From contig JASHNQ010000072.1 of the NCBI GenBank assembly GCA_030041545.1, positions 21,921 to 85,920 of the forward strand: a DNA stretch of 64,000 nucleotides. Direction: 5' to 3'. Below, one piece after another: positions 1-64,000 of the stretch (position 1 is its first letter; each line of letters starts with the position of its first letter). The notes beneath the pieces are model-generated. The model did not search any database. It saw nothing but the letters and a program-made list of their open reading frames with translations, and was not told the origin of the DNA. The translations under genes were made by a program, and so were the position numbers. The stretch is from a candidate division FCPU426 bacterium. Its GTDB lineage: Bacteria > Oederibacteriota > Muellerivitia > Muellerivitales > Muellerivitaceae.

Positions 1-2
1 AG

Positions 3-320
3 GGCGAGAAAGTGGACGGGCATCCCCTGGTCATCCGGCGCTATAGCAGCGCCGAGGACGCCAAGGATTGCCAGATTTTATTCATCAGCGGCTCCGAGGG
101 CCCGCAGATGGCCGCCATCCTGGAGGGCTTGAAGGGCCTGAACATCCTGACGGTGGGCGACACCGAGGGGTTCATCAAGAGCGGCGGCATCGTACGCTTC
201 GTCACGGTGGACAACAAGATCCACTTCCGGATCAACCCGGAAGCGGCCAAACGCGCCAAACTGGTCATCAGTTCCCAGGTGCTGCGCTTGGCCGAGATCT
301 CCGAGACCGGGCAGGATTAA
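3..320 (+). CDS. YfiR-family (DUF4154-like) protein, 5' end outside window
   Basis: Open frame continues to the window edge; GSEGPQMAAILEGLKGLNILTVGDTEGFIKSGGIVRFVTVDNKIHFRINPEAAKRAKLVISSQVLRLA is the typical YfiR C-terminus. Confidence 0.85.
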   Translation, partial: GEKVDGHPLVIRRYSSAEDAKDCQILFISGSEGPQMAAILEGLKGLNILTVGDTEGFIKSGGIVRFVTVDNKIHFRINPEAAKRAKLVISSQVLRLAEISETGQD

Positions 321-322
321 AC

Positions 323-2899
323 ATGGCGTTCAGGGATATCCCCATCCAGCGCAAGTTGATGGCGGCCCTGCTGCTGACCAGCGGGACGGTCCTCCTGTTG
401 TCCTGCTCCGCCTTCATCGTTTATGAAGTCGTCACCTTGCGCAAGGGCATGATGGACGCCTACCTGACCCGCGCCAAGATCATCGCCGCCAATTCCACGG
501 CCTCCCTGGCGTTCCAAAACTCGGACGACGCGGCCCAAGTGTTGGGGGCCCTTAAGACCGACCCGAGGGTGACCGCGTCCTGCCTCTACGACAGCCAGGG
601 AAAGGTCTTCGCCAAATACCCGGTGGACGCGCCCGCCGGCCTTTTCCCGGCCGCCCACGGAAACTCCGGCTACCGGGGGGCGTCCTTGGAAATCTTCTGT
701 CCCATCGTCCAGGGGGACCGGAACCTGGGAACGGTTTACATCCAGTCGAATTTGTCCGAGCTCTCCGAACGGTTCCACGCCTATGCCTGGCTCGCGGCGG
801 TGATCGTGGCCGCGTCCGTGCTGACGGCCTACCTTCTCTCCCGCGCGCTGCAAGGGCAGATTTCCACCCCCATCCTGGACCTGGCTTTGACCGCCAAGGC
901 CGTTTCCAAAAACAGGGACTTTTCCATCCGCGCCCAGAAGTTCGGCGAGGATGAGCTGGGCTCGCTGACGGACGCCTTCAACCAGATGCTCTCGGAAATC
1001 CAGGCGCAAAACCAGGCCTTGCGGCGCAGCGAGGAACGCTTCCGGGCCTTGATCGAGAACAGCGCGGACGGCATCGCCGTGGCCAACGCCCAGGGGGAAG
1101 TCACCTACGTGAGCCCATCCATGGGCCGGATGTTCGGGCTCACGATGGAGGATTTCTCGGGAAAAATCCGCAAGGACATGGTCCACCCCGACGATTTGCC
1201 CTACGTCCTGGAGAAGATGTCCGAAACATTGGGGAATCCCGGTAAAACCGTCCAGGCCCGCTACCGCATCCAGCACAAGGACGGTTCCTGGCGATGGATC
1301 GACATGACGGCCACCAATCTCTTGGAGAACCCGGCCGTCGGCGGGATCGTCCGCAATATCCGGGACATCACCGAGCAGCTGAAACTGGAGGAAATCAACC
1401 GCCTGGGCGAATCCAAGGCCATCGCGACCATCAAGGATTGCGCCATCCTGATGATGGACCCGGAAGGGAAGATCCTCACCTGGAACCGGGGGGCGGAACT
1501 CATCAAGGGATATGGCGCCGAGGAAATCATCGGGAAAAACTTCGAGCTTTTTTACACCCCCGAGGAGGTGAAAAGGGGCAAGCCCCGGCGCCTTCTCCAG
1601 GAGGCGGCGGCGAAGGGGCAAGTGGAGGACGAGGGGGAGCGGATCCGCAAGGGCGGGTCCCGTTTCCTGGCCGACGTGGTGATCACCGCCCTCAAGGACG
1701 ACCGGGGCCAATTGCGGGGGTTCATCAAGATCGCCCGCGACGTGACGGAAATCCGCAGGGCGCAAGCGGAGATCAAGCAAACCAGCGATTTCCTGGGAGC
1801 GGTGCTGGAAAACATACCCAACATGATCTTCGTGAAGGACGCCAAGGACCTGCGGTTCGTGAATTTCAACAAGGCGGGCGAGGAACTGCTGGGCTTGAGG
1901 CGGGAAGATCTCATGGGTAAAAACGACTACGATTTCTTCCCCAAGGAACAGGCGGATTTTTTCGCCTCCAAGGACCGCGAGGTGATCCACGGCGGGAAGC
2001 TGCTGGACATCCCCGAGGAGACGATTGAGACCAAAAGCCAGGGCACGAGGCTCCTCCACACCCGCAAGATCCCCATCCGGGACAAGGATGGCAAGCCCCT
2101 TTACCTGCTGGGAATCTCCGAGGATATAACGGACGCCAAGCGCCAGCGGGAATTGGAGATGTACGCCCAGGCCCTGGAGGTGAGCAACCGGGAACTGCAG
2201 GATTTCGTGTTCGTGGCCTCCCACGACCTGCAGGAGCCCTTGAGGAAAATCCAATCCTTCGGCGAGTTCCTGGCCGAGGAATACGGGGCCAGCCTGGAGG
2301 GCAACGGCAAGGATTACCTGGAGCGCATGCGCTCGGCGGCTTCCCGCATGCAGACCCTCATCAACGACCTTTTGACGCTCACCCGGGTGACCACCAAGGC
2401 CAAGCCCTTCGAGCCCGTGGAGCTCTCCCAGGTCCTGAAGGATGTCCTGTCCGACCTGGAGGTCCGCGTAGCGGAGAAAAAGGCAAAAGTGGAGTTGGGG
2501 CCCCTTCCGAAGATCGAGGCGGACGCCACCCAGATGCGCCAGCTCTTCCAAAACCTGGTCGGGAACGCCTTGAAGTTCCAGAAGCCCGGGGCGCCGCCGG
2601 AAGTCCGGGTGGAGGCGGAGGTGGTGGAGGGGCCCCGGCCGGGGGAAAAACAATGCCGGGTACGGGTCCAGGACAACGGCATCGGGTTCGACAACAAGTA
2701 CGCGGAACAGATATTCAAAGTGTTTGAGAGGTTGCATGGCCGGGATGAGTACGAAGGCACGGGGATCGGACTGGCGGTGTGCCGCAAGGTGGCGGAACGC
2801 CACGGGGGAACCATCACCGCCCGGGGAACCCCCGGGCAAGGAAGCGTCTTCACCGTGACGCTGCCGGTTCGGCAAAACCCAAAAGGAGGGAACGCATGA
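323..2899 (+). CDS. Membrane sensor histidine kinase (CHASE8-like sensor, HAMP, several PAS, HisKA/HATPase)
   Basis: N-terminal TM segments, HAMP-like TPILDLALTAKAV, repeated PAS motifs, FVASHDLQEPLRKIQSF H-box, GTGIGLAVCRKVAERHGG G-box; start at 323 is in frame within the 68..2899 ORF. Confidence 0.9.
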   Translation: MAFRDIPIQRKLMAALLLTSGTVLLLSCSAFIVYEVVTLRKGMMDAYLTRAKIIAANSTASLAFQNSDDAAQVLGALKTDPRVTASCLYDSQGKVFAKYPVDAPAGLFPAAHGNSGYRGASLEIFCPIVQGDRNLGTVYIQSNLSELSERFHAYAWLAAVIVAASVLTAYLLSRALQGQISTPILDLALTAKAVSKNRDFSIRAQKFGEDELGSLTDAFNQMLSEIQAQNQALRRSEERFRALIENSADGIAVANAQGEVTYVSPSMGRMFGLTMEDFSGKIRKDMVHPDDLPYVLEKMSETLGNPGKTVQARYRIQHKDGSWRWIDMTATNLLENPAVGGIVRNIRDITEQLKLEEINRLGESKAIATIKDCAILMMDPEGKILTWNRGAELIKGYGAEEIIGKNFELFYTPEEVKRGKPRRLLQEAAAKGQVEDEGERIRKGGSRFLADVVITALKDDRGQLRGFIKIARDVTEIRRAQAEIKQTSDFLGAVLENIPNMIFVKDAKDLRFVNFNKAGEELLGLRREDLMGKNDYDFFPKEQADFFASKDREVIHGGKLLDIPEETIETKSQGTRLLHTRKIPIRDKDGKPLYLLGISEDITDAKRQRELEMYAQALEVSNRELQDFVFVASHDLQEPLRKIQSFGEFLAEEYGASLEGNGKDYLERMRSAASRMQTLINDLLTLTRVTTKAKPFEPVELSQVLKDVLSDLEVRVAEKKAKVELGPLPKIEADATQMRQLFQNLVGNALKFQKPGAPPEVRVEAEVVEGPRPGEKQCRVRVQDNGIGFDNKYAEQIFKVFERLHGRDEYEGTGIGLAVCRKVAERHGGTITARGTPGQGSVFTVTLPVRQNPKGGNA

Positions 2900-3369
2900 T
2901 CCAGAAAGGAACGGGCTCGCCCATCCTCATGGTGGACGACGACAAGGACGACCGCATGATGACGGAAAAGGCGCTGCGGAAGAACCGGGTCATCAACCCC
3001 ATCCTGTTTTTGGAGGATGGCGAGGAGCTGATGGCCTACCTGAGACACAAGGGCCCATACGCCGACCCCGCCTCTTCCCCCCGGCCCTGCCTGATCCTGC
3101 TGGACCTGAACATGCCCCGCATGGACGGGCGGCGGGCGCTGGAGCTGGTCAAGGCGGACCCAGGGCTCAAAAAGATCCCCGTGGTGATATTGACGACCTC
3201 CCAAGCCGAGGAAGACATCCTCCGGAGCTACGACACCGGGGCCAATTCCTTCATCACCAAGCCGGTCAGCTTCGAGGGGCTGCTGGCGGTCATGGATGCC
3301 CTCAAAAGCTACTGGCTGGAAATCGTGGACTTGCCCCTGGAAGAGGGCGAGTCCCCCCATCCCCGGTAA
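2896..3369 (+). CDS. Rcp1-like response regulator (single REC domain)
   Basis: ILMVDDDKDDRMM..LILLDLNMPRMDGRRALELVK; overlaps kinase stop by 4 bp. Confidence 0.9.
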   Translation: MIQKGTGSPILMVDDDKDDRMMTEKALRKNRVINPILFLEDGEELMAYLRHKGPYADPASSPRPCLILLDLNMPRMDGRRALELVKADPGLKKIPVVILTTSQAEEDILRSYDTGANSFITKPVSFEGLLAVMDALKSYWLEIVDLPLEEGESPHPR

Positions 3370-3400
3370 GGAACCGGAAAGGACGATAAGGAGAAAAAGC

Positions 3401-3853
3401 ATGGTCAAACCGGACACATTCACACGGCCCATCCTGATGGCGGACGACGACGAAGACGACTGCCTGATGACCAAGCGGGCCCTGGAGAGGAACAAGGTGG
3501 GCAACCCCTTCATCACCGTGCCCGACGGCGAGGCCCTTTTGGAATTCATCCAAGGGGGCAATGGGGGCGGCGGCCACGCGCTGCCGGTCGTCATCCTCTT
3601 GGACCTGAACATGCCCCGCATGGACGGCCGGGAAGCCCTGAGGCGCCTGAAGTCGGACAAACGCCTGCGGAGGATACCCGTGGTGGTTTTCTCCACCTCC
3701 CAATCGGAGGAAGACATCCAGTTTTGCTATGAAACGGGGGCCAATTCCTACATCGCCAAGGTCTTTTCCTTCGAGGAACTGGTGAAGCTCATCAACACCT
3801 TTAAGAGCTACTGGCTTGGAACGGTGGAACTGCCGGCCAATGGAAGGACATGA
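3401..3853 (+). CDS. Rcp1-like response regulator, paralog of the preceding gene
   Basis: ILMADDDEDDCLM..VILLDLNMPRMDGREALRRLK. Confidence 0.9.
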   Translation: MVKPDTFTRPILMADDDEDDCLMTKRALERNKVGNPFITVPDGEALLEFIQGGNGGGGHALPVVILLDLNMPRMDGREALRRLKSDKRLRRIPVVVFSTSQSEEDIQFCYETGANSYIAKVFSFEELVKLINTFKSYWLGTVELPANGRT

Positions 3854-3863
3854 TGGACGGCGG

Positions 3864-3951
3864 GTCACGGCTCACGGGTCACAGGCGACAACCGGTCCTT
3901 TTTCCGGCGAAATCTTTCTTGTGAGCTGTTACCCGTGAGCTGCGAGCTGAC
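3864..3951. repeat. Intergenic imperfect inverted repeat (CTCACGGGTCAC / GTTACCCGTGAG type)
   Basis: gtcacggctcacgggtcacaggcgaca ... tgtgagctgttacccgtgagctgcgagctgac. Confidence 0.7.
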
Positions 3952-3969
3952 GTTGGGAGGCTTGAAACG

Positions 3970-6900
3970 ATGACCGAACCCCCGGTCCGGGTGCTGGTGG
4001 TGGAGGACGACACCGACGATTTCCTCATCCTCCAGAAGATGCTCTTAAGCGTCAAAAACCGGCGCTACGAGCTGGAAAGGGTTTCCACCTACGAGGAGGC
4101 CCTCTCCCGCCTGGGGGCGGCCGCCCACGACGTCTGCCTCCTGGACTACCGACTCCAAGGCAGGACCGGCATCGAGTTCCTCCGGGAAGCCAAGCAAAAG
4201 CATTCCTCCATCCCCATCATCCTCCTGACGGGCCAGGGCGACTACGACGTGGACCTGGAAGCCATGCAGCTTGGCGCGGCCGAGTTCCTCCACAAAAGCG
4301 GCATCAACAACGTGCTCTTGGAGCGTTCCATCCGCTACGCCCTGGAACGCAAAAAGAGCGAGGAAGCCCTGCGGCGGCAGGAGGAGTTTTTCCGGGAAAT
4401 CATCGAGAACTCCCTGGACGGCGTGGCCATCGTGACCCCCCAAGGCCTCCGTTACCTGAGCCCCTCGGTGGAGAAGATCCTGGGCTATACGCCGGAGGAA
4501 ACCCAAAAAGCCGGCGTCGAAATGATCCACCCCCAGGACCAGCCCCGCATCCGGGAGGTCTTCCAGGAGGTTTTCCAAGCCCCCGGCCTGGTCCAGGACT
4601 TCCTTTTCCGCGCCCGGCACCGGAACGGCAGCTGGCGCACGCTGCAACTCTTCGTGAAAAATTCCATGAACGTAAGGTCCATCCAGGGGGTCGTGGTCAA
4701 TTTCCACGACGTCACGGACCGCCAAAAGGCCCGGGAGGCCGCGGCCCGGCTGGCCACCATCGTGGAGAACTCCAACGACGCCATCGTGGGCTGCGACCTG
4801 GAGGGCGTCATCACCCATTGGAACCACGGCGCCGCGATGGTCTACGGCTATACGGAGGAAGAGGCCCTGGGCAAACCGGTGACCATGCTCTTGACCGAGG
4901 AAAACCAGGACGAGAACCGGCGGCAGGTCGAGCTCATCAAGCGGGGCGGGTCCCTGCACCATTTCGAGTCCGTCCGGCGCCGGAAGGACGGGCAGCTGGT
5001 GAACGTCTCGGTCTCCATGTCCCCCTATAAGGATGGGGACGGAAGGGTCACCGGCCTTTCCGCCATCGTGCGCGACATCACCGAGCAAAAAAAATCCCTC
5101 GACGCCATGAGCCGGCTGGCCTCGGTGGTGGAATCCTCCAACGACGCCATTTACACCCTCAGCCTGGACGGGATCATCCTGGGCTGGAACCCCGGGGCCC
5201 AGAGGATTTACGGCTATGCCGCCGAGGAGATCGGGGGCAGGGATTTTTCCCTGCTGGTCCCCGAGGCCCGGAGGGCGGAAATCCCCTCCCTTTTGGGGAC
5301 GGTCCGCAACGGCCGGGCCATCGCCGATTTTTTCACCACCCATCGAAGCCAGAAAGGCGCGGACCTTTTCCTTTCCATCGGCTTTTCGCCCATCAAGGAC
5401 GGGGGGGGCCGGGTGGCCCGGGTTTCGGTCATTGCCCGCGACATCGCGGAGCGCCGGAAGGCCGAGGAAGTCCAGGCCCAGCTGGCGGCCATCCTCCAGC
5501 AAACCCCCGACGCGGTGATCGGCACGGACCTGGACAACCGCATCTACAGCTGGAACAAGGGCGCGGAGGCCATGTTCGGCTACACCTTGGAGGAAATCGT
5601 GGGCCAGCCGGTGACCGTCCTGGCGCCGGAAGACCGCCGTCCGGAGGCCCTGGAGATCCGGGTGGCCGTCCTGCGGGGGGAGACTATTTCCGGCTTGGAG
5701 ACGGTCCGGGCGCGCAAGGAGGGCGGCCTGTTGGACGTCTCCATCACGCTTTCCGCCGTGAAAAGCCCGCAAGGCAAGGTCATCGGGGTTTCGGCCATCC
5801 TCCGGGACATCACGGAGCGCAAGAAGGCCGAGGACTCCTTGAGGCGCCACGAGGAACAACTGCGGCAGGTGGAGAAGATGAACGCCATCGGCCGACTGGC
5901 CGGAGGGGTGGCGCACGACTTCAACAACTTGCTTTCGGTGATCGGCGGCAACGCGGAGTTCCTCCTCTCCAACCTGGAGGAGAAGGACCCCAAGCGGGAG
6001 GAAGTCTCGGAAATCCAGAACGCCGTCAAGCGAGGGGCCGAGTTGGCCAAGCAGCTCTTGGTCTTCGGCCAAAAGCAGGTGTCCCAGCCCCAGCCCGTGA
6101 ACCTGAACGCCCTCTCCTCGGAAATGAGCAAGATGTTCAAGCGGCTCATCGAGTCCACCGTGGAATTGGCCATCATCCAGGACCGCAGCGTGAAGCCCAT
6201 CCAGGCCGATCCCGGCCAAATGCAGCAGATCATCCTGAACCTGGTGTTGAACGCCAAGGACGCCATGCCCAAGGGGGGCAACCTGATCGTGGAAACCAAG
6301 CAGGTGGAAGCCGACCGGCTGGGGGAGGAAGGGAGGCCCGGCCTGCCGCCGGGCGACTACGCCCGGCTCAGCGTGACCGACACGGGCACGGGCATGGTCC
6401 CCGAGGTGCAAAAACACATCTTCGAGCCCTTCTTCACCACCAAGGCCGGCAAGGGCACGGGGCTGGGCCTGGCCACGGTTTACGGCCTGGTCCAGAAATG
6501 GGAGGGACATATCTTCGTCCACAGCGCGCCGGGCATGGGCTCCACCTTCACCCTTTATTTCCCCTCGATCACGGAAACCGAAACCCAGGAGGCCAAACCC
6601 CGGCCCATGGACCTCATCCCCCAGGGGTCGGAAACCGTGCTGGTGGCGGAGGATGAGGCGCCCGTCCGCAGGGTATTAGTGAAAACCCTCCAGAAATACG
6701 GCTACCACGTCCTGGAGGCGGAAAACGGCCTGGCGGCCCTGCAAAAGGCCTGGGGGTCCAAGGAGGACATCCACCTGCTTTTGACCGACACGGTCATGCC
6801 CAAGCTCAACGGGAAGGAATTGGCCGACGAACTCCGCAAGACCCGGCCCCAGGTCAGGGTGGTCTTCATATCCGGATACCCCAAGGAAATCCTCTCCCAG

Positions 6901-6996
6901 CAGGGCGTTCTGGCGGCCGACATCCACCTGATCCAGAAGCCCTTCGACCTGGAGGACATGGTGCGGCAGGTAAGGAAGGTCCTCGACGAAAAGTGA
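3970..6996 (+). CDS. Hybrid histidine kinase: REC - multiple PAS - HisKA/HATPase - REC
   Basis: N-terminal REC (LVVEDDTDDF..LLDYRLQGRTG), four PAS segments, AGGVAHDFNNLLSVIGGNAE H-box, GTGLGLATVYGLV, C-terminal REC (VLVAEDEAPVRR..LLTDTVMPKLNGKEL). Confidence 0.93.
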   Translation: MTEPPVRVLVVEDDTDDFLILQKMLLSVKNRRYELERVSTYEEALSRLGAAAHDVCLLDYRLQGRTGIEFLREAKQKHSSIPIILLTGQGDYDVDLEAMQLGAAEFLHKSGINNVLLERSIRYALERKKSEEALRRQEEFFREIIENSLDGVAIVTPQGLRYLSPSVEKILGYTPEETQKAGVEMIHPQDQPRIREVFQEVFQAPGLVQDFLFRARHRNGSWRTLQLFVKNSMNVRSIQGVVVNFHDVTDRQKAREAAARLATIVENSNDAIVGCDLEGVITHWNHGAAMVYGYTEEEALGKPVTMLLTEENQDENRRQVELIKRGGSLHHFESVRRRKDGQLVNVSVSMSPYKDGDGRVTGLSAIVRDITEQKKSLDAMSRLASVVESSNDAIYTLSLDGIILGWNPGAQRIYGYAAEEIGGRDFSLLVPEARRAEIPSLLGTVRNGRAIADFFTTHRSQKGADLFLSIGFSPIKDGGGRVARVSVIARDIAERRKAEEVQAQLAAILQQTPDAVIGTDLDNRIYSWNKGAEAMFGYTLEEIVGQPVTVLAPEDRRPEALEIRVAVLRGETISGLETVRARKEGGLLDVSITLSAVKSPQGKVIGVSAILRDITERKKAEDSLRRHEEQLRQVEKMNAIGRLAGGVAHDFNNLLSVIGGNAEFLLSNLEEKDPKREEVSEIQNAVKRGAELAKQLLVFGQKQVSQPQPVNLNALSSEMSKMFKRLIESTVELAIIQDRSVKPIQADPGQMQQIILNLVLNAKDAMPKGGNLIVETKQVEADRLGEEGRPGLPPGDYARLSVTDTGTGMVPEVQKHIFEPFFTTKAGKGTGLGLATVYGLVQKWEGHIFVHSAPGMGSTFTLYFPSITETETQEAKPRPMDLIPQGSETVLVAEDEAPVRRVLVKTLQKYGYHVLEAENGLAALQKAWGSKEDIHLLLTDTVMPKLNGKELADELRKTRPQVRVVFISGYPKEILSQQGVLAADIHLIQKPFDLEDMVRQVRKVLDEK

Positions 6997-7000
6997 GAAA

Positions 7001-7094
7001 GGCAGTCGGCAGTCGACGGTCCACAGTCAGCAGCGAAACATGAAAGACCCTCAAGTTTTACCTGTCGACTGTGGACTGTTAACGGTCGGCTGCC
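7001..7094. repeat. Intergenic imperfect inverted repeat (GGCAGTCGGCAGTCGACGGTCCACAGTC type)
   Basis: ggcagtcggcagtcgacggtccacagtcagcag ... ctgtcgactgtggactgttaacggtcggctgcc. Confidence 0.7.
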
Positions 7095-7096
7095 GT

Positions 7097-7570
7097 TTAG
7101 AGCCACAGCCTCAGTTCCACCCGATGCCCTTCCACTTCCAGGGCGCAAGCGGCCTGGGGCGGGGAAAGCGGCCAGCTCGGGGGGATAGAGGGATAAGGAT
7201 GGAGGGGGCCGATTTGGAAAGAGTCCGGCCGCCAAAATACGTGGAACAGGTAGAGGCAAAAAAGGCATACCAGCTCCTCGAAAACCTCCTCCGCAGCGCA
7301 TTGGCCCAAGTGGGTTTTCCACCTTTGGGCCCTCAGCCATTCCGCGAATTCCTCCCCGCAACGGACCACCAACAGGCCCGTCAAAGTGCCCGTCAGGGCC
7401 ACCGACCGTTCCAGGTTAAAGCCCGGGCTTTGGGGGGGCGAGGGCGGAAGCCCCCGCACCCGATCCGCGCCCCAGGAACGGATCACCTTCTCAAAAACAT
7501 TCCCGAGGCTGAGGAAAGGGAAAGCGCTGGGTTTTAAAGGGGGTTCCATCACGGCGGTTCCTTGGGTCAC
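7097..7570 (-). CDS. CheX-like domain protein (putative)
   Basis: GTLTGLLVVRCGEEFAEWL..AAEEVFEELVCLFCLYLF resembles a CheX/CheC core; paralogous to the next ORF (shared VE[LI]RLW[LI] C-terminal strand). Confidence 0.5.
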   Translation of the reverse strand: MTQGTAVMEPPLKPSAFPFLSLGNVFEKVIRSWGADRVRGLPPSPPQSPGFNLERSVALTGTLTGLLVVRCGEEFAEWLRAQRWKTHLGQCAAEEVFEELVCLFCLYLFHVFWRPDSFQIGPLHPYPSIPPSWPLSPPQAACALEVEGHRVELRLWL

Positions 7571-8106
7571 GGGTTTTTTCCTTTCGGCGGCGCGGGTTGG
7601 GGGTTTTCAACAGGGTGGCCGATCCACAGGCGTATCTCAACGGGTTCCCCCGACACCCCGACGCAACAAAAGGCGTGAGGTTCTTCGGCGGGCCAGAGAT
7701 CGGGGCGGGATGGCCTGGCCAGGATAGGCCCCAATTCGAAAAGCTCGTCCATCCAGGCGTAATGAACCAGGAAGATGGAATAAAGGGTGGCCATTTCCTG
7801 CAAAAGGGCGTTTCCGCCCGGGATTTTTTTCTCTTTCTCCTCCAACGCCTTTGTCAGGCTTTCCACGAACCGGCGGGAAGTCCGCAGTACAAGGGTCCCC
7901 TTGACCGATCCTTTCCACCGGGTGGCGAATTCCACAGGTTCTTCCAAGTTTAGGGAGGTATGGCTTTCGGGGATTTCGGTCCTCAATCCCGTCCAAAAAT
8001 GAATAAGTTCCCGGAAAAGGACGGTAAGCTCCAGGGAATGGGGGAGCCGCCGCGGGGGAACGGATGGGGTGGGTGGGGAGGATTTCACTACCTGGCCAGT
8101 CATCAT
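7567..8106 (-). CDS. CheX-like domain protein (putative), paralog of 7097..7570
   Basis: WKGSVKGTLVLRTSRRFVESL..GNALLQEMATLYSIFLVHYAW..GEPVEIRLWIG; 4-bp overlap with the neighbour. Confidence 0.5.
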   Translation of the reverse strand: MMTGQVVKSSPPTPSVPPRRLPHSLELTVLFRELIHFWTGLRTEIPESHTSLNLEEPVEFATRWKGSVKGTLVLRTSRRFVESLTKALEEKEKKIPGGNALLQEMATLYSIFLVHYAWMDELFELGPILARPSRPDLWPAEEPHAFCCVGVSGEPVEIRLWIGHPVENPQPAPPKGKNP

Positions 8107-8302
8107 GGCATCTCCAGTCGCGGATCAAATTCCAAACCTTCAGATCGATTGTTCCGCAAGAGAAATGCCAACCCCAGGGGAATGTTGGGCCGTTTAACCC
8201 TTGGTTCCGAAAATTAAAAAAGAGATTTTATTCCACAGGTGGGTAAAAAAAACGCAACGGCGGGCCTGGTGATCTACCCGTTTAACACCGGGACATGGCC
8301 GC

Positions 8303-9151
8303 TTATTGGAACAGCCAGACCTCCACGGAGGCCGCCAGGCAGTAAACGCCAAACCAACCCCAGCGCCCCTGGGAGAGCCAGTTCGAGAGCCAACGCAGCG
8401 CCAACAGGCCCGCCAGGAAGCTCAAAGCCATTCCCAAAAGCCCCGGCAGGAAAAGCGCGACGGTTGGGGAAGCGGAAAAACCCGCAAGGACATGGGCCTT
8501 GAGCAGCCGGTGGATTTCCCGCGCAAGAACAGGGGGTGTCAGGACCACCGCCAGGGCGAAGCTGAATTCCTCCGCGTTGGATTTGGCGATCCCCAACAGG
8601 AGACCCACGGAAATCGTGGCGCCGGAGCGGGAGAAGCCCCGGAAAGGGAGGCAGAGGCCCTGGATCAACCCGATCCAGGCCGCCGCCACGGGGCCGAGGT
8701 TTTTCCGGTTTCCGGGGGCTTTTTCACGGCTTGTGGCGAAGAGGATCAGGAATCCTACGCAGGTGAGGGATACGGCGATAAGACGAAGATTCCCGAATAA
8801 ATCCTCCACTTCGGCGTGGGGCGCGCCCTTCAACACGACTTTTTCAATGATCCATTGAAGGCCCAGGCCCACGGCGCCGGTGGCCAGCGTCGCCAGCAGG
8901 ACCTGTTTTAGGAAAGCCCAGCCCGCCGCGGAAGATTGGAAATAGTGGTTCCGCCAATCCTTCCAAAAATAAACCAGCACCGAAAACATGGTGCCGGTGT
9001 GGAGCATGACCAGCAGGAGGGTCGCCTCCGGCGAGGTAGGGTCCAGGCCCATGAGTTTCTCCGCCAGGATGACGTGGGCGGAACTGGAAATGGGCAGCAG
9101 CTCGGCGAAGCCCTGCACCAGGGCTAAAACCGCGATTTGTAAAAAAGACAT
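8303..9151 (-). CDS. uppP: Undecaprenyl-diphosphatase
   Basis: VQGFAELLPISSSAHVIL and GFSRSGATISVGLLLG signature motifs. Confidence 0.93.
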   Translation of the reverse strand: MSFLQIAVLALVQGFAELLPISSSAHVILAEKLMGLDPTSPEATLLLVMLHTGTMFSVLVYFWKDWRNHYFQSSAAGWAFLKQVLLATLATGAVGLGLQWIIEKVVLKGAPHAEVEDLFGNLRLIAVSLTCVGFLILFATSREKAPGNRKNLGPVAAAWIGLIQGLCLPFRGFSRSGATISVGLLLGIAKSNAEEFSFALAVVLTPPVLAREIHRLLKAHVLAGFSASPTVALFLPGLLGMALSFLAGLLALRWLSNWLSQGRWGWFGVYCLAASVEVWLFQ

Positions 9152-9283
9152 GGTTGATCCTTTGGGGCGTGTTGGGAGGCGCGCCTAAGATAACCTAAAG
9201 CCCGGACGAATACCGCTGAAAAGAAAGCAACGTTCAGTTTGAAGGTTTTTGGTAAGTTATGCCAAGAGCATAGTTCCGAATAA

Positions 9284-9316
9284 AAAAGCCCCCACTCCAC
9301 GGGGAGGGGGGCTTTC
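9284..9316 (-). terminator. Intrinsic terminator downstream of the rhodanese gene
   Basis: aaaaaagcccccactccacggggaggggggcttt hairpin with U-tract on minus strand. Confidence 0.75.
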
Positions 9317-9346
9317 AAACCCTATCTGTTGAATTAACGGATGAAG

Positions 9347-9700
9347 TTAACGGTGGGCCGGCGCCTTCGGCGCCATGGAACCCTCGGTCGGCAAACCCGC
9401 CTGGGACCATTCCTGGATACCGCCCGGATAGTCCTCCGCCCTGAAACCCGCGGCCTTCAAAGCCTTGGCCGCGTCCGGCCCGGCCGGGCAGGAGTAGTTC
9501 GCGCAATGGGTGATAAAGAATTTATCCTTCCCATAACGGCTCCCGACGAGTTTGGTGAAAGCCGGCGCGTCCTTACCCCAGGGGAGGCTGCCGGACCCCT
9601 TGATGCGCAGCTTGTCATATTCCTCCTTGGCAAGGACGTTCAACACCACCGTGTCCTTCTCCTTCATTTTTTCCATCACTTGTTCCTTTGTCAGCGCCAT
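9347..9700 (-). CDS. Rhodanese-like domain protein
   Basis: VLNVLAKEEYDKLRIKGSGSLPW..FITHCANYSCPAGPDAAKALKAAGFRAEDYPGGIQEWSQAGLP. Confidence 0.85.
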   Translation of the reverse strand: MALTKEQVMEKMKEKDTVVLNVLAKEEYDKLRIKGSGSLPWGKDAPAFTKLVGSRYGKDKFFITHCANYSCPAGPDAAKALKAAGFRAEDYPGGIQEWSQAGLPTEGSMAPKAPAHR

Positions 9701-9801
9701 GGTTGCCTCCTTGAATTTAAGGACAACTTCCTGTCCTTAAACGTTAGGGATGAATGTGGAGGGATTTAAAGGGGGAACGGGTAGAAGAAGGAAGGAAACA
9801 A

Positions 9802-10821
9802 CTAATAAAAAACACCCGCGGATTTGCGCCAAAGGTCCAATACCTTCATGTTGCCCAGGGTGTCGGCCCACGACATCGCGGGACATTCCCGTTGGCCCTT
9901 GCGGATTGAGAGGGCGACCGCATCCGCTTCCACGGTGTAGAGGTTGCGGTCGCAAGGGACCGGGATCCTCCGCGGTTTCCTTTCACCCCGTTTTTGAAGC
10001 CATAAATAGGACGTGCCGGGGTCCCACGCCGCGAACCAGGGGGAGGGAACGGCGAGGGTCCCGGCGGACCCGTCGATCTTCACCCGCGAGGGGCCCCGGT
10101 CCGCCCGCGAGGCGCAGGAGAGCTCGGCCAGGATATCCCCCGGAAACTTGAGGGAAGCCAGGGCCATTTCGTCCACCCGGCTCCTCCTTCCCATGACCGC
10201 CGTCCCCTTGACTTCCAACGGCTCCACAAAGGGTTTTCCCAGGGCCGCGCCCGCCAGGAGCCGGGCCATGGAAACCGGGTAACAGCCGATATCCAAAATG
10301 CCCCCGCCCCCCAGTTTCCGGTTGAAGAGGCGGTGGCGCGGGTCCAGGAGTTTGTCGAAACAAAAGGCCGCTTGGATCATCCGGACCTCCCCAATGGCCT
10401 TCTTGCGGATCAGCTCCACCACCTTGGCGGTTTGGGGATGGGGGCGGTACATGAAGGCTTCCATGAGGAAAACCCGGTGGCGCTGGGCCGCTTGGACGAC
10501 CTTGGCCGCGTCCGGGTAGTCCATGGTCAGGGGTTTCTCGCAGAGGATGTGTTTTCCGGCTTGGGCCGCCCGGATGGCCCACTTCGCGTGGAAAGGGTGG
10601 GGCGGGGCGATATAAACGGCCTCCACCGAAGGGTCTTTTAATAAGCTCCCGTAGCTGGCGTGGGCTTGGGGGATGCGGTATTTCTTCGCGAAGGCCCGGG
10701 CGGGGCCCAAGGAACGGCTTGCGACCGCCGCCAGCACGCCGGTTTTGGAACGTTGGACGCCTTGGGCGAAAATGCCGGCGATATGGCCGGTGGACAGGAT
10801 GCCCCAACGGATGGGTTTCAT
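9802..10821 (-). CDS. Gfo/Idh/MocA family oxidoreductase
   Basis: WGILSTGHIAGIFAQGV, AVYIAPPHPFHAKWAIRAAQAGKHILCEKPLTMD. Confidence 0.92.
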   Translation of the reverse strand: MKPIRWGILSTGHIAGIFAQGVQRSKTGVLAAVASRSLGPARAFAKKYRIPQAHASYGSLLKDPSVEAVYIAPPHPFHAKWAIRAAQAGKHILCEKPLTMDYPDAAKVVQAAQRHRVFLMEAFMYRPHPQTAKVVELIRKKAIGEVRMIQAAFCFDKLLDPRHRLFNRKLGGGGILDIGCYPVSMARLLAGAALGKPFVEPLEVKGTAVMGRRSRVDEMALASLKFPGDILAELSCASRADRGPSRVKIDGSAGTLAVPSPWFAAWDPGTSYLWLQKRGERKPRRIPVPCDRNLYTVEADAVALSIRKGQRECPAMSWADTLGNMKVLDLWRKSAGVFY

Positions 10822-10899
10822 GTTGAACTCCTTACGGGATTTTCAACGCGAATTCAGGCGTTGAAAATCATCCCTAATTCAAAATTCATAATTGAGAAT

Positions 10900-11817
10900 T
10901 CAAAATTTTGTTTCTCCGGGCGGCCTCGTCTTCCACCTCTGGTGCATCCACATCCACTGGTCGGGATAAGCGCGCACGTATTTCTCCATCACCTCGGTGA
11001 CGCGCCGGGTGGCCTCCACCGCGTCTTTTTCCTTGTCTCCATTTCGCGGCGCTTTGATTTCCTTTTCGATATGCAGCTCGAACCGGCCGTCGGCCCCCCG
11101 CACCAGGAAGCCCGGCACCAGGGCGGCCCCGGTTTTTTGGGCGACGCGGACGTAACCCGACTGGGTCCAGGCCGGCCTGCCGAAAAAGGGGACGAAAACG
11201 CCGTCCCGCCCCGTGTCCTGGTCGCAGAGCACGAGGATCAGCTGGTTATCCCTCAGGGCCTCCAGGATGCCCCGCAAGGCCGTTCCCCGCTTGATCATGG
11301 CCGATGCGCCCATTTTTTCCACCCGGAACCGGTTGATCAGTTCGTCGAACCGCGGATCGTAAAGTTTCCGCGCCACGGCCGAGCCCTTGTACCGGCCCCC
11401 CAGGTATCCGCCCAAGAGCTCCCAATTGCCCAGGTGGCCCGTGACGATGAAAATCCCCCGCCCCCGCGCCAGGGCCTGGTCGATGTTTTCCAGGCCTTCC
11501 GCGCGGACCACTTGCGCCAAGATGCGTTCCCGGCCCCAGCCGGTCCAATGGGCCACCTCGAAAAGGTTGCGGCCCAGGTTTTTCCAGGCGGCTTGGGCCA
11601 TTCTCGCCCGCTCGGTCTCTCCCCTATCCGGGAAGGCCGTAGCCAGGCTCTCCAGGGTCTTGCGGCGCTCGCCCCCCGCCAGCCGGAAAACCAGGCCGCC
11701 GAAAAGGCGGCCCCCGCTTGAAACCAACGGGTAGGGAAGCCACCGGAGCGCGGCAATGAGGGCCCGGGCGGAGTAATAAATGAGGTCGTTTTTGAGTTTT
11801 TGGAGGGGCCGGGCCAT
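10900..11817 (-). CDS. Lysophospholipid/lauroyl acyltransferase family protein (LpxL/HtrB-like)
   Basis: GIFIVTGHLGNWELLGGYLGGRY, DQDTGRDGVFVPFFGRPAWT. Confidence 0.9.
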   Translation of the reverse strand: MARPLQKLKNDLIYYSARALIAALRWLPYPLVSSGGRLFGGLVFRLAGGERRKTLESLATAFPDRGETERARMAQAAWKNLGRNLFEVAHWTGWGRERILAQVVRAEGLENIDQALARGRGIFIVTGHLGNWELLGGYLGGRYKGSAVARKLYDPRFDELINRFRVEKMGASAMIKRGTALRGILEALRDNQLILVLCDQDTGRDGVFVPFFGRPAWTQSGYVRVAQKTGAALVPGFLVRGADGRFELHIEKEIKAPRNGDKEKDAVEATRRVTEVMEKYVRAYPDQWMWMHQRWKTRPPGETKF

Positions 11818-11913
11818 GAAAACCTTGGGGTTTGGGGATGACGCCGCAAACGAATATACCTCTTGCCATTGGAAATGCGCTAATGAAGTTTTGCCGGCTT
11901 TGACGGCAGGCCC

Positions 11914-12480
11914 CTAAAGATACCTACGGACCCGTCTGCGGTACTCCGAGTATTCCCGGCCGTAACGGTCCCCCAGAAACCTTTCCTCGAGCAACACCTG
12001 CCGGTGGATCAGCCATAGCGCGGCGAAGAAGTAGGCCAAAAGAAGCCAGTTGGGGAATACCAGGAATTGGCCGGCCAATACGAGCCAAAACGCCACGTAA
12101 ATGGGGTTGCGGCTCAGGGCGAAAACGCCGGACGTGACGAGCCGGTCCGGATGGTCGGTGTCGATGCCAACCCGGAAGCTCCGCCCAAAGGAAACCAGGC
12201 TCCCCAACAGCAAGGACAGCCCCGCGAGGCAAAAGACCACCCCGGTCCAAGCGGCGGCCGTGGAATGGAAGAATTCCCACCGGCTGGGGAGGGGAAACCC
12301 GAAGGCGTCCGCGAAAACGAGGTAGAAGTAGAAAAAGGCGAAGGGCGGGATCAGGAAGTCCTTCTTGTCCTGGCGGCCGAAGTGCATGGCCTGGATTCCC
12401 CGGCTTTTCAAAATGAAAACCCGGGCGATCACCATCCCCAGCAACAGGACAAGGGTTAGGGCGCCAAAATACCTCGGCAT
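11914..12480 (-). CDS. Isoprenylcysteine/phospholipid methyltransferase family membrane protein
   Basis: FRVGIDTDHPDRLVTSGVFALSRNPIYVAFWLVLAGQFL, LLEERFLGDRYGREYSEYRRRVRRYL. Confidence 0.85.
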   Translation of the reverse strand: MPRYFGALTLVLLLGMVIARVFILKSRGIQAMHFGRQDKKDFLIPPFAFFYFYLVFADAFGFPLPSRWEFFHSTAAAWTGVVFCLAGLSLLLGSLVSFGRSFRVGIDTDHPDRLVTSGVFALSRNPIYVAFWLVLAGQFLVFPNWLLLAYFFAALWLIHRQVLLEERFLGDRYGREYSEYRRRVRRYL

Positions 12481-12663
12481 GGACGGCCTTTCGGTTTAGG
12501 GATCAGGAGCAAACCTGGAATGCGATGGCTTCATCCCGCCACCGGATTATTTTAAACCAAGGGTCCTCCAGGCGGATAGGGGCCCGGTTGGAGGGGGAGC
12601 GCCACAAGGAATGAATGCATGAAAATTGTTGAATGTTTCATGAAGCTGGCTTAAGATCGGGTT

Positions 12664-12936
12664 ATGGCCATCCTCCAAGTCCGCGACATCGACAACCGGC
12701 TTTATGCCGCCCTCAAAAACCTGGCGGGGCGGGAAAACCGCTCGCTTTCCCAGGAAGTCATCCATATCCTACGGACCCATTTAAGCCGGCCCTCCACCCT
12801 CCACGCCGGGCAGACCGAAGCCTTCCTTTCCCTGACCGGGGCTTTCGAAGGGGAGGATGCCGAAGCCCTCGTCCGCTCCCTGCGGCATTCCCGCCGCAAT
12901 AGCCGGCGCTTCTCCCAACATGGCCTATTTGATTGA
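12664..12936 (+). CDS. FitA/VapB-like ribbon-helix-helix antitoxin
   Basis: MAILQVRDIDNRLYAALKNLAGRENRSLSQEVIHILRTHL; overlaps PIN gene. Confidence 0.8.
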   Translation: MAILQVRDIDNRLYAALKNLAGRENRSLSQEVIHILRTHLSRPSTLHAGQTEAFLSLTGAFEGEDAEALVRSLRHSRRNSRRFSQHGLFD

Positions 12937-13321
12937 TTCGGATATCCTCATTTACAGCCTGAAGGGGCACCCGGAGGTTCAGGCGGCCTTCCGCCGGACC
13001 ATGGACGTGCCCAAAGCCATCTCCGTGGTGACCTTCGGGGAACTGCTCTTTGGGGCGCGGAAATCCCAACAGCCCGAGAAAAACGCCGCGGTGGTGCTTA
13101 AACTGGCGGAAATATTCCCCCTCTATGAGGTGAGCCGCGCCGTCATGGAGGTTTTCGCCGACCTCAAAGCCGGCTTGCACAAGCGCGGCACTCCGGTGGA
13201 CGACATGGACCTTTTGATCGGGGCCACGGCCCTCGCCGCCAACCACACGCTGGTCACCAACAACGAGCGGCATTTTTCCAAAATTCCCGGCCTGCGCGTG
13301 GAAAATTGGTCCAAGAAGTAA
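12920..13321 (+). CDS. VapC-like PIN-domain toxin
   Basis: YLIDSDILIYSLKG..ISVVTFGELLFGA..DDMDLLIGATALAANHTLVTNNERHFSKI. Confidence 0.88.
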   Translation: MAYLIDSDILIYSLKGHPEVQAAFRRTMDVPKAISVVTFGELLFGARKSQQPEKNAAVVLKLAEIFPLYEVSRAVMEVFADLKAGLHKRGTPVDDMDLLIGATALAANHTLVTNNERHFSKIPGLRVENWSKK

Positions 13322-13569
13322 AAAAACACCCTCTTCCCGGGAAGCTATCCCTTGTTTCCTTAAGCAGCCGTTCGCTTAAGATGTCTTTATGGGAATGGAC
13401 ATTTTCGGCAACGTATGACCTTGGCGCGTTATGGGAAGGAGGGCCCGCCGCCATGGACCGCCCGGCGGGAGACCCCGAACCCGACCACAAAGCACACATC
13501 GACCAAGTGCGGGGATGGATCGGATTCCTCAGGAACTGTGGCGGGTTCGAGATCAGGTGAACGCCTTTG

Positions 13570-13925
13570 TGCCCCGGTGAACACCCCCAGCCGCGTTGGA
13601 AATGCGGTGATGATGATCCCGCTAAACACCCTTTGTACCCAGGTGAACACCGTTTATGCCACAGTAATCACTGTCCTGGGGGTCGGTAAACACCCTTTAT
13701 GGGCCGGTGAACGTCGTTTATGCCCTGATGTACACTGTTTGCACCCCGCGCTGAACACCCGCTGAACACCCTTTATGGCCGGTGAACACCGTTTATGCCC
13801 TGATGTACACTGTTTGCACTCCGCTGAACACCCTTTGTACCCAGGTGAACACCGTTTGCGCCTCGGTGAACGCCGTTTATGCCCCAGTAAACACTGTTCT
13901 AAGGGCCGGTGAACACCCCGCCTGG
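13570..13925. repeat. Degenerate short tandem array, unit about 18-21 bp, consensus near GGTGAACACCGTTTATGCCCC
   Basis: Many variants of gtgaacaccgtttatgccc / ctgaacaccctttatgggcc / gatgtacactgtttgcac read directly. Confidence 0.75.
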
Positions 13926-13929
13926 TGGC

Positions 13930-14260
13930 TGGTTTTAGAGAATCTCCAAAAACCAGGGGATAACCCAGACCCCTCCCAGGCAAGGTTTTGAGAGTCTCAA
14001 AAAAACAGGGGTAGCCCGGTCCGCTCTCAAAAACCGGTTTTGAGAGTCTCAAAAAATCTGGGGAAACCCAGGAATTCCAGGGCCAGATTTTGGAGAATCC
14101 CCAAAAACCAAGGGTAATCCGGCCCCCTCCCAGGGCGGGGTTTTTGAGAGTCTCAAAAAAACGGGGGGTAGCCCGGTCCGCTCTCAAAAACCGGTTTTGA
14201 GAGTCTCAAAAAAACCAGGGGATAGCCCGGCCCCCTCCCAAAAACCGGATTTTGAGATAT
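13930..14260. repeat. Degenerate tandem array, unit about 55-65 bp, with TTTTGAGAGTCTCAAAAA palindromes
   Basis: Recurring ggttttgagagtctcaaaaaaccaggggatagcccggccccctcccaaaaacc. Confidence 0.8.
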
Positions 14261-14267
14261 ACCTTCC

Positions 14268-14560
14268 AACCCGCGGAAACCCAATAAATAAAAAGGAAAT
14301 GGCACACCCGGGTATCGCTTCGCTCTTACAGGGGGAAAACCCCCTGTATACCCCTTTGAACAGCATGGGGGCCTTCAATCCCCCATGCCCCCTTAACCCG
14401 GGGAGCCTCCGAAACAAAAAGGGCATCCGGGTTGGGCATCGAACCGTCGCTTCGCTCCCACAGGGGAAAGACCCCCTGTGTACCCTTTTGAACACCACTC
14501 ATGGGAAACTCCCGTTTCCCATGGACCCTTCCCACTGGTTCTCGTCCAACCCGGGAATCA
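14268..14560. repeat. Two diverged tandem units (~130-150 bp) abutting tRNA-Asn
   Basis: Units begin (cc/tt)aacccg.ggaa..c..aataaaaagg and share tcgcttcgctc(tta/cca)cagggg.aaa.accccctgt.taccc.tttgaac. Confidence 0.65.
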
Positions 14561-14563
14561 GAA

Positions 14564-14597
14564 ATAAAAAAGGGGGCCTTTATGGCCCCCTTTTATG
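14564..14597 (-). terminator. Intrinsic terminator downstream of tRNA-Asn
   Basis: aaaaaagggggcctttatggcccccttttat hairpin, U-tract on minus strand. Confidence 0.7.
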
Positions 14598-14601
14598 TTT
14601 T

Positions 14602-14676
14602 TGGCTCCCCGGGTTGGACTCGAACCAACAACCCTCCGGTTAACAGCCGGATGCTCCACCATTGAGCTACCGGGGA
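14602..14676 (-). tRNA. tRNA-Asn (GTT), encoded CCA
   Basis: TCCCCGGTAGCTCAATGGTGGAGCATCCGGCTGTTAACCGGAGGGTTGTTGGTTCGAGTCCAACCCGGGGAGCCA folds as a cloverleaf. Confidence 0.93.
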
Positions 14677-14826
14677 AGATGCCTGGAAAAGCACCAGGAA
14701 TTATTAATTTTGAATTTTAAATTTTGAATTAAAGCAAAAAAACCCACAAAAAGCGGCTTGTGGGGGAGGGATAGTCTAAATCAGCCCCCATAAAAGTCAA
14801 GGTTTACGGGGTTAGAGTAATGGTTC

Positions 14827-14971
14827 AGTTTGAATGAACCAATCCAGCTTCACCCTCACCCTGCCCTCTCCCCTAAAGGGAGAGGTGGAAATACACACAA
14901 AACCCTCGCCCCTTGGGGGAGAGGGTAGGGTGAGGGGTGTCTAGATGTTTGTGCTGAAATGAAACTGATCA
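14827..14971. repeat. Dispersed imperfect-palindromic repeat (CCCTCTCCC/GGGAGAGGG family), copy 1
   Basis: caccctcaccctgccctctcccctaaagggagaggtgg...cctcgccccttgggggagagggtagggtgaggggtgtctagatg; second copy near 52735, third near 58018. Confidence 0.8.
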
Positions 14972-14980
14972 CCACCGGGG

Positions 14981-15598
14981 TTAGGGGCAGGAAAGGCCGA
15001 GGGATTCCAGAGACTGGCGGGTGGAATCCAGGCCCTTGTGGTGGAGGGCTCGCATGCCCAGCTTTCCGGCGACCTCCACGAACAAGGGCCGGTCGTCCAC
15101 GTAGGCGCAGTGCTGGGGCTGGGTCTGAACCATGTTGAGGGCCAGCCGGTAGATATCCTCGTCGGGCTTGCGCAGGTGCACGAAGGCGGAACACACGAAG
15201 AAATCCACGAAGCCGCCCAGCCCGAATTGGCGGATGCGGTATTCCATCAGCTCCCGGCCCTCGTTGCTGACCACCCCGATTTTCAAACCATGGGCGGACT
15301 TCAGGGCCTCGCAGTAGCCGATCATGTCCGGATGGGGCTGGGATTGGGAGAACATGAAGGCCTTGAACTGGTCCCTGGTGAAGCCGCGGTTCTCGTAGAA
15401 GACGATCCGGTCCAGGTAGGTGTCCAGGCTGATCTTGCCCGACTCGTAGGTGTCGTAGGTGAGGTGGTGCCGCTCATCCATGTCGGCGTAGTCGAAACCG
15501 AAGGTGGCGGCGGCGTTTTTCCTGGAATTCCGGTCCCAGCCGTTGGTCAAAAGCACGCCGCCCACGTCCAACAAAAGAGCCCGGATAGAAATAGGCAT
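14981..15598 (-). CDS. HAD family hydrolase
   Basis: ALLLDVGGVLLTNGWD, IGVVSNEGRELMEYR, RKPDEDIYRLALNMV, CAYVDDRPLFVEVAGKLGMRALHHKG. Confidence 0.9.
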   Translation of the reverse strand: MPISIRALLLDVGGVLLTNGWDRNSRKNAAATFGFDYADMDERHHLTYDTYESGKISLDTYLDRIVFYENRGFTRDQFKAFMFSQSQPHPDMIGYCEALKSAHGLKIGVVSNEGRELMEYRIRQFGLGGFVDFFVCSAFVHLRKPDEDIYRLALNMVQTQPQHCAYVDDRPLFVEVAGKLGMRALHHKGLDSTRQSLESLGLSCP

Positions 15599-15779
15599 CT
15601 TTCACCTCTTTGAGAAGCGCCCATTCGGCAAAGATAAAACCAAGGCCCACCAAAATCATTTAGCCACAGATACATGGAATAAAGGGGATGGAAAAGGCTA
15701 AAACAAATCAAATGCTGGAAAGAATTACAGCTTGTGGTTGGATTTATCCCATTCATCCCCTTCATCCGTGGCGAAAGGT

Positions 15780-16814
15780 TTAGCCGGTTGTCTGGTTTCC
15801 CCAAGGGTTCCAATCCATGCCCTCGGGAAGGTCGGGCTTGGCGCCTTTTCGGTAGGCCCCGATCATCAGGTCCTCGAACCGGTCCTCCTCCACCTTCTTG
15901 AGCTTGCCCGCCTCCTCCGACCAGGCCACCTGCCGGCGGAAGGTCTCCACCAGGGGGACGGTGGTCTTGAACCCCAGATCCCGCGCCGCCTTGGAATTGT
16001 CGAAGAGGGAAGGGTACTGGTAGATGTACTTCACCCCCACGGCCCGGTGGGGGGCCTGGGCGTAAAGCCAGTCCGTGGGGATGTACACGGGGTCCAAGCG
16101 GCCGCCCACGGCCTTGGCCAGTTCGGCGAAGACCCCGTTCCAGTCCGTGTGCTCGTCGCTGGTCAAGTGGTAGGCCTGGCCGTAGGCCTTGGGGTTCAAG
16201 AGGGAATTCACGAAGGCCCGCGCCACGTCGGAAACATGCGCCACGGCCCAGGCCGCCTTGCCGCCGTCCATGAGTATGACCGGAAGGCCCTTGCGGATGC
16301 GGTTGGGAAGGCTGTCGTCGAAGAGGATGCCGGAGGCCGTGGCGCCCTCCCCGGTGGTGAAGGAAGGCCGCAAGACCGTGGTGTGGAGGCCGTCCTTGCC
16401 GTCGGCCGAGAGCAGGATGGACTCGATCCTGGACTTGTTCTTCCCGTATTCCCCCACGGGCCGGTGGGGCTCGTCGTCGGCGGCCGGAAGCTTGGTCAAG
16501 GGCCCGCCGTAAACGCAGACCGTGGAGCAGACCACGATGTGCTTGACGCGGCCGGTAAAGGCCCGCAGGAGGGATTCGGCGTTCTCCGGCGCGAAGGCCA
16601 CCATATCAATGACCGCGTCGAAGGTCAGGCCCTTCATTTGGGACTCAAAGGCCGGGTAGTTCCAGCGGTCCCCCTTGATCTCCCTCACCGTCTTCGGGAT
16701 GCGCCAGGGGGTGACGCCCCGGTTGTAGACCGTCACGTCGTCGCCCCGTTCCACCAACTGTTTCACGATGGACGTGGAAATAAGGCCCGTGCCGCCGATC
16801 AAAAGGACTTTCAT
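15780..16814 (-). CDS. NAD-dependent epimerase/dehydratase family protein
   Basis: MKVLLIGGTGLISTSIVKQLVERGDDVTVYNRG Rossmann motif; extended SDR-like. Confidence 0.88.
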   Translation of the reverse strand: MKVLLIGGTGLISTSIVKQLVERGDDVTVYNRGVTPWRIPKTVREIKGDRWNYPAFESQMKGLTFDAVIDMVAFAPENAESLLRAFTGRVKHIVVCSTVCVYGGPLTKLPAADDEPHRPVGEYGKNKSRIESILLSADGKDGLHTTVLRPSFTTGEGATASGILFDDSLPNRIRKGLPVILMDGGKAAWAVAHVSDVARAFVNSLLNPKAYGQAYHLTSDEHTDWNGVFAELAKAVGGRLDPVYIPTDWLYAQAPHRAVGVKYIYQYPSLFDNSKAARDLGFKTTVPLVETFRRQVAWSEEAGKLKKVEEDRFEDLMIGAYRKGAKPDLPEGMDWNPWGNQTTG

Positions 16815-16915
16815 GCCGATGCTCCTGTTTGAAGATGACTTAAAGGAAGATTCGCCAACCGAGGCAGTTAGTTATTGAAAAGGAAACGGATTCCATTTGC
16901 AACGGCAATCGGGGA

Positions 16916-16958
16916 CAAAAAAAGACGGTTGGCGGGTTCCCCGCCAACCGTCTTGGCT
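16916..16958 (-). terminator. Strong intrinsic terminator
   Basis: aaaaaaagacggttggcgggttccccgccaaccgtctt perfect long stem followed by U-tract on minus strand. Confidence 0.85.
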
Positions 16959-16997
16959 CAACCCAAAGGGACGGTTCTCCGTCCCCGGGTGTTTCCC

Positions 16998-17264
16998 TCA
17001 GAACCGCCTATATCCGTGAGGATAGCGGTAAGCGTAGCGATAAGGATGCAGGCGGCAGAAACGGGCCCAGGCCACCCGGGTGTAATAATGCCCGCCATAC
17101 CAGCAGTAAATCCCAGGCATGCCGTAAACGACGCGGAACCCCGGGAAAGCCACCGCGGCGGCCACCGGCGGGCCGGGAGCGGCCACGATGACCTCCACGG
17201 CGGAGGCCATTCCGGTGGAACCCAGCAAAACCAGCAATCCCAAAACCAGCGTTAGCTTTTTCAT
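16998..17264 (-). CDS. Small secreted Tyr/Arg-rich hypothetical protein
   Basis: Signal peptide MKKLTLVLGLLVLLGSTGMASA; dedicated terminator downstream. Confidence 0.6.
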   Translation of the reverse strand: MKKLTLVLGLLVLLGSTGMASAVEVIVAAPGPPVAAAVAFPGFRVVYGMPGIYCWYGGHYYTRVAWARFCRLHPYRYAYRYPHGYRRF

Positions 17265-17404
17265 GGTTGTCTCCTTTGAGGCCTTATTTCGACCTTCGCT
17301 GATAGGACGAAAGAAGGGGAGACGCGGGTTGCACCGGAAAATAAGGGATTTCGAAAAATAATTTTTTGGGCCGGCGACACTTTGGCGGGAATGGTGACAA
17401 CAAA

Positions 17405-17647
17405 CTACCGACTTATAGCTCTCTCCAACCCTCTAGGGCCTTTAGTAAAGTCGTCTCGTGCCATCTTTTTTTGAGGAATAGGAATGGGAGGATGGTACCG
17501 AGACAACCTCTATATTTCTCGGCGTCCCTCGAGGGCTTTAAGGAGGGTTGTCTCGCACCGCTTTTTATAAGCCTTATTGGGAATGCGGCACCCAAACGAC
17601 GTTTTATATTTCTCGGCGCCCCTCCAAAGCTTTAAGGAGCGTCGTTT
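17405..17647 (-). repeat. Tandem degenerate copies of the recR 3' end (three units, spacing 97 and 94 bp)
   Basis: ETTLLKALEG(R/W)RE(I/L)-stop encoded three times, at stops 17413, 17510 and 17604. Confidence 0.85.
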
Positions 17648-18230
17648 CGTCCGCGTATTCCACGTCGCCGCCGGAAGGAAGGCCGCGCGCCAGGCGGGAA
17701 ACCTTGATGGTTCGACCAGGCTCACCATGAACAGGCATCCCTTTCAAGAGCTGTTGGATGTAGAGGCCGGTGGAATCCCCTTCCACCGTGGGGTCGGTAG
17801 CCACGATCACTTCCTTGAATCCCCCGTCTTTTTGGACCCGCGACACCAGGGCGTCCAGGGTCAAGTCTTGGGGCCCCCGGCCTTCCAGGGGGGAAAGGGT
17901 GCCGCCCAGGACGTGGTAGAGGCCGTGGTATTCGCGGGTGCGCTCAAAGGCCGCCACGTCGCTGGGGTCCTCCACGACGAGGAGGGAAGCGCGGTCGCGG
18001 GTAGCCTGGGCGCAGATGCGGCAGAGGGTTTCCTCGGTCAAGTTGAAACAGTCACGGCAGGGGTGCAGCCTGGTGCGGGCATCCAAAAGCGCGGCGGAAA
18101 GGGCCTTGGCGGCCTCCAGGGGCTGCTTGAGCATGTGGAACGCCAGCCGTTGGGCCGAGCGGGGGCCCACGCCGGGAAGCTTTTCCAGCTCGTGAAGGAG
18201 GCGCTCTAAAGAAGGAGGATACTCTGCCAA
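17604..18230 (-). CDS. recR: Recombination protein RecR
   Basis: LEKLPGVGPRSAQRLAFHML, C4-type zinc finger C.DCFNLTEETLCRIC, VVATDPTVEGDSTGLYIQQLL Toprim. Confidence 0.95.
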   Translation of the reverse strand: MAEYPPSLERLLHELEKLPGVGPRSAQRLAFHMLKQPLEAAKALSAALLDARTRLHPCRDCFNLTEETLCRICAQATRDRASLLVVEDPSDVAAFERTREYHGLYHVLGGTLSPLEGRGPQDLTLDALVSRVQKDGGFKEVIVATDPTVEGDSTGLYIQQLLKGMPVHGEPGRTIKVSRLARGLPSGGDVEYADETTLLKALEGRREI

Positions 18231-18328
18231 AACAAACCCCGTTTTGGAATTCTTAATTTTGAATGTTGAATTTTTAATTAGGGATGCTTTTAAGCTAACT
18301 GCGCTTAAAAGCTACAACAATTCAAAAT

Positions 18329-18634
18329 TTAAAACATCCCCGGCAGCCCGAGGCCGCCGGTCATTTTCGAGACTTCCGCTTTAAGCATCTCATTGACCCG
18401 GTGCCCGGCGTCGTTGGCCGCGGCTTGGATCCATTCCTGGAGCTTCTCCGCGTCGCCCGCGGCCTTGGGGTCGATGACCACCTTCTGGACTTCGTGCTTG
18501 CCGTTGATGGTCACGGAAACGGCCCCGTTGCCGGCCGTGCCGGTGAAGGACCGGCTTTCCAGCTCCTTCTGGAACTTGCCCATCCTCTCCTTCAAGGACT
18601 GGGCCTGGCGCAGCATCTCGAACATGTCGGGCAT
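18329..18634 (-). CDS. YbaB/EbfC family nucleoid-associated protein
   Basis: MPDMFEMLRQAQSLKERMGKFQKELES..GAVSVTINGKHEVQKVVIDPKA; between recR and dnaX. Confidence 0.93.
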   Translation of the reverse strand: MPDMFEMLRQAQSLKERMGKFQKELESRSFTGTAGNGAVSVTINGKHEVQKVVIDPKAAGDAEKLQEWIQAAANDAGHRVNEMLKAEVSKMTGGLGLPGMF

Positions 18635-18744
18635 GACCACTCCGTGGAATTTTGAATTCTTAATTTTAAGTTTTAAATGATGGTGGCTTTTAAGCATAGC
18701 TTAAAAGCATCCACAATTAAAAATTCAACATTTAAAATTAAAAA

Positions 18745-20559
18745 TTACTTTTGCGGGTTGTTCCTTTTCACTTCCACGATCTTACCGCCGAACATCTTGA
18801 GCGCGGCGGCCACGATGGGCTCTTCCTTCTCCAGCTTTTCCACGTCCACTTGGGGGGCGGAAAGGGGCTTGGGGGCCCGGGGCCCCTTGGGTTTTTCGGG
18901 CGCGGCGGCCTTGGCCTCGGGCAGCACCGGCACCAGGGTGATCTTGCGGCCGATGGTTTCCTCCAGCAGTTTTTCCACCAGCACCTTGTTTTCCGGCTTG
19001 GACAACTGCTCATGGTGGAAGGGCCCCTTGCAGACCAGGGTTAGGACGCCCTCGTCGATCTTTTTGGGGCGGGTATCCACCAAAACGCCCTTCAAGCTGG
19101 CCCTTTGGGCACCGACCTTTTCCAGGAGTTCCTGCCATTGGGATTTCAACTTCGCCAGTTCGGGGCTTTGTTCCGCGTCCACGGGCTCCTCGATCTCCTC
19201 CACCGCAAGGACGGGTTCCCCCACGGCAGGAGCCGGGGTTTGGGGGGCATAAGGGGCTCCCCCTTCGCCACCCTCCTTCGCCAAGGCTTCCCCCTTCGTT
19301 AAAACTTCGGGGGACAAGCCGGAGGACAGGCGGCTTCGGGCGACAGGCGGCTTGTCCGCCGGAGCTTTAGCGTAGGCGGAAGGAGAAGGGACCGATGAAA
19401 CGGATCCGTTGTCCACCTGTTTCAAAAGGTCGCCCACGGCAACCAGCTGTTTCATGCGGCAAAGCTCCAGTACCAGCGTTTCCAGGATGATCCGGGGGTT
19501 GGCGGAATGGCGCACGGCCCATTCCTGCTCGATCAGGAGCCGCAGGGAGGAAAGGATTTGGGCTTCCTCCATTTGGGAAGCCAGGGAGGACAACCGGGCC
19601 ACCTCGTCGGCGGAAAGCGGGATCAAGCCCGCGGCGGAAGCGGGGTAGGCCTTGGCGACCGCCAGGTGCCGGAAGGTTTCCAGCAGTCCCGCGTAAAAGT
19701 GTTCCAGGTCCTTTCCGCCCTCCACCACGCCCTTGACCACGGACAAGGCCGCGGGCGCGTCCTGGCCGGCCGCGGCCCCGGCCAGCTTGAGGAAGACCTC
19801 CTCCTCGATGGCGCCCAGGACCACGCGGATGTCCTCCAGCGTGATTTTCTTGCCCGCGAAGGCCACCACCTGGTCCAGGTTCCTCTGGGCGTCGCGCATG
19901 GAGCCGCCGCCGGACCGGGCCACCTGGTAAAGGGCCTTGTCGTCCACCTCGATCTTCTCGGCGTCCGCGATGCGCTTGAGTTGCTTTTGGAGCGTGTCCA
20001 GCCCCATGGCCCGGAACTCGAAGCGCTGGCAGCGCGACTGCACCGTGGGGGGGAACTGGTGGATTTCGGTGGAGGCCAGGATGAAGATGACGTGGGCGGG
20101 GGGCTCCTCCAGGGTCTTTAAGAAGGCGTCAAAGGCGGCCTTGGAGATGCGGTGAGCCTCGTCGAAGATGTAGACCTTGTACTTGGCCTTGGCCGGGGCG
20201 TTGGCCACCCTTTGTTGAAGGTCGCGGATGTCGTCAATACCGTTCACGGAGGCGGCGTCGATCTCGATGATGTCCATGGACGTCCCGTTGTTGACGTCCT
20301 GGCAGACGTCACAGGCGTTGCAGGGCTCGGCGTCCTTGGGGTTGCGGCAGTTGAGGGCCTTGGCGAAGATGCGCGCCGTGGTGGTCTTGCCCACGCCCCG
20401 GGGCCCGGCGAAGATGTAGGCGTGGGCCAAGCGGTCGGACAGGATGGCGTTCTTGAGGGTGCGGGTGATGTGCTCCTGGCCCACCATGTCGGCGAAGACC
20501 TGGGGGCGCCATTTCAAGGCCATGACCTGGGGCATCGAGAACCTCAATTTTGCACTCAT
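18745..20559 (-). CDS. dnaX: DNA polymerase III subunits gamma and tau
   Basis: ALKWRPQVFADMVGQEHITRTLKNAI, AYIFAGPRGVGKTTTARIFAKALNC, zinc-binding Cys cluster; true start may be the internal MALKWRP. Confidence 0.95.
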   Translation of the reverse strand: MSAKLRFSMPQVMALKWRPQVFADMVGQEHITRTLKNAILSDRLAHAYIFAGPRGVGKTTTARIFAKALNCRNPKDAEPCNACDVCQDVNNGTSMDIIEIDAASVNGIDDIRDLQQRVANAPAKAKYKVYIFDEAHRISKAAFDAFLKTLEEPPAHVIFILASTEIHQFPPTVQSRCQRFEFRAMGLDTLQKQLKRIADAEKIEVDDKALYQVARSGGGSMRDAQRNLDQVVAFAGKKITLEDIRVVLGAIEEEVFLKLAGAAAGQDAPAALSVVKGVVEGGKDLEHFYAGLLETFRHLAVAKAYPASAAGLIPLSADEVARLSSLASQMEEAQILSSLRLLIEQEWAVRHSANPRIILETLVLELCRMKQLVAVGDLLKQVDNGSVSSVPSPSAYAKAPADKPPVARSRLSSGLSPEVLTKGEALAKEGGEGGAPYAPQTPAPAVGEPVLAVEEIEEPVDAEQSPELAKLKSQWQELLEKVGAQRASLKGVLVDTRPKKIDEGVLTLVCKGPFHHEQLSKPENKVLVEKLLEETIGRKITLVPVLPEAKAAAPEKPKGPRAPKPLSAPQVDVEKLEKEEPIVAAALKMFGGKIVEVKRNNPQK

Positions 20560-20779
20560 TTACATTGTTCTAAATATCGGGCTTTGCCCGATGTTAGGTA
20601 ATGAGCGCGACATAGTTTTCATTACGGGGCTTTAGCCCCATTTACAACAGTAGATAAACTATGTGAATGATGAATTTTAAATTATGAATTGTGGTTGTTT
20701 CCGCGAAGCGGAAACTTCGATCATTCAAAACTCAGAATTCAAAATTCAGAATTCGCCCCTGGTTTTAAGGGGCGGCGTT

Positions 20780-20902
20780 CACCCCGCCGTGGGAGCCAGG
20801 TGACCTACAACACCCGAACATCGACCTGACCGTTGCTTCCTTCCGGACCTAGCGGAGTTGGGGCCGCATCGCCGTATAGGACCCGACTCCCACGCCGGGG
20901 TG
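20780..20902 (-). ncRNA. ffs: Bacterial small SRP RNA (4.5S RNA)
   Basis: Minus strand contains GGTCCGGAAGGAAGCA apical motif; ends pair as CACCCCGGCGTGGGAG / CTCCCACGGCGGGGTG; adjacent to dnaX. Confidence 0.9.
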
Positions 20903-21049
20903 AGTTAGATATTTTAAACGAAAAGGCCGTGAATTTTCCATGTTGGCGGGGAAAGGAGCGAATGGGAAAAACATGGCGGAGAAGGAGGATCAGGTCAAAA
21001 GAAACACCTACATAAATTTCATTCTTTAAGGAGACTTTTGACCCGGCGC

Positions 21050-21123
21050 TCAAAGCGCCGCCGAACCCTCGAGACCCTTTTGGAGCCTATCCCCTTTTCG
21101 GGGACGCCTTCGACCGCTCGGCT
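21050..21123 (-). pseudogene. Degenerate tRNA-Ser copy
   Basis: gaaccctcgagacccttttggagcctat....cgccttcgaccgctcggc matches tRNA-Ser at 21161..21251, but the anticodon loop lacks U33 and acceptor ends are missing. Confidence 0.75.
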
Positions 21124-21158
21124 ATCATTTGTTCTTCAAATTCAAGCTCCCGAACAAC

Positions 21159-21251
<93 letters not shown>

Positions 21252-21617
21252 ACGGAACTTGTAACCAAAGCGCAAGGCGTGCGCCTGGACGAAATAAAAT
21301 CTTATACTCCAATTCTTAGGGGACTATTTCGTCCCGTCCCCTTCGGGGCCGAAGACCGCTCGGCCACCTCTCCACGGAACTTGTAACCAAAGCGCAAGGC
21401 GTGCGCCTGGACGAAATAAAATCTTATACTCCAATTCTTAGGGGACTATTTCGTCCCGTCCTCTTCGGGGCCGAAGACCGTTCGGCCACCTCTCCACGGA
21501 ACTTGTAACCAAAGCGCAAGGCGTGCGCCTGGACGAAATAAAATCTTATACTCCAATTCTTAGGGGACTATTTCGTCCCGTCCCCTTCGGGGCCGAAGAC
21601 CGCTCGGCCACCTCTCC
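21252..21617 (-). repeat. Three 122-bp near-perfect tandem repeats, each carrying a 5' tRNA-Ser fragment
   Basis: Units start at 21252, 21374 and 21496; each includes agaccg(c/t)tcggccacctctcc plus a GGACGAAATA...TATTTCGTCC palindrome. Confidence 0.95.
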
Positions 21618-21761
21618 GAAAACAAAAAAGGGGTCGAGGCAATGCTCACCCCTGAAATTGGCCTGCCATACGAAGCTGGCAAGTTTAACACCAGCCCTCC
21701 TTCGCTGAAGCTATGGAGGGCATACTTCGCCCACTTCAACAACGTTCAAGGAAGCGAAGTA

Positions 21762-21837
21762 TGGTGGAGATGAGCGGGATCGAACCGCCGACCTTCTCGT
21801 TGCGAACGAGACGCTCTCCCAACTGAGCTACATCCCC
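21762..21837 (-). tRNA. tRNA-Ala (CGC), encoded CCA
   Basis: GGGGATGTAGCTCAGTTGGGAGAGCGTCTCGTTCGCAACGAGAAGGTCGGCGGTTCGATCCCGCTCATCTCCACCA. Confidence 0.93.
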
Positions 21838-21948
21838 ACAAGCACCAAACCTAAGGAAACTCTCCCAACCCCTCGACAGGCCTAGTGGTGAGCTAGGCCG
21901 AACCATTCGGGGCCCTGAGTTCGTCGAAGGGCTACACCCTCACGTCCG

Positions 21949-22443
21949 TCATTTGGCTTTGCGGCGTATTTCCTTGAAGAACCCGCTCAAAACCTTTGAG
22001 CAATCTTCTTTTAATATACCGCCGGTAACCTTGACCCGGTGGTTCAATTTCGGGTTCTCCAAGGCGTTCGCGATGCTTTCAACAACCCCCGCCTTGGGAT
22101 CGGCGGCCCCATAAAAAAGGTTTTCAATCCGCGATAACACGATGGCGCCCGCGCACATACCGCAAGGTTCCAGGGTTACGTATAAATTGCAGTTATTTAA
22201 TCGCCAGCTTTTCAGCTTTTTCGCGGCCTTGGACAGGGCCATCATTTCCGCATGGGTCAGGGCGCTTTGCTTCGACTCCGTTAAGTTATGGCCCCGGCTG
22301 ATGATTTGGCCGTCCTTTACCACCACCGCGCCCACGGGAACTTCGCCCTTTTGGGCCGCCTTGACGGCTTCCTTCAATGCCTCTCGCATGAAATTTTCGT
22401 GGGGGTGGTCCAGCTGAAGCCTCATCAAAGTGGTGCGTGCCAA
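21949..22443 (-). CDS. tadA: tRNA-specific adenosine deaminase
   Basis: VPVGAVVV, THAEMMAL, TLEPCGMCAGAI, FFKEIRRK; conserved neighbourhood. Confidence 0.92.
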   Translation of the reverse strand: MARTTLMRLQLDHPHENFMREALKEAVKAAQKGEVPVGAVVVKDGQIISRGHNLTESKQSALTHAEMMALSKAAKKLKSWRLNNCNLYVTLEPCGMCAGAIVLSRIENLFYGAADPKAGVVESIANALENPKLNHRVKVTGGILKEDCSKVLSGFFKEIRRKAK

Positions 22444-22538
22444 TTTTCATTTTGGAATTTTTTTTAATGAAGTTGGTACTGCACCATCTTCCTCAATTTG
22501 GCGGCAAAACGAAGTTTGCCGCTATTTCAATGAAAAGA

Positions 22539-22587
22539 TGGTGCGCCTGGAGGGATTCGAACCCCCAACCTACTGATCCGTAGTCAG
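22539..22587. repeat. Attachment-site direct repeat (displaced tRNA-Arg 3' end), left junction
   Basis: tggtgcgcctggagggattcgaacccccaacctactgatccgtagtcag identical to 37953..38001. Confidence 0.95.
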
Positions 22588-22651
22588 ACGGTTCAAACAT
22601 TCCAGCCTCACCGAACTCCTTCAAAAAACATTACAGCACAACAACTTCCGA

Positions 22652-23761
22652 CTACTTGGCTCCCGATAGGGAGGGATGATTTTCCACGCGTGTCATATCC
22701 GTGTCAATCAAACTTTCCGCTTTTTGAAGAGCCATCTTCCGGTCTTTCCTATCCACCCTGTCGTACTTCCTAAAAACGGCGTAGGTTTTATGACCGCTGA
22801 TGCTCATCGTCACGTTATCGGGAACACCGGCCTTCCTGAAGTTCGTTATCGCGCAATGCCTCAAGTCGTGGAACCTGAAATCCTCAATCCCCGCCCTGAA
22901 GCAAGCCTTCTTGAAGGCCGTCTTGATGGTGCCAATCGGCTTTCCCTTGAAGGTAAAGGCATAAGGGCTTCCCAAGGTCTTTGGAATCCGTTGGAGGGTA
23001 TCCACCAGCCCCTCGCTCAACGGCACTTCCCGTTTCTCCTGGGTCTTTGTGTCGGCGGCCTCCAAGGCGATCACCCCGGCCTTGAAGTCCACCTGCTCCC
23101 ACCTCAAGCCCAAAATCTCCCCGCACCTCATACCCGTTGAATAAGCCAACTGGACTATGGGGCGCAAGTGGCGGGAACAGTTCGCCAACAACGCCTGGTA
23201 TTCCTCCGCCGCCAGGGTCCGCTCCCTGGATTGCTCCTTGAAGCGGGTTATCCCCTCAATCGGGTTACGGTCAATCTGCCTGTTTAAGAGGGCCCTTTTG
23301 ACAAGGGTCTTCAGGCAGGCTATATCCCGGTTTAAGGTCGCCCCCGTGATGGCTTTTCCAGGGCGAAGCTTATGCCCTTCCTTCCGCCTTTGGACCAAGT
23401 AAGCCTCTACCAAGTCCGGCGTCAAACTTTCCAAGGGCCGGTCCCCAAAATAGGCCTTCAGCCTCGCCACGATCTGAGCGTCGTTCTTGTGGCTCCTCTT
23501 CCTGGCCGCTGAATAGGCCAGGAAAGAATCCGCCGCCTCCAAGAAAGTGGCTTTCGGCTTGTCGGAAGCAATGAACTTCTGCTCCACGATGGCCTGCATT
23601 TGCTGAGCCAATACCTTCTTGGCTTGCGCCAAGGGTATCTGCCCCAGCCGGACCCTTACCCTTTTACTGATTCCCCCTTCCAAGACGAAATAGTCCAGGA
23701 AGTAGCCCCGCCCGTCCTTTCGCAAGTGGTGGGGCAATCCGTGAACATTAGGTTTACTCAT
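22652..23761 (-). CDS. int: Tyrosine recombinase (site-specific integrase)
   Basis: AYSTGMRCGEILGLRWEQVD, FRFHDLRHCAITNFRKAGVPDNVTMSISGHKTYAVFRKYDRV. Confidence 0.95.
   Translation of the reverse strand: MSKPNVHGLPHHLRKDGRGYFLDYFVLEGGISKRVRVRLGQIPLAQAKKVLAQQMQAIVEQKFIASDKPKATFLEAADSFLAYSAARKRSHKNDAQIVARLKAYFGDRPLESLTPDLVEAYLVQRRKEGHKLRPGKAITGATLNRDIACLKTLVKRALLNRQIDRNPIEGITRFKEQSRERTLAAEEYQALLANCSRHLRPIVQLAYSTGMRCGEILGLRWEQVDFKAGVIALEAADTKTQEKREVPLSEGLVDTLQRIPKTLGSPYAFTFKGKPIGTIKTAFKKACFRAGIEDFRFHDLRHCAITNFRKAGVPDNVTMSISGHKTYAVFRKYDRVDRKDRKMALQKAESLIDTDMTRVENHPSLSGAK
22689..22706. promoter_or_regulatory. Candidate integrase arm-type site, left end
   Basis: cgtgtcatatccgtgtca; near-identical copy at 37791..37808. 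Confidence 0.4.
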
Positions 23762-24009
23762 GACTGCCTCCTAATGTCCCCAGCACCAGGCATTTTACCA
23801 GCACCCTCCGCCAAATATGGAAGAGGTTTTTGGAAAAGGCGGTAAAACTCCGAGAGCCACACCCTGGGATATTTGCCGACCTTGACGAATGGCAAGACGC
23901 CGGTCTGCCGCCAATACCGGACGGTATTGACCGGTACTTTGGCCCTCTCGGCCACCTCCTGGTCGCTCATCAAGTGGTTGCGACGCTCACCCTTCCTACG
24001 CTCGGTCAT
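23758..24009 (-). CDS. AlpA/excisionase-like helix-turn-helix protein
   Basis: MSDQEVAERAKVPVNTVRYWRQTGVLPFVKVGKYPRVWLSEFYRLF; ATG overlaps next to integrase start. Confidence 0.8.
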   Translation of the reverse strand: MTERRKGERRNHLMSDQEVAERAKVPVNTVRYWRQTGVLPFVKVGKYPRVWLSEFYRLFQKPLPYLAEGAGKMPGAGDIRRQS

Positions 24010-24416
24010 ATCGCCCCTCCTTGAATATGGAAGATTGAATAAAAGGGGCCACCGGCCCCACCCTCGGGGAAAGGTGTGGAAAACCCCGCATGAAAGACCT
24101 GTCCATCCATGGACAGGTTTAATGGGGGGTGTTCCACGGTGTTGTTGTTGCCGTTGACTTTGACTTTCGCTTTTTCTGTATCCTTGAATCTTTTTTCCTT
24201 CGCCTCCGCGCCCGCGCCTTTGGGGTTGAGTCTGTCCAAGAGGCCAGACCCCACTACCGCTTTCCTGGTCATCATTACTGATCCAGGGGGAGTGGGGTCT
24301 GGCGTCGCAGGACAGGCGAAACCCCATCTTTTGCGGGCGTTCCGGCCTTTTTCCGCTTTAAGCAGGTTAAAGCTCCGCTTAAAGTTCATGGGTTGTGCCT
24401 CCCTGCTTCTCGTCAC
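24006..24416 (-). CDS. Hypothetical protein (low support)
   Basis: Open frame between flanking element genes, overlapping both; no recognised domain. Confidence 0.35.
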   Translation of the reverse strand: MTRSREAQPMNFKRSFNLLKAEKGRNARKRWGFACPATPDPTPPGSVMMTRKAVVGSGLLDRLNPKGAGAEAKEKRFKDTEKAKVKVNGNNNTVEHPPLNLSMDGQVFHAGFSTPFPEGGAGGPFYSIFHIQGGAI

Positions 24417-25278
24417 TTGTTGAGGGGGCTTTTAAGATGGGGTCTTTCACGAATGGCAGGTATTCCGCTTCCAGGTTTACCCATGGCACCCGGATAAAGG
24501 GGAAGGTGGCTGCCTTTCCGAAAAAGGAAAAGCCCCAAAGGTCCTTCTGCCGGGCATCCCCCTTGAGGTAGGCCGCTATGCCCTCTAACAGCCTGACGGC
24601 CTGGTTCTTGTCCCGACTGACTACCAGCCGGTAAACCTCCGGGAAATCACGGTTGAGGTTCAAGACCATGGCCGCCATCTTCTGCCGGTTGTAGGGGCTG
24701 TGCTCGTATTCCAGGACAAAGGCATGGGGTTGGCCTTCTAGGGTTGCCTTGAAGTAAGCGTCGGGGGTTCTCTGGTTGAGCCGGTGCAGCTTGGTTCCGG
24801 CCAAGTCCCATCCCCGGCCTTCCTCCAAGGCCCTCTTCCAGGACATCTTCAGGCCGCACCTCATCTCGTAGTCCGAAAGCCAGGTCAAGCCCTCCAAGGC
24901 GGGGTCCGCTTCCAGGTGGATTCGGAGTTCCAGGAGCCTCCGGTCGTGCTCCTTCTCCAAGGGATTGATCCGGGGGGAACGGACCTCCGACGAAACGAGT
25001 ATCCGGGCTAGGCCGGATAACTGGTGCAGGGCGGGCCGGGAAAGGTAGAAATAGGTGTCCTCGTTGGGGAGCTTTTGGGTTTTCAACAGCAGGCCTTTGG
25101 CTACCAGCTCCCTCAAATGCACGCAGGCCGTGACGTAGGATTGGCCGGGGTGGAACTTCTTGTGAAACAACTTGGTGGTGATGAACTTGTTGGAATGGAT
25201 ATAGGCCAAAAGCTGGATTTCGGAAGGTTCCAAGTCCGGGGTCTTTGGGTTGGGAAGAGGGGTGGTGGGTTGGGTCAT
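24379..25278 (-). CDS. Replication-relaxation family-like protein (winged helix)
   Basis: EIQLLAYIHSNKFITTKLFHKKFHPGQSYVTACVHLRELVAKGLLLKTQ..YLSRPALHQL; coupled to TraG-like gene. Confidence 0.65.
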   Translation of the reverse strand: MTQPTTPLPNPKTPDLEPSEIQLLAYIHSNKFITTKLFHKKFHPGQSYVTACVHLRELVAKGLLLKTQKLPNEDTYFYLSRPALHQLSGLARILVSSEVRSPRINPLEKEHDRRLLELRIHLEADPALEGLTWLSDYEMRCGLKMSWKRALEEGRGWDLAGTKLHRLNQRTPDAYFKATLEGQPHAFVLEYEHSPYNRQKMAAMVLNLNRDFPEVYRLVVSRDKNQAVRLLEGIAAYLKGDARQKDLWGFSFFGKAATFPFIRVPWVNLEAEYLPFVKDPILKAPSTSDEKQGGTTHEL

Positions 25279-27056
25279 TGGTCCTCTCCCATCCGGCTTC
25301 CGGCCTTGGCCGTCTCCTTGGGTTCGGTAGGAATGTTCGGCAGGGAGCTTTCATTCTCCTTTTCCCGGTAGTCCCAAGGGACTAGGACTTCCCTGGGGCT
25401 GAAGCCTTCCGGGGCCGTGGCCGCCGCCCTCAAGTCCGTCTTGAAGATATGGACGCCGCCGTCGGCCACCACCTTGACGATGGCCTGGCCGGCCCTAAGT
25501 TCCTTGAACAGGTTGGGGTGGAACCGGAACTTCTCCACCGGCGGCTTGGAAAAGCCCAAAATCTCCCCCTGCTTGCCAAAGCTCTCCACCCGGTAGTCCT
25601 TGTCCGGTACGGTCCCGAATTGCCGTGCAAAGGATTCCGCCGTGTCCGGGTCGTTGACCCTAAGGATGATCTTGTTGCTGGCCGTGTTCATCACCTGTTC
25701 CTGGAACTCCGGGGAGACGCCTTTCAAGTCACCCAAGGACTGGTGGGCCAAGAAGAGGTTCACCTGGGCTTCCCGGCACTTATTGATGAAGTCGATGAAC
25801 CGGGGATAGGCCAGGTTATAGAACTCGTCCAGGAAGACCCGGAAAGGCTTCTCCGGGGGTGTGGCGTACCTGTCGGCCAGTTGCTCGGCCAAATCCATCA
25901 TGGCGAGGATGGAAAACGCCTTGGCGTCCTCTGGGTAACGGGCGAAGTTGGGGGAGAAAAGGAAGACTTCCCCCTTCGCCACCACGTCCCTCATTCGGAT
26001 GCCCGGCTTGCGGACGTTCAAGAGATAGGCCCATTCGCTGTTGCAGAAACGTTGGAGCTTGTTGATGAGCCCGGTCAACTCCATCCGGCGGTCCTTAGGC
26101 GGCTTGCCAAGCCACTGTTCCCGGAAATACCGGGCGTAGGACGTTTGGGGATACCTGGAACAAAACCAACTAATGGTCCTGAAACTGTCGGTTTCCTGAG
26201 TTGCCGTAAGCAGGTCTTGGAAGGTGATGGTTTCGATCCCTTCCTTCAAAAGCCCGATGAGGTTGTGCAGGAAGGCGTCGGCCAGTTCCAGGTAGTAGGT
26301 CTCGGTGGTCTTGGCGTTGTAGAAAAGCGCGGTGAAGGCCCGGTTGGCGATGGCGTCCGCGTTGTCCCCATAAAGGGGGTTGTAGTCGTTGGACTGGCGG
26401 GGGTTGATAAGGTTGAAGTGCTTGAGCCTGCGGCCAGCGGCTTGGCTGACGTAAAAGGCAACATCTTGGAGCATGTTGCCTTTTACGTCGCTGATGAAAC
26501 ACCCCAAGTCCTGCCGGACGGTCTGCTCGATGAAGGGCTTGATGACGAAATGGGTTTTGCCGGTGCCTGTTCCGCCGATGATTTGGACGTTTTCGTGGAG
26601 GGAGGAGGTCGGCAGGCCCCGCCCCTTCTTGGGGGCCAGCTTGAGGAGATAGGGGCCGTAGTCCACCCTTCTCTTCTTAGTGGGCTTATAGAAGAGGAAA
26701 AACAAGCCAAGGCCGCTTACGATGAAAACCGAAACAACGTAAAGCTTGTTGAAGATTGGGAAGAAGAAATCGAGGACGGAAACCGCCATGGTGGGGCAGA
26801 CGGCCACTTTGGTCGTGATGAATATATTCTCACTCTGGCCGAACAAGAGAATGAGGAGATATGGAAGGGCGAAAACCAATATCACAGGCCCAATGATGTG
26901 GTGGTTGACCACATCCGGGTCCGGGAAGGTTCCGTCTATTCCATAGACCCCGAAAAAGGGCCACAGGTAGTTGCATGCGATTAAAACGTAAGGGGCCGCC
27001 AAGACCAGCAAAATGCCTTGATTGAGGCGCTCCCAGTCTTTCTTATCGAATTCCAT
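25275..27056 (-). CDS. VirD4/TraG/TraD-like conjugative coupling ATPase
   Basis: VQIIGGTGTGKTHFVIKPFIEQ Walker A, FRVFLDEFYNLAYPRFIDFINKCREAQVNLFLAHQSLGDL, N-terminal TM segments. Confidence 0.88.
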   Translation of the reverse strand: MEFDKKDWERLNQGILLVLAAPYVLIACNYLWPFFGVYGIDGTFPDPDVVNHHIIGPVILVFALPYLLILLFGQSENIFITTKVAVCPTMAVSVLDFFFPIFNKLYVVSVFIVSGLGLFFLFYKPTKKRRVDYGPYLLKLAPKKGRGLPTSSLHENVQIIGGTGTGKTHFVIKPFIEQTVRQDLGCFISDVKGNMLQDVAFYVSQAAGRRLKHFNLINPRQSNDYNPLYGDNADAIANRAFTALFYNAKTTETYYLELADAFLHNLIGLLKEGIETITFQDLLTATQETDSFRTISWFCSRYPQTSYARYFREQWLGKPPKDRRMELTGLINKLQRFCNSEWAYLLNVRKPGIRMRDVVAKGEVFLFSPNFARYPEDAKAFSILAMMDLAEQLADRYATPPEKPFRVFLDEFYNLAYPRFIDFINKCREAQVNLFLAHQSLGDLKGVSPEFQEQVMNTASNKIILRVNDPDTAESFARQFGTVPDKDYRVESFGKQGEILGFSKPPVEKFRFHPNLFKELRAGQAIVKVVADGGVHIFKTDLRAAATAPEGFSPREVLVPWDYREKENESSLPNIPTEPKETAKAGSRMGEDQ

Positions 27057-27109
27057 AACCTAGCTTTCTTTGAGGAAACCCACCCCACCCCCGGCGGTTT
27101 CCCGCCAGG

Positions 27110-27316
27110 TCAGGGGTTGGGGGGAGTCCTCCAATTCGTTTCGTGGCGCTTCTCGGCCCAATAATGGTCTATGGCCCTGCGGATCAACTCCGTCCGGCTA
27201 AGACCCGTATCCCTCTGCCGCCTCTCCAAGAGTTCCACTTCCTGCGGCGTAATGCGAAGGATGATCCTCAAGCCGCCTAAACTTTTGCGTCCACGCTTTT
27301 GTTTCTTCATGGGCAT
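27110..27316 (-). CDS. Ribbon-helix-helix (CopG/MobC-like) protein
   Basis: LRIILRITPQEVELLERRQRDTGLSRTELIRRAIDHYW. Confidence 0.7.
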   Translation of the reverse strand: MPMKKQKRGRKSLGGLRIILRITPQEVELLERRQRDTGLSRTELIRRAIDHYWAEKRHETNWRTPPNP

Positions 27317-27441
27317 GACATTATTCCTTTCGTTCTAAAACGTCAAAGAAAACCGTATGTATATCGTACATCTGTTTTTAAAAATTGAATTGTTTTTTAA
27401 AAGGATTTAAAAGTTGAAAGCTGGAATTTCGTACATAGGAA

Positions 27442-27945
27442 TTAATTTTTTTGAAAATAAATATTCTTACTTTGATTCTTCATAGCTTTTTGTAGTTGGT
27501 CAGGCGCTTGTTTATTTTTCAATGGATTCAAAATATTTGGGCGCCTTTTATGCTTCTCAACAATTTTTTCAATCACAATGGATAAATCTCTTTTGATTTG
27601 ATGATCCCAAATCCTTAAAACTTGCCAACCCATTCTTCTGAGCTTTCTGAAATTTCTTTGGTCTCTTAGACGGTTTCCTGATATTTTTTTGCGCCAAAAG
27701 GGTTTTAAATTTTTAGCCCACTCTGAAAACCGATACCCATGCCAAAAGTCACCGTCAATGAAAACAGCTAACTTGATTGGGGGGAATACTATGTCAGGAT
27801 TTCCGGGGATATTATTGACATGTTTTTTGAATCGCAGGCCGCATTTGTGAAGGGCTGCTTGGACCAAGAGTTCGGGTTTTGTGTTTTTTACTCGAATCTT
27901 GGACATACAATAACTTCTTTGGGCGGGGGTCAAATTGTCCGGCAT
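27442..27945 (-). CDS. vsr: Very short patch repair endonuclease (Vsr family)
   Basis: LTPAQRSYCMSKIRVKNTKPELLVQAALHKCGLRFKKHV..PDIVFPPIKLAVFIDGDFWHG..WQVLRIWDHQI. Confidence 0.95.
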   Translation of the reverse strand: MPDNLTPAQRSYCMSKIRVKNTKPELLVQAALHKCGLRFKKHVNNIPGNPDIVFPPIKLAVFIDGDFWHGYRFSEWAKNLKPFWRKKISGNRLRDQRNFRKLRRMGWQVLRIWDHQIKRDLSIVIEKIVEKHKRRPNILNPLKNKQAPDQLQKAMKNQSKNIYFQKN

Positions 27946-27951
27946 AACAAC

Positions 27952-28986
27952 TCAGGTGTAAGCTTTAATGTGTGTCATTAAAAATGAAGCCTGTTTCTGG
28001 GCCATCAATGGTGGTAATGCTTCTCCAATCATTGAGGTAATTGCAGTGCGTCCTAAAGTTGTAGAAAACTTATAAGATTTCGGAAAAGTTTGAATTAAAG
28101 CGGCTTCATATGGACTTATCGCACGATTTTGGCTGGGATGTAAAAATCTGCCTTTTGATGGATTACTACAAAACCTCGTTATTGTTGGAGCCACATTATC
28201 CCATTTCATTCGGCCATAAACATCACGGAAACCGCTTTTTAATTTTTTGTGGCAATTTAATTGTTTGTCTCGGCCTAGTGAGGAACGACTTCCACCGTTT
28301 TTTGGAATCGATCTAATTCTTTTTAAGACTTCATCATTATGCTTTGCCAAAAGTTTATGAAGAGGTATCCGACTAATTTCTGGCCTGGGTAATTTCCCAA
28401 TAACATCTCTTACATTTTTGCGGTTTTCTTTAATTAGAGGAATAGATATAGGCCCTAAACGTGATCCCATCAATATCATCCTTTTCCTTCTTTGCGGTAC
28501 CCCATAATCCGCTGCGTCTACTATTTCCACTGCGGTTTTATAGCCGAGAACTTCCAGCGTTTTTCTTGCTTTCGTTAATCGCCAATTGCTCTTCAAGCCG
28601 GGGACGTTTTCGATCATGATTGTTTTAGGAAAAAGTTCGTCGGCCAAACGCATGAATTCAAAAATTAACTTATTACGTGGGTCTTTAGCGGGTTTTGATT
28701 TGTTCTTGGTGGTCATTTTTGAAAAACCTTGGCAAGGGGGGCACCCTGCCAAAAGATCCAATTCACCGCGTTTGATATTTAAGGATTTAAAAATATTTTT
28801 CGATTTGGTCTTTTTTATATCGTCAAACAAAAAAACATTAGTGTGATTTAAGCGATAGACATTTTGGGCTGTTTCGTCAATTTCAACGCCAGCCAAAACA
28901 TTAAATCCAGCGGTCTTAAGACCCGTAGTCAATCCACCACAACCCGAAAAGAGGTCAATGGCAGAGTATTTTCTTTTTATAGTCAT
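27952..28986 (-). CDS. DNA (cytosine-5) methyltransferase
   Basis: AIDLFSGCGGLTTGLKTAGF, LLAGCPPCQGFSKM, MIENVPGLK, GVPQRRKRMILMGSR. Confidence 0.96.
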   Translation of the reverse strand: MTIKRKYSAIDLFSGCGGLTTGLKTAGFNVLAGVEIDETAQNVYRLNHTNVFLFDDIKKTKSKNIFKSLNIKRGELDLLAGCPPCQGFSKMTTKNKSKPAKDPRNKLIFEFMRLADELFPKTIMIENVPGLKSNWRLTKARKTLEVLGYKTAVEIVDAADYGVPQRRKRMILMGSRLGPISIPLIKENRKNVRDVIGKLPRPEISRIPLHKLLAKHNDEVLKRIRSIPKNGGSRSSLGRDKQLNCHKKLKSGFRDVYGRMKWDNVAPTITRFCSNPSKGRFLHPSQNRAISPYEAALIQTFPKSYKFSTTLGRTAITSMIGEALPPLMAQKQASFLMTHIKAYT

Positions 28987-29010
28987 TTAGTCACTTCAAA
29001 ATTTGTTTTT

Positions 29011-30957
29011 TTAAACTGCAAAAGCGAATGCGTAACGTCCACTTGGAAACCTTATTTGTGGCCACCATGATGCTTCTTGTCCTTCTCCTGTTTGAGTTCT
29101 AAGCAAGAACAATGTGATTTTATCTCCGGGGACTTTTCCCGCTTCTCCTCCATCTAGAATGCCCTGGGTTTCGCGTCGGTTTTCCTTAATACCACGATCC
29201 CGGTCAACATAAACATAACCATTTTCTTGGTTATGAAGGATGGAAAATTTAACAAGCGACTCGCCAACGGCAACCGGGTCCCAAATTTTTTCAGACACCC
29301 TTTGGTCCGGCATTGTAAGAGCTATTATTTCTTTTAACATTTCAACGGGTATTTCGGAAAATTGTTTGTTTGAAACATTCTTCAAAATATCGTTGATTTT
29401 TTCGGTGGCCGATTTAACCGAATCGTCCCGCACAACTTGTGCAGGATTATAAATGCCGCCGCCTGAATAAATGCCAATAGCGCCCGGAGCCAAAACATTA
29501 CGCCTCGTTGGATTAAGGTTGTTTTCTAAATAAACCCCTCGAAATTCTTCGGTTGGGTGACGCGCAATTAAGTCGCGTAATCCATTTTCCATATTATTAA
29601 TCGCTCTAAAAACCACATGTAAAACTGGTGGTAGGAATAGTCTAAGTAAGCCAATGTCTTTTCTGCGGTAACCGTACATACGCGCATGTTGAAGCACGGT
29701 ATCAGCCTGTGGTTTTTGAGGATGGCGGCCATAATAACTGACGAGCAAATTTTTAATGGTTACACCGCGCCCAAGCTTGTTTCCTCCAACAAAAAGATTA
29801 TATGGAGATTTAACCGCCACATCTTCATCGGAGTCTCCATTGACGAGTTTCACAGAAATGCCCGGCGAGAAAAACCCGATGGCTTTAACCAAGTCTTCAA
29901 AGTTTGAATTTTTTAAATCGGAGTGAGTTGAAGAAAGGTCTTCGTAAGCTTCTCTTAATCTTTCGATGGTTGCTCGGTGGTTGTTTTTAACACCGTCACT
30001 TAAATCCATTTTGTACTGCCTTAGAAGATTTACGATGTGCTTATGATCGTCCCTTCGCAGGCTCACATGGCAAAGGAAGGCGCAATTCTGATCTGCTTCC
30101 TTTTTTCTTTTATATGTCGCTCCAATCATGAATGAATCTAAAGCTCTTTCGAGTGATTTTGGAATTTGAAGAGTTGGCGCTGGTTGCGGGCCTGGAGCCA
30201 AAACGGCTATATCGTTAATATCGAATTCTCTGACAAGATTAGTATCGTCTCCAAAAAAATCGTTCCCGCCGACATAATCGGAACCGGGATGACTTAAAAC
30301 GGTAAATTTTGGTCGAAAGTCATGCGTTGGAGTTTGGAGGAAAAGTGCTTGGGGTGTCGCTGTTACTTGTAAGTATGTATTTTTTTCAAAAAAATTCCTC
30401 AACTGACTAATTTGTTCGTTTATTGCACTTCGAGTTCCATCGGCAAGGCGTTCACGTGTGTTCAAGCTGGCTTGATCCGCTTCATCATCTATGATTAAAC
30501 AACTGAGACCCTTAAGCCGCCCCAACCTAAAATTTTCATTTATGTCTGTAAGCATCCTTACGTTTTTAGTTGTTACAATTGCGCATGTACTGCCTTTAAT
30601 GCGCCTCAAGAATGCCTCTGAATCTTTAAAATCTTTTTTCCCAATAACATCCATGCCGGGGAAGGATTCTTGAATTCGACCTAAGGTTTGTTGATAAAGG
30701 GGGTCTATATCAGAGGTCAGTATGATTATTGTTTTGTATCCTTCATCTGCGCCAATCGCTCCCGTTGCACTTAGAACGCCTGTTTTTCCACTTTGAACCA
30801 AACCATAAATAAGGCCATTTATATCTTCCTTACCACCGCTTAAAGGATTCACCCATTTCTCCGCCACTTCCTTGGCAGTATTCCTGATATCTTTAACTTC
30901 CTCTTCATTACCTATCTGCTTCTTCAAAAGTTCTATAACTTGATCGATGTGATTCAT
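29011..30957 (-). CDS. Z1-domain (superfamily 2-like) ATPase
   Basis: NGLIYGLVQSGKTGVLSATGAIGADEGYKTIIILTSDIDPLYQQTLGRIQESF, LSCLIIDDEADQASLN, VGGNKLGRGVTIKNLLVSYYGRHPQKPQADTVLQHARMYGYRRKD. Confidence 0.9.
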   Translation of the reverse strand: MNHIDQVIELLKKQIGNEEEVKDIRNTAKEVAEKWVNPLSGGKEDINGLIYGLVQSGKTGVLSATGAIGADEGYKTIIILTSDIDPLYQQTLGRIQESFPGMDVIGKKDFKDSEAFLRRIKGSTCAIVTTKNVRMLTDINENFRLGRLKGLSCLIIDDEADQASLNTRERLADGTRSAINEQISQLRNFFEKNTYLQVTATPQALFLQTPTHDFRPKFTVLSHPGSDYVGGNDFFGDDTNLVREFDINDIAVLAPGPQPAPTLQIPKSLERALDSFMIGATYKRKKEADQNCAFLCHVSLRRDDHKHIVNLLRQYKMDLSDGVKNNHRATIERLREAYEDLSSTHSDLKNSNFEDLVKAIGFFSPGISVKLVNGDSDEDVAVKSPYNLFVGGNKLGRGVTIKNLLVSYYGRHPQKPQADTVLQHARMYGYRRKDIGLLRLFLPPVLHVVFRAINNMENGLRDLIARHPTEEFRGVYLENNLNPTRRNVLAPGAIGIYSGGGIYNPAQVVRDDSVKSATEKINDILKNVSNKQFSEIPVEMLKEIIALTMPDQRVSEKIWDPVAVGESLVKFSILHNQENGYVYVDRDRGIKENRRETQGILDGGEAGKVPGDKITLFLLRTQTGEGQEASWWPQIRFPSGRYAFAFAV

Positions 30958-30982
30958 CGGTTCCTTCTTTCAATCAATTCGA

Positions 30983-31399
30983 TTAGACAAATAAAATTGC
31001 CGGCCAACCACTCACCGGCACCTTACCAGGAAGAACGCCTTTTGACCCGGCCACGGCAAAGCATTTGTTGAATCCTCTTTTAATCGATATCCATTTTGTA
31101 GTCTCATCGAAAAATTCACCCATCTCCCCCCAATTCACGGCACAAATTCCATCGCCGCCACAAACAAAAGCGAGGTACATTTTTTCACATAAATCGACGC
31201 ACTGTTGGAGCTTGGTAATTTCTTCTCCCGTAAAAATGAATCTCCAAGGTGATCGATTTTTTGTCGTGTATTTTAAAAAAAATAATATTTCGTTGTTAAC
31301 CAAATAACCATTCTCGAATTTGTGCACACTTTGACAACGTTTATCGTCCAGCAAGTGAATAAGAGCCACACCATGATAAAAATCATGTTTTTTGATCAT
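30983..31399 (-). CDS. Hypothetical protein of defence cassette (138 aa)
   Basis: ATG overlaps the stop of the HNH gene (4 bp) in a co-directional cluster; no recognised domain. Confidence 0.7.
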   Translation of the reverse strand: MIKKHDFYHGVALIHLLDDKRCQSVHKFENGYLVNNEILFFLKYTTKNRSPWRFIFTGEEITKLQQCVDLCEKMYLAFVCGGDGICAVNWGEMGEFFDETTKWISIKRGFNKCFAVAGSKGVLPGKVPVSGWPAILFV

Positions 31400-32199
31400 T
31401 TTCTTCTCGCCTGGATGATTTTAATTAAATCTTCCACAGGGACAATCGTCCCATGCTTTCGATGAACCATACTATGGCAATTTGAACAAAGAGGAACCAA
31501 ATCAGATTTAGGGTCAATAGAAACCATTCCCGCGGACAACTGTTTCAAGTGATGAATCTCAATATAACCTCTGGCTAATTCGTTCCCATAAAACAGATCA
31601 AAATCGAACCCACAAGCCTTACATTTTGTTCCATGAATTAAAATCGCATTTGTTCGATTTTCCGGGTTCCTTTCATAAGAGTAATGCTTCCTCAAAATCT
31701 TTTTGCCTTCTTCCTTCGGAAGGAATTCGGAATCTCTATCTCCATGAGTTTCAAGTTCAGTGATCAAAGCCGATTTTGAAATGATAGAACTTCTTTTTGT
31801 TTGGAAAGAAAACCTACTAGGTTTTTCATTCTCAAGAAAATACTTTAAAAGTCTGATTGGCCCAAAATAAGTAAAAGATGAATGGTGTTTTTCCCGAAAA
31901 AAGAGGTAAAGTCCATCTTTGGTTTTTGAAGTATTAATGATTCTTTGATCGTTCGCATGGTTAGTTTCGCCTTCAATATGCAAAATGTCCCCGTCAAAAT
32001 AATCGTTGTATTGAGTTAGCTTTTCTTGCTTTTTCTGGGTGATAAAAAGAATTAATTTGTTATCCCCCTTTGGGGTAAAAATTCCTCTGGCAATAGCATT
32101 GGAGGCTCCATAACCCCAAATTTTTGCAAGATATGGCCTATCATAATTTTCACCGACAATGAGACTGTTCAGATGGACGGTTGCTTTCATGATTTCCAA
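31396..32199 (-). CDS. HNH endonuclease with N-terminal DUF3427/SRA-like domain
   Basis: LILFITQKKQEKLTQYNDYFDGDILHIEGETNHANDQRI..GLYLFFREKHHSSFTYFGPI followed by CKACGFDFDLFYG..YIEIHHLKQLS..DLVPLCSNCHSMVHR. Confidence 0.88.
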   Translation of the reverse strand: MEIMKATVHLNSLIVGENYDRPYLAKIWGYGASNAIARGIFTPKGDNKLILFITQKKQEKLTQYNDYFDGDILHIEGETNHANDQRIINTSKTKDGLYLFFREKHHSSFTYFGPIRLLKYFLENEKPSRFSFQTKRSSIISKSALITELETHGDRDSEFLPKEEGKKILRKHYSYERNPENRTNAILIHGTKCKACGFDFDLFYGNELARGYIEIHHLKQLSAGMVSIDPKSDLVPLCSNCHSMVHRKHGTIVPVEDLIKIIQARRK

Positions 32200-32354
32200 A
32201 ATTTATTCTTTCTCCGACCTTTTTATATTTTAGCTCCTGCCACTTTAATAAACTTGCTTCATTTTTCAGAGATGAGTTTGGGGTGGGGTGCAGGGGAGGG
32301 AACACCCTACCCTGCCGGACGCAAAAAGGCCTCTTGGGGAAAGGGGCCTGGCTT

Positions 32355-32849
32355 TTAGTACAAAAGCCCGGCTTGGCGGAAGGAGAAATAGCCTTCGTGG
32401 GTCACGATCAAATGGTCATGGACCGTGATGCCCATTGCCCTGGCGGCGGTCATGATCTGGCGGGTTAACTGCTTGTCCCCCTCGGATGGTTCCAGGCTTC
32501 CGGCAGGGTGGTTGTGGCTGAAAATAATGCCGGTTGCGTCCAATTCCAGAGCCTTCTTCAAGACCTCGCGGGGATAAACTGCGGTGTGGTCAACCGTGCC
32601 TTCCTGGTTTAAAACCACGTCTAAAACATGGTTCCGGTGGTCAACGTACATGGTCACAAAAGCTTCGTTCCGTTTCCCGCCGATATACTGCTTGAAGTAC
32701 GCGACCACTTCATCCGGGCTTCCCATGACCGGCCCCCGCTGGTAGTCCGCCCTGGCTTCCGCCCAAGAAACCGGTGGCACGGTTGGGGGCGGCAACTCCT
32801 TCACGTTGAATTTCAGTCGGTCCTTCTTTGTTTCATCACTCATTGCCAT
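32355..32849 (-). CDS. RadC-like JAB-domain protein
   Basis: YVDHRNHVLDVVLNQEGTVDHTAVYPREVLKKALELDATGIIFSHNHPAGSLEPSEGDKQLTRQIMTAARAMGITVHDHLIV. Confidence 0.93.
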   Translation of the reverse strand: MAMSDETKKDRLKFNVKELPPPTVPPVSWAEARADYQRGPVMGSPDEVVAYFKQYIGGKRNEAFVTMYVDHRNHVLDVVLNQEGTVDHTAVYPREVLKKALELDATGIIFSHNHPAGSLEPSEGDKQLTRQIMTAARAMGITVHDHLIVTHEGYFSFRQAGLLY

Positions 32850-32964
32850 GCTCCTTTACCAGGAGCAGCCTCCGGGGCCGCCCCTCGAAGAGGAAAGGGG
32901 CGGCCATGGAGGAGAGGCCAAATAGGAAGAGCTAGCGGACTATTGGCCCAATAATGTTTTCGAG

Positions 32965-33072
32965 TTTTCCGACGGAGTGCGAAAGCGAAGCGATAGCATC
33001 CGAGGCCTGGTGCCCCGGACACGGTCTAAGGGTCCGAGGGCAAGCCACTGGTGGCTAAGGCCGTTCGGAAAA
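32965..33072. other. Structured non-coding segment inside the element (candidate oriT or RNA)
   Basis: Outer arms TTTTCCGACGG / CCGTTCGGAAAA enclosing inner palindromes CGGAC..GTCCG and GCCACTGGTGGC; high GC in AT-rich surroundings. Confidence 0.45.
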
Positions 33073-33142
33073 ATTAGGAAAACAAAAAAAATTAAAATTT
33101 TTAATAAAAAAGCCTGATATCTTTGTCTTGATTCCTTCTGAT

Positions 33143-34252
33143 TCAATTAACCGTTTTCGATTTAAATTCCACGTATTTCTTCGAAAGAATTTCAAAACAT
33201 CTTGTCATATTTCCACCATCATTTGGGCTTCTGCTAAATGATTGATAATTCGAAAGGTCCTGATCAATCTTCGCAATTTCATCTCGCGTAGCATTAACAC
33301 CTTTTTTTAGAATCGCATTATTTTTTCTTTTCATTTCATCAAAATATCTCAAAAAATTTCTAAGCTGTTTATTATCATCACCCAAATTCCGTTTTATTAA
33401 CCAATAATACCAAATTAGTGGGCCTTGGGAGTTAAGTAGCGGGTCCCCTTTTTGAAATACCTTAGTCATCCTGTTTAACATTCTTCCAACAGTACGATAA
33501 ATATCAACCCAATGGCGGAGTTGGGACTTCTCAAAATCTTGAGGCTCTAGAGTTTCCTCAACTAGACGATCTAAATTTCTTTTTTTCATATCAACAAATC
33601 TTCCATGAGTTTCTAGTAATAGCATCTTTGCAACAGCATTTGATTCCTGCATTCGTTGTATATTAAATTTTATGTTGAATTTAAAAAATTTGTGCTTGGA
33701 AAGCTTTTGGATCATTCTTGTAGCCCTTGAAATCGTAGCGTTCCTAATTTCTGCTCCAACCAAAGCTTTTGAAGTTTTATTTAAACGAATGAACATATCA
33801 TTTATTCTTTCCTGTTCATCCGTAATAACCCTCATAACTGAAATTTCATATTCTTCGATTCTCCTTGCGATTTCCGGGTATTGGATTTTTAAAGTTGAAT
33901 AATTTAATCCACCAATTTGTAAGTTGGCATTGTCGGATAGTAAAAAATCTTTTGCCAACTCCAACTTATTATCAAAGAACGCAAAAATAGTTTCGAATCG
34001 TTGTTTACCGTCGATAACTGAAAACATTTTTTTCCCAGAATCTCGTGGCGAAATACCATAAGTGTTATCAGCAAGATAAAATTTAGGAATGTCATAATCA
34101 TTAAGAATTGAATCAATCAAATATTTCTTTTCTGCTGATTTCCAAATATTTCCTTTTCTTTGAAAAACTGGTGCTAAATCAATATTTTTTTGTTGGTATT
34201 GGCTATACCACCAAGTAAGCGGTTTGAGGGGGAAGAGTTTTACTTTGAACAT
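33143..34252 (-). CDS. DUF262 (ParB-like/GmrS-like) domain protein
   Basis: WWYSQYQQKNIDLAPVFQRKGNIWKSAEKKYLIDSILNDYDIPKFYL, FSVIDGKQRFETIFAFFDNKLEL. Confidence 0.88.
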   Translation of the reverse strand: MFKVKLFPLKPLTWWYSQYQQKNIDLAPVFQRKGNIWKSAEKKYLIDSILNDYDIPKFYLADNTYGISPRDSGKKMFSVIDGKQRFETIFAFFDNKLELAKDFLLSDNANLQIGGLNYSTLKIQYPEIARRIEEYEISVMRVITDEQERINDMFIRLNKTSKALVGAEIRNATISRATRMIQKLSKHKFFKFNIKFNIQRMQESNAVAKMLLLETHGRFVDMKKRNLDRLVEETLEPQDFEKSQLRHWVDIYRTVGRMLNRMTKVFQKGDPLLNSQGPLIWYYWLIKRNLGDDNKQLRNFLRYFDEMKRKNNAILKKGVNATRDEIAKIDQDLSNYQSFSRSPNDGGNMTRCFEILSKKYVEFKSKTVN

Positions 34253-34255
34253 ATT

Positions 34256-35137
34256 TTAAACCTCCACCTTAAACCCAAAATCTCTTCTCATTTCATTTGC
34301 TAACCCGTGTAAATCTGGATAAACAAATGAATCCGTAAAACCAATTGAATAAAGATTTTTAAAAATAGAATCTATGTTTTTATTTTTGATCAACACTTTA
34401 TATAAAAGTTCGTCGTGTTTTCTAATCCCCTTGCCTTTAATTTGCTTTTCCATAGGAAGCACATCTTTTCCAAAAATTACAAACATCCCTTTTTGAACCG
34501 AAATACGTACATTGTTGTGAATGCCCCATAATGCAATTGGATGCATGTTCATGGCTCTTCTAAGGGTGGGATCCACCACAACATAATTATCCAAAGCTGG
34601 ATCGCCAACTGACAAAACACCACCTTTATAGCCTTGAGATTTGAGGACCCAACGGTTCCATTTGACCGCATTCAAAACCCATACGGCTGCATCACATTTT
34701 AAATCATATTTTTCATTTTTCTTTTTCGCCTCTGACAAAGCAAAAAAAAGAGCAACATATGGATTTTGGGTCCAATCTAATAATCGAGTTGGCATTCCCC
34801 AATGTTGCATAAAAAATAAACAATCCAATACATCCCTAGATTTTTCATTTGAAAAATTTGTTCCTGTTGGGAAAAAAGGGGTTCCAAGCTCTACGAATTT
34901 TTTTATCATCTTTTCTTCTTTATCTAACAAGTTACCGTAATCTTTCTCAGTGGGATGACGAAACAAACCGGGTATCAATTCATATAAAGAATCACCAACC
35001 CCGCGGTAACAGAACATGTCATTATCACCATTAACATTTGCCAAATTAAATTCAACTAATTTGGTGTATTCCTCCATGTTGGATATTTCTTCTGGAGGCA
35101 CTTTGGGTTTAGTTGGATGTTTTCGGATAGTCTTCAT
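34256..35137 (-). CDS. FRG-domain protein
   Basis: MFCYRGVGDSLYELIPGLFR, FFMQHWGMPTRLLDWTQNPYVALFFALSEA. Confidence 0.92.
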   Translation of the reverse strand: MKTIRKHPTKPKVPPEEISNMEEYTKLVEFNLANVNGDNDMFCYRGVGDSLYELIPGLFRHPTEKDYGNLLDKEEKMIKKFVELGTPFFPTGTNFSNEKSRDVLDCLFFMQHWGMPTRLLDWTQNPYVALFFALSEAKKKNEKYDLKCDAAVWVLNAVKWNRWVLKSQGYKGGVLSVGDPALDNYVVVDPTLRRAMNMHPIALWGIHNNVRISVQKGMFVIFGKDVLPMEKQIKGKGIRKHDELLYKVLIKNKNIDSIFKNLYSIGFTDSFVYPDLHGLANEMRRDFGFKVEV

Positions 35138-35144
35138 AAAAACC

Positions 35145-36257
35145 TTAGTTAGAAAGAATTATGTCCATTTCGCCAGGTTTCGGGGATTTGTCACCGAACA
35201 AAGCGGTTTGGGTTGGCCCTGAAAAAGGGCGCTTTAATATTTTCATTTTTTTCTTTGGAAAAATATCTTTTAAAATTTCTTTTGTGGTTTGGAATGTAAA
35301 AGGTCTAGCATCTGTTCGCACATAAATATTTGCGTTCTTTTTTAACAGTTTTGCTGAATTTTCAAAAACTGTTTGAAGCAAAACTTTGTAATCTTCCTTT
35401 GAAGAAAATTTTCTGGCCCAATGATTATCCAAACTTCTTGGTCTTTTGAAACCTCCGAGCATCCAAAGACGCAACCATTGATCGTAATGATAATTTGTTA
35501 CTTCATAATATGGTGGCGAAGTGAATAAAAGGCCTACCTTTGGCCCAGAAAATCTAGCGACCCTTTTTAAAAGCTTAGTGCTATCTCCCAATAACATTTG
35601 ACTATTTTTATCTTTTATTATTCCTTTTGAATATCTCCATTTAATTCTTTGAGCAAGGAATTTCATTACGTCTATGTGGGGAGGTGTTTTCCCTTTGCTT
35701 TTCCACCAACGGATAGAGTAATCAGGGCTTAACGCTTTCCCCTGGCGCATTTGATTGGAAAATGAATCCCATTCCTTGCCATGCAAATAAACCAATATTA
35801 AAGACATCAATGTTGCATCAGCTTTTCTCGTCTTCCACTTTAAAATTTTGCGGGCTGTAATTAAAAAATCAAATACCGATTGGGAATAACACAATTTAAA
35901 AAATTCATCTCTATAAGCTTGTGCCCCACGACTTTGTTTAAGAACTTTCCCCAAACTTTTAAAAACCAAATTTTCTGAAGCTGGGCAAAGCTTTGTTTTT
36001 CCGTAAAGCCAACCGACGGGGTTAATTTCTATTCCAACCCCTTTTCTACCCAAAACTGATGAAGCAAAAACGCTTGATCCTCTACCCGCAAAAGGGTCCA
36101 AAACCCATTCTTCCTTATTGGAATATTTTTTTACTACCTCTTTTGCAAATGAAAAAGGAAACATTGCATAGTAAGGCCCAAGTCCAGCCCATCTGTTTTC
36201 AGGATTTTCAAAGCTACGCATTTCCATAGTTTTATAATTATCCAATAAATCTTTCAA
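35145..36257 (-). CDS. Site-specific DNA methyltransferase (amino-methyltransferase, TSPPYY motif)
   Basis: WVLDPFAGRGSSVFASSVLGRKGVGIEINPVGWLYG and VGLLFTSPPYYEVTNYHYDQWLRLW. Confidence 0.92.
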   Translation of the reverse strand: MKDLLDNYKTMEMRSFENPENRWAGLGPYYAMFPFSFAKEVVKKYSNKEEWVLDPFAGRGSSVFASSVLGRKGVGIEINPVGWLYGKTKLCPASENLVFKSLGKVLKQSRGAQAYRDEFFKLCYSQSVFDFLITARKILKWKTRKADATLMSLILVYLHGKEWDSFSNQMRQGKALSPDYSIRWWKSKGKTPPHIDVMKFLAQRIKWRYSKGIIKDKNSQMLLGDSTKLLKRVARFSGPKVGLLFTSPPYYEVTNYHYDQWLRLWMLGGFKRPRSLDNHWARKFSSKEDYKVLLQTVFENSAKLLKKNANIYVRTDARPFTFQTTKEILKDIFPKKKMKILKRPFSGPTQTALFGDKSPKPGEMDIILSN

Positions 36258-36375
36258 TTAAAAGAGTTAAATAAAGAACCAGAGTTCATTATCAGAAAAA
36301 AGTTTGAACTTTGTGTTTCGTCTAAAGTATGGGCGATTATTTCACAAAATTCGGTCACTTAATTTTAAGAGTTTG

Positions 36376-36461
36376 GGGCTTGGGGCGAAGCCCCAGGAGA
36401 AGGGGGTGTGCCGAGGATCGGCAAAGCCAGCCGAGGCCAGGGGGAAGGCCTTCCCCCCAAA
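36376..36461. other. GC-rich palindromic non-coding segment
   Basis: ggggcttggggcgaagcccc, gtgccgaggatcggca, ggggggaaggccttcccccc-type stems. Confidence 0.4.
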
Positions 36462-36464
36462 AAC

Positions 36465-36599
36465 TCATTCTTTAGAAACCTTTATGGCTCCTTTGATTAA
36501 AAGAAGTTTCAGTTTTTCTTGGCGTTTTTTCAAATCTTCTTTTGATAAAGGGACAAGGCGTATCTCGACCGGCAGTTTTTTTAATTCCCGCTTTTTCAT
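36465..36599 (-). CDS. Small hypothetical protein (44 aa), low support
   Basis: MKKRELKKLPVEIRLVPLSKEDLKKRQEKLKLLLIKGAIKVSKE. Confidence 0.35.
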   Translation of the reverse strand: MKKRELKKLPVEIRLVPLSKEDLKKRQEKLKLLLIKGAIKVSKE

Positions 36600-36692
36600 A
36601 AAAATTTAACCATTTGAAAAATAAAAGGCTCCCCGGCATTTCGGGAACCACATAAGTTGGAATTAATTTTGGTGGGGTGGGGTTTCAGGCCC

Positions 36693-36944
36693 CTACATTA
36701 GCCCTTCGAAAAAGCTATTGACGCAATTCGGGTCCAACTGGAAGAGTTCCGCCATGCGCTTGACCGGATTACGCTGGATATGAGGGTCATGCTCCTTTTT
36801 TGAACCCCTGGGCAGGGCAAAAACCTTTCCCTCATAGGTGATTAAATTGCTGTGAGTGCTTTCCCTTTTAGTGGCCTTTCCACCGGCGCACTTCTTGAGC
36901 ATCTCGTATATCTCACTTAACCTAACCTGGCCTTTTGGACCCAA
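36693..36944 (-). CDS. HicA-like toxin (putative)
   Basis: THSNLITYEGKVFALPRGSKKEHDPHIQRNPVKRMAELFQLDPNCVNSFFEGL; 2 bp from HicB-like gene. Confidence 0.55.
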   Translation of the reverse strand: MGPKGQVRLSEIYEMLKKCAGGKATKRESTHSNLITYEGKVFALPRGSKKEHDPHIQRNPVKRMAELFQLDPNCVNSFFEGLM

Positions 36945-36946
36945 TA

Positions 36947-37447
36947 TTAGGCTGCCGTGGCGTATTCGAACTCAGGGTTGTCCGTAGGAGAAGGGGACCA
37001 ATTCTTCTGTGCGTCCAGTCGGACGCAATGAATGACCCTCGCCGGGGCGTCTTCGGTGATTTTATCGAGGTTGGAAAAGGGGCCGTCCGGCTTCAAGGAG
37101 CCGGAACGGATTGCATTCCGGGTCTCGGTCCAAATGGCGGCCTGGGCCTTGTTCTCGGTCAAAATAAAACTATCGACCGATTTTTGAAACTCGTTGAAGT
37201 TACCCGCGGCCACGGCTAAGTCTTCCAAAACTCCCCGGAAGAACTCGCGGAAGTTCAAATAAGCCTCTTGGGGGGTGGCCCCTTCTTGGGCGATGCCGCC
37301 GGGGCTCACGCCGTTCAACCACCACTCGCTGACCCCATCCTCTTTTTCCTCGACCATGAGCACGCGGCCTTCGATTTGCACGCCAGCCAAAAAGCCTGGC
37401 CCGGCGATCATGTCTTTGAATTTAAAAATCAATGGATAGGAATTCAT
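36947..37447 (-). CDS. HicB-like antitoxin (putative)
   Basis: MNSYPLIFKFKDMIAGPGFLAGVQIEGRVLMVEEKEDGVSEWWLNGVSPGGIAQEGATPQEAYLNFREFFRG. Confidence 0.55.
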   Translation of the reverse strand: MNSYPLIFKFKDMIAGPGFLAGVQIEGRVLMVEEKEDGVSEWWLNGVSPGGIAQEGATPQEAYLNFREFFRGVLEDLAVAAGNFNEFQKSVDSFILTENKAQAAIWTETRNAIRSGSLKPDGPFSNLDKITEDAPARVIHCVRLDAQKNWSPSPTDNPEFEYATAA

Positions 37448-37790
37448 GGGGGGCTCCCGCTCTATGCTTACCTAACGTTCAAGCTACCAACTTCTTTAAT
37501 GATTGTCCACAGGTGGAAAACAAGGGGGTAAACATAGTCAATCGCTAGGGTTAAGTCAATCCTATTCCCCCAAGGCCTGGTTTTCAGGCACCTTTTTGTC
37601 AGCCTAACATCCATCGTTTTAAGGGGCTTCCAAGGTCACTACATAGGGATCATTAACCGTCCTTTTCTCAAGCAAAGACAAAAGCTTGATTAGCGATGCT
37701 GGTCGGTTTTGTAAAATCGAAATTTTTCGTTCTTCTTAGACCCATTGACTGAAAGCCATTTCCCTAAAGCAACTGACTTTTTGTCTTATC

Positions 37791-37808
37791 CGTGTCATAT
37801 ACGTGTCA
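37791..37808. promoter_or_regulatory. Candidate integrase arm-type site, right end
   Basis: cgtgtcatatacgtgtca, near-identical to 22689..22706; followed by cttgaccgtcgccaac/tttgaccgtcaccaac direct repeats. Confidence 0.4.
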
Positions 37809-37952
37809 AACTCAACCGTCAAAATCGGGTCTTGACCGTCGCCAACGGTCTTTGACCGTCACCAACAAAAAAGGCCTCTGCTTGCTCCGGTCTTTAAAAC
37901 CGTTGCAAACAAAGGCCGATTAAAACGCGCTGGGGACTGTTAAATTTTAAAG

Positions 37953-38029
37953 TGGTGCGCCTGGAGGGATTCGAACCCCCAACCTACTGATCCGTAGTCA
38001 GTTGCTCTATCCAGTTGAGCCACAGGCGC
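37953..38029 (-). tRNA. tRNA-Arg (ACG), encoded CCA; integration target
   Basis: GCGCCTGTGGCTCAACTGGATAGAGCAACTGACTACGGATCAGTAGGTTGGGGGTTCGAATCCCTCCAGGCGCACCA. Confidence 0.95.
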
Positions 38030-38081
38030 AGCCGTTCCTTATCCTGGAACCCAGGAAAGGACGAGTATATTACCCAAAACC

Positions 38082-38205
38082 TTAATTTTGCCGCAAGTAT
38101 AAAGGGCTCGGGCTATTTATCCCAAAAACCCGACAAAAGAAGGACCCCAACGGCGCTGAAGACCACCGCGGCGATTTTCTGGAGAACCCGCGGCTGGATG
38201 AATTT
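38082..38205 (-). pseudogene. Displaced copy of the 3' end of the GDT1/UPF0016-family gene
   Basis: ~124 bp, about 7 mismatches to 39707..39830; reads KFIQPRVLQKIAAVVFSAVGVLLLSGFWDK-stop. Confidence 0.93.
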
Positions 38206-38320
38206 AATGAATTATAAAAGGCGGATTCTTTTTCACGGTTCCGCACTGTATAATTTCCTTAAGCTTTTTGAATTTTATCGAAAAGCGGTGTTCAGTTGAT
38301 GCTTTAGACGGGGGTTCATC

Positions 38321-38572
38321 GTGAATCGCAAAACATCAGGTTCCATAGCCGTTCTTCATGGCGGCGTACTTTCATTACCCGCCTCTTTTAAACGGCAATT
38401 GAGGACGAAAACCGGCCGTGCCTTCCTGGTGGAAGAACATGGAAACAACTTGCTCTTGAAACCCTTCGAAATTGAACTGTATTCCAACGAACAAATCGCC
38501 CGCTGGAAAAAAGAAGGACGCCTGACACGACGGGGAACGGCCGCCCTCCGCAAAAAAATCCTCAACCATTAA
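38321..38572 (+). CDS. AbrB/MazE-like antitoxin (putative)
   Basis: GSIAVLHGGVLSLPASFKRQLRTKTGRAFLVEEHGNNLLLKPFEIELYS; 6 bp upstream of PIN gene. Confidence 0.7.
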   Translation: MNRKTSGSIAVLHGGVLSLPASFKRQLRTKTGRAFLVEEHGNNLLLKPFEIELYSNEQIARWKKEGRLTRRGTAALRKKILNH

Positions 38573-38578
38573 GAAGAA

Positions 38579-38983
38579 ATGAGGATTTTCCTCGACGCAA
38601 ACGTCCTTTTTTCCGCCGCTTACGACCCCCGGAGTTCCCATTACATCATTCTCCTAACAGGCCATGAAGCGGGCTGGGTTTTCATCACTTGCGATTGGGC
38701 TTGGTTGGAAGCGGAACGAAACCTCTTCCTTAAAAAACCTGCCGCCTTGCACAACTTAAGAATCCTCTCCCGTTGGGTTGAAACCATTCCGGCTGTTACG
38801 GAGGGAACCTGTCCTATTCATCTGCCCAATAAGGATAAGCCCATATTTCTCTCGGCGGTTCATGCCAACGCCACTCATTTGTTAACCGGGGATTATAAGG
38901 ACTTTGGCCCTCACATGAACAAACCGCACAAGACCCAGGGAATATGGATTCAAAGCACGGCCGATTTCTTAAATTCACTGTAG
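38579..38983 (+). CDS. PIN-domain toxin
   Basis: MRIFLDANVLFSAAYDPRSS..CDWAWLEAERNL..PIFLSAVHANATHLLTGDYKDFG. Confidence 0.85.
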   Translation: MRIFLDANVLFSAAYDPRSSHYIILLTGHEAGWVFITCDWAWLEAERNLFLKKPAALHNLRILSRWVETIPAVTEGTCPIHLPNKDKPIFLSAVHANATHLLTGDYKDFGPHMNKPHKTQGIWIQSTADFLNSL

Positions 38984-39058
38984 ATTGAAAACGTATGAAC
39001 AACAGCCTTAGCTTGGGATGGCTCAATTTAGAAATTATGATTTGTTTAGGAGTCGGTC

Positions 39059-39340
39059 ATGGCCGTAAGCCTTCGGCGCAAAGACGAAATCAAAGTCCCC
39101 TTGAGCCACAAGGAAAAGGTGGCCGTTGAAAAGGCCGCGTCCTCGTTAGGTGTCAGCTTGGCGGAGTTCTTCCGTGTTTATGTGATGAGGGTTATAAAGT
39201 TTAACCTGTCCACCCAAAATCGGATTGTTTTGTCCGAAAGGGACTGGAAAAAAGCCGTTTATACCTTGAACCATCCCCCCAAACCGGGTAAGGCCTTGAC
39301 CGCCGCCGCTAAAGAGTTCAAGGAATCAATGTCGTTCTAG
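39059..39340 (+). CDS. DUF1778/TacA-like antitoxin, no adjacent GNAT toxin
   Basis: IKVPLSHKEKVAVEKAASSLGVSLAEFFRVYVMR..VLSERDWKKAVYTLNHPPKP. Confidence 0.7.
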   Translation: MAVSLRRKDEIKVPLSHKEKVAVEKAASSLGVSLAEFFRVYVMRVIKFNLSTQNRIVLSERDWKKAVYTLNHPPKPGKALTAAAKEFKESMSF

Positions 39341-39535
39341 CTTTTTCTGATAGGCCCCACACCTGAATTCTTCCTTGCCTTCTTGGTCCGCCCGAGTGAG
39401 GGTGCAAAAGATTTCCTGGCTTGGATCGTTGTCGTGACGGCATGTGACGCATAGGCTGGGTTTGGGAACTAAGCCTGGATTGATTGGCGTACCGTCATCG
39501 TTGAAAAAACCGTGTATTTCTTCCGCGTCACTCAT
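39326..39535 (-). CDS. Small Cys-containing hypothetical protein
   Basis: CVTCRHDNDPSQEIFCTLTRADQEGKEEFRCGAY; four cysteines, possible zinc ribbon. Confidence 0.5.
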   Translation of the reverse strand: MSDAEEIHGFFNDDGTPINPGLVPKPSLCVTCRHDNDPSQEIFCTLTRADQEGKEEFRCGAYQKKLERH

Positions 39536-39737
39536 AATCCCTCTTCGGGTATCAATTCCATTTCATTCCCTTTTCGGGGCTTGGCGGCAAGGAATTCGAA
39601 TAAGGCGTTATCCTTCGAAGCCGCCCGCATCAACCAATCCGCAACAGTTTTTTTCCCCGGCCCACCAGGAATTTTTCCAACCGTTCCATGTGAATGCCGA
39701 CTTTCTTTAATTTTGCCGCAAGTATAAAGGGCTTGGG

Positions 39738-40343
39738 CTATTTATCCCAAAAACCCGACAAAAGAAGGATCCCCACGGCGCTGAAGACCACCGCGGCGAT
39801 TTTTTGGAGGACCACCGGCTGGATGAATTTTTTGGAATGATGCCCGATCAGCACGAACATCCCGCTGGCCGCCCAGAGGGCCAGGGTGGAGGCCGAGAAA
39901 ATAACGGCCGGGTGGCGGCTTTCGCCCACCAGGGTGGCGGTGGCCAATTGGGTCAGGTCCCCCCATTCGGCGATGAAAATGACGATAAAGCCGGTCCACA
40001 CGGTCTTCCAAAAATAGGCCTGGTCCTTGATCCCGGTTTTTTCCTTTTTTCCCCCTTCCCTCAGCCACATCAGCGCCCCGAAAAGGATGAAGAGGGCTCC
40101 CGCGGTTTTGTGGATCACCCAGAGGGGCAGGAGGGTCAATAGGCTCCCGGTCAGGACCGCCACGATGTTTTGGACCAGGTAGGCCAGGCAAACCCCCACG
40201 TAAACGGCAAAGGGGTGGCGCTGGCTGGCCAGGATCAGGACGGCCACGGCCGTCTTGTCCGGCAGTTCGGCCAGGAAGATCAGGGCGAAGGTGGAAAAGA
40301 AAAGCGCCCAATCCATGCCATGTTGAAAGAGGGCCGTTTCCAT
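39738..40343 (-). CDS. TMEM165/GDT1 (UPF0016) family membrane protein
   Basis: IFLAELPDKTAVAVLILASQ and IFIAEWGDLTQLATATLVGE duplicated E-x-G-D motifs. Confidence 0.92.
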   Translation of the reverse strand: METALFQHGMDWALFFSTFALIFLAELPDKTAVAVLILASQRHPFAVYVGVCLAYLVQNIVAVLTGSLLTLLPLWVIHKTAGALFILFGALMWLREGGKKEKTGIKDQAYFWKTVWTGFIVIFIAEWGDLTQLATATLVGESRHPAVIFSASTLALWAASGMFVLIGHHSKKFIQPVVLQKIAAVVFSAVGILLLSGFWDK

Positions 40344-40620
40344 AGGCCGCCCATCATAATGGCCTACGGGGAGGGGTGGAATCCCTATTTGCGCGGGCCG
40401 GCTGTTGAACGGCCGCACCGGGAACGGGGACATTGAACCCGCCTGAAATTCCAACCGGAAACCTTTTGGGGTTAAGAAACTCCTCAAGACCGGTTGAATC
40501 CGGCCCGTTGAAAGCGGGGCGCTCCCTCGAGGGGCGCGCCCTTTTTTTATAAGCATGTTCTTTTACCCGGCTAAGGGTAATCTCGTACAATCCAAGGGAC
40601 GCGAACGAAAAGGGGGAAAC

Positions 40621-40815
40621 ATGAAAAAATGGTTTGGGATTTTATTGGGTATTTTGTTTTTAGCCGGCACCGGTATGGCCATGGCCGATGATGTGCCCCA
40701 TCACGACGACCACCATAAAAAAATCGTCCATAAAAAAAGGCGTCCCCGCCATAAGGTGGTTCACCACGACGACCACCCCATGGATCACCCCGGCGACCAT
40801 CCTGACGTACCTTGA
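40621..40815 (+). CDS. Small exported His/Asp/Lys-rich protein
   Basis: Signal peptide then DDVPHHDDHHKKIVHKKRRPRHKVVHHDDHPMDHPGDHPDVP. Confidence 0.65.
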   Translation: MKKWFGILLGILFLAGTGMAMADDVPHHDDHHKKIVHKKRRPRHKVVHHDDHPMDHPGDHPDVP

Positions 40816-40875
40816 CCCGCAAGAAAAACCGAAGCCGTTAACGCGGGGCGGGGGCTTTAGGGCTTCCGCCCTTTT

Positions 40876-41208
40876 TCACGCCCATTTCTTGAAGACGAAA
40901 AAGACCGCGCCCACCATGAAGGCGAATCCCACCAGGTAGTTCCACTTCAGGCTTTCCCGCAGGTAAAACACCGAGAAGAAACAGAAGACGATGAGCGTGA
41001 TGACCTCCTGGATGGTCTTCAACTGGGCCGTGGTGAACTCGTAGCTGCCGATGCGGTTGGCGGGCACCTGGAAGCAGTACTCGAAAAGGGCGATGCCCCA
41101 GCTGGCCAGGATGGCGATCCAAAGGGGGCTTTGCCGGTACTTGAGATGGCCGTACCACGCGAAGGTCATGAAGGTGTTGGAAACCAAAAGCAGCAGGATC
41201 GTGCGCAT
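40876..41208 (-). CDS. DMT family / DUF486 membrane protein
   Basis: FMTFAWYGHLKYRQSPLWIAILASWGIALFEYCFQVPANRIGSYEFTTAQLKTIQEVITL. Confidence 0.9.
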   Translation of the reverse strand: MRTILLLLVSNTFMTFAWYGHLKYRQSPLWIAILASWGIALFEYCFQVPANRIGSYEFTTAQLKTIQEVITLIVFCFFSVFYLRESLKWNYLVGFAFMVGAVFFVFKKWA

Positions 41209-41356
41209 GGATCGAGATTCCTTTCTTGAAGGGGGATGGGTACGGCGGGCACTAAATTAAGCCGAATCCCGCGCCAATGCAACGATTCCCCGGCCAAGTC
41301 CTCCTTGAAGGCCCTTTCAAAAGGCCCTAAACTGACGCTCCGTTTTGCTTTTATTT

Positions 41357-41611
41357 GTCATTGCGAGCCACGAATTTGGGAGCGAAGCAACCTCAGTTCA
41401 TGGGTGGTTTACGCTGGTTGGTTTTGATTAACAAGGGCATATTTTGGAACTGGGGTTGTCCTGGGGTTAAAGCCCCAGGATGGTTGGCCTGAATTACAGG
41501 TCAACTACTCCAAGCCGTTGTTATCGGTCCCGCCCTTCGAGAGCCTCAGGGCTTAATGATTAGGCCATGAGCTTGTCGAATGGCTATTCGCGGGCCACTC
41601 CTCGCAATGAC
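41357..41611 (+). repeat. MITE-like dispersed repeat (GTCATTGCGAG...CTCGCAATGAC), copy A
   Basis: Terminal inverted repeats and core ctggggttgtcctgggg(c)t..agccccaggatggttggcc; contains a nested gcccttcgag..cagggc element. Confidence 0.85.
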
Positions 41612-41634
41612 ACCTAAAAATTTACTTTAATAAG

Positions 41635-44600
41635 GTGATCATCGTGGCCCGGCCGCTCTTCTTAGACGCCCTCCAGGAAAAGGTCCTCATCTTCGACGGG
41701 GCCATGGGCACCAACATCCAGGCCTACAACCTGTCCAAGGAAGACTTCGGCGGCAAGGAAGGCCTGAACGACTATCTTTGCGTCACCAAGCCCCAGGTGA
41801 TCCGCGAAATCCACGAGGGGTTCCTGAAGGCGGGCGTGGATTGCCTGGAAACCAACACCTTCGGTTCCAACCGCCTGAAGCTGGGCGAATACGGCATCGC
41901 GGACCAGATCGTTCAGGTGAATACCGCGGCCGTGAAGCTTGCCCGCGAGCTGGCCGACAAGTATTCCACCCCCGGCCATCCCCGTTTCGTGGTGGGCTCC
42001 ATGGGCCCCACGGGCATGCTGCCCGCCTCCGAGGACCCGGACCTGGGCAAGATCCACCCCGACGAGCTGGAAGCCATTTATTACGAACAGGCCCGCGTCA
42101 TGATCGACGCGGGCGTGGACGCGCTCCTGGTGGAAACCAGCCAAGACATCCTGGAAATGCGCGCGGCGGTCTTCGGCTGCCATAAGGCGCGCACCGAAAA
42201 GAAATCCCCCGTCGGGCTCATGGCCCAGACCACGCTGGATACCACGGGCCGCATGCTTTTGGGCACGGACATCACCTCGGTCTTGGCCACCTTCTCGCGG
42301 CTGCCTATCGACGTCCTGGGCATGAACTGCTCCACGGGCCCCAAGGAAATGAAGGACTCGGTCAGGTACCTTTCCCAATACTGCGAATTTCCCATTTCCA
42401 CCATCCCCAACGCGGGGCTGCCGGAGAACCGGGGCGGCCAGGCGGTTTATCCCTTGAAGCCGGCGGATTTGGCGGCCGCCTTGAAGGAGTTCGTGGAGGA
42501 ATTCGGCGTCAACGTGGTGGGCGGCTGCTGCGGCACCACCCACGAGCACCTGCGCCAAGTGGTTCAAGCCATCGGCTGGAGGGCGCCCCAGCAACGCACC
42601 GTGGCCCACCTCTGCAACGCCTCCTCCATGATCAAGGCCGTCGCCCTGGACCAGGACCCCAAGCCCCTCATCGTGGGGGAAAGGGTCAACTCCCAGGGTT
42701 CGCGCAAGATCAAGCAACTGCTTTTGGCCGAGGATTACGAGGGCATGGTGGCCGTGGGCCGGGGCCAGGCCGAGGGCGGAGCCCACGTGCTGGACGCCTG
42801 CGTGGCCTTGACCGAGCGAACCGACGAGAAGGACCAGATGAAGGCCGTCATCAAGAAGCTGGCCCTGGGCGTGGACACGCCGGTCATGATCGACTCCACC
42901 GAGGCGGACGTGGTGGAGGCGGCCTTGAAGATCTACCCGGGCCGGGCGCTCATCAACTCCATCAACCTGGAAGGGGACGGCTCGCGCGTGAAAAAGGTCT
43001 GTCCCCTGGCCAAGAAATACGGCGCGGCCGTGGTGGCCATGACCATCGACGACCTTTACTACGACAAGTCCAAACCGCAGGAGAAGGGCATGGCGAAAAC
43101 CGCCGCCCGCAAGCTGGAGGTGGCCAAGAAGATCACGGATATCTGCGTGAACGAATACGGCATCCCGGCCGAGGACATCGTGTTCGACGCCCTTACCTTC
43201 ACCCTGGCCACTGGCGAGGCCGAGTTCCTCAATTCCGCGGTGGAGACCATGGAAGGCATCCGGGCCATCAAGAGGGAAATCCCCGGCGTGCGCACCATCC
43301 TGGGGCTTTCCAACGTGTCCTTCGGGCTCTCCAAGCCGGCGCGGGAAGTGCTTAATTCCGTCTTCCTCTACCACTGCGTGCAGGCGGGGCTCGACATGGC
43401 CATTTTGAACCCGGCGGATATCAAGCCCTACGCGGCCATCCCGGAGGAGGAACGCAAGCTGGCCGACGACCTGGTCTATAACCGAGACCCCCAGGCGCTG
43501 GCCAAGTTCATTCAGCATTTCGCGGGCAAGGCCCCGGTGGAGGCCCAATCCGCGGCCGACCCCACGGAGGGCATGGCTCCCGCGCAAAAGGCGCATTGGA
43601 AGATCGTCAACCGCAAGCCCGACAAGATCGAGGCCGACCTGGCCGAGGTGATGAAGGAAAAGTCGGCGGTCGAGACATTGAACACGGTGCTCTTGCCCGC
43701 CATGAAGGAAGTGGGGGACAAGTTCGGCGCCGGGGAACTGATATTGCCCTTCGTGCTCCAATCCGCCGAGGTCATGAAGCGGGCGGTGGCCTACGTGGAG
43801 AAGTTTTTGGACAAGAACACGGCCACCACCAAGGGAACCGTGGTGCTGGCCACGGTCTACGGCGACGTGCACGACATCGGCAAGAACCTGGTCAGGACCA
43901 TCCTGTCCAACAACGGCTACACGGTCTATGACCTGGGCAAGCAGGTGCCGGTTTCCACCATCATCGCCAAGGCGCAGGAAGTGAAGGCCGACGCCATCGG
44001 CCTCTCGGCGCTTTTGGTGGTTACCTCCAAGCAGATGCCCATCTGCGTGCAGGAACTTGAAAAAATGGGGCTCCAATATCCCGTGGTGGTGGGGGGGGCC
44101 GCCATTAACCGCCGCTATGGCTACCGCATCAGCTTCGTGGATGAGAAGCTCTATGAGCCGGGCGTTTACTACGCCAAGGACGCCTTCGAGGGGCTGGATA
44201 TCCTGAACGCCCTGTCGGACCTGGCCAGCCGGGAAACCTTTAGGAACCGCATCAAGGACGAGGCATTGAAGTCCAAGGCCGCGGGCTTCGCGGAGGCGAA
44301 GAATACGGAAGAAGAAGCCACGCCGGACAAGTTTCCGTCCACGGTCAAACCGGCCCTCACCATCCCCAAGAACCCCTTTGCGGGCACTTCCACCATCAAG
44401 AAGGTGCCTTTAAGGGAAGTCTGGCCTTATTTGGACCTCACCCAGCTCTACAAGCTCAATTGGGGGGTCAAGGGCAAGGATTCGGAAGAATACAAGCACC
44501 TCATTAAAACCCAGTTCGAGCCCATGCGCCTAAAGATGCAGGACGAGATTCTGGCCAAGAGCTTATTCGAGCCCCAGTTGGTTTATGGTTTCTGGCTGGC

Positions 44601-45117
44601 GAATTCGGAAGGGAACGACCTGGCCATTTACGACGGCAATAACCCGAAGAAGGAGCTGGAACGCTTCAAGTTCCCCCGCCAGCGCGTGGGGCGGCATTTG
44701 TGCCTGTCCGACTATTTCCGCCCGGCTTCCTCTGGTGAAAAGGACGTGGTGGCTTTCCAAGTGGTCACTATCGGCAACAAAGCCACAGAGATCATTGAGC
44801 AGTTGAATAAGGACGGGAAATACAGCGATTCCTATTATTTACATGGTTTGGCCGTGCAAACCGCCGAGGCCATGGCGGAATGGATTCACCGTCGAATCCG
44901 CAAGGAATGGGACCTGCCTATCGGCCAAGGGAAGCGCTATTCGCCCGGCTACCCCGCATGCCCCGAGCAATCGGACCAGGAGAAGTATTTCAGGCTCCTG
45001 GACGCCACCAAGGCCATCGGCGTCACCCTCACGGAAGCCCACATGATGGTGCCCGAGCAGTCCACCAGCGCCATTGTCCTCCACCACCCAGATTGCGAGT
45101 ATTTCGCGGTTCGGTAG
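41635..45117 (+). CDS. metH: Cobalamin-dependent methionine synthase
   Basis: IFDGAMGTNIQAYNL, NVVGGCCGTTHEHL, VIVGERVNSQGSRK, DVHDIGKNLVRTIL (B12), activation domain; GTG start. Confidence 0.96.
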   Translation: MIIVARPLFLDALQEKVLIFDGAMGTNIQAYNLSKEDFGGKEGLNDYLCVTKPQVIREIHEGFLKAGVDCLETNTFGSNRLKLGEYGIADQIVQVNTAAVKLARELADKYSTPGHPRFVVGSMGPTGMLPASEDPDLGKIHPDELEAIYYEQARVMIDAGVDALLVETSQDILEMRAAVFGCHKARTEKKSPVGLMAQTTLDTTGRMLLGTDITSVLATFSRLPIDVLGMNCSTGPKEMKDSVRYLSQYCEFPISTIPNAGLPENRGGQAVYPLKPADLAAALKEFVEEFGVNVVGGCCGTTHEHLRQVVQAIGWRAPQQRTVAHLCNASSMIKAVALDQDPKPLIVGERVNSQGSRKIKQLLLAEDYEGMVAVGRGQAEGGAHVLDACVALTERTDEKDQMKAVIKKLALGVDTPVMIDSTEADVVEAALKIYPGRALINSINLEGDGSRVKKVCPLAKKYGAAVVAMTIDDLYYDKSKPQEKGMAKTAARKLEVAKKITDICVNEYGIPAEDIVFDALTFTLATGEAEFLNSAVETMEGIRAIKREIPGVRTILGLSNVSFGLSKPAREVLNSVFLYHCVQAGLDMAILNPADIKPYAAIPEEERKLADDLVYNRDPQALAKFIQHFAGKAPVEAQSAADPTEGMAPAQKAHWKIVNRKPDKIEADLAEVMKEKSAVETLNTVLLPAMKEVGDKFGAGELILPFVLQSAEVMKRAVAYVEKFLDKNTATTKGTVVLATVYGDVHDIGKNLVRTILSNNGYTVYDLGKQVPVSTIIAKAQEVKADAIGLSALLVVTSKQMPICVQELEKMGLQYPVVVGGAAINRRYGYRISFVDEKLYEPGVYYAKDAFEGLDILNALSDLASRETFRNRIKDEALKSKAAGFAEAKNTEEEATPDKFPSTVKPALTIPKNPFAGTSTIKKVPLREVWPYLDLTQLYKLNWGVKGKDSEEYKHLIKTQFEPMRLKMQDEILAKSLFEPQLVYGFWLANSEGNDLAIYDGNNPKKELERFKFPRQRVGRHLCLSDYFRPASSGEKDVVAFQVVTIGNKATEIIEQLNKDGKYSDSYYLHGLAVQTAEAMAEWIHRRIRKEWDLPIGQGKRYSPGYPACPEQSDQEKYFRLLDATKAIGVTLTEAHMMVPEQSTSAIVLHHPDCEYFAVR

Positions 45118-45134
45118 CAAGGCTTGACGGGTCT

Positions 45135-45160
45135 ATACCAAATAGATATCCTTTTGGTAT
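45135..45160. promoter_or_regulatory. Palindromic operator upstream of the vapBC-like pair
   Basis: ATACCAAA-N10-TTTGGTAT 20 bp upstream of the antitoxin ATG. Confidence 0.6.
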
Positions 45161-45178
45161 CTCATTTAGGAGGACGCT

Positions 45179-45397
45179 ATGGCCAGCCTGCTGATTAAAA
45201 ACATCCCTGAAGATCTCCGCAAAAAGCTTAAGGAAGAGGCGGAACTCCACCATCGTTCCATGAATAAAGAGGCGGTTGCCCTTTTGGAACAAGTTCTTTC
45301 CCGTCCGCGAATCGGCCCCTTGCCACCGCCCTTTAAGGCGAAGGTCCGCTTCAGCAGTGACTGGGTGACAAAGGCCACGAAATGGGGGCGGCATTGA
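45179..45397 (+). CDS. FitA/VapB-like antitoxin
   Basis: MASLLIKNIPEDLRKKLKEEAELHHRSMNKEAVALLEQVLS. Confidence 0.85.
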   Translation: MASLLIKNIPEDLRKKLKEEAELHHRSMNKEAVALLEQVLSRPRIGPLPPPFKAKVRFSSDWVTKATKWGRH

Positions 45398-45795
45398 TCG
45401 TCGTGGACGCCAACATCCTTATCTATCGAATGGTTGAATGCGAGAAAACCAACAAGACTTTCCAACTGGAAGAGTTCGACCCCGAATGGAGATTTCCGCC
45501 CTTGTGGGAATATGAATTCGGCAACGCCCTGGCGCTTATGGTCCGGCAAAAAACGATGTCGTCCAAAGATGCGGCCGTTATCCTAAAAAAGGCATTGGAC
45601 CTTTTCGCTTCCGGCGCCATGGGCGCGGATCCTGATTTGGCGTTGCGGTTGGCCGTCCATCACCAGCTTACTTTTTATGCCTCGCAATACCTTGCCTTAG
45701 CCCAAGCCCTCGGCGTTCCATTGGTGACGGAGGACAAGGGGCTTAGGAGGGCGGGAGCGGGGACCGCGGTCAGTATGGAAGAGTTTTTAAACTAG
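45382..45795 (+). CDS. VapC-like PIN-domain toxin
   Basis: LIVVDANILIYRMVE..PPLWEYEFGNALALMVRQK..AQALGVPLVTEDKGLRRA. Confidence 0.85.
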   Translation: MGAALIVVDANILIYRMVECEKTNKTFQLEEFDPEWRFPPLWEYEFGNALALMVRQKTMSSKDAAVILKKALDLFASGAMGADPDLALRLAVHHQLTFYASQYLALAQALGVPLVTEDKGLRRAGAGTAVSMEEFLN

Positions 45796-45807
45796 ACCCA
45801 CCCAGCA

Positions 45808-45905
45808 GCGTCACCCTCACGGAGGCCCACATGAGGGCGCCCGGGCAATCCACCAGCGCCATCGTCCTCCACCACCCGGATTGCGAGTATTTTGCGGTTA
45901 GGTGA
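45808..45905 (+). pseudogene. Displaced copy of the metH 3' end
   Basis: 98 bp, about 11 mismatches to 45020..45117; reads VTLTEAHMRAPGQSTSAIVLHHPDCEYFAVR-stop. Confidence 0.94.
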
Positions 45906-45980
45906 ACGATTTTACTGATTTGTTTAGGGCGACGTTAACTTTGTAATTTTTGAAAATCCATCTATAATTTAAGGCACTTT

Positions 45981-46727
45981 ATGCCCTCAGAGCACGTCAG
46001 GTACAAAAATCCCCCCATTATTGAAGCCGTTTTTGACATTAATGCGGAAGTATCGTCCCGTGACGACCTAAAAATTTTTGATGACTTTTATTCAAAAATT
46101 AAAGATCGGTTTCCGGAAAAGAATGAAAGTTTTGCGATTAAAAATTCTATTGGTTTTAAAGACGGCCAACTTACTCCCCCTGTTTCGGAGAAAGTGTTAA
46201 GGGGCTTCGTTTATCAAAATAAAAGCGATGCTAAAGTGGTTCAAGCGCGCTTTGATGGCTTTACATTTAATAAATTAAAGCCTTATTTTGATTTCGAAGA
46301 ACTAATAGAAGAAGCGAAACCTCTTTGGGAACTTTATAAAGTTGTTATAAATCCCATAAGGATTACGGCGATTTCTTTTAGGTATATCAATACAATTGTT
46401 TTGCCGCAGCCAGTTAATGAATTAAAGGAATATTTTTTGACTTACCCAGAAATTGGTGCTGGCATTCCCCAAAACATAAATAATTACTTTTATTCTTTTG
46501 AAATCGTAGACCCCAAAAGTGGTGCTATTGGCAATGTAATTCAAACTGTCGGAGAAGTAACACCTGAAACAGCTTCGGTGATTTTTGATATTACTGCACT
46601 TAAAAAAACAATGATAAATCCTAAGCAAGATCAAGAGATATGGACCATTGTAAAACAATTAAGAGAGTTTAAAAATTTGATATTTAATAACTCGTTGACC
46701 ACGAAGACAAAGGAGATGTTCCAATGA
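45981..46727 (+). CDS. TIGR04255 family protein
   Basis: VRYKNPPIIEAVFDINAEV..DGFTFNKLKPYFDFEELIEEAKPLWELYKVVINPIRITAISFRYINTI. Confidence 0.82.
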   Translation: MPSEHVRYKNPPIIEAVFDINAEVSSRDDLKIFDDFYSKIKDRFPEKNESFAIKNSIGFKDGQLTPPVSEKVLRGFVYQNKSDAKVVQARFDGFTFNKLKPYFDFEELIEEAKPLWELYKVVINPIRITAISFRYINTIVLPQPVNELKEYFLTYPEIGAGIPQNINNYFYSFEIVDPKSGAIGNVIQTVGEVTPETASVIFDITALKKTMINPKQDQEIWTIVKQLREFKNLIFNNSLTTKTKEMFQ

Positions 46728-47194
46728 ATATTACGACACAGAAATTTCATGGCGATTCTTTGGCCAAGACGTATTTGCCTTGGAATCTTTTAGGAACAGT
46801 TGTTTTCTCAAGGATTGGTGAATTGAGCCCAGTCGAAATTGAGATGCAAAAACTAGACGAAACGAGGAAAGTTTACTTCCAATCAGTTGTACGCCGTCTG
46901 GAAGACCCTTGTGTAACTTTTGATAATCTCGCTGATAAATGGGAGAGAGAAACGAAATTTTCTTCCTCGACTATTGAGATGGTATTAAACCCTTCCTATC
47001 AAAAAATAATCGCCATGGGCAAACAAGTTATTCCCTTTATCTTAAATAGGTTAAAAAGCAAGCCTGATCATTGGTTTTGGGCGCTTGAAATCATAAGCGA
47101 CCAGAATCCTGTACCTGAAAGTAAAAACGGAAATTTTAATGAAATGGTTGAGGCTTGGTTAGATTGGGGGAAGGTCAATGGATTCATTGAATGA
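46724..47194 (+). CDS. Conserved hypothetical protein (156 aa)
   Basis: NPSYQKIIAMGKQVIPFILNRLKSKPDHWFWALEIISDQNPVPESKNGNFNEMVEAWLDWGKVNG; ATGA overlaps with both neighbours. Confidence 0.8.
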   Translation: MNITTQKFHGDSLAKTYLPWNLLGTVVFSRIGELSPVEIEMQKLDETRKVYFQSVVRRLEDPCVTFDNLADKWERETKFSSSTIEMVLNPSYQKIIAMGKQVIPFILNRLKSKPDHWFWALEIISDQNPVPESKNGNFNEMVEAWLDWGKVNGFIE

Positions 47195-47640
47195 ATTTTG
47201 ATGAGATACTTGAAGTTCAACAGATCGAAGAAAAATTTCCAAAGCTGAAAAATAGTTGTGATTATAAAAGCCCAAGAGACCCATCTTACAATTGCATAGC
47301 TTGGGCGGCAGGTGATAATAGGAATTGGTGGGAACCCCTACGTTATTGGCTCAAGGGGGTGCCTAAAGAATATACAATTCAAGCTTTCACGGAGGCTTTT
47401 CGAAAAATTGGGTATGAAATTTGCGATTCGGAAATACATGAAGACGGTTATGAAAAAGTTGCAGTATTTATGCTTGATGGACACCCACCTAAATTCCACG
47501 CTGCTCGACAAGTGAATTCGGAAAAATGGGCGAGTAAGCTTGGACGGTCATTTGATATTGAACATAAATTAAGGGACTTAGAAGGATCCGAATATGGAAA
47601 AGTTCAAAATATCCTAAAAAGAAAAATTAAAAATCACTAA
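47191..47640 (+). CDS. DUF7689-like hypothetical protein
   Basis: PSYNCIAWAAGDNRNWWEPLRYWLKGVPKEYTIQAFTEAFRKIGYEICDSEIHEDGYEKVAVFML. Confidence 0.7.
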   Translation: MNFDEILEVQQIEEKFPKLKNSCDYKSPRDPSYNCIAWAAGDNRNWWEPLRYWLKGVPKEYTIQAFTEAFRKIGYEICDSEIHEDGYEKVAVFMLDGHPPKFHAARQVNSEKWASKLGRSFDIEHKLRDLEGSEYGKVQNILKRKIKNH

Positions 47641-47660
47641 TACAACCCTAAAAATTAATC

Positions 47661-47849
47661 ATGAATGTCTTTGCTTTTTACGAAACCGTTTCCCAAAACC
47701 AGGGAAAGCGTCATGGCGATCATTCCCGCCATAAGGCTTATTTGGATGCCTTTTTGGCCAGGAAGGAAATCCTCGTCATCGACCCCTTCGCCGATAGGGC
47801 AGGCTCCATGGGTGTCTTGAAAGGCCGCGCTTCCGCCAAAGCCGGTTGA
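47661..47849 (+). pseudogene. Possible truncated vapC-type remnant
   Basis: YLDAFLARKEILVIDPFADRAGSMGVLKGRASAKAG resembles the mid-part of VapC proteins; no N- or C-terminal catalytic parts. Confidence 0.3.
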
Positions 47850-48070
47850 CCGATAACTTGACTAATACTTGACTCATCATTAACCCAAAGATTGCCCGCC
47901 GACTACCTCCTCCAACAAACCCTTTCACCCTAAAGGCTTCTGGGGATACCTCCCGAAGTTACCTGGAAGGTGCCCTTTTATTGGCTCGTTTGTCATTAAT
48001 TGGAAGAATAGATCGCTGTCGGGCCTCCCTGCGCCTCCAGGCTTCAGGAGGCAGGCCGGGATGGACCTTG

Positions 48071-48093
48071 AATTAGTACGGATCGTACTAATT
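48071..48093. promoter_or_regulatory. Isolated palindrome, candidate operator
   Basis: AATTAGTACG-GAT-CGTACTAATT. Confidence 0.5.
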
Positions 48094-48439
48094 CGACCTC
48101 CCAAAGCCGGGGGTGGCCAGGCCATTCGATGCACTTCGCTTACTCAGAGCGAGCCGCTGGACATCCAAGGCCCGTCAGCCGGAGCGGGGAAGGTTGTTGG
48201 CCCCAAAACTTGCGCGGCGCAAGTCAAAAAATAAGGGGAATAATGAAATTTCCCAACAGATGGGGAATGTCACGGAAACCCTTAAAAAACGCATATCCGA
48301 AAACCCTGTAAAATGGCGGTTATCCTGGGGGACCCTGATGTTGAACCCCCAATGGCCTTTAGCCCTCGTCGCCGCCTTCGAGGGAGAGCGGTTCCTTGGC
48401 GGTAAGGTGAAGGCGCGGATTTCCGAAAAGGAGTTTTAA

Positions 48440-49255
48440 GTGAAAAAAGCCACTTTGTTTTGGATCCTCGTTTTTCTCTGTGGCTCCAGCAGTTATGCCG
48501 CCACCGACAAGGACACGATCGATTTTTTGAAAAAACTCGATAGCCATTATTATTGTTTGACGCGGGAAGGGCTCCTGGGCTTCCAGGCCGGGATCAAATG
48601 CTCCTTTTTTGATGATTATTTAAAGAAGTGCTTGGCGAAATACGGCCCCGACGATAAGAGGGTCCAGGAACTCGAAGAAATCCAATTTGTCCTTTCCTAC
48701 GCGGGGAAGGACAACTTGTCCTTTGAGGCGACTTCGGTTGAACCCAGCGGCGACCAGGCTTTCGACGCAATCGTCCAAAAAATGATCGGCATCGTCAAAG
48801 GGGCCTTCCAACAAAATATTTACCCCTGGCGCTCGAACGTTTTGGAGCCTGTTTTTGGGGCGGATGATTTCACGAATTATGACCTCCAGGTGAAGCCAAA
48901 AGGCGATGGGTTTATTATTTGGGCTACCGGGAACCAGCCCGTCACCGAGTACGCCGATCAACACTGGAAGATTTACGATATTGAGGCGGGCGATAAGGCG
49001 GCCGTTCGGTCCTGCAAGCTAAAATATGTGGACAGCCCCACGGGGATGATCTTAACCGAGACCACCTCGCAGATGCCCCAAGTATCCACCGAAATGGATT
49101 CCACGATGGAATATCAGTTGGTGGACGGGTTGATGATGCCCAAAAGAATGACCGTGCACATGAAAAAAAACGGAAACGCGGGCACGACTCATTTCGATAT
49201 GGTTTTTGAATTCGTGGATTATAGAATTGATAAAAGCCAGGCTGAAACGAAGTAG
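48440..49255 (+). CDS. Exported hypothetical protein
   Basis: Signal peptide MKKATLFWILVFLCGSSSYA; GTG start. Confidence 0.7.
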   Translation: MKKATLFWILVFLCGSSSYAATDKDTIDFLKKLDSHYYCLTREGLLGFQAGIKCSFFDDYLKKCLAKYGPDDKRVQELEEIQFVLSYAGKDNLSFEATSVEPSGDQAFDAIVQKMIGIVKGAFQQNIYPWRSNVLEPVFGADDFTNYDLQVKPKGDGFIIWATGNQPVTEYADQHWKIYDIEAGDKAAVRSCKLKYVDSPTGMILTETTSQMPQVSTEMDSTMEYQLVDGLMMPKRMTVHMKKNGNAGTTHFDMVFEFVDYRIDKSQAETK

Positions 49256-49276
49256 AACACATTTAAAGGAGTTCTT

Positions 49277-49849
49277 ATGCTTGGAAAAACAGCCGCTTGG
49301 ATGATTATTCTTTTGATCGGTTTTTTGTCCCCGTCCCTTGGCCTGGCCCAGACGGCCCAACCCACCACTGCCCCGGCGCCTGAGAAACGCCATCCCATTC
49401 TGATGCGTTGGAAAACCCTCCTGGGAATCCATTACTACTACTTGGGCGTGGATGTAAAAGGTTATGACGGCCTGAAAAACATCATCTCGCCCTTAAATGA
49501 TCCCGAAGCCAGCCGTTTGTTGACCAATTCCAGGGACGAGAACCAAACGGGCGCGATTTTTACGGTCGGGGGCCTGGCCATGATGGTGGGTGGGGTTGTC
49601 ATCGCGGGCGTGGACCCCAACGCCCAAAAAAATCCTGATGTTATTGACGGGCAGGAAACCGCCGGATTGGTGGTGTCAGCGGTTGGCTTGGTGGGGGCTG
49701 TGGTGGGGGCATTTAAAATCACCGACTCCAAGGCGGACGAGTTCAATGCGGTTCAGCGCTACAACGAGGTTGTCCACGGGGATGATCAAACCACCTGGAA
49801 CCTGCCCAAGCCGGGGTCCCAAACGGAATTATTAACGCTTAAGTTTTAA
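49277..49849 (+). CDS. Exported/membrane hypothetical protein
   Basis: Signal peptide plus two Gly-rich hydrophobic segments. Confidence 0.65.
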   Translation: MLGKTAAWMIILLIGFLSPSLGLAQTAQPTTAPAPEKRHPILMRWKTLLGIHYYYLGVDVKGYDGLKNIISPLNDPEASRLLTNSRDENQTGAIFTVGGLAMMVGGVVIAGVDPNAQKNPDVIDGQETAGLVVSAVGLVGAVVGAFKITDSKADEFNAVQRYNEVVHGDDQTTWNLPKPGSQTELLTLKF

Positions 49850-49952
49850 TTCCTAAATTCTTCCGCTGTTTTAACTGGAAGGCATGAAAACACGCAGTTA
49901 AATCCCATTTTTCGCATGCTTTTTCTAAAGGCCATTCCCTAAATTAACCCTC

Positions 49953-50558
49953 ATGGAAGAACAACCCCTCGACAAAACCGGCGCGGAATTCCCGGGCGTC
50001 GCCAAGGCCTCCTCCATTAGCCTGGCGCTGGACGATTACGAGGACCTTTTCTCCGACTTCGACCCCCGGCCCTACTCGGAGCGCAGCCTGTCGGAGGACT
50101 TCCTTTACGAGCTTCGGCGGGCCTCCCTGAATAAAGAGGAGAAGAGCCTGGTCTTGACCATGCTGCTTCCCAAGGAAAAGCGCAACGCGGCGAATGAGAA
50201 GACCATCCTGGAGCGCCTGCGCAGCCATTTCCGGCGGCACCACCGCCTGCTGGCGGAGAAGCAGCAAAAACGCCGGAGGACCGGCGCCTGGATGATCGCC
50301 CTGGGCATCGTCTTCATGTTCGTGGCCACCTATATCCTGGACGAGCTCAAGCAAAACCTTTTGACCGCCTTCGTGGTGGTGCTGCTGGAACCCGCCGGGT
50401 GGTTCACCTTTTGGGAGGGCCTGAGCCTCATCGTCTTCGCCGCCAAGGAGGAGGAGCCCGAACTGGTCTTCTACCGGAAAATGTCCGGGGCCAAGATCAA
50501 TTTCGCACCGGAACCGCCGCCCAAGGAAGCCGCCCCGCCCGCGGCACCCAAGGCCTGA
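49953..50558 (+). CDS. Membrane hypothetical protein
   Basis: RRTGAWMIALGIVFMFVATYIL; GC-rich codon usage. Confidence 0.65.
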   Translation: MEEQPLDKTGAEFPGVAKASSISLALDDYEDLFSDFDPRPYSERSLSEDFLYELRRASLNKEEKSLVLTMLLPKEKRNAANEKTILERLRSHFRRHHRLLAEKQQKRRRTGAWMIALGIVFMFVATYILDELKQNLLTAFVVVLLEPAGWFTFWEGLSLIVFAAKEEEPELVFYRKMSGAKINFAPEPPPKEAAPPAAPKA

Positions 50559-50606
50559 ACAGCGGGCTTTCCTTTCCGGGCCCTTTGCGTTAAAACCTTT
50601 CCCACT

Positions 50607-51416
50607 ATGGCCATCCCCTTTTTCCAAGTCGACGCTTTCGTCACGGGAAAGCCCTTCTCGGGCAATCCCGCGGGGGTCTGCGTGCTGCCGGGTCCGGTGG
50701 AGGAGGCCTGGATGCAGGGCCTGGCCCGTGAGATCAACCAGGCCGAAACAGCCTTTCTTTACCCGGAGAACGACGGTTACCGGCTCCGCTGGTTTTCGCC
50801 CGTCCTTGAAATCTCCCTTTGCGGCCACGCCACCCTGGCCAGCGCCCACGCCCTTTGGAGCGGGGGCTTTTTGGAGAAGGGAAAGGAAGCCCGGTTTTAC
50901 ACGAAGAGCGGGCCGCTCAAGGCCGCCTTAAGGGAAGGGCAGGTCGAATTGGATTTTCCTTCGCGGCCGGCGGCTCCGCATGAAAAGGTCGAGGGTTTGG
51001 AAGAAGCCCTGGGAACTTCCATCGCCAGCCTGGGCCGCGCCGGGGCTTACTTCATGGCGGAAGCGGCTTCCGCCGAGGCTGTCCGGCGGGCCCAGCCGGA
51101 TTTCAAGGCCATGGAATCCCTCCTCAAGGACCGGCAAATGATCGGAGCGGGCATTACGGCCGCCTCGGATGATCCGGCCTACGACTTTGTTTCCCGCTTT
51201 TTCGGGCCGATCGCGGGAATCCCGGAAGACCCGGTGACGGGTTCGGCCCATTGCACCTTCGGCCCCTTCTGGCAAAAGCGGCTCGGCAAGAATAGCTTCA
51301 AGGCCTACCAAGCCTCGCCCCGGGGCGGAATCCTGTCGGTGCGCTGCGAGGGGGACCGGGTTTACCTGGGCGGGGAGGCCCGGACAGTGGTGCGTGGGGA
51401 ATTAGCTTCGGTTTAG
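50607..51416 (+). CDS. PhzF family isomerase/epimerase
   Basis: FFQVDAFVTGKPFSGNPAGVCVL, EISLCGHATLASAHAL, EDPVTGSAHCTFGPFW. Confidence 0.93.
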   Translation: MAIPFFQVDAFVTGKPFSGNPAGVCVLPGPVEEAWMQGLAREINQAETAFLYPENDGYRLRWFSPVLEISLCGHATLASAHALWSGGFLEKGKEARFYTKSGPLKAALREGQVELDFPSRPAAPHEKVEGLEEALGTSIASLGRAGAYFMAEAASAEAVRRAQPDFKAMESLLKDRQMIGAGITAASDDPAYDFVSRFFGPIAGIPEDPVTGSAHCTFGPFWQKRLGKNSFKAYQASPRGGILSVRCEGDRVYLGGEARTVVRGELASV

Positions 51417-51432
51417 CGGTTCCTCATTTTGA

Positions 51433-51557
51433 AAAGGCATATTTAAACTGGGGTTGTCCTGGGGCTTTAGCCCCCAGGATGGTTGGCCGAATTCAGGCCA
51501 ACTACTTCAAGCCTGTCATAGTCGCCCGCCTATTCGGCGGGCATTCCTCGCAATGAC
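51433..51557 (+). repeat. MITE-like dispersed repeat, copy B (left end truncated)
   Basis: aaactggggttgtcctggggctttagcccccaggatggttggcc...tcctcgcaatgac. Confidence 0.85.
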
Positions 51558-51582
51558 AGAAAAATTAAAAAAGAGGATTGAA

Positions 51583-52029
51583 ATGACAGATTTAAAATCC
51601 ATCCTTGAAGAAAACAAGCAAGAGCGCGAAAGGCTCTTGAAGCTCATGTCGGGCCTGAAAGAGGCGGAGTTCGCCAAAAGGCTGCCCAACGGCTGGACCG
51701 TGGGCGTGACCCTGGCCCACCTGGCCTTTTGGGATTTTAGGCAGGCGTGGCTTTTGGAAAAGTGGCTTCGCGAGGGAGGGAAGGGCCCGGTGTTTCTCTT
51801 GGACGTGGATGCCATCAACGCCGCCCTGGCCAGCCTTTCGGCGGCCATCCCACGCGGGGAAGTCGTCCGGCTGACTCAAGAGGCCACCGAAAAGGCGGAC
51901 GGATTGGTGGCGGGAATGACCCAGGCTCAGGTGGACGAGTTCCTCAAGGTTGGATCGGAAAGATTCCTGCGCCGGTCGCTGCACCGCAAGGACCACTTGG
52001 ATAAGCTCGAAAAAGCGCTAAAAGGTTGA
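51583..52029 (+). CDS. DinB/mycothiol-transferase-like family protein
   Basis: LMSGLKEAEFAKRLPNGWTVGVTLAHLAFWDFRQAWLLEKW. Confidence 0.75.
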   Translation: MTDLKSILEENKQERERLLKLMSGLKEAEFAKRLPNGWTVGVTLAHLAFWDFRQAWLLEKWLREGGKGPVFLLDVDAINAALASLSAAIPRGEVVRLTQEATEKADGLVAGMTQAQVDEFLKVGSERFLRRSLHRKDHLDKLEKALKG

Positions 52030-52090
52030 ACCACGGAGTTCACGGAGCACACAGAGAAAGACATGTTAAAAGAGGTTTTGACAGAAGTCC

Positions 52091-52651
52091 TTACGAAGGG
52101 TTGGATTCGGACTCGAAGGCTTTCAAAATTTCCTGCGCGGGTTTCAAGGTGTTCCCCAGAATTTCCAAAATCTTCACGTTGTTCTTCCAAAGGTTGAGCT
52201 GGGCGATGCGCGGGTTCAACCCCGCGCTGGCGGCCAGGGTTTGGCTGGATTGGATCAGGTTGTTGGCGATCTGCCAATAGGCGTAAACTTCCGAGATTTT
52301 CTCGTTGACCGCCTGGTTTTCGTCCTTGTCCAGGTGCTCCAGCTTGAAAAACGTGGGGTTGGAGTAATAAACGGCGGTGGAAAGCGGCAGCTGGAACGTC
52401 TGGCGCATGTTGCGGTATTCCCCTTGGTGGTTCAGCACATCCTGGATGCGGCTGATGTTGAGTTGGACCTCGGTTTTCATGGCCAGGAGGCGGTAGGAAG
52501 CGGCCTTTTCCTGGGAAGTCAGGATGGCCTCCACGATCTGGCGGGCGCTGGAAATCTGGAACACCGCCACCACCACGCCGATGATGGTGAAGAGGTTGGT
52601 GAGGATCTGCAGGCTCAAGGCGTGCTTGTGGAGGAATTTCAAAAATTTCAT
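52091..52651 (-). CDS. Membrane-anchored hypothetical protein
   Basis: MKFLKFLHKHALSLQILTNLFTIIGVVVAVFQIS TM anchor. Confidence 0.7.
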   Translation of the reverse strand: MKFLKFLHKHALSLQILTNLFTIIGVVVAVFQISSARQIVEAILTSQEKAASYRLLAMKTEVQLNISRIQDVLNHQGEYRNMRQTFQLPLSTAVYYSNPTFFKLEHLDKDENQAVNEKISEVYAYWQIANNLIQSSQTLAASAGLNPRIAQLNLWKNNVKILEILGNTLKPAQEILKAFESESNPS

Positions 52652-52734
52652 GGTTCCGCTCCCCGGGGATGCCACATTCTAAAAGCGGCATGGCCGGGAA
52701 ACAATGAAGAAGAGGGAAGGGTGCTGTATCAATT

Positions 52735-52873
52735 TCATTTCAGCACGAACATCTAGACACCCCTCACCCTACCCTCTCCCCCAAGGGGCGAGGGTTTTTG
52801 TGTGGATTTCCCCCTCTCCCTTGAGGGGAGAGGGCGGGGTGAGGGTGAAGTTGGAGTTATTCATTCAAGCTGA
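52735..52873. repeat. Dispersed palindromic repeat (CCCTCTCCC family), copy 2, inverted relative to copy 1
   Basis: tttcatttcagcacgaacatctagacacccctcaccctaccctctcccccaaggggcgaggg...gagagggcggggtgagggtgaag. Confidence 0.85.
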
Positions 52874-52918
52874 GACACTACCGAGGGAAGGCACGGGTTT
52901 GGCCCGGTTTGGTTTATA

Positions 52919-54838
52919 ATGAAGGCAATGGAATCCCTGAAAACCTTCCTCCACCCCCGGACACTCCTGATTTTTCTCCTCATCCTTCCCGTGGCGGGTT
53001 GGGGCCAGGCCCCGTCAAACCCGGCGCTTTCGGCTACTCCTACCTCCACCGCCAGCTTCACCCCGACTTCAAGCCCCACCGTGACGCCCACTTCCACCCC
53101 CACCTCCCCCCCCACGCCCGCCGTTGACTATTCCAAAGCCATTGAGGACCTGGAAAAGTACATCCCCGACGAGATGGACAAGTACCACGTGAAGGGCATG
53201 AGCATCGCGCTGGTGGACGGGGACCGGGTTGTCTGGTCCAAGGGCTTCGGCTACGCCAACGAGGAAAAGAAAATCAAGGCCGACGGCGATACGCTGTACC
53301 ACCTGGGCGCGACGGCCAAAATCTTCACGGCCGCGGAGGTGCTGGGGCTGGCGGAAAAGGGGAGGATCGGCCTGGACCGGCCGATCCAAAAATACGTCCC
53401 GGGTTTTTCCATCCAAAGCCGCTTCCAGGACGCCAAGGAAGTCACGGTGCGCTCGCTTTTGGCCAACCATTCGGGACTGCCAGGCTTCTTCCTCAAGGGC
53501 ATCTGGGTGGACCACCCCGAGAGCTTGGAAGACTTCGTGGGGGAGCTTAAGGACGATTACCTGGTGGCGCCGCCCCAGACCCTCTACAAGTATTCCTACG
53601 TGGATTACGACCTCTTGGGCCGGATGGTGGAATTGAAGCGCAAGGAACCCTTCGCCCAGGCCGTGAAGGAGGATATCTTCGATCCGCTGGGCATGGATTC
53701 CTCCTCCTTCGACCATTCCTCGGATAACGACCCACGGCTGGCCCAGGGCTACCGCCACGGCGACCCGGTGAGCCTGATCCACCTGCGGGATGTACCGGCG
53801 GCCGGCATGGTTTCCTCGGCCAACGACCTCGCGCGGTTCCTCCAGTTCGTCCTGGGCGGCGGCGCCCTGGAGGGCGACCCACCCTTGGGGCCCCAGGCCC
53901 TGGCGTTGATGTTCACACCCGCCTACCCGGGCCTTCCGTGGGATTTCGGCCACGACGTGGGCCTAGGCTGGCAGCTTTCGGGCATCGACGTGAAGGGCGC
54001 CGAAGGCGTGGCCTGGCACGACGGCGAATACCCGCCCTACAATTCCCAAGTGGTGGCGCTTTACCGGCAGGGGCTGGGGATGGTTCTGCTTTCCAACTGC
54101 GCGGAAGGGGACGACCCGCAGGGCGACGTGACGGAGCGGGCCTTGAAACTGATGCTTCAAGCCAAATACGGCATCCCCGAGGATTTGGAGAAGAAAAAAA
54201 TCAAAATGCCCCCCACCGTCGAGGTGCCCCCGGAGGCCCTGAACAAGGCCACGGGATATTATTCGGCGCTGGGCCAGCTGATGAAAATCACGCGCAAGGA
54301 CGGCCACCTGGGCGCCGAGTGGGAAAACCATGATTTCGACCTGCTGCCCGTGGCCCAGGATACCTTCGTGCCCCATATCGTCTTCATCATCTTTCCCATC
54401 GACCTGCCCCAGTTTCCCCTCACCTTTTCAACGGTGGAAGGGCAACCCGCCGCGGTCTTGGGGGGCCTGACCTTCCCCGTGCCCCTGGAAGGGATCCAGC
54501 CCGTGGCGATCCCCCAAGCTTGGAGGGACCGGGAAGGGGACTACGAACTGGAAAACCCGGACGGGGTCTTCCAATTCAGCCGCATTTCGCTGGGGGAAAA
54601 GGAGGGTTTCCTGGTCGTGGACCTGAAGGTTTCCTTCCCGGCTTTCGACATCAAGAACCAGGAATTCAAGGTGGCCCTTTTGCCGCTTTCCGACGAGGAC
54701 GCGGTGATTCCGGGGCTTTTTTACGGGGACGGCGGGACGCTGCACGTGGCGCAGGACGAAAAGGGGGAGAAGGTCTTTTACTCGGGCTATTGGTTCAGGA
54801 AGAAGCCGGGAGCCGGAACCCCGGCGGCGAAAGAATAA
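52919..54838 (+). CDS. Serine hydrolase (class C beta-lactamase family)
   Basis: Signal peptide, Thr/Pro-rich linker, YSYVDYDLLGRMVE, VSSANDLARFLQFVLGG; SxxK not obvious in the expected position. Confidence 0.85.
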   Translation: MKAMESLKTFLHPRTLLIFLLILPVAGWGQAPSNPALSATPTSTASFTPTSSPTVTPTSTPTSPPTPAVDYSKAIEDLEKYIPDEMDKYHVKGMSIALVDGDRVVWSKGFGYANEEKKIKADGDTLYHLGATAKIFTAAEVLGLAEKGRIGLDRPIQKYVPGFSIQSRFQDAKEVTVRSLLANHSGLPGFFLKGIWVDHPESLEDFVGELKDDYLVAPPQTLYKYSYVDYDLLGRMVELKRKEPFAQAVKEDIFDPLGMDSSSFDHSSDNDPRLAQGYRHGDPVSLIHLRDVPAAGMVSSANDLARFLQFVLGGGALEGDPPLGPQALALMFTPAYPGLPWDFGHDVGLGWQLSGIDVKGAEGVAWHDGEYPPYNSQVVALYRQGLGMVLLSNCAEGDDPQGDVTERALKLMLQAKYGIPEDLEKKKIKMPPTVEVPPEALNKATGYYSALGQLMKITRKDGHLGAEWENHDFDLLPVAQDTFVPHIVFIIFPIDLPQFPLTFSTVEGQPAAVLGGLTFPVPLEGIQPVAIPQAWRDREGDYELENPDGVFQFSRISLGEKEGFLVVDLKVSFPAFDIKNQEFKVALLPLSDEDAVIPGLFYGDGGTLHVAQDEKGEKVFYSGYWFRKKPGAGTPAAKE

Positions 54839-54964
54839 AAAGGTTTGGAACCACCAAGGTCACCAAGAAAGACAAGACAAACAAGGATTAAAGTTCGAAA
54901 TTAAATATTTTGGGATGGTCATACGGAGGAATCCCCGGACGAGGGGCGTTCAAAACATGAAATT

Positions 54965-56107
54965 TTACGTTGGGGGAAAGTTCACAGGCTGGACCAGGTC
55001 GCCCACGCGGCCGCGGCCCAGGGCCTTGGCCTGGTAGAGGCTCTCATCGGCCCGCTTCATCAGTTCCCGGACGTCCCCCATGTCCTCCGTATAGCAGGCC
55101 AAGCCTATGCTCGCCGTGACCCTTTCACCCTTGGCCCGCATGGTTTCCACCGGGGAAGGCGATTCGACGATGGATTTGAGGAGGCGGCCCGCCACGGTCT
55201 TGGCGCCGTCCGGCCCCATCTCGGGCAGGATGACCGCGAACTCGTCGCCGCCCATGCGCACCACCATGTCCACGTTGCGGAGGCCCTTGACCAGCAGGCC
55301 CGCCACGTGCTTGAGCACCGCGTCCCCCTCCAGGTGCCCGTAAAGGTCGTTGACGCGCTTGAAGCGGTCCAGGTCCACGTAAAGCAGGCTGAGGAACCGC
55401 TTGTAGCGGCGGCAGCGCAGGACCTCGCGGGGAAGGTAATTGTCGAAGTAGCGGCGGTTGAAGACTCCCGTCAGGCCGTCCTTGAGGGTCAGGTCGCGGA
55501 TCTTCTCGTGCATCCGGAAGGACTCGATGGCGAACCCGGCCTGGGTGGCGAAGCTGGCCAGGGAAAGCAGGTCGGACTTCTTGAGCCGCCGGTTGGTGAA
55601 GAGATTGTCCACCGCCAGCACGCCGATGATCTTGTTTTCCCCCACCCCGATGGGCACCAGGGCGTTGCAGGTGACGCCGGGGTCAATGTTCTTATCCCAA
55701 CCTTCTTTACTAATCTTGCGGCGCAGGTTGTTCGTAAAGTAGCCCTTTCTATAGCCGTGGACCATATCGGAGAACCAGTGGGTGCCCTTGACCGGGGAGA
55801 GGGGAAGGTCCTCGCAGTTTCCCTCCCAATTCCCGTTGCCGTCGATTCCCATGGCCCGCTGGCCCACTCCGCGCTCCCAGTCGGCCAGGAAGATGCCGGC
55901 CCGGTCATAGCCCAGGCCCTGGGTGGCGGAAGTGATAAGGAGCTTCAAAATGTCCTCGAAGCTGTTCTCACCGCGCAAGACTTCCATTAAGCGCTGGTAC
56001 ATGAGAACTTCTTGGGTGAGGGTTTTATTGTGGCGGAGGGCCTTTTGCAGAAGGCTCTGCTTTTGGGAAGGCTTGGAAGCCATAAATCCTCCAGCAGAGG
56101 AAATCAA
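54965..56107 (-). CDS. GAF-GGDEF diguanylate cyclase
   Basis: GAF-like region, DGLTGVFNRRYFDNYL, VVRMGGDEFAVILPEM. Confidence 0.9.
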   Translation of the reverse strand: MISSAGGFMASKPSQKQSLLQKALRHNKTLTQEVLMYQRLMEVLRGENSFEDILKLLITSATQGLGYDRAGIFLADWERGVGQRAMGIDGNGNWEGNCEDLPLSPVKGTHWFSDMVHGYRKGYFTNNLRRKISKEGWDKNIDPGVTCNALVPIGVGENKIIGVLAVDNLFTNRRLKKSDLLSLASFATQAGFAIESFRMHEKIRDLTLKDGLTGVFNRRYFDNYLPREVLRCRRYKRFLSLLYVDLDRFKRVNDLYGHLEGDAVLKHVAGLLVKGLRNVDMVVRMGGDEFAVILPEMGPDGAKTVAGRLLKSIVESPSPVETMRAKGERVTASIGLACYTEDMGDVRELMKRADESLYQAKALGRGRVGDLVQPVNFPPT

Positions 56108-56192
56108 TTTACCTATATGGTTTAACGAGAAACTTATATCGCAAACTTAAATATTTGTCAAATCAAATTTTAAGGGAGTTGGATTTCACAAT

Positions 56193-56246
56193 AAAAAGGC
56201 CCCCAACCGGGCTGAAAAACGACTCCAGCCGGTTGGGGCCCTTTAC
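56193..56246 (-). terminator. Intrinsic terminator of the thioredoxin-like gene
   Basis: ataaaaaggcccccaaccgggctgaaaaacgactccagccggttggggccctt. Confidence 0.8.
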
Positions 56247-56271
56247 ATCCGTGAACATTTTTTTAAGAGGT

Positions 56272-56904
56272 TTAATCCTTGTACTTCACGCCGCAGCCGT
56301 AGGGCGGGGTGGAGGAAATGGAAACCTTCTTCCCGGCCATGGACTCGGTCAGGGCCCGGTTCACGTAATTGACGAACTCCTCCCCAGCCTGGGTCTTGGT
56401 GACGTCCCCGTCCTCCCGCGGCGCGTTGTCGATGGCGCCATCGTAAATCAGGACTCCCTTGGGATCGATGACGAACATATGGGGCGTGGTTTTGGCGCCG
56501 TAGGCATGGCCCAGGTCGCCCTTGGGGTCCAGGAAGACCGCCGTGACGTGGGCGTTGTGGCTCTTCACGTCCGTATTGGCCGCCGAAGCCTCCACGTAGC
56601 CCTGCGTGTCGGGAGCGGAGGAAATGACCGTGAACCATTCCACGCCCTTTTTCGTCCACTTGTCCTGGAGCCTCTGCATCTTTCCCTGGGCGTACTGGCT
56701 TTTCACGAAGGGACAGTTTTGATTGTGCCATTCCAGCACCACGTATTTCCCCTTGAAGTCCGCCAGCTTGTGCTGCTTCCCGTTGCTGTCGGTGGCCGCG
56801 AAGTCCGGCGCCGGGGCGCCCACCGTGGCGGCCAAGGCCAGGGTGGCGGTTCCCGACAAGGCCAAAACCAAGGCCAAAGCCGTTCCTTTTTTAACGAAGT
56901 TCAT
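56272..56904 (-). CDS. Exported thioredoxin-fold (AhpC/TSA, redoxin) protein
   Basis: VGAPAPDFAATDSNGKQHKLADFKGKYVVLEWHNQNCPFVKSQY..TPHMFVIDPKGVLIYDGAID. Confidence 0.9.
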   Translation of the reverse strand: MNFVKKGTALALVLALSGTATLALAATVGAPAPDFAATDSNGKQHKLADFKGKYVVLEWHNQNCPFVKSQYAQGKMQRLQDKWTKKGVEWFTVISSAPDTQGYVEASAANTDVKSHNAHVTAVFLDPKGDLGHAYGAKTTPHMFVIDPKGVLIYDGAIDNAPREDGDVTKTQAGEEFVNYVNRALTESMAGKKVSISSTPPYGCGVKYKD

Positions 56905-56952
56905 CTTCTCCTCCTTAAAAATTTTATTTAGAGACTCTAACAAAACCTAATT

Positions 56953-57072
56953 TTTACCACCAAGGCACCAAGGGCACTAAGAAAGTCGAAAGGAACATTT
57001 TGGTTTTGAGTCGTTTTTAATCAAGTTTGTTTTTGTAGTTCTTGGTGCCCTTGGTGCCTTGGTGGTTCAAAT
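56953..57072. repeat. Long intergenic inverted repeat (ACCACCAAGGCACCAAGGGCAC family)
   Basis: accaccaaggcaccaagggcactaag ... cttggtgcccttggtgccttggtggt; half-copy at 54849..54870. Confidence 0.85.
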
Positions 57073-57108
57073 GCCTTTGTTTTTTGTTAGAGCCTCTTAG
57101 TAATAGTC

Positions 57109-57936
57109 CTACTCTTGGGAAAGGGGAATCGTTACGTTATACCCCTTCACCGCGTTTTTTTCCTTCACCACCAGCACGCCGTCCAGGGTTGGAATGTCCC
57201 CGGCCAGCTGGTCGGATTTCTTCAACATCAAATGGAAGGAAGTGCCGGAAGCGTGGTAAGCATGGCCTGCCGCGCCCTCCACTTGGTTTTGGTGGAGGGG
57301 AATGAAAAGCGCCGTGGCGGTTTTGGCCACCGGCGCGCCCGTGTCCACCAAAATATGGAAGTCCTTCTTGCCGATGGAGCCGCTGATTTTCCAGTCATCG
57401 GGGAGAACCCCGGGCTGGTTGCGCCGGGCCGACTGGAAAAGGTACTCGTCGCGGGTCTTGGCGGAGGATTTGCGCCGTTTGACCAGCAGCCGCAGGCTGA
57501 AATTGGCGTCGCCGGGGATGCAGATTTCGTCGCACACCAGCCAGCGCAGGTGGGCGGAAACCCGCACCCACTGCCCGGTTTTCGTGTCCTGCGGCGCGGT
57601 GATGGGGACCATGAGGAGCACTTCATTGGTATAGCCGTAATCGGCCAGGGAATCCAAGGGGATCAGTTGGGGCGTGGGCCAAAGGATGTCGCCGGCCGTG
57701 AAACCGTCGGGCATGGTCCAGGTGATGGAAGGGGCCTGGCCCGAATCGCCGGGGTTCTGCCAGTAGATGTGCCAGCCCCGCTGCATGCGGAAATGGAAGC
57801 CCACGGTCACACAACCCCCGGGCGGGATGACGCGCTGTTCGGGCAGCAGCTCCACCTTGACGTGGGAGAAGTCCTGCGAGAAGGCGGGGGCGAAAACAAG
57901 GAAAGATACAACGACCAGTAAGAATCGGCGGTACAT
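57109..57936 (-). CDS. Exported protein with DsbD N-terminal (thiol:disulfide interchange) domain
   Basis: SHVKVELLPEQRVIPPGGCVTVGFHFRMQRGWHIYWQNPGDSGQAPSITWTMPDGFTAGDILWPTPQ..LRWLVCDEICIPGDA. Confidence 0.88.
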   Translation of the reverse strand: MYRRFLLVVVSFLVFAPAFSQDFSHVKVELLPEQRVIPPGGCVTVGFHFRMQRGWHIYWQNPGDSGQAPSITWTMPDGFTAGDILWPTPQLIPLDSLADYGYTNEVLLMVPITAPQDTKTGQWVRVSAHLRWLVCDEICIPGDANFSLRLLVKRRKSSAKTRDEYLFQSARRNQPGVLPDDWKISGSIGKKDFHILVDTGAPVAKTATALFIPLHQNQVEGAAGHAYHASGTSFHLMLKKSDQLAGDIPTLDGVLVVKEKNAVKGYNVTIPLSQE

Positions 57937-58017
57937 AGGGGGCCTTGGGTTTTGGTCTAATGACGCCATTGCGAGCCAGGGCCCGCCGAAAGGCGCCGGG
58001 TGATTTGAGTAAGAAAC

Positions 58018-58110
58018 AATCACCCTCATCCCATCCTTCTCCCCTCAAGGGAGAAGGGGTACTCGTCACCCTCGCCCCTTGGGGGAGAGGGGCGGGGTGA
58101 GGGGCGCCCC
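58018..58110. repeat. Dispersed palindromic repeat (CCCTCTCCC family), copy 3, diverged
   Basis: caccctcatcccatccttctcccctcaagggagaagggg...cctcgccccttgggggagaggggcggggtgagggg. Confidence 0.75.
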
Positions 58111-58266
58111 TGGGGTTGTTTCATAGGGGATGCGAGGTTCGCGGCGAAGCTGGGCCGCAAGGAGCGCATTAGTTTCCTGTTTGGACGTTAGATTAGCCGA
58201 TCTTGAGCCGGTATCCAACCCCCCGATTCGGCCTTTCGATGGCCTCAGGGCGTCGTCGGATGAAAT

Positions 58267-58962
58267 TTATTCTATTTTCAACCGATACCCGACACCCGAC
58301 TCCGTCACGATATACCGGGGCCGGTCGGGGTCGGTTTCGATCTTTTGGCGAAGCTGATAGACGTAAATCCGCAGGTATTGCACCTGGTCGCCGTTGGCGG
58401 GGCCCCAAACTTCCTGCAAAATTTGCTTTTGGGTGACGACCTTGCCCGCGTGGCGCACCAAAAAAGCCAAAAGGTCGTATTCGTTGGGCGTCAGGTGCAC
58501 TTCCTTGCCCCGCACGGTGACCACCCGGGCCGCCAAATCCACCTTAAAATCCTGCGTCTCGAAGACGGGGTCCTGCTTGGCCCCCAGCTTCACGCGCTCG
58601 GCGTGGCGCAGGGCCACGCGGACGCGGGCCATGAGCTCGCCCACGTCAAAAGGCTTGGTCAGGTAGTCGTCCGCGCCGGCGTCCAAACCCGCGATCTTGT
58701 CCTTTTCCTTGCCCCGGGCCGTGATGATGATGATGGGCGTGGAGGCCCATTCCCGCAGGCGCTTCACCAGCTCCAGCCCGTCCATGTCGGGCAAACCCAG
58801 GTCCAGGAGGATGATATCCGGGTTGTGGGAGGAAGCCAGGGCCAGGCCCTCCTCGCCCTTGACCGCCTCCAGCACCTTGAAGCCCTCGCTTTGGAGGGAA
58901 GGCTTGAGGAAGCGCCGGATGGGCAGCTCGTCCTCGATCACCAAAACCGTTCCAGTGTCCAT
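58267..58962 (-). CDS. kdpE: KdpE-like response regulator (OmpR family)
   Basis: [29 protein letters not shown]-terminal winged helix [32 protein letters not shown]. Confidence 0.9.
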
Positions 58963-58995
58963 CTTTATATTCCTTGCCAAGCAAGATTAATCGCG

Positions 58996-59201
58996 GTCAT
59001 TGCGAGGAATGCCAGCCGAATAGTCTGGCGACTATGACAGGCTTGAAGTAGTTGGCCTGAATTCGGCCAACCATCCTGGGGGCTAAAGTCCCAGGACAAC
59101 CTCAGTTATAAATATGCCTCGTCCCAATCTGGAAGTTTTTTTAGACTGGGGTTGCTTCGTCGTAACCGAGCCGCTATTCGCGGCTCACTCCCCGCAATGA
59201 C
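58996..59201 (-). repeat. MITE-like dispersed repeat, copy C, between kdpD and kdpE
   Basis: gtcattgcgaggaatgcc...gaagtagttggcc..aattcggccaaccatcctgggggctaaagtcccaggacaacc...cccgcaatgac. Confidence 0.9.
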
Positions 59202-59211
59202 GGTTATCATT

Positions 59212-61911
59212 TTAATCCGGCTTCGCCGGATTATTTCCTAAAGGAATCGTAAATCGAAACACCGCGCCGCCGCCGGGGCGGTTTTGGGCCGTGATTCCCC
59301 CCCCATGGATCTCGATGATGCCCTTGCAGATGGAAAGACCCAGGCCGGCCCCGCTCTTATGGGCCGTCTCGGGGCCGCGGTAAAACTTGTCGAAAAGCCG
59401 GGGAAGATCGGCCTCGGGAAGTCCCGGCCCCCGGTCGGCCACCTCCACCCGCCAAAGGCCGTCGCGGACCTCGGTGGTGATCTCCAGGGAGGACTTTTCC
59501 GGGGTGTACTTGAGGGCGTTGTCCAGCAGGTTCACCAGCACCTGCTCGATCAGGAGGGCGTCCATGGGCACCAGCGGCAGGTCGGGGGGGACGTGGGTCA
59601 AGAGGGCCCGGCCGCCCAGCCGGTCCTCCACCCGGGCGATGGCCGAGCCGATGATCTCCCCGGGGACATGGAGTTCCTTTTTCAGCTGCACCGCGCCCGA
59701 TTCCAGTTTGGTCATTTCCAGCAGGTTGTTCACCAGCCTCTCCAGCCGCTCGGCCTCGTCGTGGATATTCTCCACCAGGTCGCGGCGGGTGGAAGGAGGC
59801 AGGGAGTCCCCGTTTTCCAGGAGACTGCTGGCCGACCCCGTGATGGCGGCCAGCGGCGTCCGCAGGTCGTGGGACACGGAGCTCAAAAGCGAGCTCCGGA
59901 GTTTTTCCGTCTCCACCTGCATCTGGGTCCTCTGCTGCTTCTGCAAGAGCTTGTCCGCGGCCACGGCCAGCGCGGTCTGGTGAGCGAAGGCCTCCAGGAG
60001 GTGAAGCTGCTCGGGGATGAGAAGCTTTTCCGGATTCTTGGGTTTCACGCCCAGCGCGCCCACGGGCTCCCCGGAGGCCAAGAGCGGCAGGTAAAGGGCC
60101 TCGGTGCCGGGCAGGGTGTCGGTGCCCCGGCCCGCCATCTGGCCCAGGTCATAGGCCCAGTGGGCCACGCCCAGTTCCTTGGCCGTCAGGTTGAAATCCC
60201 GCACCGCCCCGCATTGCACCTGCAGGCGGCCGTGCTCGTCGGGCAGGAAGGCGATGACCGAACTCTCGAAAACCTCGGAGATGTGCTTGACCGCGATGTC
60301 CAAGAGGGCCGAGGTGCCCCAGGTACTAGCCAGCTCGCGCGAGAGGGAATACAACGCGGCGGTGCGGCGCTCCCGCAGGCGGGAAAGCCGCTCCTGGCCG
60401 CGCACCCGGACCGTCAGGTTGCTGATGGAGAGGCCCACCAAAAGCATGACCAGGAACATGAAAATGTATTGGGTGTCGGTGACGGCGAAGGAAAAGCGGG
60501 GCGGGACGAAGAAAAAATCGAAGGCGAGGACGCTTAAAAAGGAAGCCAGGGTGGAGGGCCCCAGGTTTTGGCGGTAGGAGACGGCCAGGATGCCCAAGAG
60601 GTACACCATGATCAAGTTGGCCAGCTCCACGTGCGGGAAAATGACCCAAGCCATGGCGGTCGAGACCGCCACCGTTAAAAGCGCCCAGGCATAGCCCCGC
60701 CAGTCGAACTTCCGCGAAGCGAGCCCGGCCTTGGTGCGCCGCTTTTCCCGGGGGTCGGCGGTCTCCCCTTGGGTGGCATAAACGTCGATATCGCCGCTGA
60801 CGCGCAGGAGATCATCCACGGGGGAGCCATTAAGGAAGCCGCGCCAGGAGTAGCGGGGAGGTTTGCCAATGAAGATCTTGGTGACGTTGCGCTCGCGGGC
60901 GTAGTCCATGACCTCCTCGGCGAAGTTTTGGCCGCTCAAGGTGGCGGTTTCCGCCCCCAACTGCTCGGCCAGGCGCAGGTGTTGGATGGCGCGGGCGCGG
61001 GCCTCCCCAGGGAGGCGGATCTGGGAGGGCGTTTCCACGTAAAGGGCGATCCAGCCGACCTTGAGGGACTTGGCCATGCGGTGGGCCGCCCTGACCAGGT
61101 TGGCGGAGGAGGGGCTGGGGGAGACGCAGACCAGGATGCGGTCGGTGGTGGCCCAGGTCTGGGTGATGGCCTTGTCGCGGCGGTAGTCCTGCACCTGGTC
61201 GCCCACGCGGTCGGCCGTGATGCGCAGCGCCATCTCCCGCAGCGCGATCAGGTTGCCCTTGCGGAAAAAATTGTTGGCGGCCCGCTGGGCCGCGTCCGGC
61301 AGGTAGACCTTGCCCTCCTGCAGGCGCTTCAAAAGGTCGTCGGGCGGCAGGTCGATGAGCTCGACCTCGTCCGCCATCTTGAGCACCTTGTCGGGCAGGG
61401 TTTCCCGCACCACCACGCCCGTCACCTGGGCCACGATGTCGTTGATGCTTTCCAGGTGCTGCACATTCAAGGTGCTGTACACGTTCACGCCCAGGTCCAA
61501 GAGTTCCTGCACGTCCTGCCAGCGCTTCACGTGGCGGGACCCCTCGGCGTTGGTGTGGGCCAGTTCGTCCACCAGAAGCAGGCCGGGCCTTCGCTTCAGG
61601 GCGCCGTCAATGTCGAACTCCATCAACTGGGTCCCGCGGTAGTCCAGTTCCAGGGGGGGCAGGAGCTCCAAACCCTGCAACAGCGCGGCGGTTTCCTTGC
61701 GGCCGTGGGTCTCCAAGAGGCCCACCACAACGTCCACGCCGTCGGCCTTTTTGGCCCGGGCGGCCTCCAGCATGGCGTAGGTCTTGCCGACGCCGGGGCA
61801 AGCGCCGAAAAAGACCTTCAGCTTGCCCCGCCTCTCCTGGGCCGCCTCCATTTGGACGCGGTTTAACAGCGCGTCCGGATCGGGTCTTTTGTCGTTCATT
61901 GAAAATCCCAA
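59212..61911 (-). CDS. kdpD: KdpD-like sensor histidine kinase (likely start at MNDKRP, 61899)
   Basis: GKLKVFFGACPGVGKTYAMLEAA, RPGLLLVDELAHTNAEGSRHVKRWQDV, SVSHDLRTPLAAITGSASSLL. Confidence 0.95.
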   Translation of the reverse strand: MGFSMNDKRPDPDALLNRVQMEAAQERRGKLKVFFGACPGVGKTYAMLEAARAKKADGVDVVVGLLETHGRKETAALLQGLELLPPLELDYRGTQLMEFDIDGALKRRPGLLLVDELAHTNAEGSRHVKRWQDVQELLDLGVNVYSTLNVQHLESINDIVAQVTGVVVRETLPDKVLKMADEVELIDLPPDDLLKRLQEGKVYLPDAAQRAANNFFRKGNLIALREMALRITADRVGDQVQDYRRDKAITQTWATTDRILVCVSPSPSSANLVRAAHRMAKSLKVGWIALYVETPSQIRLPGEARARAIQHLRLAEQLGAETATLSGQNFAEEVMDYARERNVTKIFIGKPPRYSWRGFLNGSPVDDLLRVSGDIDVYATQGETADPREKRRTKAGLASRKFDWRGYAWALLTVAVSTAMAWVIFPHVELANLIMVYLLGILAVSYRQNLGPSTLASFLSVLAFDFFFVPPRFSFAVTDTQYIFMFLVMLLVGLSISNLTVRVRGQERLSRLRERRTAALYSLSRELASTWGTSALLDIAVKHISEVFESSVIAFLPDEHGRLQVQCGAVRDFNLTAKELGVAHWAYDLGQMAGRGTDTLPGTEALYLPLLASGEPVGALGVKPKNPEKLLIPEQLHLLEAFAHQTALAVAADKLLQKQQRTQMQVETEKLRSSLLSSVSHDLRTPLAAITGSASSLLENGDSLPPSTRRDLVENIHDEAERLERLVNNLLEMTKLESGAVQLKKELHVPGEIIGSAIARVEDRLGGRALLTHVPPDLPLVPMDALLIEQVLVNLLDNALKYTPEKSSLEITTEVRDGLWRVEVADRGPGLPEADLPRLFDKFYRGPETAHKSGAGLGLSICKGIIEIHGGGITAQNRPGGGAVFRFTIPLGNNPAKPD

Positions 61912-61923
61912 AATTTTATAGCT

Positions 61924-62124
61924 GTCATTGCGAGGAGTGCCCCGCGTACAGCGGGGCGCTTACGACGCGGCAACCGCAGTTCCAAAATAACTTCCTTTGG
62001 AAAAGGCTATTTAAACTGGGGTTGTCCTGGGGCTAAAGCCCCAGGATGGTTGGCCGAATTAAGGCCAACTACTTCAAGCCTGTCATTAACGAGCCTCTAT
62101 CCGGGGTTCATTCCTCGCAATGAC
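61924..62124 (+). repeat. MITE-like dispersed repeat, copy D, upstream of kdpD
   Basis: gtcattgcgaggagtgcc...aaactggggttgtcctggggctaaagccccaggatggttggcc...tcctcgcaatgac. Confidence 0.9.
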
Positions 62125-62724
62125 CGCAGATTAGTTTCAAGAAATTCTAAGCCCCGTCAAAGGTACTGTCCATGAAAGGACCCCCACAATCCCTTCATTT
62201 TAATTATTCCTATATTTCCCTCGGGCTGATTTCACTTAACTTCAACCCTTTTCGGTAAAGCGTCCATGGTTTTACCCCGGGCGAACCCCTTTGTTTGCAA
62301 CCAAGAATCGCTTTGTCGCAAGCCAGCCCACCCATCAAGAGCCCCGGCCCCCGAGCAGCCGCGAAGGCCCGTAAAGACGACAAAGCCCCCACTCGCGGCC
62401 CTTCCAAATTGAAGAGGCGCGGGGAAAGAAGCAAAACTTTTTCTTCGCGCCCCCGCCGATTTAAACGGCTCGTTAGGGAAACATTAGTTTTTCGTTTGTG
62501 GCATTAATGCAGCGTTAGGATTTTGAAATGATCGAACTAAAGAAAAGAGAACCAAATAAAATTTTGTTTGTTTTTAATTAGTTTTTTAATAAATAGCGTT
62601 AAGAATTAGTTTTTATTTTTTTATATAAAAACAAATTTAGTCCTTTAAAAACAAAAACGTATTTCACGACTTCGGTGTCGAAATTAATTCAGCATTATTA
62701 AAGCGTTTGGTATTCGTTAGCGGG

Positions 62725-62740
62725 TGGCACGGAGATTGCT
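62725..62740 (+). promoter_or_regulatory. Sigma-54-type (-24/-12) promoter motif
   Basis: TGGCACGGAGATTGCT matches TGGCAC-N5-TTGCW; 215 bp upstream of the porin ATG. Confidence 0.7.
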
Positions 62741-62954
62741 TTGACAACCGCGAATAACGGACACGGGTCCAACGAGGTCCGCCGCAGGTGGGAAAGATGA
62801 AAAAGTTTTTTGAAAATTGGTGGTTCGCCGCCAGCTGGGTTTGGGCGGAAATGTCGGAGGCTTTGTTTTAGGGAGAAGGGACCGGTCCCTGGATGGTTGG
62901 AACTCCGGTTCTTCAAAATTTGGGTCCCGGGCAGCCGGGGAAAGGGGTTGTGTT

Positions 62955-64000
62955 ATGGAAGCCAAAAGGTGGTTTCAATTCTTAGGGAAAGGTTCGGCCC
63001 TTTTGTTCGCCGTATTGCTCCTGGGCTCGACCGGAAAAGCCCTGGCTGACGCCGCGGCCACGCCGGCCGCGACGCCGGCGGCAACACCCGCGGCGGCGCC
63101 CGCGAGCCTGCAGGGGTTCATGAATTACGCGGACTTCAGCTGGGTCAACGGGAACACGCGGGAAACGGATTATCCGATGGACGGCAAATATTTCTCGCCC
63201 GAGGTCCTGATCGACACCAATTACGCCTATGATTTCGCCCAGCCCATCGACCACACGATCAGCGGCTCGACCGCCACGAACCTCGCCGACGAATTCGCTC
63301 TGGAGGACTTCGGCGTGGGGGGCGATTGGCATATCCCGGTGGGCGACGGCGGTGATTTCGTGAGGGGCCGCCTCATGACGGAGTTCGGCATGTATTCCAC
63401 CGAGGTCCCGCGCGACGACGAAAGCCCGTCCCTCGGCAGCTGGAACGTCATTACGGGCGTCCAGTACCTTTCCGAGGCCTACTGCGGCTACCACTTCGCC
63501 ATCCCCGGCACGGACGGCCTCAACATCGACGCGGGCCAGATGCCGTCCTACGTCGGCCTTTACAGCTTCTACGACTCGGAAAACTGGACCTACCAGGCTT
63601 CCTACGTGTCCTCCAACACGCCCTGGTTCTTCAGCGGCATGCGCGTCCAGTTCTTCCCCAACGACACCCTGAAAATCGAGCCCTGGCTCATCAACGGCTG
63701 GCAGACCTACAACGAGTTCAACACTACGGGGTTCGCCGGCACCCATTTTGACTATGGATTCGAGTGTCGCTGGGCGCCAACCCCCGACATGCTGGTCATC
63801 TCCAACAACTACGCGGGCGCGGACAACCCGGATTCCCCGGATTGCTACAAGTTCCACACGGACGACAGCTTCCTGTTGAAGTATTTGGACGATCCCAAGT
63901 CCAGCGGCATCAGCAAGATGGCCTTCTCGCTGACCTGCGACGCCGGGTTCCAAACCGGTCCCATGTACCTGGGGACGTCCTCGACGGGGGATGAGGCCAT
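62955..64000 (+). CDS. Putative beta-barrel porin (OmpL/BBP2-like), 3' end outside window
   Basis: Open frame from ATG 62955 to the edge (absent from the ORF track because no stop): MEAKRWFQFLGKGSALLFAVLLLGSTGKALADAAATPAATP...LQGFMNYADFSWVNGNTRETDYP...; aromatic-rich barrel-like repeats. Confidence 0.75.
   Translation, partial: MEAKRWFQFLGKGSALLFAVLLLGSTGKALADAAATPAATPAATPAAAPASLQGFMNYADFSWVNGNTRETDYPMDGKYFSPEVLIDTNYAYDFAQPIDHTISGSTATNLADEFALEDFGVGGDWHIPVGDGGDFVRGRLMTEFGMYSTEVPRDDESPSLGSWNVITGVQYLSEAYCGYHFAIPGTDGLNIDAGQMPSYVGLYSFYDSENWTYQASYVSSNTPWFFSGMRVQFFPNDTLKIEPWLINGWQTYNEFNTTGFAGTHFDYGFECRWAPTPDMLVISNNYAGADNPDSPDCYKFHTDDSFLLKYLDDPKSSGISKMAFSLTCDAGFQTGPMYLGTSSTGDEA

What the first reader, a model, noticed from the sequence alone, without database searches (positions are those of the whole stretch)
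33143..36257. Candidate three-gene system: TSPPYY DNA methyltransferase - FRG - DUF262
Gaps of only 3 and 7 bp and the same strand indicate one operon. DUF262 proteins include DNA-targeting nucleases/NTPases (GmrSD-like), FRG is a poorly understood domain found in defence neighbourhoods, and the methylase could provide self-marking. I do not recognise this exact trio as a described system; the combination may be a novel restriction-type cassette.
Basis: inference. Interest (0 to 1): 0.85.

Follow-up and report, generated by a model that had tools for sequence, protein, structure and literature searches.

The report
FRG–DUF262 defence pair with methylase
Three adjacent genes on a mobile genomic island contain a widespread, apparently unnamed two-gene module (a predicted NAD-using toxin plus a nucleotide-sensing partner, probably for stopping phage infection), here joined by a DNA methylase that may mark the cell's own DNA.

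Summary
The three genes are real: MTase, FRG and DUF262 on the − strand, gaps 7 and 3 bp. The conserved unit is the FRG–DUF262 pair, not the trio. In 77 of 80 genome loci found through the DUF262 gene, an FRG gene lies just upstream in the same order, usually overlapping or abutting it. The two proteins diverge in step (Mantel r 0.91). DUF262 keeps the NTP motif (DGKQR) and a ParB/sulfiredoxin-like fold but has no HNH/DUF1524 nuclease. FRG models confidently, and its best (weak) PDB matches are mainly ADP-ribosyltransferase-superfamily toxins. Relatives of this DUF262 pair with other effectors (HEPN, SIR2, OLD), including the tested systems PD-T4-2 and Menshen, so this looks like an effector-swapped relative. 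The methylase is an occasional partner: its 53%-identical counterpart makes the same trio in one other locus, C5 methylases make MTase–FRG–DUF262 trios in three prophages, and a homologue makes MTase–DUF262–HEPN. Most pairs have no methylase. The cassette sits in a 15.4-kb element integrated at tRNA-Arg that also carries a Dcm/Vsr/Z1/HNH cluster. No experiment was possible. Verdict: new variant of a known kind; the self-marking role of the methylase is plausible but unproven.

The parts
35145..36257 (-). DNA methyltransferase (N4/N6 type, permuted: DPFAGRG at 54-60 precedes TSPPY at 246-250); probable start ATG 36227
   Evidence: PF01555 2.2e-15; motif positions; 53% identical to the MTase next to FRG-DUF262 in L034
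34256..35137 (-). FRG-domain protein, predicted ART-superfamily effector; family-invariant residues R45, G46, E74, H112, R118, D121, W122, R211, Q215, F219 intact (W43, near-invariant, is Cys here)
   Evidence: PF08867 6e-21; PADLOC PDC-S15 5e-45; conservation; AF2 pLDDT 89.9; Foldseek
33143..34252 (-). Stand-alone DUF262 (GmrSD_N) protein, predicted NTP-binding sensor/regulator; D81-G82-K83-Q84-R85 motif intact; no DUF1524/HNH domain
   Evidence: PF03235 1.4e-17; NsnA (Menshen A) 4e-32 and PD-T4-2_A 1e-15; AF2 pLDDT 92.8; top Foldseek hits ParB CTPase domains and sulfiredoxin
22539..38001 (.). Integrative element carrying the cassette (15.4 kb from repeat to repeat, 45% GC against 58% outside; the cassette itself is 34.6% GC)
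   Evidence: 49-bp perfect direct repeats at both ends and GC; empty site in sister genome G005
22539..22587 (.). att repeat, copy of the tRNA-Arg 3' end
37953..38029 (-). tRNA-Arg (acg), integration target; its 37953-38001 part is the other att copy
22652..23761 (-). Tyrosine integrase next to the att site
   Evidence: PF00589 8.4e-28
27442..32199 (-). Second candidate restriction cluster in the same element: Vsr (27442-27945), Dcm C5-MTase (27952-28986), Z1 ATPase (29011-30957), 138-aa unknown (30983-31399), DUF3427-like/HNH (31396-32199)
   Evidence: Pfam/PADLOC

Best explanation
The core is a two-gene intracellular defence (abortive-infection type) module. DUF262, a ParB/sulfiredoxin-fold NTP-binding protein without a nuclease, senses infection or foreign/modified DNA through its NTP-binding site and controls FRG. 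FRG, an ART-superfamily protein, is the effector and most likely consumes NAD+ or ADP-ribosylates a host or phage target, stopping growth and phage replication. In this locus a DNA methyltransferase is co-transcribed as an accessory; its most likely role, if it has one in the system, is to mark resident DNA so that DUF262 does not trigger. Shown here: gene order, the conserved pair, co-divergence, intact motifs, predicted folds, the mobile-element setting, and exchange of effectors around related DUF262 proteins. Inferred: co-transcription, sensing, ART/NAD chemistry, toxicity, anti-phage activity and the methylase's role.
For: FRG sits immediately upstream of DUF262 in 77/80 genome loci and 11/14 viral contigs, with a 4-nt overlap in 37 and 1-11 nt spacing in 32 of 87 non-redundant loci. 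Distances co-vary: Mantel r 0.91, largest of 2000 permutations 0.10. Invariant residues in both proteins. FRG top PDB matches include TreTu/TreX, MbcT, RES toxins, cholera-toxin A1-type and Arr ARTs, all weak. DUF262 matches ParB CTPase and sulfiredoxin. FRG is placed in the ART superfamily and suggested as a NADase by PMC9503650. Related DUF262 genes sit beside HEPN (L153, L143), SIR2 (L148, L150) and OLD/DUF3696 (L151, L155, L156). PD-T4-2 (HEPN+DUF262), Menshen and Dazbog are antiphage systems with DUF262 and no DUF1524; the DUF262 gene is required in Menshen and Dazbog (PMC10952713). FRG-linked DUF262 forms one clade (support 0.937), grouped with SIR2-linked ones.
Against: No assay of any kind. 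Foldseek E-values for both models are above 0.04, so the fold assignments are suggestive only. The scan was seeded with three FRG-linked DUF262 proteins, so 77/80 describes that clade, not all DUF262. A mobile-element addiction (toxin-antitoxin) module would show the same anatomy.
Confidence: 0.6

Rival explanations
1. Restriction-like trio: the methylase marks self DNA, DUF262 reads the mark's absence (or a foreign mark), and FRG kills or stalls the cell instead of a restriction enzyme cutting DNA.
For: The same trio with a 53%-identical methylase in L034, order FRG-DUF262-MTase, between metabolic genes and rpoB with no restriction enzyme near. C5-MTase–FRG–DUF262 in L013 (15 nt), L023 (13 nt), L014 (2 nt, plus Vsr) with no REase seen. 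MTase–DUF262–HEPN in L143. MTase–DUF262–helicase in L147. 6 state changes for methylase linkage on the tree. GmrSD, BrxU and SspE use DUF262 in modification-dependent systems (PMC10952713).
Against: About 80% of FRG–DUF262 pairs have no linked methylase. The window-type methylase is absent from 39 of 40 searched genomes with these loci and also occurs alone in a phage contig (L107). An unlinked methylase could not be excluded.
Confidence: 0.3
2. FRG–DUF262 is a toxin–antitoxin or element-maintenance module, with DUF262 as antitoxin, whose benefit is retention of the integrated element.
For: Overlapping two-gene layout, toxin-like fold, integrative element and prophage locations. L042 has this DUF262 alone without FRG.
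Against: DUF262 is a large protein with an NTP-binding motif, and in related tested systems it is needed for phage defence.
Confidence: 0.2
3. FRG–DUF262 guards restriction-modification systems, firing when a phage inhibits them.
For: A C5 MTase lies within 4 genes in 15 of 87 non-redundant loci, with Eco29kI-type REase and Vsr in a clade, against roughly 1-2 PF00145 genes per genome.
Against: Defence islands cluster anyway; most pairs have no linked R-M system; many of the enriched loci form one clade.
Confidence: 0.1
4. The DUF262 protein is a GmrSD-like DNA-cutting enzyme.
For: PF03235 match and intact DGxQR motif; a nuclease role for the ParB/Srx fold has been proposed (PMC4619093).
Against: No DUF1524/HNH or other nuclease domain; the C-terminal half is a helical bundle.
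Confidence: 0.07

Closest known systems
PD-T4-2 (HEPN + DUF262)
   Same: Two genes: a DUF262 protein without DUF1524 plus a predicted toxic effector; window DUF262 matches PD-T4-2_A (1e-15)
   Different: Effector is FRG, not HEPN; the effector gene comes first; DUF262 lies in a different clade from the HEPN-linked ones
Menshen (PADLOC NsnABC)
   Same: Near full-length NsnA match (4e-32)
   Different: No OLD/DUF3696 (NsnB) or NsnC; FRG instead; different DUF262 clade. That Nsn = Menshen is my reading of the PADLOC names plus the gene content of L151
PDC-S15 (PADLOC FRG candidate)
   Same: FRG protein matches it (5e-45)
   Different: As I read the PADLOC name, a single-protein candidate; here FRG is tied to DUF262, and more distant FRGs in a 345-genome sample were not
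GmrSD / BrxU / SspE
   Same: DUF262 domain with DGxQR motif
   Different: No DUF1524 nuclease; separate ART-type effector
Type II restriction-modification
   Same: Carries a DNA methylase
   Different: No restriction endonuclease in the operon

Membership tests
Menshen | DUF262 protein (NsnA) | tested here: met
   NsnA 4.3e-32, near full length
Menshen | OLD/DUF3696 (NsnB) and NsnC partners | tested here: not met
   No NsnB/NsnC match among the neighbours scanned
PD-T4-2 | DUF262 + HEPN (PF18735) pair | tested here: not met
   Partner is FRG (PF08867); no HEPN match
GmrSD-type (type IV) restriction | DUF262 with (I/V)DGQQR-like motif | tested here: met
   IDGKQR, residues 80-85; D81, G82, Q84, R85 invariant in 86 aligned sequences
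GmrSD-type (type IV) restriction | DUF1524/HNH nuclease | tested here: not met
   No such match in DUF262 or its partners FRG and MTase
Type II R-M | Cognate methylase and endonuclease | tested here: not met
   Methylase present, no REase in the operon; a separate HNH/Dcm cluster lies about 1 kb downstream
FRG family (PF08867 / PDC-S15) | FRG domain with conserved RG and RLLDW motifs | tested here: met
ART superfamily | ART fold | tested here: inconclusive
   Recognisable best hits are mostly ARTs but E >= 0.09, TM <= 0.46; assignment also stated in PMC9503650
ART superfamily | NAD+-dependent activity | not testable with these tools
   needs biochemistry
FRG–DUF262 pair defined here | FRG immediately upstream of DUF262, same strand | tested here: met
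   3-bp gap; 77/80 loci

The most novel reading that the evidence does not exclude
A restriction-modification analogue without a nuclease: a DNA methylase marks self, a DUF262 NTPase reads DNA modification state, and an exchangeable toxin (ART-fold FRG here, HEPN in L143) shuts the cell down when unmarked DNA enters.
Probability: 0.28. Interest if true: 0.87.

Novelty: new variant of a known kind. Interest (0 to 1): 0.62.

Why it matters
It ties a broadly distributed (about a dozen phyla among the hits) orphan domain, FRG, to a defined partner, which makes its function testable as a pair rather than as a single gene. It also shows DUF262 as a shared sensor used with at least four different effectors. 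If the methylase link is functional, it would be a self/non-self system that couples DNA modification to cell shutdown instead of DNA cutting.

Tried and rejected
Trio as the universal unit: rejected, since methylases are linked in about 17 of 84 loci. DUF262 as a nuclease: not supported. Membership of Menshen or PD-T4-2: partners absent. Sequence search of PDB for FRG and DUF262: nothing significant. E. coli copy for easy testing: none found with the Sodalis pair as a DNA query. Own-order and own-phylum genome searches: only sister genome G005 had matches. Promoter scan: no better than shuffles. Burroughs & Aravind 2020 (PMC7685563), cited as reporting FRG as a potential immune effector, is not held, so an earlier mention of FRG next to a ParB/Srx-fold protein cannot be excluded.

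Full report
What is there. The − strand of 33143-36257 encodes, in order of transcription, a DNA methyltransferase (35145-36257), an FRG protein (34256-35137) and a DUF262 protein (33143-34252), separated by 7 and 3 bp. The methylase probably starts at ATG 36227 rather than the listed TTG, judged by its homologue. Its motif order is permuted: the SAM-binding motif DPFAGRG (54-60) precedes TSPPY (246-250). The SPPY form suggests N4-cytosine or N6-adenine methylation (general knowledge; not tested).

Setting. The cassette lies in a 15.4-kb integrative element. A 49-bp perfect repeat of the tRNA-Arg 3' end bounds it (22539-22587 and 37953-38001), a tyrosine integrase sits just inside (22652-23761), and GC falls from 58% outside to 45% in the element and 35% in the cassette. 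In the sister genome G005 the tRNA-Arg lies directly beside the same tRNA-Ser/tRNA-Ala/deaminase block with nothing in between, which is the empty site. The element also carries a TraD-like coupling protein and a Dcm–Vsr–Z1–HNH cluster.

The conserved unit. A genome scan seeded with three DUF262 proteins returned 80 loci; 77 have an FRG ORF directly upstream on the same strand, and 11 of 14 viral contigs do too. The exceptions are L042 (a DUF262 alone), L105 and L106. Of 87 non-redundant pairs, 37 overlap by 4 nt, 9 by 1 nt and 32 are spaced 1-11 nt. Record titles span Acidobacteria, Bacteroidetes, Chloroflexi, Planctomycetes, Verrucomicrobia, Actinobacteria, Bacillota, Campylobacterota, Nitrospirota, Proteobacteria and others. 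FRG and DUF262 distances correlate at r = 0.91 (permutation maximum 0.10), so the pair is inherited as a unit. Caveat: the seeds were FRG-linked, so this describes one DUF262 clade. In 345 genomes of one phylum, 32 had FRG genes, but among the 30 loci retrieved DUF262 was adjacent only in the clade member; FRG is therefore modular.

Proteins. FRG keeps R45, G46, E74, H112, R118, D121, W122, R211, Q215 and F219; near-invariant W43 is Cys in this copy. The model is confident (pLDDT 89.9). Its PDB matches are weak (best E 0.09), but ART-superfamily toxins (Rhs TreTu/TreX, MbcT, RES, cholera-toxin A1 type, Arr) dominate the recognisable ones, in line with the published assignment of FRG to the ART superfamily as a suggested NADase (PMC9503650). 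DUF262 keeps D81-G-K-Q-R85 and the second conserved stretch R156, N158, E168, R170; it has no DUF1524. Its model (pLDDT 92.8) best matches ParB CTPase N-domains and sulfiredoxin, again weakly.

Effector exchange. Related DUF262-only genes sit next to HEPN (L153, L143), SIR2 (L148, L150), OLD/DUF3696 with a third gene (L151, L155, L156; the L151 partners match PADLOC NsnB/NsnC, i.e. Menshen by name and content) or AAA (L154). PD-T4-2 is HEPN plus DUF262, and the DUF262 genes of Menshen and Dazbog are needed for defence (PMC10952713). FRG-linked DUF262 is one clade, grouped with the SIR2-linked ones and apart from the HEPN/Menshen group. Since SIR2 effectors consume NAD+, this fits an NAD-linked role for FRG, but only as an inference.

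The methylase. Its 53%-identical counterpart is in L034, where FRG-DUF262-MTase stand between metabolic genes and rpoB. It was not found in 39 other genomes with these loci, no comparably strong match turned up in 345 genomes of one phylum, and a 48%-identical one exists alone in a phage contig (L107). An unrelated C5 methylase precedes FRG–DUF262 by 2-15 nt in L013, L014 and L023 with no restriction enzyme seen. C5 methylases lie within four genes in 15 of 87 non-redundant loci, part of them a clade with Eco29kI-type R-M genes. Counting window and L034, 17 of 84 tree tips are methylase-linked with 6 changes on the tree against 15.7 for shuffled labels, so linkage seems to have arisen several times and was then kept. 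L143 is methylase–DUF262–HEPN. I read this as an optional but recurrent partner.

Conclusion. Best supported: a DUF262-sensor/FRG-effector pair of the PD-T4-2/Menshen kind with a new effector, mobile and probably anti-phage, with the methylase as an accessory that may mark self. Biological function is inference throughout. Prior mention in papers not held cannot be excluded.

Noticed in passing
27442-32199: Vsr–Dcm–Z1 ATPase–138-aa unknown–DUF3427-like/HNH cluster in the same element, a candidate restriction system of its own.
   Followed up: partly
22539-38001: Integrative element at tRNA-Arg with 49-bp att repeats, integrase, MerR-like HTH protein and TraD-like coupling protein; empty site in sister genome G005.
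   Followed up: yes
L148:3441-5343; L150:3483-5361: DUF262 followed directly by SIR2 on Sinorhizobium and Hymenobacter plasmids; looks like another effector-swapped pair, no name found.
   Followed up: partly
L143:2739-6317: Methylase–DUF262–HEPN operon with a homologue of the window's methylase.
   Followed up: partly
L144:1647-6019, L145:4453-8819, L146:998-5735: Same methylase family next to a HerA-like ATPase and a ~380-aa unknown protein in three genomes; a different recurrent cluster.
   Followed up: no
L042:6600-7652: DUF262 of this clade without FRG among metabolic genes; possible remnant after loss of the effector.
   Followed up: partly
L164:3169-3969: Sister genome G005 has a second, solitary FRG gene near metH.
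   Followed up: no
38321-38983 (+): Small AbrB-like plus PIN-like ORF pair just outside the element, resembling a toxin–antitoxin pair by eye; the second gave no Pfam match.
   Followed up: no
32355-32849 (-): RadC/JAB protein between the two defence clusters of the element.
   Followed up: no
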